Part shown: in pieces, positions 1 to 32,448 of the stretch
Numbering within the stretch: position 1 is the first letter of the stretch
How the letters are laid out: each line of letters begins with the position of its first letter
Assembly (NCBI GenBank): GCA_900314795.1
Contig: OMWP01000009.1
Span: 76,268 to 108,715 of the forward strand
Origin: an uncultured Eubacteriales bacterium
GTDB taxonomy: Bacteria; Bacillota; Clostridia; Oscillospirales; Acutalibacteraceae
DNA length: 32,448 nt
Reading direction: 5' to 3'
The notes under the pieces: model-generated
Told to the model about the DNA's origin: nothing
Databases searched by the model: none
The model's input: the letters and a program-made list of their open reading frames with translations, nothing else
Program-made: the position numbers and the translations under genes

Positions 1-118
1 AAGATTTGGACAACACCTCAAGCCTGCCTGCGCCCTCCGCCTTGTTCTGCGAAATTCTCCGCTAATATCTTTTTAAAGCTTTTTATTGCTACTTAGTATA
101 AAATTAAAAAATTTACTT

Positions 119-154
119 TTACCTATTGACATAGTAGGTAAGTAGTGTTATAAT
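119..154 (+). promoter_or_regulatory. metY promoter with overlapping inverted repeat
   Basis: A perfect SigA promoter: TTGACA at 126-131, a 17-bp spacer, and TATAAT at 149-154. The -35 box sits inside an inverted repeat, TTACCTA (119-125) and TAGGTAA (135-141) with 9 bp between the arms. This placement suits a repressor operator. In Firmicutes, cysteine and sulfur genes are often controlled by Rrf2-family CymR, so such a regulator is a reasonable guess, but the match to any defined box was not tested. Confidence 0.8.
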
Positions 155-180
155 GCAGTTGTCGTTGAGAGAGAAATAAA

Positions 181-235
181 TCGGTTGAGATTGCCACGTC
201 ATCGGCTTGGTCACCGATTCCTCGCAATGACAAAT
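181..235. repeat. intergenic repeat family A, copy 1
   Basis: The core GGTTGAGATTGCCACG and the distal CTCGCAATGAC are shared with copies at 2081-2118 and 9774-9815, and more loosely with 8042-8064. It lies in the metY 5' leader, so it is transcribed here. This looks like a short REP/MITE-like element. No ORF is present. Confidence 0.6.
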
Positions 236-255
236 CGATGAAAGGAGAAACAACC

Positions 256-363
256 ATGTCAGCACCTTATTATGAGCAGTCCCCCATCATGCAGTGTCGA
301 ATGTTCAACTCCCGGGCATGTCAATATGGTCGGAGCATTTTTCACTGTGCTCAGAAACACTGA
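256..363 (+). CDS. Cys-containing leader peptide (uORF) upstream of metY
   Basis: A 35-codon ORF lying about 190 bp before metY. It has a strong ribosome binding site (AAAGGAG, 242-248) and an ATG at 256. The peptide starts MSAPYYEQSPIMQC and has Cys at codons 14, 22 and 31, plus three Met. It overlaps RNA segments that can fold in two exclusive ways (see the attenuator at 309-413). Its position ahead of a sulfur-assimilation gene suggests a regulatory leader peptide that senses charged tRNA-Cys, rather than a functional protein. Neither translation nor regulation is proven, and I do not recognise a named leader family. Confidence 0.6.
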   Translation: MSAPYYEQSPIMQCRMFNSRACQYGRSIFHCAQKH

Positions 364-413
364 CATTGTTTCACTTGCCATGTTGCCCGGGAGATAAGCC
401 GGGCATTTCTTAT
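309..413 (+). promoter_or_regulatory. candidate transcription attenuator in metY leader
   Basis: Segment 1, CTCCCGGGCA (309-318), lies inside the leader ORF and is perfectly complementary over 10 bp to segment 2, TGCCCGGGAG (384-393). Segment 2 also pairs over 7 bp (TGCCCGG, 384-390) with segment 3, CCGGGCA (399-405). That second hairpin is followed by ATTTCTTAT, a weak intrinsic terminator. The two pairings exclude each other, which is the hallmark of attenuation. Smaller hairpins lie between them: GAGCA/TGCTC at 333-352 and GAAACA/TGTTTC at 354-372. The direction of control cannot be decided by eye, because a ribosome stalled at Cys14 would mask segment 1 while one stalled at Cys31 would leave it free. 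Confidence 0.5.
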
Positions 414-450
414 ACATAATCATCCCAAAGGAAACGCTCGTTTTTAAATA

Positions 451-500
451 CCAACCCTCCGGCTCCTTTGGAGCCACCTCCCTTAGAAAAGGGAGGCTTC
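451..500. repeat. intergenic repeat family B, copy 1
   Basis: AACCCTCCGGC is followed by two hairpins: GGCTCC/GGAGCC (461-475) and CCTCCCTT/AAGGGAGG (477-496). The same CCTCCCTT..AAGGGAGGC theme recurs at 1864-1970, 3250-3293, 3842-3892 and 4012-4047. It sits between the attenuator and the metY ribosome binding site, so metY mRNA carries it. Confidence 0.6.
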
Positions 501-552
501 AAGTATCATCTCCCCTCAATATCATCATATCAATTTAGAAAGGAACTTTATC

Positions 553-1833
553 ATGAGCAATTATAAATTTGAAACCTTACAGTTACACGTCGGTCAGGAA
601 CAGGCTGACCCCGCCACCGATTCCAGAGCCGTCCCGATCTATCAGACCACCTCTTATGTTTTCCACAACTCTCAGCATGCCGCCGACCGCTTCGGACTTG
701 CCGACGCGGGCAACATCTACGGCAGACTGACCAACTCCACCCAAGAAGTGCTGGAGAAGCGCGTCGCCGCTTTAGAGGGCGGCAGTGCGGCACTGGCGCT
801 CGCATCGGGCGCGGCGGCGATCACCTACACCATCGAGGCGCTTGCCGCGAACGGCGGCCATATCGTGGCACAAAAGACCATCTACGGCGGCAGCTATAAC
901 CTGCTTGCCCACACCCTGCCGCAGTACGGTATCAGCACGACCTTTGTTGACGCGCATGACCTCGATGAAGTAGAAAACGCGATTCGGGACAACACCCGCG
1001 CGATCTATCTCGAGACCCTCGGCAACCCCAACAGCGACATCCCCGACATTGACGCGATCGCCGCGATCGCCCACCGTCACGGACTGCCTGTCGTGGTGGA
1101 CAACACCTTCGGCACCCCCTACCTGATCCGTCCGATCGAGCACGGCGCGGACATCGTTGTTCACTCGGCGACCAAGTTCCTCGGCGGTCACGGCACCACC
1201 CTCGGTGGCGTGATCGTGGAATCGGGCAAATTCGATTGGAGTAAAAGCGGCAACTATCCGAACATTGCCGCGCCGAATCCGAGCTATCACGGCGTGAGCT
1301 TCTATGACGCGGTCGGCCCCGCGGCATTCGTCACCTACATCCGCGCGATCCTCCTGCGTGATACCGGCGCGGCGATCTCACCCTTCAACGCGTTCCTGCT
1401 GTTACAGGGCGTCGAGACCCTCTCGCTGAGACTCGACCGTCACGCGGAGAATACCAAAAAAGTTGTGGAATATCTCGCGAATCATCCGCAGGTCGAGAAG
1501 GTCAACCATCCCTCGCTCCCCGATCATCCCGATCACGCGCTGTATCAAAAGTATTTCCCGAACGGCGGCGCGTCCATCTTCACCTTTGAGATCAAGGGCG
1601 GCAAGGAAGAGGCATGGAAATTCATCGATAACCTCAAAATCTTCTCTCTGCTCGCGAATGTCGCCGACGTGAAGAGTCTGGTCATCCATCCCGCCTCCAC
1701 CACCCACTCACAGCTCAATGATGAGGAGCTTGCGGAACAGGGCATTTATCAAAACACCATCCGCCTGTCCATCGGTACGGAGCACATCGACGACATCATC
1801 GCCGATCTGGAAAACGGATTTGCGGCGGTTTGA
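553..1833 (+). CDS. metY: O-acetylhomoserine sulfhydrylase (aminocarboxypropyltransferase)
   Basis: A PLP-dependent enzyme of the Cys/Met metabolism family, 426 aa, the usual length for MetY. It makes homocysteine from O-acetylhomoserine and sulfide, and some members also act as cysteine synthases. Visible marks are the N-terminal FETLQLHVGQE, the cofactor-loop SGAAAI (85-90), VVDNTFGTPYL (181-191) with the PLP-binding Asp, and the Schiff-base lysine Lys208 in SATKFLGGHG. The C-terminal SLGVH-like region reads LVIHPASTTH, typical of the family. The start is fixed by the AAAGGAAC ribosome binding site at 539-546. It is the only structural gene behind the leader described above, so sulfur-responsive control is likely. 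Confidence 0.93.
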   Translation: MSNYKFETLQLHVGQEQADPATDSRAVPIYQTTSYVFHNSQHAADRFGLADAGNIYGRLTNSTQEVLEKRVAALEGGSAALALASGAAAITYTIEALAANGGHIVAQKTIYGGSYNLLAHTLPQYGISTTFVDAHDLDEVENAIRDNTRAIYLETLGNPNSDIPDIDAIAAIAHRHGLPVVVDNTFGTPYLIRPIEHGADIVVHSATKFLGGHGTTLGGVIVESGKFDWSKSGNYPNIAAPNPSYHGVSFYDAVGPAAFVTYIRAILLRDTGAAISPFNAFLLLQGVETLSLRLDRHAENTKKVVEYLANHPQVEKVNHPSLPDHPDHALYQKYFPNGGASIFTFEIKGGKEEAWKFIDNLKIFSLLANVADVKSLVIHPASTTHSQLNDEELAEQGIYQNTIRLSIGTEHIDDIIADLENGFAAV

Positions 1834-1863
1834 GTGATAAGGAGAGAATACCCTTTTCAGAAT

Positions 1864-1970
1864 CAACCCTCCGGCACTTTGTGCCACCTTCCTCGCCGGA
1901 AACGGCTCCCCCCTTGTCCGCTTTGCGGACATTCCCCCAACGGGGGTACCTTAGGAAAGGGAGGCTTTTG
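1864..1970. repeat. intergenic repeat family B, copy 2 (expanded)
   Basis: It begins AACCCTCCGGCACTTTGTG and ends TTAGGAAAGGGAGGC, like copy 1 at 451-500. In between are extra hairpin units: GTCCGC/GCGGAC near 1916-1930 and CCCCC/GGGGG near 1934-1946. It is a longer version of the same element, or nested copies. Confidence 0.6.
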
Positions 1971-2080
1971 AGTCACGAAGAAACGTAAAAGAAAAGAATA
2001 AAAAAGGGCACGCGTGCCCAGAGTCCCGTTTATGGGCAACGTATTGTTATACAATAGAATCACAGGAACAAAATGCAATA

Positions 2081-2118
2081 GGTTGAGATTGTTACGGCTC
2101 TTTGAGCCTCGCAATGAC
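2081..2118. repeat. intergenic repeat family A, copy 2
   Basis: GGTTGAGATTGTTACGG followed by CCTCGCAATGAC, the same two end motifs as the copy at 181-235 but with a shorter middle. Confidence 0.55.
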
Positions 2119-2152
2119 AATCCATGTATTGAAAAAAGTATGAGGTGATTTT

Positions 2153-2338
2153 ATGTTTGATGATGCACGCTTTTACTGCCGACTGGCAGAGGATTCGGGA
2201 AGCTATGGAAAGGCTGATTGCTCTGACTCCGCGATGTTCCTTTCGATCAGCAAGCTCGATTTTGAAGACGACTTGCTTGACGCGATGGACAACGCCGACG
2301 ACTACCTCCTTGACGAGTCAAAGGATTTAGCCGCATAA
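2153..2338 (+). CDS. small acidic protein of unknown function
   Basis: A 61-aa ORF with a good ribosome binding site (GAGGTG, 6 nt from ATG), followed 15 bp later by a strong terminator, so it looks like a real monocistronic gene. The product begins MFDDARFYCRLAEDSG and is rich in Asp and Glu, especially in the second half (DFEDDLLDAMDNADDYLLDE). It has Cys at positions 9 and 23, no signal peptide and no membrane segment. An overlapping frame starting at 2145 lacks the ribosome binding site and is rejected. I do not recognise the family, so function is unknown. Confidence 0.6.
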   Translation: MFDDARFYCRLAEDSGSYGKADCSDSAMFLSISKLDFEDDLLDAMDNADDYLLDESKDLAA

Positions 2339-2353
2339 TAATCCGCATAAAGA

Positions 2354-2388
2354 ACCGCCGCAGACGTTAAAATCTGCGGCGGTCTTTT
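2354..2388. terminator. bidirectional intrinsic terminator
   Basis: An 11-bp perfect stem, ACCGCCGCAGA (2354-2364) with TCTGCGGCGGT (2373-2383), followed by TCTTTT on the plus strand. On the minus strand the hairpin is followed by TTCTTTAT. It serves both the small acidic gene (+) and the methyltransferase gene (-). Confidence 0.9.
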
Positions 2389-2389
2389 G

Positions 2390-3178
2390 CTATTTGATCG
2401 AACGGTACAGTTCGATATGGATACGATGTTTTAAATACAACGGTTCGTCATATCGCGCGAGGATACGGCGATATTCCGCTTCGAATTCCCGTACCTTTTC
2501 GGGCGGGAGTGAAGCGCCGACGCCGCGGCAGGTCAGCACCCTGCCGAGCCACGCTTCTTTGGTGAAAGCGAGCGCTTCATCATAGGAGATGACCGCTTCA
2601 CTGACAAAGCGAGCCTGCGCCCAATCGGGGAAGTGATAGTCGTATTCTTGAAAGCCCTCAGGATTCCACGCGGGATTGTACGCTTGCACGAGGGCGATCA
2701 TCTCGGCGATCACAGCGTCCTCCTGCGGCAGCCAGTCCATGAGGATCTTACAGAAAAGCCCCTGCGGTTTCAGGACACGAAAAATCTCGGCGGCGGCTCC
2801 ATCTGCGTCAAAATACGGAAAGCACTGCACCGCTGTCACCGCGTCAAAAGCGTGATCATCAAAGCCCGTAGCCTCGGCGGGGCACACCTTGAACGCGATG
2901 CGCTCCATGCCCTTTTGGCGGGCAAGCGCTCTGCCGACGGTGATCTGATTCTCGGCGATATCGGTCGCGATAAAATGCGCGCCCGAATGGTACAGGTTCA
3001 TCGGCAGGATCGCGGTACCGCTGCCGAGGTCGAGGATCTGCTGCCCCTCTTTGCCGATCCCCCACTCAATGAGCTTCTCATACATGCTCTCGGGGTAGAT
3101 GTCTCGGAATCGGGCGTAGTTTTCGGCGGTCTTGCCAAAGTCAAAATCATTGGCATTATCGATATAAGATAGCTTCAT
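2390..3178 (-). CDS. class I SAM-dependent methyltransferase
   Basis: A 262-aa methyltransferase with the SAM-binding motif I, ILDLGSGTAI, at about residues 48-57. An acidic residue ends strand 2 (ATDIAENQ), and FDAVTAVQCF fits motif II, a region common in small-molecule methyltransferases such as the UbiE/MenG-like fold. The substrate cannot be read from the sequence. The start at 3178 is chosen over an upstream codon at 3214 because it has an AGGTG ribosome binding site and because a promoter (-10 at 3196-3201) lies between the two. It ends at the shared terminator with the convergent small gene. Confidence 0.85.
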   Translation of the reverse strand: MKLSYIDNANDFDFGKTAENYARFRDIYPESMYEKLIEWGIGKEGQQILDLGSGTAILPMNLYHSGAHFIATDIAENQITVGRALARQKGMERIAFKVCPAEATGFDDHAFDAVTAVQCFPYFDADGAAAEIFRVLKPQGLFCKILMDWLPQEDAVIAEMIALVQAYNPAWNPEGFQEYDYHFPDWAQARFVSEAVISYDEALAFTKEAWLGRVLTCRGVGASLPPEKVREFEAEYRRILARYDEPLYLKHRIHIELYRSIK

Positions 3179-3195
3179 ATGTTTCACCTGCCCTG

Positions 3196-3224
3196 ATTGT
3201 AGCATGTAGAGCAAAGCCCGTCAA
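3196..3224 (-). promoter_or_regulatory. promoter of the methyltransferase gene
   Basis: On the minus strand: TTGACG (3224-3219), a 17-bp spacer, and TACAAT (3201-3196). The predicted start of transcription falls about 10 nt before the AGGTG ribosome binding site of the gene starting at 3178. Confidence 0.75.
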
Positions 3225-3249
3225 CCGACAGAACGAATAAAACAAACCG

Positions 3250-3293
3250 TCAACTTCGCTATGCTCGTTGCCGCCTCCCTTGGGAAAGGAGGC
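3250..3293. repeat. intergenic repeat family B, copy 3
   Basis: CCTCCCTTGGGAAAGGAGGC hairpin (3274-3293), preceded by an imperfect inverted pair around AACTTCGC..GCTCGTTG. It matches the hairpin theme at 477-496. Confidence 0.5.
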
Positions 3294-3301
3294 TATCACA
3301 C

Positions 3302-3330
3302 TTGCCATTTCATGCAATTTGGGTTACAAT
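3302..3330 (+). promoter_or_regulatory. promoter of ybaK
   Basis: TTGCCA (3302-3307), 17-bp spacer, TACAAT (3325-3330). It rules out the longer TTG-initiated reading frame starting at 3302 and implies a very short 5' UTR of about 10 nt for the ATG at 3347, preceded only by GGTGA. Confidence 0.7.
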
Positions 3331-3346
3331 GAGGTTCGGTGATAAT

Positions 3347-3826
3347 ATGAAGAAACAGAAAACAGAAAAAACAAATGTGATGCGGATCATCGAACAGCAC
3401 AAGCTACCGTATGAAAGCCATGATTACAGCCAATCGGGCGCGATCAGCGGCATGGAGGTCGTGAAAGCGCTGGGACAACAGCCCGGGCAGATGTTCAAGA
3501 CGCTGGTGACGCAGGGCGCGAGCAAGAGCTACTATGTCTTTATGGTGCCGGTCGACGGCGAACTGCACTTAAAAAAGGCGGCAAAGGCAGTCGGCGAGAA
3601 AAGCATTGCGATGATCAAAAGCAAGGAGCTGCTGCCCCTGACGGGTTACATCCACGGCGGATGCTCCCCCATTGGGATGAAAAAGCAATTTCACACCACG
3701 ATCCACCATACCGCGCAGGATTATCCGACCATTTTCTTCAGCGGCGGCAAGATCGGCTGCCAGATCGAGATGTCGCTCTCTGATCTGCAAACAATCGTGC
3801 CCGTGGAATGTGCGGATATTATATAA
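3347..3826 (+). CDS. ybaK: Cys-tRNA(Pro)/Cys-tRNA(Cys) deacylase, YbaK family
   Basis: A 159-aa protein, the usual length of YbaK/EbsC, a trans-editing factor that hydrolyses mischarged Cys-tRNA(Pro) in the cytoplasm. Typical features are the N-terminal ALxQHxLPYE-like segment (IIEQHKLPYESHDY), QMFKTLVTQG with the catalytic-region Lys, and the glycine-rich YIHGGCSPIGMKKQF loop near residues 102-117, the most conserved part of the family. The ATG at 3347 is preferred because upstream codons overlap the promoter. It stands alone between repeats. Single-gene context gives no further clue. Confidence 0.9.
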   Translation: MKKQKTEKTNVMRIIEQHKLPYESHDYSQSGAISGMEVVKALGQQPGQMFKTLVTQGASKSYYVFMVPVDGELHLKKAAKAVGEKSIAMIKSKELLPLTGYIHGGCSPIGMKKQFHTTIHHTAQDYPTIFFSGGKIGCQIEMSLSDLQTIVPVECADII

Positions 3827-3841
3827 ACCGTAGTTATCAAA

Positions 3842-3892
3842 AAGCCTTCCTTTGGGAAAGGAAGGTGTCAGCGGACACGCGTGTCTGCTGAC
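3842..3892. repeat. intergenic repeat family B, copy 4, plus adjoining hairpin
   Basis: CCTTCCTTT/AAAGGAAGG (3845-3865), followed directly by a 12-bp stem with one G-T pair (3867-3878 with 3881-3892). No U-tract follows, so a terminator role for ybaK is uncertain. Confidence 0.5.
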
Positions 3893-4011
3893 GGATAAAT
3901 TGTATAAAATGATCGACCGAAGGGAGATACCATGTTATTTCGCATGTTATTCATGCAACGTAACAATACAGAGATACTTGCTCCGCTCGAACGATTCAAT
4001 ACAATTCCTCA

Positions 4012-4047
4012 CCCGCTCTCGCGGGAGCTCCTTTTCCCAAAAGGAGC
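4012..4047. repeat. intergenic repeat family B, copy 5 (tail part)
   Basis: Two adjacent hairpins: CCCGC/GCGGG (4012-4025) and GCTCCTTTT/AAAAGGAGC (4027-4047). They resemble the other family B copies in spacing, but the bases are diverged. Confidence 0.45.
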
Positions 4048-4102
4048 CTTGGAAAACAGCTGCTCATATATAATGAATCACTTTTTTCGACAAGCTAAAA
4101 CA

Positions 4103-4133
4103 ACCGCTCAGCCATCAACTGAGCGGTCTTTTT
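4103..4133. terminator. intrinsic terminator downstream of malic enzyme
   Basis: A 9-bp stem, ACCGCTCAG (4103-4111) with CTGAGCGGT (4119-4127). On the minus strand it is followed by TTGTTTTAG and ends the malic enzyme transcript. On the plus strand it is followed by TCTTTTT. Confidence 0.85.
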
Positions 4134-4149
4134 ATGCTTGTATTCTTGC

Positions 4150-5322
4150 TTATATTCTCGCAACGCCGGTTTCCCGAGCCGCCTTGATGACGGCGTCGGC
4201 AACCACCCTGCCCACGCTTTTGTCGAGAGCGGATATGATGATGTTCTCAGCGTTCAGCTCGCTTTCGGGGATCATCGACGCGAGCGCGTAGGAAGTGGCG
4301 ACCTTCATCTCCTCATTGATACAGGTCGCGCGGCAATCGAGCGCGCCGCGGAAGATGCCCGGGAAGGCGAGGACGTTGTTGATCTGGTTCGGGAAATCCG
4401 AACGACCCGTGCCGACGACCGCCGCGCCCGCGGCTTTGGCGAGATCGGGCATGATCTCGGGGGTCGGGTTCGCCATCGGGAAGACGATCGGCTTGTCCGC
4501 CATACTCTGTATCATTGCTTCATTGACGATATTCGGGGCGGAAACGCCAATGAACACATCCGCGCCCTGCATCGCGTCGGCAAGGGTACCGCTGCGCTTT
4601 TCACGGTTAGTGAGCTTCGCGATCGCGGCATGCGCCTCATTCAGGCTGTCGTCACCCTCACGGATGATGCCGAAGCGGTCGACCATCGTCAGGTGCTTGA
4701 CGCCCATATTCAAAAGATGCCTGCCGATCGCGATACCTGCCGAGCCTGCGCCGTTGATGACGACCTTGACGGTATCGATCGACTTGCCGACCACCTTGAG
4801 GGCGTTCAGCAGAGCGGCGGCGACAACGATCGCCGTACCGTGCTGGTCATCATGGAATACGGGGATATCGCAGATCTCCTTTAATTTGCGCTCGATCTCA
4901 AAGCAGCGCGGTGCGCTGATATCCTCCAGATTGATGCCGCCGAAGGAGCCCGACAGCAGGTAGATGGTGCGGACGATCTCGTCCACGTCCTTTGAGCGGA
5001 TGCACAGCGGGAACGCGTCCACATCGGCGAACTCCTTGAACAGCGCGCACTTGCCCTCCATGACGGGCATGCCCGCCTCGGGGCCGATATCGCCCAGTCC
5101 CAGCACCGCGGTGCCGTCGGTCACGACCGCCACCAGATTATGGCGGCGGGTCAACTCATAGCTTTTGTCGATATCCTCATGGATGACCATGCAGGGCTCC
5201 GCTACGCCGGGTGTGTAAGCAAGGGACAGATCCTTGCGCGTTTCGATCGGCGCGCGGGAGATGACCTCGATCTTGCCCTGCCATTCATAATGCTTTTGTA
5301 AAGATTCTTCTCTGATGTTCAT
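4150..5322 (-). CDS. NAD(P)-dependent malic enzyme (short bacterial type)
   Basis: A 390-aa malic enzyme of the short MaeB-N-domain class, which oxidatively decarboxylates malate to pyruvate with NAD(P). Visible are Tyr36 in [10 protein letters not shown], Lys91 in [12 protein letters not shown], the metal-binding acids in [11 protein letters not shown] (131-141) and HDDQHGTA (157-164), and the nucleotide-binding GAGSAG (191-196). It lacks the C-terminal phosphotransacetylase domain of long MaeB. The start at 5322 follows AGGAG with a 7-nt gap. Fumarase is encoded just upstream on the same strand, so the pair would carry fumarate to malate to pyruvate. The 250-bp gap between them holds a repeat. 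Confidence 0.93.
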
Positions 5323-5375
5323 ATTTTTTCTCCTGTTATCGTCTATCCTATTTCTCAATTATATACCATGATCTT

Positions 5376-5483
5376 TGTAGGGTACTCGACGTACCTTATA
5401 ACGGTAACGTCATATCTCTATCTCAAAACGGAATATATGATATGCCGATGATTTGCGGTACGTCATAAATGCCGTACCCTACA
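5376..5483. repeat. intergenic repeat family C, copy 1
   Basis: It is bounded by perfect 10-bp inverted ends TGTAGGGTAC (5376-5385) and GTACCCTACA (5474-5483), with smaller palindromes inside (GGTACG..CGTACC at its right end). One end motif recurs at 6980-7007. It is MITE-like in form and fills most of the malic enzyme-fumarase gap. Confidence 0.6.
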
Positions 5484-5572
5484 GTAAACGTAGCATTTAC
5501 TTCTCGGTATGGAAGATAACGGAGAAGGCTCGACAACCGATACCTCCATCGTTCCGACACACCGCCATACCA

Positions 5573-6946
<1,374 letters not shown>

Positions 6947-6979
6947 CATTACCTCCGAATCCACAAGCATTTCTACGTC

Positions 6980-7007
6980 GGTACGTCGGAAACCGCCGTA
7001 CCCTACA
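6980..7007. repeat. intergenic repeat family C, partial copy 2
   Basis: A GGTACG/CGTACC hairpin (6980-7002) with inner CGG/CCG, ending CCGTACCCTACAG, the same right end as the copy at 5376-5483. It lies in the fumC leader. Confidence 0.5.
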
Positions 7008-7035
7008 GCTCTTCTATCAATTTCAAAACAGTATT

Positions 7036-7064
7036 ATTTTATCACATGAGCGTTTGTTCCGCAA
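7036..7064 (-). promoter_or_regulatory. possible fumC promoter
   Basis: On the minus strand: TTGCGG (7064-7059), 17-bp spacer, TAAAAT (7041-7036). It overlaps the 3' end of the nucleosidase-like gene, so fumC could be expressed alone as well as by read-through. The -35 box is a weak match. Confidence 0.45.
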
Positions 7065-7806
7065 TAAGTCGGCGGATGACTTGCAGTACAAACATTTGGC
7101 ATTGTTCGCCGTATTTTTCGTTGAATTCTTCCTGAGAGTGCCATTCGCTGTTGCTGATGACGCGGATATCCGCGCACGGTACATCTAGCTGAGCGCACAC
7201 CTGCGCGACGCCGAAGCCCTCCATCTCTTCGCAGTCCGTGCCGAGGATACGGCGCAGATGGGCGATCATATCCAGCTCACGGTTCCAGATATCCGCCGCG
7301 CCGATGGTGCCGCGCCTGACAATGCCGTCTGTGTATGATACAGATTCCGCGGCGTTGAGAATACGGTTGTCGCTGTGTAAGATGTTGACGCGCTCAATAT
7401 TGTTGTTCACGTTGATCTCGGCGCCGGGCTGTGTCCAATCAAAAATCGCCGTGCCCTGCCCCTCATCGCGATGCAATGTATAAAAGCTGCCCAACTCCAC
7501 CAAATTCTCGCCGAGGATGATATCCCCCTGATGCAGATCGGGATCATGCGCGCCCGAGGTGCCCTGGATGATCACACACAGCGGATCATACTGGGCAATC
7601 GCCAGCGTTGTCGCGGCGGCGGAGTTGACCACGCCGATATAGCATCGACAGATCACAACGGGATAGCCGTCGATCAACCCCTCATAAAAGGTATACGCGC
7701 CGAACGCTTTCTCTTGCCGATCACCGAGCTGATCGATCAGCCATGCCGACTCGCTCTCCATCGGGCCGAGGATCACGATCGGTTTCTTGTCAAACGGTTG
7801 ATTCAT
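7042..7806 (-). CDS. MTA/SAH-nucleosidase-like (PNP/UDP phosphorylase fold) protein
   Basis: A 254-aa member of the phosphorylase superfamily resembling 5'-methylthioadenosine/S-adenosylhomocysteine nucleosidase. Corresponding residues are Glu17 in GPMESES, the IIQGTSGAHDPDL segment (79-91) and Glu196 in EEMEGFGVAQVC, the ribose-binding glutamate. In MTAN the purine-protonating residue is Asp in a RxISD motif; here the motif reads RVISNS, with Asn219. That change could alter base preference or abolish the classic reaction, so the substrate should not be assumed. It has its own promoter upstream and a GAGGGG ribosome binding site. Confidence 0.75.
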   Translation of the reverse strand: MNQPFDKKPIVILGPMESESAWLIDQLGDRQEKAFGAYTFYEGLIDGYPVVICRCYIGVVNSAAATTLAIAQYDPLCVIIQGTSGAHDPDLHQGDIILGENLVELGSFYTLHRDEGQGTAIFDWTQPGAEINVNNNIERVNILHSDNRILNAAESVSYTDGIVRRGTIGAADIWNRELDMIAHLRRILGTDCEEMEGFGVAQVCAQLDVPCADIRVISNSEWHSQEEFNEKYGEQCQMFVLQVIRRLIAEQTLM

Positions 7807-7833
7807 ACAAACCCCTCACTTTTCGTCGCCCAT

Positions 7834-7862
7834 ATTCTACCATATTCGGGCTTTTCGGTCAA
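7834..7862 (-). promoter_or_regulatory. promoter of the nucleosidase-like gene
   Basis: On the minus strand: TTGACC (7862-7857), 17-bp spacer, TAGAAT (7839-7834), about 28 bp before the ATG at 7806. Confidence 0.75.
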
Positions 7863-7922
7863 TTCCGTCCGAAATTGTTCACCTTGCCAAAAATTCTTTT
7901 GCGGATTTCTGTAAACTTTTAC

Positions 7923-7951
7923 TTGCATTTTCCGAAGAAGTGTGATAAACT
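7923..7951 (+). promoter_or_regulatory. possible tRNA-Arg promoter
   Basis: TTGCAT (7923-7928), 17-bp spacer, TAAACT (7946-7951). It is the only plausible SigA site seen in the 260-bp gap before the tRNA, 116 bp upstream of its first base. Confidence 0.4.
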
Positions 7952-8014
7952 ATCAATTACGGCAGTAAGCCGAATTAAATAGCTTAGGTGGTCGCTTTGA
8001 CGACTACTGAGCAG

Positions 8015-8034
8015 ATACGCGCCGGTAGCTCGCC
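8015..8034 (+). repeat. fragment copy of the tRNA-Arg 5' end
   Basis: ATACGCGCCGGTAGCTCGCC matches the sequence at 8063-8082 spanning the tRNA 5' end in 18 of 20 positions, exactly 48 bp upstream. It is followed at 8042-8064 by a degenerate family A repeat core. It is not a complete tRNA. Confidence 0.6.
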
Positions 8035-8066
8035 TTTAGTGTGAGATTGCCCGCGCAACGACATAC

Positions 8067-8143
8067 GCGCTGGTAGCTCAGCTGGATAGAGTGTTTGGCT
8101 ACGAACCAAAAGGTCGGGGGTTCGAGTCCCTTCCAGCGCGCCA
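8067..8143 (+). tRNA. tRNA-Arg (anticodon ACG)
   Basis: A 77-nt tRNA. The acceptor stem GCGCTGG (8067-8073) pairs with CCAGCGC (8133-8139), then discriminator G and an encoded CCA (8141-8143). The D-arm reads GCTCAGCTGGATAGAGT, the anticodon loop CTACGAA with ACG at 8101-8103, and the T-arm GGGGGTTCGAGTCCC. It decodes CGN Arg codons after A-to-I editing. Its 3' end was evidently used as an integration site: copies of it lie downstream in both orientations. Confidence 0.97.
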
Positions 8144-8379
8144 TAAATGCTCATACACCGTTTGGTGTATGAGCATTTATATTTTACCAGCAAAGCGCGG
8201 TGGAAGGGACTCGAAGGCGACTGTGCCGAGGTTCTAGCCGCGCGAAGAACCGAAGGTAAAAACAGTCCGGTGGACTGGTTTTAAGAAGAGCGTAGATGAA
8301 GCTTTTGTCAAATGCTGGATGCTCCGAAGACGAGGTGATCTGTTACCTAAAGAAGCAACGTACTTCCAGCGCGCCATAA
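8130..8379 (+). repeat. tRNA 3'-end duplication (att-like direct repeat)
   Basis: CTTCCAGCGCGCCATAA occurs at 8130-8146 (tRNA 3' end) and again at 8363-8379, a 17-bp perfect direct repeat. Between them, 8196-8215 is an inverted copy of the tRNA 3' part (19 of 20 matches to the reverse complement of 8121-8140). The interval has no ORF but has hairpins GGTTCT/AGAACC (8230-8251) and CAGTCC/GGACTG (8263-8277). This is the footprint expected from integration at a tRNA gene. Confidence 0.65.
8143..8186 (+). terminator. strong terminator after tRNA-Arg
   Basis: A 17-bp perfect stem, 8143-8159 with 8164-8180, loop GTTT, followed by ATATTTTA. The hairpin begins at the last base of the tRNA. Confidence 0.85.
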
Positions 8380-8418
8380 CAGCTCTCGATATTTCGGTAT
8401 CGGGAGCTGTTATCTTTT
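8376..8418 (+). terminator. second terminator, after the duplicated tRNA end
   Basis: A 16-bp stem with one G-U pair (8376-8391 with 8398-8413), followed by TCTTTT. It directly follows the second copy of the tRNA 3' end, as the first terminator follows the intact tRNA, and may be the ancestral tRNA terminator displaced by an insertion. Confidence 0.75.
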
Positions 8419-8473
8419 GCTTAAAAGCGGCTTAAACACTGGGTTTTCGGGGTTCTGTCAGTTTTAATTGGCT

Positions 8474-8773
8474 TCATTCAACCTGAAAACAACTCTGAAA
8501 GATTTCGAGGAAAAATATGGTCAAAACAGCTTTTGACCACAATTTGACCACAACGCAAAACGCGACTATAATATTCGCAAAAGTTATCGGTAGGATTGCT
8601 CTTTCCGATTTTTCTTTATATTGACTTGTTATGCCGAAAAAGATCATCTTCTCTTCGTTCTCGTCCTTTTTACATTTTAATTGCTCTCCCATCGTGTCGG
8701 CGACATTCTGCTGCATGGCGTCGGTCACGTGCATATAGGTTGGATCCCGCGTCGATGGTATAGACAAATGTCT
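8474..8773 (-). pseudogene. remnant of a tyrosine recombinase (integrase) C-terminus
   Basis: The minus-strand frame reads HLSIPSTRDPTYMHVTD, then AMQQNVADTMGEQL. This resembles the last conserved box of phage and ICE tyrosine integrases (GHSSIxTTxxTYxHVTDxMxxxAAxKMG), including the nucleophilic Tyr in TYMHVTD. Everything upstream (catalytic Arg, first His and N-terminus) is missing, replaced at about 8773 by the promoter of the next gene. The downstream part, from about codon 35, looks unconstrained. The 3' end points toward the tRNA-Arg scar, the usual orientation of an integrase next to its attachment site. It cannot encode a working enzyme. Confidence 0.65.
8518..8553. repeat. tandem TTTGACCACAA repeats with an inverted copy
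   Basis: TTTGACCACAA occurs twice back to back (8532-8542 and 8543-8553), and TGGTCAAAA (8518-8526) is an inverted partial copy. Lying beside an integrase remnant and an att-like repeat, they could be old integrase arm-binding sites; this is inference. Confidence 0.5.
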
Positions 8774-8789
8774 GTTTACTTGCTATAAT
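8761..8789 (+). promoter_or_regulatory. promoter of the XRE regulator gene
   Basis: TAGACA (8761-8766), 17-bp spacer, TATAAT (8784-8789). AGACA-AA-TGTCT (8762-8773) forms an inverted repeat over the -35 region and could be an autoregulatory operator. Confidence 0.7.
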
Positions 8790-8817
8790 GATTTCATCAA
8801 TCAACGGAGGGTTGAAA

Positions 8818-9657
8818 ATGAGCGTCATCGGAGAGCAAATCAAGAAATATCGCATCCAAAAGAACTTTACGCAGGAAAAGCTCGGCAACCTGATCGGGGT
8901 CACGACGCAGGCAGTTTCCAAATGGGAGCGCGGCGGCACACCCGACGCGGAGATCCTGCCGCGACTCGCCGACGCCCTTGAAGTGAGCATCGACGCGCTT
9001 TACGGCAGAGAAGAACAGGATTTTCAGCTTGCCATCATCAAAAAGCTGAGTTCTATGCCGGGCGATGAAGCTTTTCGCTGTGCGTTTAATTTCTGCTGGT
9101 CGCTGATCCTGGGGCTGACGGGAAGAGAGAACTTCTCTGAGGATTTTGCCGATACCTTTGTCATCCATTCCGAGAAAAAAAGAGATCCCTGCCCGGATTA
9201 TTTTGCCAAGATGTTGAACGACGATGGCTTAGCCTTGGCGAGGATATCAAACGACTTCCGTCATTTCTTTCTGATGACGCGTCCCAAGGAAGACAGTATT
9301 CTCTCGCATTTTGAAAGTGAGGACGCGATCCGACAGGTTTTCGCGTTGTTTGCGGACAAGAAGATGCTGCAAATCGTATATTATCTGTATACGGTATCTG
9401 ATATACCGGTCACCGCGCCGCTCATCAGTCAGGGAACCGGGCTTGCATTGCAGGACGTAGAGCGCTGTATGAAGACACTCTGCGACAAGCAGATCGTGCA
9501 TCCCATGAAGATCGCGTCCGTTGATGGAGAAATCAACTCCTATATCATCCGTTTCGAGACCAATGTTCTGCCGTTGCTTTGCTTTGCGGATGGGATCGCC
9601 AAGGGCTCTCCGCACCCTGTTTTCGGTGTGTGCGACAGGAAAAAACCGGTTTTCTAA
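8818..9657 (+). CDS. XRE-family transcriptional regulator with a C-terminal effector-like region
   Basis: A 279-aa cytoplasmic protein. Residues about 5-60 form an HTH_3/XRE DNA-binding domain (IKKYRIQKNFTQEKLGNLIGVTTQAVSKWERGG). The remaining 210 residues are not a domain I can name; a helical segment with SQGTGLALQDVERCMKTLCDKQIV near residues 203-226 looks like a second winged-helix-type unit. The start at 8818 follows GGAGGG with a 6-nt gap. It lies between the integrase scar and the lipoprotein gene cluster and ends at its own terminator. It may be a leftover of the mobile element or a regulator of the following genes; neither is shown. Confidence 0.8.
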   Translation: MSVIGEQIKKYRIQKNFTQEKLGNLIGVTTQAVSKWERGGTPDAEILPRLADALEVSIDALYGREEQDFQLAIIKKLSSMPGDEAFRCAFNFCWSLILGLTGRENFSEDFADTFVIHSEKKRDPCPDYFAKMLNDDGLALARISNDFRHFFLMTRPKEDSILSHFESEDAIRQVFALFADKKMLQIVYYLYTVSDIPVTAPLISQGTGLALQDVERCMKTLCDKQIVHPMKIASVDGEINSYIIRFETNVLPLLCFADGIAKGSPHPVFGVCDRKKPVF

Positions 9658-9700
9658 ACTAATAGTTGTATTATTCTATTATCCGTCGGATAGATGGTTA

Positions 9701-9738
9701 AACAGTTGCTTGATATTGATCAGGCAGCTGTTTTATTA
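9701..9738 (+). terminator. terminator after the XRE regulator
   Basis: A 14-bp stem, AACAGTTGCTTGAT (9701-9714) with ATCAGGCAGCTGTT (9719-9732), including two G-U pairs and an ATTG loop, then TTATTATAT. Confidence 0.75.
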
Positions 9739-9773
9739 TATAGATGGTAAACAACTCACAAATCGTTGTTGAT

Positions 9774-9815
9774 CGGTGGAGATTGCCACACCTCCTGACG
9801 GAGGTTCGCAATGAC
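9774..9815. repeat. intergenic repeat family A, copy 3
   Basis: CGGTGGAGATTGCCACACCTC followed by GAGGTTCGCAATGAC, with an inner CCTC/GAGG hairpin. It is the same element as at 181-235, here in the leader of the dockerin gene. Confidence 0.55.
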
Positions 9816-9844
9816 GATTGAATATTTTACGAAAGGATGGTTTT

Positions 9845-10807
9845 ATGAGAGCTGTTTTGACAAAATGCTTTGCTTTGATCCTCGTTATCTTTATGATGAT
9901 CTCCTGTGCTATAACCGTTGTCAGCGCACAGGACATGAATTATCAGCCACAGTGCTCCGTCGAAGAGGCGATCGCTCAGGCGGAATCAGCGGAAGGAGAA
10001 TCGATCGCCACCAACCGTATCTTCTTCCAAATGCCCCGTTTGGACAGCTGGTACAGCGAATACGGCGTCTATCAAAACAAGTATTACGCGGGCGTTTACT
10101 GGTGGAGCGGTTCCGTTATCCCTCGATACTATCCCGGCTATCGTGCGTGTGTCGATCATTACGATCAGGGCGTCTACTATGCCGACGTCCCCACCGACGT
10201 GATCGAAGTGATCTGGAACGGTGGCTTTTTCGCGGATAAATCGGAGAACCCCGACGTATTTGATCAGCATTGCCAGACCGAAATCATCAATATCGAAGAA
10301 GCATACGCAGGCGACTATGACACCCTCCCCGAGGGCAGTCCCAACCAAAATAATATGGACGGCTGTATCTTTATCGTTGATCCCGATCCCGAGATCATCA
10401 CAAGTCAGTATATACCGAACAGACCGTACGCCGGCAACTGGTATATTTACTATGGCGACGGCTGCTACGGCAGCTACGCGACAAAGAGTGAGAACTTTAT
10501 CTCTTATGACGCAAACTGCCTGAACCCCGATCACTTCGATGAGGCCGGCAACCATATCGGCGGCGATCATATCAAAGCGCCGGTCGCGTTCGTCTACGGT
10601 GACGCTGACTGTGACGGCGAAGTCACGATCCTTGACGCAACCGTGATCCAGCGTGTATTGATCAATATGGAATGGGAGCCGTTCAACAGAAAAGCCGCCG
10701 ACGTGAACGGAAACGGCTTGGACGTCACCGACGCGACCTTGATCCGGCGATTCAATGCAGGATTGCTCGATCGTTTCCCTGTAGAAAATGAAACGGCAAA
10801 CGGATAA
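9845..10807 (+). CDS. secreted dockerin protein with starch-binding-like module
   Basis: A 320-aa exported protein. The signal peptide is about residues 1-28 (cleavage likely after VVSA). The middle (about 55-215) has the aromatic, Gly-rich pattern of secreted Ruminococcus carbohydrate-binding proteins: FFQMPRLDSWY, GVYWWSG, an IEVIWNGGFF..QTEIINI stretch resembling CBM26, and a WYIYYGDGCYG motif. The C-terminus (251-306) is a type I dockerin with two Ca-binding repeats: Asp253/Asp255/Asp257/Asp264 and Asp286/Asn288/Asn290/Asp296. It would dock onto a cohesin scaffoldin. The start has AAAGGA upstream. It leads a run of four lipoprotein genes, 24 bp before the next. Confidence 0.8.
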   Translation: MRAVLTKCFALILVIFMMISCAITVVSAQDMNYQPQCSVEEAIAQAESAEGESIATNRIFFQMPRLDSWYSEYGVYQNKYYAGVYWWSGSVIPRYYPGYRACVDHYDQGVYYADVPTDVIEVIWNGGFFADKSENPDVFDQHCQTEIINIEEAYAGDYDTLPEGSPNQNNMDGCIFIVDPDPEIITSQYIPNRPYAGNWYIYYGDGCYGSYATKSENFISYDANCLNPDHFDEAGNHIGGDHIKAPVAFVYGDADCDGEVTILDATVIQRVLINMEWEPFNRKAADVNGNGLDVTDATLIRRFNAGLLDRFPVENETANG

Positions 10808-10831
10808 ACATTTTAGTTGAGGAACAGAGGA

Positions 10832-12052
10832 ATGAGAATAATTATCACAAGAACGATCTGCGTCATTCTGTGTATTTCATTCATCATGATCGCCGCGGGA
10901 TGTACCAACCGAACAAAAGAATCCCAAAGCACCGAAACCATATCGGAAACGATCTCAACCGGCAGGAAAGCTCAGATGGACGCAGTATTAACCGATAATC
11001 AATTCAAAGGCATCGTGCAGATCACCAAGGGCAGCGATGTGATCTATCAGTATGTCAACGGCAACGACGATAACGATAAGCCGCTGACGATCGGCGCTTC
11101 TATGCCGATTGGTTCCGTATCAAAGCAATTCTGCGCTGCCTGTATTATGCTGCTTTGCGACCAAAATAAGCTCAGCTTGGATGATACGTTGGAAAAGTTT
11201 TTTCCGAAATATAAAGAGAGCAAAAGACTGACGATCAAAAACCTTCTTAACATGAGCTCGGGGATCAAAAATTATCTTGAGCTGGTGAACCCGTCAACTA
11301 TGGGTACAAATGAAAAGGATAACGTGAGTATCATTAAAAATGCGATATTCCATGAGGAGCTGCGTTTCGAGCCCGGAACTGATTACGCATACTCCAACTC
11401 CAACTATTTTCTGCTCGCTGAGATCGTTGAACAGGTAAGCGGCGTCCCTTATCACGAATTCCTCAGGAAAAACTTTTTTGAACCTTTTGAAATGACTCAC
11501 ACAGGCTTCACGGATGAGGTAACCGGGAATAATGAATGGAACTTCGCGCTTTCCGAAACAGAATCAACGCAAGAAGGCTTCTACGAGCCCGGATTGACCA
11601 AAGGAGCCGGCGACGTTGTATCTAACGCTGAGGATATGGACAAGTGGATGCATGGGCTTAGCAGCAGAAAAGTGATATCTTCCGACGCTTTCCGTCAGAT
11701 GACGCAGGACGCAAATCCCGAGAGCGGAGAAGAATACTGCTACGGCTTTTGGCATATGCCATATGGCGGCGCGGGTCACGTCGGACAGATCCCGCCGCAT
11801 TTCGGAGCGGTGGATTACATCAATACCGATCGTGATGTCTATCTGTTCGCAGTTTCAAACTCCGGTCGTGGAATGTCATATGTGCAGGAGATCCCGCAGG
11901 CGCTGCTCAGTATTCTGTTTAAAAAGGAAGAGGAGACTTATCATGAAAAGAATAACAGCTATGATAATGAGCGTGATTATGATGATTGCATTGATGACGA
12001 CATTGTTAACTGGGTGCTCAGACTCCGGGAATACAACCAAAGGCACAGATGA
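10832..12052 (+). CDS. lipoprotein serine hydrolase (beta-lactamase/class C PBP-like), 3' end probably frameshifted
   Basis: A 406-aa lipoprotein with a signal peptide and lipobox IAAGC (Cys24). The serine beta-lactamase-like fold is marked by Ser95-x-x-Lys98 (GSVSK), Tyr187-Ser-Asn189, and His316-Val-Gly318 in place of KTG. It is more likely a D-alanyl or ester hydrolase than a true beta-lactamase. The last 35-40 residues (from EEETYHEK) are Asp/Asn/Arg-rich and overlap the next gene by 110 bp in another frame. One extra A in the A5 tract at 11921-11925 would end the protein as FKKGRGDLS, with its TGA overlapping the next ATG. The extension therefore looks like an indel product. Confidence 0.82.
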   Translation: MRIIITRTICVILCISFIMIAAGCTNRTKESQSTETISETISTGRKAQMDAVLTDNQFKGIVQITKGSDVIYQYVNGNDDNDKPLTIGASMPIGSVSKQFCAACIMLLCDQNKLSLDDTLEKFFPKYKESKRLTIKNLLNMSSGIKNYLELVNPSTMGTNEKDNVSIIKNAIFHEELRFEPGTDYAYSNSNYFLLAEIVEQVSGVPYHEFLRKNFFEPFEMTHTGFTDEVTGNNEWNFALSETESTQEGFYEPGLTKGAGDVVSNAEDMDKWMHGLSSRKVISSDAFRQMTQDANPESGEEYCYGFWHMPYGGAGHVGQIPPHFGAVDYINTDRDVYLFAVSNSGRGMSYVQEIPQALLSILFKKEEETYHEKNNSYDNERDYDDCIDDDIVNWVLRLREYNQRHR

Positions 12053-13622
12053 AATCGACGTCACAACGCTACCGTCGCGATTTGATCTGAGAAATGTAGA
12101 CGGCAAGAATTATGTCACACCTGTCAAAACACAGCGTTATGGGGATTGTTGGACGTTTGCTATGGCAGGTTCTGCCGAGATCGCGTATTTATATGCGAAC
12201 GATATGGGCGTTTCTGTGGGAGAGAAAAACGATCAGGTCGATTTCTCCGAAAAATATATTGCGTGGTATATGTTTCACGGTATCACAAAGGATGACGTTG
12301 TAAAGGGCAAGGTTCGTTCCTCGCAGGAAGGAGAAGGCTTTGATCCATCCGCAATGGAAGAAGAGAAAGGCGAACTCTCCGCATATTTTATCGGCGGACC
12401 GTTTGTACAAGCCGCGAACTTTTTCGGCTCGGGTTTTGGACCGGTTGATGAAAGCATGGAAATCAACTCAGAGAAACCTTATGCGTATAATGATTCATGG
12501 AAGGGAGAATGGACGCTTCCGTTGAACGCAGAGTATCGCGGCGTTCCTGCTTCCGCACTTTTCAGAGACAGTCGTATCCTGCCGCCTCCCGCAACTTTTG
12601 ATGCAAACGGCAGCTACACGCTGAACGCAGACGGACTGAAAGCAATCAAGTCGGAGTTATATCAGGGACATGGTGTTACGATAGCCTTAAATGCTGAACA
12701 CCCGGGCTTCAACAGCAAAAACCGCGCCGTTTACGACAACGGTGACAATGAGCCGAATCACGCCGTTGCCGTCGTGGGATATGACGATGACTTCCCGAAG
12801 GAAAAGTTCACAAGGACAAAATCAGACGGTACGGTGATCGAGGGGAGCACACCACCCGACAACGGAGCGTTGATCATTAAGAACAGCTGGGGTCTGACGA
12901 CCTTTGACGGAGATATCGACGACGGCTTTTTATACCTTTCCTATTATGATCATAGTTTGTTAGCCGCACTGAGCTATGTGTTTGATAACAATAACAAAGC
13001 AAAACACACCACGCAGAATATCGATCAGTACGATCTGATGATGACGATATGGTACGGTACCTCGGATTATGAAACTGAAACCAAAATGGCTAACGTATTT
13101 GATGCCGAAGAGGATGAAAGCCTATTTCAAATCGAGTACAGAACAAGCTATCCGGACGCTCAGGTGAGCTACGAGATATACAAGGATATCGACAAGGATG
13201 ATCCTTCTTCCGGTACACTGCTGGAAAAAGGAGAACACACCCATCAGTACACCGGCTTCCATGTGATCGACCTGAATCAGGAATACTCTCTTAAAAAAGG
13301 AGATCGCTATTCGATCGTTCTGACGATGAAACGCGGCGAGACTTATACCGAGGTATTCCCGTATGGCACAGAGATCAACTGGGAAATGATCAAGGGCTTA
13401 AAGATGACGGGTATCATCAATCCCGGCGAGAGCTTTCTGTACACGGACGGCAAATGGAGCGATATGTCGGAGAGGAAGGACAGCCTCATCGACAGCGCGT
13501 ATCAACAATGCGCACAGGTCGTCGCTTCCGACAAAGCCATTCCTCAGTTAGAGCTGAATAAAAAGGATTTTACCATTGACAACTATCCGATCAAGGCGAT
13601 CCTCTCGCCAAAAGAGAAATAG
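11943..13622 (+). CDS. C1 (papain-like) cysteine peptidase lipoprotein
   Basis: A 559-aa surface lipoprotein with lipobox LLTGC (Cys25). The papain-type catalytic set is present: oxyanion Gln64 and Cys69 in QRYGDCWTFA, His273 in EPNHAVAVVGYDDDF, and Asn314 in IIKNSWG. After the catalytic domain (about 45-345) comes a beta-rich region (about 350-550) resembling the lectin-like domain often fused to clostridial C1 peptidases. The start at 11943 has GAGGAG upstream and lies inside the 3' end of the serine hydrolase frame, implying translational coupling in the ancestral arrangement. The role is probably extracellular protein or peptide degradation; the substrate is unknown. Confidence 0.88.
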   Translation: MKRITAMIMSVIMMIALMTTLLTGCSDSGNTTKGTDEIDVTTLPSRFDLRNVDGKNYVTPVKTQRYGDCWTFAMAGSAEIAYLYANDMGVSVGEKNDQVDFSEKYIAWYMFHGITKDDVVKGKVRSSQEGEGFDPSAMEEEKGELSAYFIGGPFVQAANFFGSGFGPVDESMEINSEKPYAYNDSWKGEWTLPLNAEYRGVPASALFRDSRILPPPATFDANGSYTLNADGLKAIKSELYQGHGVTIALNAEHPGFNSKNRAVYDNGDNEPNHAVAVVGYDDDFPKEKFTRTKSDGTVIEGSTPPDNGALIIKNSWGLTTFDGDIDDGFLYLSYYDHSLLAALSYVFDNNNKAKHTTQNIDQYDLMMTIWYGTSDYETETKMANVFDAEEDESLFQIEYRTSYPDAQVSYEIYKDIDKDDPSSGTLLEKGEHTHQYTGFHVIDLNQEYSLKKGDRYSIVLTMKRGETYTEVFPYGTEINWEMIKGLKMTGIINPGESFLYTDGKWSDMSERKDSLIDSAYQQCAQVVASDKAIPQLELNKKDFTIDNYPIKAILSPKEK

Positions 13623-13646
13623 CAAATCATAAGAGGATGAACTTGA

Positions 13647-15236
13647 ATGAAAAGAGTTATAGCGTTAGTTTTGATCGTGGTAATGGTTATGCTGTTTTCG
13701 GTTGGCTGCGGCGGTACAACAGAAGAGTCTGAGAAAAAACCGCAGCCTGTTACGAATCTCTCTAAGCCCGATCTGACAAAATGGCACTACAACAAAGAAT
13801 TCGATCTTTACTATCAAACCGGCATCGGCTATTGTGAGAAGCCTGCCGATGAACAATATGAAAAGCTGGCGGTGTTTGTTCCCGGCGCGTATATGGATGC
13901 GAGTGATAACGGCGACGGTACCTATACCTGTAAGGTGAGCGAGAGCGCAGAGCTCAACGGATACTCCGCGGCAACAGCTCCGATTATGATGCCGGTCGAA
14001 ACACCCGGGTATGCTTCTGCCAAGGCTTTGAACGATGAGATCCTGATGACGCATCAGGGTATACTCGAGCAGCTATCCGACTATACCTCTCAGGGCTTTG
14101 TATTCGTTCTATCCGGTTGCCGCGGTACCAATGAAGGCGCGCCTACAGGCGTTACCGACCTGAAGGCGGCGATTCGCTATATTCGTTACGCTGACGACGT
14201 GATTGCCGGAGACGCGGAGAGCATTTTTGTATACGGAATGAGCGGAGGCGGTGCTCAGGCGACGATCCTCGGCGCGTCAGGCGACAGCGAGCTGTATACC
14301 CCGTATCTCGAAGCGATCGGCGCGGTACAGGGCGTGTCGGACGCAGTACAGGGCGTGATGGCATGGTGTCCGGTCACCAATCTTGATACCGCCAATGCGG
14401 AATACGAATGGATGATGGGCTGTACGCGACCGAAACGAACCGACGAGCTGAACGCGATCTCTGACAAGCTGGCACACGCCTATGCCGATTATGTCAACAG
14501 CGCAGGCTTTACCGACGAGAACGGTAAGCCGCTGACATTGACTGAGTCAGAAGAAGGTATCTATCAGGCAGGAAGCTATTATGATCATGTCAAAGGTGTG
14601 ATCGAGACCTCGCTCAATCATTATCTGACTGATACTAAGTTCACCAATATCACGGCGCAGGATTATATCAACAGTCTGAACACAGACAAAAATTGGGTTA
14701 TCTATGATAAGACCACAAATACCGCCACGATCACAAGTGTAGCGGATTTTGCAAAGCACTGTAAGACCGCTTCCGAACTGCCTGTTGCGTTTGACGGGCT
14801 CTGGGGTAAAAACACGCTGTTTGGCAGCAGTGAGGGCGAACTCTCCCACTTTGACCGTATCCTTGCGGATGTATTGACTGAAATGAACAGCGAATATGCC
14901 GCAGATTTCGCGGCAGATCTGGCAAAAGCAAATTTCGTCGGTCATACTGTTGAAACACGCGTGAATCTATATTCGCCGCTGTTTTATCTGATGAAAAGCC
15001 GCGAGGGATACGGTACATCCAACATTGCAAAATACTGGCGTATCCGTTCCGGAATCGAGCAGAAAACCAACTCGCTGACGACCGAGATCAATCTTACTCT
15101 AGCCCTTAAAAGCTGTGACAAGGTCGATAATGTTGATTTCGAGACCGTATGGGCGCAAGACCATACTGAGGCGGAACGCTCGGGCAACAGCACTGAAAAC
15201 TATATTTCTTGGGTCAACACTTGCACGAAAGGATAA
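13647..15236 (+). CDS. subtype-B-tannase-like lipoprotein esterase
   Basis: A 529-aa lipoprotein (lipobox FSVGC, Cys21) with an alpha/beta-hydrolase fold. FVYGMSGGGAQATILGASGDS (nucleophile Ser199) matches the nucleophile-elbow region of subtype B tannases, as does the following YTPYLEAIGA. A C-terminal His in WAQDHTEAER fits the family's catalytic His, and the protein ends in ENYISWVN. Tannases hydrolyse galloyl esters of plant polyphenols. Because members of this group are diverse, another phenolic ester is possible. It lies 24 bp after the peptidase gene and 1 bp before the next esterase gene, so co-transcription is near certain. Confidence 0.75.
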   Translation: MKRVIALVLIVVMVMLFSVGCGGTTEESEKKPQPVTNLSKPDLTKWHYNKEFDLYYQTGIGYCEKPADEQYEKLAVFVPGAYMDASDNGDGTYTCKVSESAELNGYSAATAPIMMPVETPGYASAKALNDEILMTHQGILEQLSDYTSQGFVFVLSGCRGTNEGAPTGVTDLKAAIRYIRYADDVIAGDAESIFVYGMSGGGAQATILGASGDSELYTPYLEAIGAVQGVSDAVQGVMAWCPVTNLDTANAEYEWMMGCTRPKRTDELNAISDKLAHAYADYVNSAGFTDENGKPLTLTESEEGIYQAGSYYDHVKGVIETSLNHYLTDTKFTNITAQDYINSLNTDKNWVIYDKTTNTATITSVADFAKHCKTASELPVAFDGLWGKNTLFGSSEGELSHFDRILADVLTEMNSEYAADFAADLAKANFVGHTVETRVNLYSPLFYLMKSREGYGTSNIAKYWRIRSGIEQKTNSLTTEINLTLALKSCDKVDNVDFETVWAQDHTEAERSGNSTENYISWVNTCTKG

Positions 15237-15237
15237 T

Positions 15238-16938
15238 ATGACAATGAAAATAAAGAGAATACTATCAGGCTTATTATGCGGCGTCATTCTTCTCTCACTG
15301 CTGACAGCCTGTTCCGATCATGCAAAAAGCACTCCTGACTCGAAAGCGGAGCTGATGCATGATTTTGTTGTCAGAGCGCCGAAGAAAACCACGGAGCTGA
15401 CAGCGACGTTCTTGAATACGGGCAACGGAAATACCGTCGATATTGCAATGGAAAAGGACAGCGAGGATGACAGCAGTACCGTCTTCCGCTGTGAAGCGGA
15501 CGTCAACCTCTACAACATGGTGCACGTGACCTATCAAGATGAATCGAGCATGGACGTCGCATTCAACAGCTTAGTCAGCGGATGGAATTATACAGGCAAG
15601 GATTTTCTGCCGTATACACAAGGCAAAACCCCGAGTTATGATCCGAAATTCGAGACTAAAGAATTTCAGTTTGACGGACGGGACAAGCTCGTCTATATCT
15701 GGACGCCCGAGGATTACGACGCAAAGTCGGCTGAGAAGTACTCCGTCATCTATCTGTTTGACGGTCAAAGCGTGCTTGCGACAGGCAAGGACCGCGGCAT
15801 GGACAACGATCTTGTCTGCTGGAATGCTGCCGAGCATATCGAGAGCATGATGGCGACAACCGAGCATAAAGCGATCGTGGTCGGCATCGAGAACAACGAC
15901 GTTTACCGATGGGACGAGCTGGTTCCCGATCTCGGTGAGATCAATATGGAAGAATCCCCCGAAAATGCCAAAGCGGAAGATCTGACGAAAAAGCGCGGCA
16001 CAGCCTTTGCGGACTTTCTCATCGATACCGTCATGCCGTATGTGAACCAAAGCTACAACGTCTATACTGACGCAAAGCACACAGCACTGGCAGGCGCATC
16101 CTTAGGCGGTCTCGAGACCTTCTATACCGTTCTGTCCCATCCCGACAAGTTCGGTACGGGCGGCGTGATGTCAGCGACCTTTGATATGTATGCCGATAAG
16201 GAATGGACAGCGTTTTTGAAGGATAAAATGAAGATGAAAAACGCGCCGTTTCTGTACTTTTACGCAGGCAGCTATATGGGCGACAACGGCGATGTATCTC
16301 AGTCCATGTATAATAAGCTGATCGAGGACGGCTACGCAAAGGACAAGCTCGTGTTCAGTAAATATGAACCCGGTGAGCACCTGATCGAATATTGGAGAAA
16401 TATCTTTCCCGAGTTCTTAGAAGCGGTTTTCACGCAGAATGTCTCCGCGCTCGATTTCGCCGTTCCCGTTGAGTATGAGGATAAAAGCGATCCTCTGGAA
16501 AAGCTCCTCGACGATCTGGAGCTTGATCCTAACGATATCGAGCCCGGCTATGTCTACTACGACAACAGTGAAACAAAGTGGGATAAGGTCTATGCCTACT
16601 GGTGGGGCGGAATGGCATTCGACAGCTTCACCAAAGAGCCCTATTATTTTGCCGAATGGCCCGGCTTCCCAATGGAACAGATCGGAGATACCGACATCTA
16701 TCGCGTCAAAGCTCCGTGGGGCAATCAGGGAATCATCTTTGACTCAGGTGTGACCGACAGAGAGGTCGCCGAGGGCAAAGCGGCGTTCCAGACGACCGAT
16801 ATCCAGTATAACAACGACCTGATCGGGAAGCTCTACGAGATCGATCTGTCGGTCGAGCCGAAAGCTGACCCGGGGAACATGAAATCAAAGTTGAGATATC
16901 CTGCCGGAAACTGGTCTGATTATTCACCGAAACAATAA
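15238..16938 (+). CDS. lipoprotein esterase (esterase D/Fes-like) with C-terminal CBM26-like module
   Basis: A 566-aa lipoprotein (lipobox LLTAC, Cys25). Residues about 45-125 form a beta-sandwich-like N-terminal segment. About 140-400 is a PF00756-type esterase with Ser288 in GASLGG and His381 in EPGEHLIEYW; an Asp near 349-352 may complete the triad. About 436-530 has the starch-binding CBM26 look: VYYDNSETKWDKVYAYWWGG, EWPGFPM, then WGNQGIIFDSG..QTTDIQY. It would hydrolyse an ester on or near starch at the cell surface. The ATG at 15238 (AAAGGA 4 nt before) is chosen; a second ATG at 15244 is possible. It is the last gene before a terminator. Confidence 0.83.
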   Translation: MTMKIKRILSGLLCGVILLSLLTACSDHAKSTPDSKAELMHDFVVRAPKKTTELTATFLNTGNGNTVDIAMEKDSEDDSSTVFRCEADVNLYNMVHVTYQDESSMDVAFNSLVSGWNYTGKDFLPYTQGKTPSYDPKFETKEFQFDGRDKLVYIWTPEDYDAKSAEKYSVIYLFDGQSVLATGKDRGMDNDLVCWNAAEHIESMMATTEHKAIVVGIENNDVYRWDELVPDLGEINMEESPENAKAEDLTKKRGTAFADFLIDTVMPYVNQSYNVYTDAKHTALAGASLGGLETFYTVLSHPDKFGTGGVMSATFDMYADKEWTAFLKDKMKMKNAPFLYFYAGSYMGDNGDVSQSMYNKLIEDGYAKDKLVFSKYEPGEHLIEYWRNIFPEFLEAVFTQNVSALDFAVPVEYEDKSDPLEKLLDDLELDPNDIEPGYVYYDNSETKWDKVYAYWWGGMAFDSFTKEPYYFAEWPGFPMEQIGDTDIYRVKAPWGNQGIIFDSGVTDREVAEGKAAFQTTDIQYNNDLIGKLYEIDLSVEPKADPGNMKSKLRYPAGNWSDYSPKQ

Positions 16939-16958
16939 CAGTCAATGATTGATATCGA

Positions 16959-16992
16959 AAAAGCTGCCTTGGATTTCAAGACAGCTTTTCTT
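16959..16992. terminator. bidirectional terminator ending the lipoprotein operon
   Basis: AAAAGCTG (16959-16966) with CAGCTTTT (16982-16989) plus an inner CTT/AAG. The A-rich left arm and U-rich right arm serve both the lipoprotein operon (+) and the long minus-strand operon that ends at 17028. Confidence 0.8.
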
Positions 16993-17027
16993 CGTTTATT
17001 CCGTTTTCATTGATTCATCGTGCTGTT

Positions 17028-17714
17028 TTATCGAATCGTTCCGTTCACGATGGCGGCGTACTGATCCTCGGGGATCATCGGCGAGGTGATCGCTTGCATC
17101 ACATCGTCACTGATGGTGTAGCTCTCGGCAAACTGCCTTCCGGCTTCTTTGATCTTCTTCAGGCGCGGTTCAGTGACGGCTACCGCTTCCGGCGCATTGA
17201 ACATCGGGCTTTCGGGGACAGTGATGATGGTATGGTTGTTGGGGAAGCATAACTTGAACTGACTGATCGCAGGCTCAAAATTATGCGTGCTGTTCGGGAA
17301 GCCGCAGCCACAGATCATCACATAGCGCAGGTGCGTAAAGTCACGCTGACCGACATGCTCATAGCGGTCGCCGACCTTGTGCATCGCCATACTGCTCAGC
17401 GGCAGGGTGCGGTCAAGGAGCGTCTTGAGTGGCGCGGGCATCCCGTAGCAATACAGCGGATAGCTCCAGATCAGCAGGTCGCTGTTAAGGATCTCTTCCA
17501 ATATCCCGCGCATATCGTCACGATGGACGCACTCACCGCCGTTTCGCATACATGAGAAGCATCCTGTACAGTATTCGATGTGCTGATCCACTGCGTGGAT
17601 GACGCGCACGTCATTTTCTGCCGCCGCGTTCATTCCCTCCAAAAACGCATGGGTGATGTGCATGGTATCGCTTTTTTCTCTCTTCGGACTTCCGTTGATG
17701 ACCAAAATTTTCAC
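17028..17714 (-). CDS. flavodoxin-fold NAD(P)H-dependent FMN oxidoreductase
   Basis: A 228-aa protein of the NADPH-dependent FMN reductase/flavodoxin_2 superfamily. Evidence is the FMN phosphate loop INGSPKREKSDTMHI (6-20), the cysteine cluster CTGCFSCMRNGGEC (about 49-62) typical of clostridial IsfC-like flavoproteins, and SYPLYCYGMPAPLKTLLDR (84-102), the flavin-ring loop. It likely reduces quinones, nitro compounds or other xenobiotics with NAD(P)H. It is the last gene of the minus-strand run, starting 3 bp after the methyltransferase stop. A second flavoprotein of similar type is encoded upstream at 23095-23814. Confidence 0.85.
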   Translation of the reverse strand: MKILVINGSPKREKSDTMHITHAFLEGMNAAAENDVRVIHAVDQHIEYCTGCFSCMRNGGECVHRDDMRGILEEILNSDLLIWSYPLYCYGMPAPLKTLLDRTLPLSSMAMHKVGDRYEHVGQRDFTHLRYVMICGCGFPNSTHNFEPAISQFKLCFPNNHTIITVPESPMFNAPEAVAVTEPRLKKIKEAGRQFAESYTISDDVMQAITSPMIPEDQYAAIVNGTIR

Positions 17715-17717
17715 AGC

Positions 17718-18437
17718 TTATCCCCTCTTTCTCAATACGATCTTGATGAAATTCAGATAGTTTCCGCAGCCTGCTTCCATTGCCCTGCGGTCGCCGACGG
17801 CATAGTCGTTCTCCTGTTTGAGCCAGTCTGCCCAGACCTCGGCGTTTGATTCCATCTCGGATATTTCCAGCACCTGAGCGCCTTTACACCCTTCGACGAT
17901 ATTCTTCCAATAGGAAACGTCGTGCAGATAATCGAGCTGATCGGGCGTCCATGAGAGCAGCAGCTCCGCCGGCAGATTATCGTGACAGTCCTTTTTCATC
18001 CCCGGGACGGTGATATAAATGGTGCCGCCCGGCTTCACAAACGGCAACAGCTTGCTGTCGAGATAGGCGGGATCACGTCCGAAATAGTTGTACGAATCCG
18101 TCGACACGACCGCGTCGAAGAATTCCTGCTCAAACGGCAGATATTCGGCGTCCGCCTTGACGGGGATGATCTGCGCTTCACTCAGCCCCATCGAGGCAAA
18201 GAACCGACGGTTCTCCTCGGGATCGCTCCACAAATCGGCGGCATAGACCGTAAAGCCGTATTCCTTCACCAGAAACACGCTCGTCAATCCCTGACCGCTG
18301 CCGAGGTCGCAGACGGTCGCGCCTTGGGGGATTTGATGATTTGTCAAGAGCTCCTCTTCGAGCTTGATGGGGTTCGGTCCCATGATCTTTGCCATCAATT
18401 CGTCGGTCATATATTTTTCACTCAGCGGGTAATGCAT
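17718..18437 (-). CDS. SAM-dependent methyltransferase
   Basis: A 239-aa class I methyltransferase. The SAM motif I is VCDLGSGQGL (42-51), the acidic end of strand 2 is YAADLW, and the motif IV region is FFDAVVSTDSYNYFG. Overall it resembles cyclopropane-fatty-acid-synthase-like or UbiE-like small-molecule enzymes. The start at 18437 has a full AAGGAGG 5 nt upstream and lies 16 nt inside the end of the XRE-membrane gene; longer readings have no ribosome binding site. The substrate is unknown. The operon context suggests modification of a drug or lipid, which is inference only. Confidence 0.85.
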   Translation of the reverse strand: MHYPLSEKYMTDELMAKIMGPNPIKLEEELLTNHQIPQGATVCDLGSGQGLTSVFLVKEYGFTVYAADLWSDPEENRRFFASMGLSEAQIIPVKADAEYLPFEQEFFDAVVSTDSYNYFGRDPAYLDSKLLPFVKPGGTIYITVPGMKKDCHDNLPAELLLSWTPDQLDYLHDVSYWKNIVEGCKGAQVLEISEMESNAEVWADWLKQENDYAVGDRRAMEAGCGNYLNFIKIVLRKRG

Positions 18438-19036
18438 GTTTTCCTCCTTATAAAAATCCAGCCCTTGATGATCAAAATCGCAAAGCAGAATACGCCTGCA
18501 TAGGGCTGTCGGGTGATCATAAACAGCAGGCACGCGATCACAGATAAAGCGAGCCCTGTTATCAATCGATGCTTGCTCCACAACGGATTATCCAATCGGC
18601 TGATGATCAGTCCGCAGACGCCGTTCAGTACGGTCAGGCTGATGACAACAGCATAGATGATCTTGATCCAATGCGGTGTATCGGTAAGAGAAAAGAATGA
18701 CACCGATCGCTTGTCCGCGCCGTTGCCGAAAACGGGGATGAACAGCAGTAAAGCCGTGAACACATCCATCACATGGCATAACAGTGAGGTGTATTGTCCG
18801 ATCAGTTCCTGCTTTTCTTCCTCTGCCGCGGTGATGATCTCGTCCGTAGACAATAGCTCGTCAACAGTCACGGAGAAGAATTCGGCAAGCGCCTTGAGCG
18901 AGTCGATATTCGGGTAACCTCTGCCTGACTCCCATTTTGACACGGCGGTTCTGGACACAAAGATCGCCTGCGCCAGCTCCTCCTGCGTCAGTCCTTTCCT
19001 TTTTCTTAATTGCTGTAGTTTTTCACTAAACTCCAT
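18422..19036 (-). CDS. XRE regulator fused to a membrane domain
   Basis: A 204-aa protein. The N-terminal XRE HTH (about 5-62) reads LRKRKGLTQEELAQAIFVSRTAVSKWESGRGYPN. A linker is followed by four likely membrane helices: around LLLFIPVFG, IIYAVVISLTVLNGVCGLII, LITGLALSVIACLLFMI and VFCFAILIIKGWIFI. This HTH-plus-membrane design is common in Firmicutes as a possible membrane-stress sensor. It overlaps the PAP2 gene upstream by 11 nt and the methyltransferase gene downstream by 16 nt, so the three are translationally linked. Confidence 0.85.
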   Translation of the reverse strand: MEFSEKLQQLRKRKGLTQEELAQAIFVSRTAVSKWESGRGYPNIDSLKALAEFFSVTVDELLSTDEIITAAEEEKQELIGQYTSLLCHVMDVFTALLLFIPVFGNGADKRSVSFFSLTDTPHWIKIIYAVVISLTVLNGVCGLIISRLDNPLWSKHRLITGLALSVIACLLFMITRQPYAGVFCFAILIIKGWIFIRRKTCITR

Positions 19037-19685
19037 TTTTGTTCCCCATATCTGTTGCGGCTACCGCACTTTGGTAGAGCTTGAATAAGCCGAAGCTCAG
19101 CAGGACAGCGCCGATGATATCCGTTGCCCAGTGAACGCCAGAGATCAGTCTGCCGATCACCATCAACATTGAGAAGATCACAGCAAAGCCAATGATACCA
19201 TTTCGGATGGTTTTGTGATGACTTCTTCGTTTTATCTGAAGTGTAAGCGTCGGCATAACGGACAACACCAAGAGTGTTGTCGAGGACGGATAGGACGCTT
19301 CCAAGCATCCGTCGATCAGGATCGGGCGGTAATTGATCGGCACCATCTCAAAGAAAAGATAGCCGAAAATCACCAGAATGTAATAGCCGCCCAACAGCAA
19401 GATGTCCCTATCGACCTTGAACAGGCTTCTTCTTTTGATGAGCTGACAGAGTCCCAAACAGCCAAAGCACAGGCATACGGCGATCGGCACTAGTCCGAGC
19501 CAGTCTGTGACGGTATACAGCGTCATATGCACGCCTGTCAGTTGATGGAACCATGTGTTGAAGGTGGCAAGCCCCACTCTCGACCTGTTCGGTCCCACTG
19601 CCTGCACATCGACGAACAGGATCAATATCGTCCATATGACAAATGCAATCAATGATCCGATACCCAACGTCAATTTCCTTTTCAA
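19026..19685 (-). CDS. PAP2-family membrane protein with altered catalytic motif
   Basis: A 219-aa membrane protein, proposed TTG start at 19685 with AAAGGA 8 nt upstream; the reading frame stays open to 19838, but the upstream part is repeat palindromes. It has about six hydrophobic segments. The PAP2 phosphatase motifs are partly kept: NYRP (118-121), and R179..SGVH185WATD189. The central motif, normally PSGH, reads PSST (133-136), so the catalytic His is absent. It may be a non-catalytic or altered lipid-binding relative rather than an active lipid phosphatase. It overlaps the downstream XRE-membrane gene. Confidence 0.75.
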   Translation of the reverse strand: MKRKLTLGIGSLIAFVIWTILILFVDVQAVGPNRSRVGLATFNTWFHQLTGVHMTLYTVTDWLGLVPIAVCLCFGCLGLCQLIKRRSLFKVDRDILLLGGYYILVIFGYLFFEMVPINYRPILIDGCLEASYPSSTTLLVLSVMPTLTLQIKRRSHHKTIRNGIIGFAVIFSMLMVIGRLISGVHWATDIIGAVLLSFGLFKLYQSAVAATDMGNKNGV

Positions 19686-19755
19686 ATCATTCAGTCCTTT
19701 CAAAAGGTCTGATTTGAAAGTATCACAGGAGAGAGAAAAAGGGAAGAAACGCACC

Positions 19756-19817
19756 GTCACACAGGGTGACACGAATCGTGTCATGCGGGTCATGATGCGG
19801 ACGAGCAGTGCTCGTCC
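19756..19817. repeat. cluster of perfect palindromes
   Basis: TGACACGAATCGTGTCA (19767-19783, 8+1+8) and GGACGAGCAGTGCTCGTCC (19799-19817, 9+1+9), plus GTCAC/GTGAC (19756-19770). They occupy the only gap of about 100 bp inside the long operon, between the broken GNAT gene and the PAP2 gene. They are REP-like, and the broken GNAT frame runs into them. Confidence 0.6.
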
Positions 19818-20002
19818 CTGCAATCCAATTTCTTCCACAAGAAGGTAAAATGCTTGTCCTTTTTGAAACCAAGTTTTTCATAAAACGTCATATCGGACAG
19901 GACATACGCTTTCCTTGCGCCGAGGTTTTTTGCGCGGTTCAACTCGATCAGAAAGTCGCAGACCGTTTCATAGTCTTTGCTGTTGTAGTTTTTGAATTTC
20001 AT
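19790..20002 (-). pseudogene. GNAT acetyltransferase remnant with internal deletion
   Basis: A 70-codon frame whose first part (MKFKNYNSKDYETVCDFLIE) looks like a GNAT N-terminus. Its second part (ARKAYVLSDMTFYEKLGFKK) looks like the C-terminal strand of a GNAT domain, with the family's FYEKLGF motif. The acetyl-CoA-binding middle (R/QxxGxG/A) is gone, so it looks like an in-frame internal deletion of over 100 codons. The last ten codons read through the palindrome at 19799-19817. It is unlikely to be an active enzyme. It sits 14 bp after the CAT-like gene in the operon. Confidence 0.65.
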
Positions 20003-20016
20003 CGTATCATCTGCTC

Positions 20017-20640
20017 TTACATCATTTCGTTCATTACATTTTGTAGCTTTTCTAAGAAACTTCCCGCGTGAGAGCCGTCCATCTGCGTGTGGTGGAATTG
20101 GAACGAGATCGGCAACTCGACCCTTAATTCTTTCTTGCGGTATCTGCCCCAGCTGATGAAGGGATTGTTGAAGATACCGCTATTCATACCGACGATGCCG
20201 TCAAGCTCAGTCTCGATAATCGCCGATGTGCCGATGACCATACTGTTGTCTGACAGATCTTTGTTATCGCAATTCTCGGCGACCCATGCGGTGTTTTCCA
20301 GATATCTTTGATTGAATGTTTCCAAATCAGCCGCGTAAGGAATATCGCAGGAATTGATCTCTCCGCGCTTGTTCTTCACAATCACGCTGACGGCAATTTT
20401 GTCGTATTGCAGCAGCTTTTCGCCGACAGGGAGCGTGTAAAACTCATCAATACCGATTGCAGCTTTAGCAATGCAAAAACAAAGCAGCATATTGTATTTC
20501 ATATTTCTTTTTCTGCTGACTGTAAGCAGATTAGTAACATCGAGCGTCTTGAAAAAAGTCACCCTCGGATTCGGCGCTTTCATCCACAGCTCATACGCTG
20601 TCGCTCTCGGACTGTCTTTCGGATCAATTTCTTTTGGCAT
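20017..20640 (-). CDS. CatA-like (chloramphenicol acetyltransferase family) acetyltransferase
   Basis: A 207-aa protein of the trimeric CAT family, which acetylates hydroxyl groups with acetyl-CoA. The catalytic motif is intact: FQFHHTQMDGSHAG, with His184 and Asp188. Earlier family features are RVTFFKTLDVT near residue 26 and YNMLLCFCIAKA near 49. Typical drug-resistance CATs are about 215 aa. This one belongs to the broader chromosomal CatA-like group, so chloramphenicol resistance should not be assumed. The AAAGGAAC ribosome binding site lies ahead of ATG 20640. It follows two GNAT genes in the operon. Confidence 0.85.
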   Translation of the reverse strand: MPKEIDPKDSPRATAYELWMKAPNPRVTFFKTLDVTNLLTVSRKRNMKYNMLLCFCIAKAAIGIDEFYTLPVGEKLLQYDKIAVSVIVKNKRGEINSCDIPYAADLETFNQRYLENTAWVAENCDNKDLSDNSMVIGTSAIIETELDGIVGMNSGIFNNPFISWGRYRKKELRVELPISFQFHHTQMDGSHAGSFLEKLQNVMNEMM

Positions 20641-20685
20641 TATGATGTTCCTTTCGTGCTTCTGCCGTCCATTTGGAGATAAAAC

Positions 20686-21156
20686 CTATCTTTGCATCTG
20701 TACGCTTTTTCTGTTCTTTTTCCGGTAAAAGACGAATCCGTCCTCAATCTTTATGATACGATAGCCTAATCTTTTGTAAAAAGCATTTGTCCGTTCATTC
20801 CAACTTGGGGTATCCAGATCAAACTCAGCAGCGCACGGAAAATTCTTTTCTATGCATTCCATCAAACGAATTCCGTAACCTTTTCTATGATAGATGCTAT
20901 CAATAAATATTCTGCCAATGTACACGCTGTTTTTGGTTTCATCCGGGAAAATAACGGCTGCACCGACCAAATCGTTTTCTATCATTGCCAGATACAAATG
21001 TCCCTCGCGTGCCATTTGTTTGTGCCATTCTACCGAATCAAATCCGGGCGGACAATCACCTTTTGCTCCGCCGACATTTACATCTGTTTCAAAAGCTCTG
21101 ACAGACATATCCACGATTTTTTCTACTTGATTTGCTTCTGCTTTGACAATAACCAT
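20686..21156 (-). CDS. GNAT-family N-acetyltransferase
   Basis: A 156-aa GNAT enzyme. Motif A is IFIDSIYHRKGYGIRLMECIE (about 82-102), with the R-K-G-Y-G acetyl-CoA phosphate loop, and the C-terminal strand has NAFYKRLGYRIIK. The small-molecule or protein substrate is unknown. GGGAG precedes the ATG. Its DNA is visibly AT-richer than genes such as metY or fumC, as is the next gene, suggesting a different origin from the housekeeping part of the window. The end is Lys/Arg-rich (RKKNRKSVQMQR). Confidence 0.85.
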   Translation of the reverse strand: MVIVKAEANQVEKIVDMSVRAFETDVNVGGAKGDCPPGFDSVEWHKQMAREGHLYLAMIENDLVGAAVIFPDETKNSVYIGRIFIDSIYHRKGYGIRLMECIEKNFPCAAEFDLDTPSWNERTNAFYKRLGYRIIKIEDGFVFYRKKNRKSVQMQR

Positions 21157-21174
21157 CTCACTTCTCCCAACTGA

Positions 21175-21732
21175 CTATTCGATCGTCCAATATCCGTCAT
21201 AGGCATAACCGGTTTTTCCAATCAGCAGATGTTCTGATTTTGTAAAGCCGACTTTTTGGATCGCTTTGATTCTTTCTACGGCGTATATCGGAACTTTTGT
21301 CAGAACACCTTGACAGCCTATCATTTCATCAAGTTTTGGTGTAATAAGCGAAAAAAGATCATATAATACATTTTCTTCTTCATAGTCGCTTCTCACATCG
21401 ACTCTTAGAATCCCCATATTGTTAAATGCGTCATCCGACACTCTTTTGCAACATTCAACCGTTCCGATAACACTTGCTGTTGCTTTATCAACAATCGAAA
21501 GTCTCGCAAACCAACCGTTTTCATAGGACATACGCCAAAAGGCGATCGCCTCCGCCATTCTTTCTTTTGTCGGATAGTAGAAATTATCACCGTCACAATT
21601 ATCACTGTTAAAGAACGGCAGCGCGTTTTTATCGCTGTATACTGCTAACAAATCATCACAATCATAATCTTCAAATAATCTGAGTATAAATCTTTCACTT
21701 TCCAATGTCGGACAGGTTTCATAAATATTCAT
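21175..21732 (-). CDS. GNAT-family N-acetyltransferase (RimJ/RimL-like)
   Basis: A 185-aa protein beginning LESERFILRLFEDYDCDDLLAVYSD, the typical opening of RimJ/RimL-type GNATs (L.T.RL.LR). Later, VIGTVECC and GILRVDVRSDYEEENVLYDLF occupy the motif A region, although the acetyl-CoA loop is not a clean QxxGxG, and VGFTKSEHLL is the C-terminal strand. The weak loop means activity is not certain. GAGGT lies 5 nt before ATG. It is AT-rich like its neighbour and separated from it by 18 bp. Confidence 0.75.
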   Translation of the reverse strand: MNIYETCPTLESERFILRLFEDYDCDDLLAVYSDKNALPFFNSDNCDGDNFYYPTKERMAEAIAFWRMSYENGWFARLSIVDKATASVIGTVECCKRVSDDAFNNMGILRVDVRSDYEEENVLYDLFSLITPKLDEMIGCQGVLTKVPIYAVERIKAIQKVGFTKSEHLLIGKTGYAYDGYWTIE

Positions 21733-21753
21733 AAGGTACCTCTAAATTTTGAT

Positions 21754-22260
21754 TTATATTACTAATACGGTATAGCTTTCCATGATCGCCGCGACTGTTG
21801 CGACTGCGCAGACAAAAACGGCGGTGTATCGTATGTTGATGATCGTCAGTGTAAAAGGCAGGATAAACACCAACGCTCCCGTGACCTTATTGATAACGGA
21901 ATGAACCGCTGTCAGCGTGTGATTGCGGACGAATCCGATTACGATATTGACGAGCTTGATCAGCGCGATCACGCCGATCCACACGATTATCCACACAGGT
22001 AGCGCAAGGATTGGCATGAGCTTAATCAATACGACCGCGGCAAAAACGATATCGGCAAGGGTGTCAAGCTTCGCGCCGAATTTTGTTGCGGTATTCGTTT
22101 TCCGCGCGATCCATCCGTCAAAGATATCGGATAATCCTGCGGCTGTGTAAAGCGCATAGAACGGCAGCGACAGCGGCATAAAGAACAGCAGCGCAAGACT
22201 GCACAATATCCTGATGATTGTTATGAAGTTCGCCGCATTACCAATAATTATTCTGCTCAC
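21754..22260 (-). CDS. CDP-alcohol phosphatidyltransferase family protein
   Basis: A 168-aa integral membrane enzyme. The full family signature DG(x2)AR(x8)G(x3)D(x3)D is present: Asp48-Gly49, Ala52-Arg53, Gly62, Asp66, Asp70. It transfers a phosphatidyl group from CDP-diacylglycerol to an alcohol such as glycerol-3-phosphate, or acts on a related CDP-alcohol. About five or six hydrophobic segments follow. At 168 aa it is slightly shorter than housekeeping PgsA. Being embedded in an accessory operon, it is more likely a paralogue that alters lipids. It starts 1 bp after the YjdF stop. Confidence 0.88.
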   Translation of the reverse strand: MSRIIIGNAANFITIIRILCSLALLFFMPLSLPFYALYTAAGLSDIFDGWIARKTNTATKFGAKLDTLADIVFAAVVLIKLMPILALPVWIIVWIGVIALIKLVNIVIGFVRNHTLTAVHSVINKVTGALVFILPFTLTIINIRYTAVFVCAVATVAAIMESYTVLVI

Positions 22261-22261
22261 G

Positions 22262-22675
22262 CTAATGTCCTCTGTGTTTTTCTTTACGCTTCTGCTGTTT
22301 CAACTCGAACAACCGCCGCTTTTCGGCTTCTTTTTGCTCGCGGGATCGCTGCTTGCGTTCAAGCTTGTTTTCTTCATACTGCTTTTGGAGTGCCTGCTGC
22401 GACTTGGTGCCGACGCCCGATTTTTCGAGCTGCTTCTGCGCGTTTCGCTGACGGCGTTTCGGGTTATCCGCCTTATGCTTGATCTCTGTTCTGACAGGAT
22501 GGCTGAATCGCAGGTGATTGAAATATTTTAGGATAAAGGCGTAGATCTCCGCATCGGTCGGCTCGGCTCCGAATACTACTTTGCAAGCAGAAAGCTTATC
22601 GCCGTCCAACTCCTCGAACACGCCCACCCAAAACGGCTCGTCAAAAAAGATCGTCAGCTTTGATTCCAATAACAT
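22262..22675 (-). CDS. yjdF: YjdF family protein (DUF2992)
   Basis: A 137-aa protein with the YjdF pattern: LTIFFDEPFWVGVFEE at the start, CKVVFGAEPTDAEIYAFIL (31-49), NPKRRQRNAQKQ, and a very basic Lys/Arg/Gln-rich tail. In other Firmicutes, yjdF is the main gene controlled by the yjdF riboswitch, which binds azaaromatic compounds; its biochemical role is not known. Here it sits inside an operon with only 19 bp to the preceding GNAT gene, so there is no room for its own riboswitch. Control must come from the operon promoter or read-through. Confidence 0.85.
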   Translation of the reverse strand: MLLESKLTIFFDEPFWVGVFEELDGDKLSACKVVFGAEPTDAEIYAFILKYFNHLRFSHPVRTEIKHKADNPKRRQRNAQKQLEKSGVGTKSQQALQKQYEENKLERKQRSREQKEAEKRRLFELKQQKRKEKHRGH

Positions 22676-22694
22676 TCTGTATCACTGTGTTTTT

Positions 22695-23114
22695 TCATTT
22701 ATTCCGTATCATCTTGAACATGCCCGGTCCGTCCCACGCGCAGGGGCGTTCCTCAAAGCCGTGTTTTTGATAGAACCCGACCGCTTCCTTAGAGCTGATC
22801 AGCTCCAGACTGACCGCCCAATCACGGGCGATGTTTTCTTTGATATAATCTTCCAAGGCATGAAGCAGCAATGCGCCCACACCCTTTGATTGATATTCCG
22901 ATATAACGGCGAAATCCTTGATGTAGAACGACATCCCGCCGTCGCCGATCAGCCGCACCATGCCGACGGGGGTAGTTTCATCGTAAGCGGTAAAGGTCGC
23001 GAGAGTGTTCTCCAACGCCTTTTGCACCTGCTCGATCCCGGGCGGTTCCCAACCGACGGAAGTGTAGAGCCGCAGGAATAATTCAGCTGATAATTCATTT
23101 GTTTTTACTGTCAT
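22695..23114 (-). CDS. GNAT-family N-acetyltransferase
   Basis: A 139-aa GNAT. Motif A is AVISEYQSKGVGALLLHALEDYI, with the QSKGVG acetyl-CoA loop, and the C-terminal strand is EAVGFYQKHGFEERP. It ends with the CAWDGPGMFKMIR pattern seen in small bacterial GNATs. ATG at 23114 is preferred over a GTG at 23123, because AGGTG lies 6 nt upstream of it. It overlaps the preceding flavoprotein gene by 20 nt. The acceptor substrate is not known. Confidence 0.87.
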   Translation of the reverse strand: MTVKTNELSAELFLRLYTSVGWEPPGIEQVQKALENTLATFTAYDETTPVGMVRLIGDGGMSFYIKDFAVISEYQSKGVGALLLHALEDYIKENIARDWAVSLELISSKEAVGFYQKHGFEERPCAWDGPGMFKMIRNK

Positions 23115-23814
23115 ACGATTCACCTTTTTTCCAAGGACGCGCCTTACCTGTCCAACCTTTCTCTTTCCAATAGCGCATATCCGCTTCGTTCCAACCGTTT
23201 CTTTGCAAGAGGTGCATCATCCAAAAGTAGCCTTTGGTTTTCAGACCGGGCTTTACGCGGTCTTGACTCCGACGTATTCTTTTCGCGATGGAGTCTGTTT
23301 CCCTTTTGATTCTCTGCTTTTTCTTGTCAGACACCTTGTTCCAATCAATAGCAGCGACGCCGATCCCGAATTTGTATATCTTAGCGACGCCCCAGAAAAA
23401 CAAGCTGTCTGACATATCCCTATTGGTGGATTTCATACCGCCGCCCGCGGCTGTGGAAATGCACACACCCTGCTTTTTAAACATCTTTTCCTCAGGACGG
23501 TGAACCATCCATCTGTAACCGTAGTGATCTAAAAATGCTTTCATCGCTCCCGTTGCGTGATAGACATAGACGGGACTTGCGAGGATAATGACATCCGCTT
23601 CATCAATTGTCTGTGTGATAGTGGCGAGCTTGTCATAATGCGGACATTTTGTTTCACTATCAGTAAAACAACGCGTACATCCGCAGCAGAATTCTCCGAA
23701 ATCCTTCGGCAAAAAGAATTCCGATATTTCTCCGCCGATTTTGTCCGCGAGTATACGCGCAATATGACAGGTCGATCCTGTGTGACTCTGACCGTGAATG
23801 ATAACTGTTTTCAT
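23095..23814 (-). CDS. flavodoxin-fold NAD(P)H oxidoreductase
   Basis: A 239-aa protein of the flavodoxin_2/NADPH-dependent FMN reductase group. It has the FMN loop HGQSHTGSTCHIAR (8-21), a cysteine cluster CCGCTRCF (43-50) followed by ETKCPH, and ILASPVYVYHATGAMKAFLDHY (about 76-97). The C-terminal third is basic and Trp-rich (KGYFWMMHLLQRNGWNEAD), like flavoproteins annotated as NAD(P)H-dependent oxidoreductases in gut clostridia. GGAGAAATC precedes ATG 23814, which overlaps the upstream hydrolase stop by 4 nt (ATGA). A role in reducing xenobiotics is inferred. Confidence 0.85.
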   Translation of the reverse strand: MKTVIIHGQSHTGSTCHIARILADKIGGEISEFFLPKDFGEFCCGCTRCFTDSETKCPHYDKLATITQTIDEADVIILASPVYVYHATGAMKAFLDHYGYRWMVHRPEEKMFKKQGVCISTAAGGGMKSTNRDMSDSLFFWGVAKIYKFGIGVAAIDWNKVSDKKKQRIKRETDSIAKRIRRSQDRVKPGLKTKGYFWMMHLLQRNGWNEADMRYWKEKGWTGKARPWKKGESYDSKNK

Positions 23815-24428
23815 TTTGATTTCTCCCTAATCCAATTATTTAAATACCGCTTTTGTTCTTCGGTGTGGAACCAATGCTCGCCGTTCTCCATCACGGTAAG
23901 GCTTGCGCGGTGTTTTTCGGCAAACGCCGTGATGGTTTCGTAAGAGGTGAGCGCGTCATTTCTTCCGTACAGAATATCAGTCGGGACACTCCATACAACA
24001 GGGTGCTCACGCACATAACAGAGATACTCCCATGACAACTCCTCGCCGAATGCGCTGGGGATAACGCCCTGCTTTTTCAGCTCACTCTCGGTCACATTTT
24101 CCCACGCCATCCTATCCGTGATCAGCCGCTCCATATCGACGATCGGTGAGATAAAATAAGCTTTGCCGATCAGCGCGTCGATATTCGCATTCATACTGAA
24201 ATACGCGCCGATGCTGTTGGCGATCAGGATAAGGGATTCGTATTCCGCTTTCAGCTTGATGACCGCGTGATAGATCTCTTTGCCTGTTTCCCACGGCGTG
24301 AACGTCTGATATTTTAAGCCGATCACATCATCATCGGGAAACAGCGGCTTGTAATGCTCGCTCTCCGAAGCGCTGCCGCTTTTTCCGTGAATATATATTA
24401 CTGCACTTTTCATGATTTTATGATTCAT
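23811..24428 (-). CDS. alpha/beta hydrolase
   Basis: A 205-aa small alpha/beta hydrolase. The oxyanion-side YIHGKSGSA (12-20), the nucleophile elbow LIANSIGAYF with Ser72 (Asn replaces the usual first Gly), the acid in ILYGRNDALTSYE, and His in ENGEHWFH give a complete triad. It lacks a signal peptide, so it acts in the cytoplasm. The start at 24428 has AGG four bases upstream, only 5 bp after the TetR stop; an alternative ATG is at 24413. It ends in a 4-nt ATGA overlap with the flavoprotein gene. Confidence 0.85.
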   Translation of the reverse strand: MNHKIMKSAVIYIHGKSGSASESEHYKPLFPDDDVIGLKYQTFTPWETGKEIYHAVIKLKAEYESLILIANSIGAYFSMNANIDALIGKAYFISPIVDMERLITDRMAWENVTESELKKQGVIPSAFGEELSWEYLCYVREHPVVWSVPTDILYGRNDALTSYETITAFAEKHRASLTVMENGEHWFHTEEQKRYLNNWIREKSK

Positions 24429-24433
24429 TCCGC

Positions 24434-25021
24434 CTAAGCTCTCATATACACATCGCAAAAGTGGCGGATGTGCCGGTCGATGTTCTCTGTGATCTCTTGT
24501 TCAAGCTGCGGTTGTCTGTCCGCTTGGGCGATGAGCAGAACGACCGGCGCCGTCAGCTCGTTGGCAAGCAGCGCGGGATCGTCCTTGATGAACAGCCCCT
24601 TTTCCATCATGCCCTCGATGATCCTTGCGTACATCTTCTGAACGCCCTCGAGCTGGTGGCGGGTGGTGATGGCGGCAAGTCTTTCGCTGCGGAATTGCTC
24701 CTGCACCAAAAATTTGCGGATCTTGCGGATCATCGGGTCGCGCATGGTGAACAGGATCCTTTCCGTTGTCACGCGGATGAACGCTTCCCTGCTCTCGGGG
24801 ATCGTTCCGATGCGCTGTTCTGAGCCGAAGTATTCTTCATAACGCGCTTCCGCGTTGTCGATCAGCGCGTTCAAAATATCCTCTTTGCCCTTAAAATGCT
24901 TATAAAGCGACGGCGCTTTGATACCGACCTTCTCGGCGATCTGCTCCACGCCGGTACCGTCGTAGCCGTTCTCAGAGAACAATGTTAATGCTTCTTCCAA
25001 TATTCTATCCTTCGTTGACAT
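24434..25021 (-). CDS. TetR/AcrR-family repressor
   Basis: A 195-aa regulator with the TetR HTH at about 8-54 (ILEEALTLFSENGYDGTGVEQIAEKVGIKAPSLYKHFKGKEDIL) and a helical ligand-binding C-terminal domain. It is the first gene of the 14-gene minus-strand run. Its promoter lies inside a large palindrome (25040-25082), a classic autoregulatory arrangement in which ligand binding would release repression. GGGAGG precedes the ATG. The inducer is unknown. Confidence 0.92.
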   Translation of the reverse strand: MSTKDRILEEALTLFSENGYDGTGVEQIAEKVGIKAPSLYKHFKGKEDILNALIDNAEARYEEYFGSEQRIGTIPESREAFIRVTTERILFTMRDPMIRKIRKFLVQEQFRSERLAAITTRHQLEGVQKMYARIIEGMMEKGLFIKDDPALLANELTAPVVLLIAQADRQPQLEQEITENIDRHIRHFCDVYMRA

Positions 25022-25039
25022 ACGTTCCTCCCAAAGTTA

Positions 25040-25088
25040 AGCTAATAATCTTTAGCCTTATTATAGCTAAAGAGTATTAGCTTGTCAA
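25040..25088 (-). promoter_or_regulatory. promoter and palindromic operator of the TetR operon
   Basis: On the minus strand: TTGACA (25088-25083), 17-bp spacer, TATAAT (25065-25060), a perfect SigA promoter. The spacer itself (25066-25082) is one arm of an inverted repeat. The other arm is 25040-25056, with 16 of 17 positions complementary and 9 bp between the arms (arm: AGCTAATAcTCTTTAGC). A TetR dimer, or two dimers, bound here would block RNA polymerase. Confidence 0.85.
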
Positions 25089-25096
25089 TATACAAA

Positions 25097-25132
25097 ATCG
25101 GTCAGCAGTTTTGAACTTTCCTGCTGACCGAT
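25097..25132 (-). terminator. terminator of the XRE/zinc-ribbon gene
   Basis: A 12-bp perfect stem, ATCGGTCAGCAG (25097-25108) with CTGCTGACCGAT (25121-25132), then TTTTGTATAT on the minus strand. It separates this gene from the TetR operon promoter just downstream. Confidence 0.85.
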
Positions 25133-25136
25133 CGTT

Positions 25137-25901
25137 TTATCTTTTCTTGTATAGTAAGAGTTCCGGATGCTTGCCGTCTGCGTCATAGGTGCTGATCAGG
25201 ATAAAATCCATGCTTGCCAAAACACCGAAACAGCGTTCACCGCCGAAATCCGATTCCAGCTGATTGCCGAGATAGGTGGTGTTATCGTCAAGGAACTTTG
25301 CGCTGCTCCCACTCGGCAGCGGGTAGGCGAGATTGACGAAGCTTCCGACAAGCGCGTTCAGCCGCTCGACCTTTGGCATACCTTCGATACGGAGGTCGTT
25401 GATCTCTTTGATCAGCTGTTGCTTGAACTGCTCAAACTCGCCGTTATCGCCAAGCTGTTCAACCCGTTTCCAATAATCGAGCTGCGGCAGCTTCTGCCTC
25501 ATATACTCGCGCGCCTGCTCCTCGGTAAAGCCCTCCTTTGCCATGTGGGGAATACACACGTCGATCAGCTCATCCATATCGCTGTAGGTGTACCGTCCGT
25601 CGGCATAGCACCATTGACAGTAGTCCTCATTCAACGCGCCGTTCTGATCCTTGCCGATGATGCTGTCCTCCAACGGCATACCGCAGCACTGACAGATCAG
25701 CTGACGCGGTGAGCCGAGCAGCGTGTTGATGGAAACACGGAACAGCGCTGAAAGCAACTTGAGCGTATCCGTATTCGGTACGGTATCGCCGTTCTCCCAT
25801 CGAGACACCGCCTGCCGTGTAACAAATACCTTTTCCGCCAATTCATCCTGCGACAGTCCGTTCTTTGTCCTGAGCTCATAGATCACGTCTTTTGTGTCCA
25901 T
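25137..25901 (-). CDS. XRE-family regulator with zinc-ribbon domain
   Basis: A 254-aa protein. An N-terminal XRE HTH (about 6-60; NGLSQDELAEKVFVTRQAVSRWENGDTVPNT) is followed by a putative zinc ribbon with Cys70, Cys72-Cys73 (ICQCCGMPL) and Cys95/Cys98 (YCQWCYADG). The helical remainder contains HMAKEGFTEEQAREYMRQKLPQLDYW. The C-terminal 50 residues (FGGERCFGVLASMDFILISTYDADGKHPELL) resemble no domain I can name. The same HTH-plus-zinc-ribbon layout occurs in many gut Firmicutes. A perfect AAGGAGGTG ribosome binding site precedes it. It is probably autoregulated by the palindrome at 25915-25934. Confidence 0.85.
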   Translation of the reverse strand: MDTKDVIYELRTKNGLSQDELAEKVFVTRQAVSRWENGDTVPNTDTLKLLSALFRVSINTLLGSPRQLICQCCGMPLEDSIIGKDQNGALNEDYCQWCYADGRYTYSDMDELIDVCIPHMAKEGFTEEQAREYMRQKLPQLDYWKRVEQLGDNGEFEQFKQQLIKEINDLRIEGMPKVERLNALVGSFVNLAYPLPSGSSAKFLDDNTTYLGNQLESDFGGERCFGVLASMDFILISTYDADGKHPELLLYKKR

Positions 25902-25914
25902 AAAAACACCTCCT

Positions 25915-25951
25915 TTGTATTCATTCTAATACAACCCCCTACGAATTGCAA
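25915..25951 (-). promoter_or_regulatory. promoter and palindrome of the XRE/zinc-ribbon gene
   Basis: On the minus strand: TTGCAA (25951-25946), 17-bp spacer, TAGAAT (25928-25923). The -10 box lies inside TTGTATT(N6)AATACAA (25915-25934), a 7-bp inverted repeat suited to a dimeric repressor. Confidence 0.7.
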
Positions 25952-25983
25952 GCAACCGTCTGTTGCGGTAAAAAAGGAAAAAG

Positions 25984-26017
25984 GGCTGCCGCAAAGCGAA
26001 ACAGCTTCACGACAGCC
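25984..26017 (-). terminator. terminator downstream of flavodoxin
   Basis: GGCTG (25984-25988) with CAGCC (26013-26017) and an inner AAGC/GCTT make an interrupted stem. On the minus strand it is followed by CCCTTTTTCCTTTTTT. Confidence 0.65.
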
Positions 26018-26058
26018 TCTCATGAGGAAAACACTAATTCAAATGAAATCGCTACAAT

Positions 26059-26496
26059 TCATTGATCGGTTGATTCAGCCAGCGATTTGCCGAGTGCTTC
26101 ACACGCGGCGGTCGCCTCATCATCAGGCGCTTCGTTACAGATAACGGGCTCTGCGGTCAGAACAGCGCCGAGCTCAACGCACTGCTCCTTCCAATTACGC
26201 ATCCACTCGCCGTCGCCCCAGCCATAGGAGCCGAACAAAGCGATATGCTTACCGCTGAGCTTTGGTGCGCATTTCTCAAACATCGGCTCAAATTCATCTT
26301 CTTCCAACTGTTCAGCGCCCATGGAGGGACAGCCGAAAGCGATCGCATCGACTTCATCGACCATCGCTTCGCTGAAGGAGTCGGATGTAAACAATTTTGC
26401 CTCAGCACCTGCGGCTTGAGCGCCGTTTAAGACGGCATTTGCCATTGCTTCGGTATTTCCTGTACCGCTCCAATATACGATTGCTACTTTACTCAT
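26059..26496 (-). CDS. flavodoxin
   Basis: A 145-aa short-chain flavodoxin, a soluble FMN electron carrier. The FMN phosphate loop is WSGTGNTE (9-16), the 50s-type loop is GCPSMGAEQLEEDEFEP, and FGSYGWGDGEWM gives the third flavin-contact region. The length is the usual one. The start at 26496 is preferred over ATG 26502, which is too close to the AAGGA site. Flavodoxins commonly replace ferredoxin under iron limitation. The DUF3793/HMA/ABC operon lies 225 bp upstream on the same strand. Confidence 0.92.
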   Translation of the reverse strand: MSKVAIVYWSGTGNTEAMANAVLNGAQAAGAEAKLFTSDSFSEAMVDEVDAIAFGCPSMGAEQLEEDEFEPMFEKCAPKLSGKHIALFGSYGWGDGEWMRNWKEQCVELGAVLTAEPVICNEAPDDEATAACEALGKSLAESTDQ

Positions 26497-26515
26497 AATC
26501 ATCTTCCTTTCTATT

Positions 26516-26726
26516 CCGGGGTGATAGGAATCGAACCCCAATCGGTTTTTCCTCGACCGGACACAAATCCTCTCGCCAAAAACTGCTTCGCACCGAGAAA
26601 GAGATCAGTTTCTTGGATTTTTCGGTGCAGAGGAGGAGTGACTCTTGACGGGTTGCGACCGACGATAAGCCGAAAATTGCCGAAATATTGCCATTTTCAG
26701 CAGGTTCGGATTATTCCTGTCACCCT
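26516..26726. repeat. about 210-bp element bounded by inverted tRNA 3'-end-like sequences
   Basis: The left end, GGGGTGATAGGAATCGAACC (26518-26537), is the reverse of a tRNA T-arm/acceptor. The right end, GTTCGGATTATTCCTGTCACCC (26704-26725), is a forward, slightly expanded version. Together they form imperfect inverted termini. Inside is a GCACCGA/TCGGTGC hairpin (26590-26638) and no ORF. The right end contains the stop codon of the ABC permease gene. The T-stem does not pair, so this is not a functional tRNA. It resembles the inverted-then-direct arrangement at 8196-8379. Confidence 0.5.
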
Positions 26727-29110
26727 ATCCCTTTGAGGGCTTCTACCATATCGATTTTTTTGTTCTTTCTTGCTACCATCAATCCGACTAACAGCGACAC
26801 GCCGAAGGTCATCAGGATGGAAACAGTGTAGGTCAAAACACCCAGCATCAGCTTCATCTCATACTCACCTGCAAGAGCGGTGAGCAGCCATTGCAGCACG
26901 CCGACGCCCGCGGGCAGTCCGATCGCGACGCCGATCACGGTCAGCCAGATATTCTGCGAGATCAGCAGCTTGCCGATACTGCGATTGCGAAATCCGAGTA
27001 CCTTCAATGTAGCCAGCTCGCGTGAGCGCTCCACATAGCTCATGATACCGAGGTTGTACAGCACCACGATGCCGAGGATGACCGCCGCTACAACGAGGAT
27101 AACCACCATGCTGTCCATGATCTGCACAAAGCTGTTGAAGGTCTCCATCAGCTGTGTCTTATCCTGCTTGCCCGCGATCAGATCGGAAGAAGCTATCTCG
27201 TCTGTCTTCTTATCTGTATAGATCGCGGTGAGGGTATAGTCGATACCGAGCTTGTCGGCGAGGGTGTCGGTCATCGTCACACTCTCAGTCATGATCGCAC
27301 GATTATAGCCGACGACCTTTGCCGTATAGGTATCGCTCGATCCGTAGGGAGAGAACGTGACCGTATCGCCGATCTTAGCTTTGTCCTTTAACCTCAGACA
27401 GAGATAGATGCCGTCGTCGCTCAGCTCGATCCGCCGGTTGTCCTCATCGATGACGTTGAACATATCGTTCGGGTTATGGATCACATCCAGCGAAACAGTT
27501 TCTCCGTCAAGGCTGATCCCGCTGAGGCTCTCCCAGTCTCCGCCGATTTGATCAGCGAGCTTGAGCGCGTCCTTTTTATCTGCGTTATCAACGAGGTTGA
27601 CCTTAGTGGTATAGTTGGAGATATCGTGATCGAGCAGGTCAAGAAATCCCGCCATCGTATCGCGCATGCCCAAACCGCCGACCATCAGGATCATACAGCC
27701 GACGATACCGAACAGGGTCATCGCCGAACGGCTCTTGTGGCGGCTCAGGTCACGCAGGTTCCACTTGGTACCGAACTTCATCGTATTCCAGAAGCGGAAG
27801 CGCTCCAAGAGCATCTTGCGCATCTTCTTGGGCGAATAGGGGCGCAGCGCGTCGGCAGCAGTGCCCCTCAGCTGTTGTCTGACGGACAAAAAACTGATCA
27901 GCGTCAGCAGGATGATCGTGCCTACCATCACGGGGTAGCAGAAGGTCGGCACCGCCGCAGACCAATCGGGCATGTCAAAGTAGGTGCCCATCATGCCGTT
28001 CTCGCTCATCACGAGCTTACAGATACCCAGTCCGAGCAGGGCTCCGATCACGGTACCGGTCAGTCCGATGAACAAACCGTATGAGGTATAGTGTCTGAGT
28101 ATCCTGCGATTCTTGTAGCCGAGCGCTTTGAGGGTGCCGATCTGGAGCTTCTCCTTGGTCGCGATGCGGTGCATGGTGGTGACCATTGTAAGGATCGCGA
28201 TCGCGAGGAACAGAACCGGCAATATCGAACCCATCGTTTTGCCTTCCTCTGCCTCACCCATCGCCTCCTGATAAACGACGTGGTCTTCCTTGGGCGTGAC
28301 CATGATCGTGCGGCCGAGCTTTTCCTTGACCGCGTCCTCTAAGGCTTTTTTATCCATATCGGACAGCAAATTGATTTGTGCGTAGACCTGGTCCAGTGCC
28401 TTGTCGATATCTTTGTCGGTGAACAAAAGCTTTGACAGGCTGTCGTCGATGAATTCCTCGGGGACTCCCGATTTTTTCAGTTCATCGGCGGCGGTATTCT
28501 TCATTTTGGATTCAACGGCGGTTCTGAGCTTTTTCGGCGTGATATACGCGTAGCCGAAGCTGTTGTAATCGGGCATGAGCTGATTGGTATCGGCAACGCA
28601 GATCATATGCTCGCCCGACTTGATCAGCCCGACGATCTCGCCGCTGATCTCCACACCCTTGAATTCGAGCGTGAGGATATCGCCGACCGCGTAAGCATTT
28701 GCCGCGGCAAATTTGTCGCTCAGCCAGAAGCCGTCGCTGTCTTCATCATATGCCGCGCCTTCGGTCACCAAAAAGGTCGATACGTTGAAATCCTCGCTCA
28801 CATCCAGCGCGAGGGCTTTGTTCTTCTCTCCCTTGATGTCGAGATTGACGGAGAGGTATCGCGTCGCCCGATCGACGCCGTTGATTGCGGCGATCTTTTG
28901 CAGATCATCCTTTGTAAAGCCCTTTTCCGAATAAAGACGATAATCGGCATAGTTAGTATTGTCAAAAAAACTGCCTGTATCCACCTCGATCGTGCGCCAC
29001 TCCATATTGAAGCCGAGGAAGATCCCCATGCCAAGGGTGATCATAATGATCATGGAGATGAACTGCGCCTTGTAGCCCCACGCGGTACGGAACAGCTTGC
29101 GTATCAGCAT
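26720..29110 (-). CDS. ABC transporter permease (two FtsX domains, MacB-like)
   Basis: A 796-aa membrane protein. It has an N-terminal transmembrane helix (about 15-35), a large extracytoplasmic region (about 40-285) with a coiled-coil-like stretch, and a first FtsX domain (about 290-420: LPVLFLAIAILTMVTTM, LKALGYKNRRILRHY). A helix and second outside domain follow (about 465-640), then a C-terminal FtsX domain (about 660-790: VVILVVAAVILGIVVLYNLGIMSYVERSRELATLKVLGFRN). Such permeases work with a LolD/MacB-type ATPase to move lipids, peptides or drugs, or to drive mechanotransmission. ATG 29110 overlaps the ATPase stop (TGATG). Confidence 0.9.
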   Translation of the reverse strand: MLIRKLFRTAWGYKAQFISMIIMITLGMGIFLGFNMEWRTIEVDTGSFFDNTNYADYRLYSEKGFTKDDLQKIAAINGVDRATRYLSVNLDIKGEKNKALALDVSEDFNVSTFLVTEGAAYDEDSDGFWLSDKFAAANAYAVGDILTLEFKGVEISGEIVGLIKSGEHMICVADTNQLMPDYNSFGYAYITPKKLRTAVESKMKNTAADELKKSGVPEEFIDDSLSKLLFTDKDIDKALDQVYAQINLLSDMDKKALEDAVKEKLGRTIMVTPKEDHVVYQEAMGEAEEGKTMGSILPVLFLAIAILTMVTTMHRIATKEKLQIGTLKALGYKNRRILRHYTSYGLFIGLTGTVIGALLGLGICKLVMSENGMMGTYFDMPDWSAAVPTFCYPVMVGTIILLTLISFLSVRQQLRGTAADALRPYSPKKMRKMLLERFRFWNTMKFGTKWNLRDLSRHKSRSAMTLFGIVGCMILMVGGLGMRDTMAGFLDLLDHDISNYTTKVNLVDNADKKDALKLADQIGGDWESLSGISLDGETVSLDVIHNPNDMFNVIDEDNRRIELSDDGIYLCLRLKDKAKIGDTVTFSPYGSSDTYTAKVVGYNRAIMTESVTMTDTLADKLGIDYTLTAIYTDKKTDEIASSDLIAGKQDKTQLMETFNSFVQIMDSMVVILVVAAVILGIVVLYNLGIMSYVERSRELATLKVLGFRNRSIGKLLISQNIWLTVIGVAIGLPAGVGVLQWLLTALAGEYEMKLMLGVLTYTVSILMTFGVSLLVGLMVARKNKKIDMVEALKGIG

Positions 29111-29811
29111 CACCACTCCACCTCGTCCGCACTCATGGGCTCAGCCTGTTCTTCGATCGAGCGGATCTTTCCGTTCTTGACGCGGATCACAACATCAGCC
29201 ATCTTCGCGATACTCTGGTTATGGGTGACGATGACGATGGTCTTGCCGTAGCTTTGCGCCATCTTCAAAAGGAGCTTGAGCACCATCACGCCCGTCTCGG
29301 AATCGAGCGCGCCAGTCGGCTCGTCACAGAGCAGGATCTTCGGGTTTTTGGCGAGTGCGCGTGCGATCGAGATGCGCTGCTGTTCACCGCCCGACAGCTC
29401 GGAGGGGAAGTTATGTAAATGGTCGGACAGTCCGACCTCGGCGATCATCTGCTTTGCATCGAGGGCGTCTTTTGAGATCTCCGACACTAACTCGACGTTC
29501 TCGTATACCGTCAGGGTCGGGATCAAATTATAGAACTGAAACACAAAACCGACCGTCGCCGCGCGGTAATCGGCAAGCTCGTTGTCGGACAGCGTGCTGA
29601 TATCCCTGCCGTTCACGGTGATCGTGCCCTGTGTCGGGCTGTCAAGTCCGCCCAGCAGATTCAGCAGGGTGCTTTTGCCGGCGCCCGAGGGGCCGAGGAT
29701 GACAACAAACTTTCCCTCATCCAGCGTGAAGCTGACGTCGTTGAGCGCTTTGAGCTCATGGTCGCCGCTGGTATAGGCTTTGGTGACGTTTTCAAATTGA
29801 ACGATTGCCAT
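29110..29811 (-). CDS. ABC transporter ATP-binding protein (LolD/MacB type)
   Basis: A 233-aa ATPase with Walker A GPSGAGKS (40-47), Q-loop VFQFYNLIP, signature LSGGEQQR (139-146), Walker [13 protein letters not shown] (159-170) and H-loop His197. The EPTGALDS text is typical of the MacB/LolD/FtsE branch that pairs with FtsX-like permeases. The start at 29811 has AAGGTG 5 nt upstream; a longer reading from 29850 overlaps the HMA gene and lacks that spacing. It is coupled to the permease by overlapping stop and start codons. Confidence 0.93.
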
Positions 29812-29815
29812 CAGA

Positions 29816-30070
29816 TCACCTTCCAAAGAGAGAGAATTTTTTCTTTTCATAAGGCTCGGTGCTGTATGCGAGCACCTTGTAGCCCGTCTTACCGACGGCT
29901 TCTCTCACAGCGCTTTCATCCAATTCTGTCTCGCTGATGATCTCGGTGATCCCCTTTGTGTGGGAGGATGAAACCTTCTTGATGTTGAAATCCTTTCGGA
30001 TCGTATCGTTGATGTGGCTCTCGCACATCGAGCACATCATGCCGTCGATCTTCAATGTCGTTTTGATCAT
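29816..30070 (-). CDS. small heavy-metal-associated (HMA) domain protein
   Basis: An 84-aa cytoplasmic protein made of a single HMA fold, with the metal-binding motif GMMCSMC (Cys13, Cys16) followed by ESHINDTIRKDF. The fold is typical of copper chaperones, but single-domain members of this sort also occur without proven copper binding. A basic tail (EPYEKKKFSLFGR) follows the domain. ATG 30070 has GGAG and AAGG upstream. It lies between DUF3793 and the ABC ATPase gene with gaps of 11 and 4 bp, so it is firmly within this operon. Confidence 0.85.
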   Translation of the reverse strand: MIKTTLKIDGMMCSMCESHINDTIRKDFNIKKVSSSHTKGITEIISETELDESAVREAVGKTGYKVLAYSTEPYEKKKFSLFGR

Positions 30071-30081
30071 GATACCTTCTC

Positions 30082-30633
30082 CTATCGTGTGACGGTCAAG
30101 CATGTCAGCGGCTTGCCGTCAGCCCATTGCTGTTGATAAATTCGCGTGCACTTCTTAAAACGCTCAAATTGCTTTTGTGCCTTTTCCGTGTCGCCGTAAA
30201 CCTTCCAGCACCCGACACATTTTGCACAGGCAGCGTTATTGTCGATGAAGCCCTTGACGTCCTCACACGGATAACCGAGGAACAAGCCGATCTCATGCGG
30301 AAAGTCCTCAGACTGCGACAGGCGGCGGATCAGGTGAGACAGACACGCGGAGCAGTTTTGTGAGCAATAGCCGCGTTCTTCGAGCAGATCGCGTGACGCC
30401 TCCTCCTGCAAACTGCTTTTCAGCTGCGAGGGGCGAAAAACATAGATCAGCGCTTTGCCATCCTGCACTCTGAGCGGGATGATGCGAATGCCCTTGCTCT
30501 TCAAAGTGATGTTCCACGTTCTCAGAAATGAGAACAGCTCCTCTTCTGTTTGATAGGAGCAGTTGAACAGACTGCCTGTTTTGATCCCCGCCAAGGTCGG
30601 CGAACAATATCGGATCAATGCTTCCTCTGACAT
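30082..30633 (-). CDS. DUF3793 family protein
   Basis: A 183-aa protein matching the DUF3793 pattern: YCSPTLAGIKTGSLFNC at the start, LKSKGIRIIPLRVQDGKALIYVFRP in the middle, then HEIGLFLGYPCEDVKGFI and the Cys-rich CAKCVGCWKVYGD. It has at least nine Cys, including CSQNCSAC, suggesting metal or redox chemistry. The family function is unknown. In clostridia it is often found near iron transport and flavodoxin genes. It is first in the four-gene operon behind the twin GTTAGC boxes. ATG 30633 has AAAGGA upstream. Confidence 0.85.
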   Translation of the reverse strand: MSEEALIRYCSPTLAGIKTGSLFNCSYQTEEELFSFLRTWNITLKSKGIRIIPLRVQDGKALIYVFRPSQLKSSLQEEASRDLLEERGYCSQNCSACLSHLIRRLSQSEDFPHEIGLFLGYPCEDVKGFIDNNAACAKCVGCWKVYGDTEKAQKQFERFKKCTRIYQQQWADGKPLTCLTVTR

Positions 30634-30656
30634 GATACACTTCCTTTTACCCAAAA

Positions 30657-30751
30657 GTTAGCAATCGCTAACCGCTAGCGAATAATAAAAGCCAACCGAT
30701 AAGTTAGCGCTCGCTAACCGCTATTATACACAAACATTTATCTTTTGTCAA
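30657..30751 (-). promoter_or_regulatory. promoter and twin palindromic operators of the DUF3793 operon
   Basis: On the minus strand: TTGACA (30751-30746), 17-bp spacer, TATAAT (30728-30723), a perfect SigA promoter. Two boxes lie downstream: GTTAGCGCTCGCTAAC (30703-30718), placed at the start of transcription, and GTTAGCAATCGCTAAC (30657-30672), with an extra CGCTAGCG palindrome at 30673-30680. The TTAGC(N4)GCTAA pattern recalls DtxR/IdeR-family metal-repressor sites, but the regulator identity is inferred. Confidence 0.8.
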
Positions 30752-30794
30752 TAGCTTTTGAAAAAACCGTTTGATTATTCAAAACAAAACAAAA

Positions 30795-30826
30795 AATCCT
30801 GCCTCGGAATTCCGAAGCAGGATTCG
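30795..30826. terminator. terminator of the NSS transporter gene
   Basis: AATCCTGC (30795-30802) with GCAGGATT (30817-30824) and inner TCGGAA/TTCCGA. On the minus strand it is followed by TTTTTTG, and on the plus strand by CGTTTTT. Confidence 0.85.
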
Positions 30827-30866
30827 TTTTTCTGATTACTGCAATCCCGGAGGATCGCATCATTCT

Positions 30867-32249
30867 TTAATACACGCCCAGTGAGCCGAGCAGCAGGATG
30901 ACCAGCATGATCGGCGCGATCACCTTGATCATAGCGGTATAGAGCCACTTTCTGCCGAACTTCTCGCCGTTCTTGGTCGCCTCGTCGATGATCGTCTTGG
31001 GCTTTAAGATCCAGCCGACCAGGATACAGGTACCGATCGCCAGAATCGGCATGAGGACGTTGTTCGAGAGATAGTCCATGATGTCGAGGATCTGTCCGAC
31101 GGAGCCGTTGGGCAGCTTGAACTCAAAGTAGAATACATTGTAACCAAGGCATACCACGGTGCTGAGCACCAGCGCGATGATACCCTCGGTGATGGTCGCT
31201 TTCTTACGCGACATGCCCTTGTCGATCATGCCCGAGCAGATCGCCTCCATGATGGAGATACAGCTCGTGAGCGCCGCGAACAGCACCATGATGAAGAATA
31301 CCGCGCCTACGATATTACCGGCAACCCCCATCTGGTTGAAGATCTTGGGCATTGCGACGAATACCAGTCCGGGACCCGCGTTTTCCAGACCCTCGGTGCC
31401 GAGGAAGACATAAACCGCGGGGATGATCATGATACCCGCAAGGAACGCGACAATGGTGTCGAAGATCTCGATCTGGTTGACGGACTTGATCAGGTTATCT
31501 TTATCCTTGAAGTAGGAGCCGTAGGTGACCATGATACCCATCGCGACACTGATACTGTAGAAGAGCTGACCCATCGCGTCCATGATGGTCATCAAAATCC
31601 CGCGCGCGTCCGTGCCCGAGAAATCGGGGATCAGATAGATCGACAGACCATGCAGACCGGTTCTGCCCTCGGTTGATTCGTTACCGCTGAGGGTCAGCGA
31701 ATAGATCGCGATACCGATGATCAGGACAAAGAGGATCGGCATGAGCACCTTAGACAGGGACTCGATTCCCTTGTTAACGCCGCGGAAAATGACGATCGCG
31801 GTCATCAAAAGGAACACGAGGTTATACACAATCGGCTGTGCATAGCCGGTGATGAACTGCGTAAAGAAGTCGTCGCCCGCCGCGGCGGCGCCCTGTCCCG
31901 TAATGAACACCAGGGAATATTTGAGCACCCAGCCGCCGATGACGCAGTAATACGGCATGATGATGAACGGCACGATACTGGCGAGAACACCTAAGAAGCC
32001 CCAGTTTTTATTGAGCTTGCCGTATGCCGTCAGGCAGCTTTGTTTTGTCTTACGTCCGATGGAGACCTCGGTCATCAAAAGGGTGAAACCGAAGGTCAGG
32101 GCAAGGATGATATAGATCAGCAGGAACCGACCGCCGCCATCCTTTGCCGCAAGATACGGAAATCTCCAGATATTTCCCAGACCTACCGCACTGCCTGCCG
32201 CCGCAAGCACGAATCCGATAGAGCCTGAGAAGGAACTACGTTTTTCCAT
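30867..32249 (-). CDS. sodium-dependent transporter, NSS (neurotransmitter:sodium symporter) family
   Basis: A 460-aa membrane protein of the LeuT/MhsT-like NSS family, which imports amino acids or related compounds with Na+. The hallmark is AAGSAVGLGNIWRFPYLA in TM1 (about 17-34), the unwound Na+/substrate site. TM2 to TM6 features include GFTLLMTEVSIGRKTKQS and YYCVIGGW, and the GQLFYSISVAMGIMVTYGSY stretch matches TM6. There are about 11-12 helices, at the short end of the family. The start at 32249 has GAGGAG upstream; the frame upstream to 32444 crosses the promoter and is not coding. It is monocistronic between promoter and terminator. Confidence 0.93.
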   Translation of the reverse strand: MEKRSSFSGSIGFVLAAAGSAVGLGNIWRFPYLAAKDGGGRFLLIYIILALTFGFTLLMTEVSIGRKTKQSCLTAYGKLNKNWGFLGVLASIVPFIIMPYYCVIGGWVLKYSLVFITGQGAAAAGDDFFTQFITGYAQPIVYNLVFLLMTAIVIFRGVNKGIESLSKVLMPILFVLIIGIAIYSLTLSGNESTEGRTGLHGLSIYLIPDFSGTDARGILMTIMDAMGQLFYSISVAMGIMVTYGSYFKDKDNLIKSVNQIEIFDTIVAFLAGIMIIPAVYVFLGTEGLENAGPGLVFVAMPKIFNQMGVAGNIVGAVFFIMVLFAALTSCISIMEAICSGMIDKGMSRKKATITEGIIALVLSTVVCLGYNVFYFEFKLPNGSVGQILDIMDYLSNNVLMPILAIGTCILVGWILKPKTIIDEATKNGEKFGRKWLYTAMIKVIAPIMLVILLLGSLGVY

Positions 32250-32291
32250 TGTTCTACTCCTCAAATTACTAATTTGCAGATATGCCCCTAT

Positions 32292-32320
32292 ATTGTAGCA
32301 CAAACGGCAAATCTTGACAA
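32292..32320 (-). promoter_or_regulatory. promoter of the NSS transporter gene
   Basis: On the minus strand: TTGTCA (32320-32315), 17-bp spacer, TACAAT (32297-32292), about 40 bp before the ATG. Beyond it, 32321-32448 shows no gene or structure I can support. Confidence 0.7.
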
Positions 32321-32448
32321 TACCCGCAGCAAAATGAATAATCATTGATTGTAGGTTTACAATAGAGTCGTTACAGTAGGTCATAAAAAAGAATAGCAAA
32401 TAGGAAAAACCTGTGTTACAGTTAGTTCGCTTACAACAAAACACAACA

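Follow-up and report, generated by a model that had tools for sequence, protein, structure and literature searches.

The leader of metY in an uncultured member of the Eubacteriales is, with a probability of about 0.8 and as judged by comparing it with many related leaders, a ribosome-mediated transcription attenuator that reads the supply of Cys-tRNA. Within the 32,448 nucleotides that were analysed (hereafter the window, the features below being on its forward strand), metY (553-1833), encoding an O-acetylhomoserine/O-acetylserine sulfhydrylase (TIGR01326, scoring 635.6 bits where the cut-off is 495.1), lies downstream of a sigma-A-type promoter at 126-154, in which a "-35" box TTGACA (126-131), a 17-nt spacer and TATAAT (149-154) give 12/12 consensus bases plus a TG. 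Between the two is an ORF of 35 codons (256-363), opened by an ATG behind the Shine-Dalgarno sequence AAAGGAG and encoding MSAPYYEQSPIMQCRMFNSRACQYGRSIFHCAQKH, in which Cys occupies codons 14 (295-297), 22 (319-321) and 31 (346-348), TGT in every case. Segment 1 (CTCCCGGGCA, 309-318), which is inside this ORF, is a perfect 10-bp complement of segment 2 (TGCCCGGGAG, 384-393), the two forming the putative antiterminator helix P1, and close by a second helix, P2, would join ATGGT (326-330) to GCCAT (377-381). Segment 2 is common to P1 and to a predicted intrinsic terminator (384-405), where 384-390 pairs with segment 3 (399-405) through 7 bp around an 8-nt loop followed by TTTCTTATAC, the scanned tail being TTTCTTAT; complementarity, the cognate-pairing test and the terminator scan all point to segment 2, and antiterminator and terminator are mutually exclusive in the window as in its relatives. 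A sequence-only reading of the same DNA had named the promoter, the ORF with its ribosome binding site and three Cys codons, the three segments with their 10-bp and 7-bp pairings and the position of segment 1 within the ORF, and on recheck all of these were exact to the letter.

In the mechanism that we infer (stalling, ribosome footprint, coupling, timing, direction and response to cysteine alike), a ribosome would start on the leader ORF while RNA polymerase is still transcribing the leader. When Cys-tRNA is short, it would stall with a Cys codon in the A site, Cys14 in the window and usually a Cys-Cys pair in relatives (L047 and L154 among them), its leading edge at about nt 306, just short of segment 1. 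The proposed control site is the core TGT CGA ATG (Cys14-Arg15-Met16, 295-303), 5' of segment 1. Segments 1 and 2 could then pair, aided by P2, once segment 2 has been made, and P1 would hinder the terminator so that metY is transcribed. When Cys-tRNA is ample, the ribosome would advance across segment 1 and P2, leaving segment 2 to pair with segment 3, and transcription would end near nt 405-413.

The layout is more than a chance arrangement, because the ORF, the Cys codons and the pairing recur in relatives. When 150 genomes of the window's genus were searched at the DNA level, 15 gave matches, the window's own included; 13 of these (L009-L021) carry the element ahead of a metY hit, and two were spurious. 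Named records, whose labels are for the most part Lachnospiraceae, Oscillospiraceae, Ruminococcus or Clostridia, supplied 80 metY loci, and 31 of these were assigned to the element family by pattern and profile, degenerate members such as L050 and L083 among them. Carriers with a named isolate record include Lachnospiraceae bacterium AC2029 (L046) and YSD2013 (L043). L083 is a minimal 65-nt version whose leader ends directly after segment 1, and the scan accepted no terminator in it. A covariance model, R1, which matches the window genome once, gave matches in 14/391 genomes from the class as a whole, of which one was judged spurious by eye, and in 69/85 genomes of a single genus (g200), each with 1-5 of them; the element is therefore patchy in the class and common in g200. 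A peptide profile matched 13/295 genomes of the order (two spurious), a search in the family of genome G555 matched only G555 itself out of 9 genomes, and a search among relatives of G675 matched 58/118 genomes in 2/26 genera, g200 and one other with a weak match. Five matches were discarded as spurious by eye (L022, L023, L115, L116 and L130), and three loci (L055, L068 and L070) coincide in position with L013, L108 and L113. From the g200 search, 120 of 131 matches were examined, the 11 left out being mostly weak or at contig ends but including one strong match in G834. The resulting pool holds 174 elements (120 from g200), or 119 at below 90% identity (72 from g200), the copy in G555 (L117/L144) standing outside the 174.

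One line of support is the ORF itself. An ORF with Shine-Dalgarno sequence and ATG in the Cys-codon frame is present in 117/119 elements, against 2 and 3 in the other two frames, and no leader among the 119 is free of Cys. The leaders are rich in Cys (421/4156 codons) compared with the longest ORFs downstream (159/46403), and its placement is anything but even: codons -3 to -1, next to the core and immediately 5' of segment 1, hold 216 Cys in 357 codons and the last two codons 82 in 238, against 10 in 825 for segment 1 and 17 in 1055 for the N-terminal part. At least one Cys at -3 to -1 is found in 115/119 elements (four lack it), most often at codon -1 (104/119) or -2 (97/119), while many relatives have an extra Cys codon at the end of the ORF, beyond segment 1 (last codon, 69/119). 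In 81/82 cases, the first nucleotide of codon -1 lies 14 nt from CTC(C/T)CGG. Between +1 and +11, Cys occurs in 37/1295 codons (mostly +3, +7, +10 and +11), which is far under the leader mean, yet not under the N-terminal background. Codon choice is reversed as well, with TGT in 352/421 Cys codons of the leaders and TGC in 120/159 of those in the longest downstream ORFs. The sequence-only reading had asked for conservation of the Cys codons in aligned leaders, and here the answer is divided: of the window's three positions, that of Cys14 (codon -1) alone is generally conserved, and that of Cys22 recurs in just 14/117.

Pairing between segment 1 and the terminator arm is likewise kept where the letters are not. 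The scan accepted a terminator hairpin in 114/119 elements, the five without one (L050, L063, L068, L083 and L086) being left out of the sets used for pairing permutation and ribosome folding. In 36 elements that lack CTCCCGGG, segment 1 and the terminator arm have changed jointly, and the summed duplex energy of the cognate pairs is -676.5 kcal/mol, while permuted pairs average -547.2 (sd 16.7) and reach -613.8 at best in 5000 permutations, although the 36 do not amount to 36 independent events because the elements are related. In an alignment of 28 sequences, the whole structure has 91.9% of its cells paired versus 30-55% when slid by 1-3 columns, and P2 reaches 97.3%, three of its four pairs having both partners altered in at least one sequence; P1 is uninformative in this alignment because its near-invariance reflects the selection of the sequences for P1. 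The window terminator is weak, as had been said of it, with 7 bp and a short U-rich tail, and the same short tail is found in its nearest relatives (L010 and L011), whereas the tails of L012, L014, L016 and L020 have 5-7 consecutive T's, which those of L013, L017 and L018 do not. It is the sole terminator-like site within window 1-560, for which shuffles predict 0.3.

Such conserved RNA raises the question of whether a metabolite-binding riboswitch (for SAM, cysteine or similar), with an ORF lying in its aptamer by chance, would do as well. It would be in keeping with how strongly CGAATG and the P1/P2/P3 fold are conserved, with the terminator/antiterminator layout and with the folding of 160-425, which beats 200/200 shuffles (z -3.61). 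We nevertheless consider it very improbable: the Shine-Dalgarno-led ORF keeps to a single frame, the conserved unpaired letters are mostly in-frame codons, P1 is replaced in paralogs, and no Rfam family matched the window leader or, at E<=1, five relatives, T-box and SAM riboswitch families included. T-box RNA and SAM riboswitch families had no match anywhere in the window, whose sole Rfam match is a tRNA gene at 8067-8140, and of the 49 metY loci without the element, 20 were compared with Rfam and gave no related family, the one hit being a purine riboswitch on the opposite strand. Since no Rfam family matched, RNA annotation will miss the element.

A second alternative takes the peptide as the sensor, CRMxNSRA stalling the ribosome on a sulfur metabolite so that segment 1 is covered and the genes are off. 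It draws on the 20 aligned leader peptides, across which R-M-x-x-S-R is invariant and the A nearly so, but it is extremely improbable in our estimate, because the P1 strand accounts for S-R-A, and because conservation is seen at the level of codons (CGA, TGT), beyond that of residues. Moreover, some g200 paralogs swap S-R-A for other residues or another frame (LIHAG, KLPG, KFPG), while segment 1 of the diverged set still fits the terminator arm. The residues that separate the two Cys sites are free to vary, and selection on this stretch seems to act through the RNA strand rather than the encoded peptide.

Returning to the attenuator, the direction of the switch was approached by folding leaders under a ribosome mask, which covers 15 nt on the 5' side and 11 nt on the 3' side of the first A-site base and was shifted codon by codon. 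In a first series, 114 elements were folded from 45 nt before the CGA codon: mean terminator probability is 0.38-0.39 with the ribosome at the Cys-Cys codons, 0.92-0.93 at +2 to +10 and 0.35-0.56 from +12 onward, the corresponding values for the window being 0.16 at the codon after Cys14, 0.89-0.94 at +1 to +11 and 0.03 at +12. In a second series, the 114 leaders were folded from 50 nt before the ATG, and the terminator averages 0.64 with no ribosome present, 0.54 for a ribosome at codon -1, 0.92 for one at +5 and 0.60 for one that has reached the last codon; an extra ribosome at the start codon gives 0.39, 0.93 and 0.51 for the last three. Comparing codon -1 with +5, the terminator drops by more than 0.2 in 56/114 elements (74/114 with the ribosome at the start codon) and rises by more than 0.2 in none, so that without the second ribosome the effect of a Cys stall is 0.2 or less in 58/114. 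The folding thus favours the view that stalling at the Cys codons before segment 1 promotes read-through, to a degree that depends on the stretch folded and on timing.

For the window itself, the outcome varies with the stretch. Folding 253-405 gives the terminator a probability of 0.00 when Cys14 occupies the A site and of 0.14 when Cys31 does, and folding 161-405 gives 0.91 and 0.94, so neither model bears out the earlier suggestion that stalls at Cys14 and Cys31 have opposite effects. Because the two models disagree on the level of the terminator, read-through upon a Cys14 stall is only suggested as the polarity. A default-ON state in the absence of a ribosome was considered and dropped, terminator probability then being 0.13 for 253-405 but 0.94 for 161-405. 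Timing may be what matters, given that in a window transcript ending before segment 3 is made (161-393) the 1:2 pairing has a probability of 0.96, whereas the minimum-energy fold of 160-425 has the terminator and lacks the 1:2 pairing. In that fold, the start of the ORF pairs with its end, which excludes P1, and the attenuator model therefore needs either timing or an initiating ribosome.

The letters involved are AUGUCAG at the start of the ORF (256-262) and CUGACAU at its end (359-365). Duplexes between the ORF end and the 5' UTR plus ORF start reach -12.8 kcal/mol or better in 8/9 own-genus elements tested, and in folding terms this helix may serve, within the window's genus, as a fourth strand of the switch that excludes the antiterminator. 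More widely, the CGATGT motif at the ORF end was paired with the 5' UTR in 80 elements, for which own pairs have a mean energy of -11.48 and permuted ones -10.63 (sd 0.27), own-pair energies not going beyond every one of 2000 permutations; CATC is present in 37/80 of these 5' UTRs and, reversed, in 2.

A feature that exceeds what the attenuator model needs, for which Cys codons suffice, is the near-invariant CGA-ATG. The core codon is CGA in 116/119 elements and the next one ATG in 117/119, counts to be read in the light of the elements being related by descent and of the search model having been built from CGAATG-containing sequences (exceptions under that model are L110, L178, L221 and L234). 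Outside the core, CGA accounts for 90/103 Arg codons beside Cys versus 21/242 of those elsewhere in the leaders, and for 60/1603 in the longest downstream ORFs. Within the ORF, CGATG[TC] is in frame in 85/99 cases, which is why the preference seems to act on codons. UGU-CGA-AUG stands ahead of segment 1 and CGA-UGU-stop at the ORF end. Looking beyond the family, the 500 nt upstream of metY in the 49 unassigned loci contain an ORF with Shine-Dalgarno sequence and ATG, 12-60 codons and at least 2 Cys in 10/49 cases (L052, L057, L065, L069, L071, L081, L082, L093, L100 and L102), against 0/49 on the opposite strand, and five of these leaders (L057, L065, L069, L071 and L081) have CGA-ATG too. Those labelled Treponema share FEKLVR-x-NFR-x-GRM, and one labelled Faecalibacterium has NFRYGRM.

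This preference and its recurrence in Cys-containing metY leaders outside the family are also what an account would cite in which the Cys codons carry little weight and the switch answers general translation speed or CGA decoding. That account is very improbable, for Cys is the enriched residue and the neighbouring genes are mostly Cys/Met genes, and a link through 2-thiocytidine-32 was unsupported by TtcA scores, which were 48-67 bits in three genomes (G000, G741 and G574) and 187-201 bits in five others, below the cut-off of 272 throughout. A speculative addition to the attenuator, which we regard as rather unlikely, is that the rare CGA together with UGU forms a second, translation-level part of the sensor, with decoding that is slow or sulfur-dependent and that reads beyond the charging of Cys-tRNA. 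If so, this codon pair would be a general signal in these bacteria, as it recurs in other Cys leaders upstream of metY. The CGA-beside-Cys rule is in any case directly testable and may reveal how codon context tunes stalling. CGAATG as a pause site for RNA polymerase is an idea only.

The promoter may add a layer of its own. A 19-bp palindrome, ACCTA-TTGACATAG-TAGGT, lies across the -35 box at 121-139, and the pattern A[CT]CTA-N9-TAG[GA]T occurs in the 300 nt that precede the leader start in 80/119 non-redundant elements, against 0/119 on reversed sequence; its form is nearly always ACCTATTGAC...TAGGT, and copies are nearly identical among the elements having one. That it is the operator of an Rrf2/CymR-type repressor is a guess from sequence, and if it were true, promoter and attenuator could both answer to sulfur state. 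Genes that look Rrf2-like by eye adjoin the operon in L139 and L141. From the operator to the ATG, the distance is 116 nt in the window, 62-66 in L012, L013, L016 and L020, 117 in L018 and 134 in L014. Positions 21-107, 181-234 and 474-498 each have counterparts at other places in the genome (window 1-2400 gave 51 matches in all), so that 181-234, which lies between promoter and ORF and lengthens the 5' UTR relative to L012, L013, L016 and L020, and 474-498, which separates the terminator from metY in part, probably arose by insertion. Another dispersed repeat with further genomic copies is found at 1864-1968.

The genes that follow the element tell what it might be for. Across the 174 elements, the nearest assigned neighbour is metY in 62, metQ-like in 55, a cystathionine synthase/lyase gene in 42, metN in 2 and an iron-containing dehydrogenase gene in 1, with none assigned in 12 (two of which end near a contig edge); these assignments are by BLAST to the proteins of a few loci, most of them named through NCBIfam, with metY, MetI and PatB above its cut-offs and synthase/lyase, CysK, MetN and MetQ below. 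In four of 11 regions read (L138-L141, the last three by eye), synthase/lyase is followed by cysK, metN and metI. For five elements of the unassigned 12 the neighbours were read: the element precedes an amino-acid ABC permease gene in L118 (by family search), L104 and L110, and in two g200 elements, L222 (by family search) and L226, a LysR-type gene and then a nitrogenase component 1-like gene. These annotations suit a role in supplying cysteine or methionine, and of the two the codons indicate cysteine. Since the arrangement recurs before genes for cysteine/methionine synthesis and import, the element most likely switches sulfur genes on at cysteine shortage. The proposal that the metY leader is a leader-peptide attenuator for Cys is thus supported by sequence comparison on four counts, namely ORF, Cys placement, competing helices with compensatory changes, and gene set. 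Relatives lacking both a conserved ORF and conserved pairing would have spoken against it by the terms of the sequence-only reading, and the comparison showed each of the two to be conserved. It offers a candidate cysteine switch for relatives among gut and rumen Clostridia, acting on metY, cystathionine synthase/lyase operons and metQ, and in the few cases read on amino-acid permease and LysR genes.

How does this compare with known systems? Attenuators of the trp type work with four strands, and their stalled ribosome covers segment 1. The window family resembles them in its regulatory codons, in its contest of terminator and antiterminator and in the proposed path from stall to read-through, but it has three strands, and the stalled ribosome would stop short of segment 1 and leave it free. 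Cys leader peptides of Actinobacteria were reportedly treated by Canestrari and colleagues in 2020. As far as the portion consulted describes them, such peptides share with the window family a short ORF with Cys codons ahead of cysteine genes, and differ in that their runs of Cys lie close to the stop codon and that a conserved terminator hairpin is absent (PMC1262725), mycobacteria being portrayed elsewhere, in the part seen, with leaderless ORFs and translational attenuation (PMC13236596). As of 2010, leader-peptide systems other than ermC had, according to the text available, been shown only in Proteobacteria/Actinobacteria before a histidine leader in bacilli (PMC2965389), and the main text of PMC6429828 mentions neither cysteine nor metY. 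For Clostridium, the cysteine controls that we found described, in excerpts, are a CymR regulon predicted in C. acetobutylicum (PMC3828012) and the Cys-specific T-boxes of Clostridium perfringens, which are alike in placing cysteine-responsive premature termination before Cys genes but use T-box RNA and a TGC specifier, with no leader peptide mentioned in the passages seen (PMC2940859). Another close counterpart is uORFC-8-2, the leader of cysS in Rhodobacterales, which Brewer et al. (2021, PMC8632094) interpret as ribosome-mediated attenuation. From its description in the sections consulted, it too has tandem Cys codons in a uORF, at positions 14-15 in most cases, and then a terminator, whereas it belongs to alpha-proteobacteria, precedes cysS only, is dominated by UGC where the window family has UGU, and is described with two prominent stems, unlike the window family (PMC8632094). 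Since the literature thus holds related Cys leaders and none was recognised for clostridia or for metY in the open-licence literature covered (titles and abstracts, without supplements), we rate the metY-type Cys leader of Clostridia as a new variation on ribosome-mediated attenuation.
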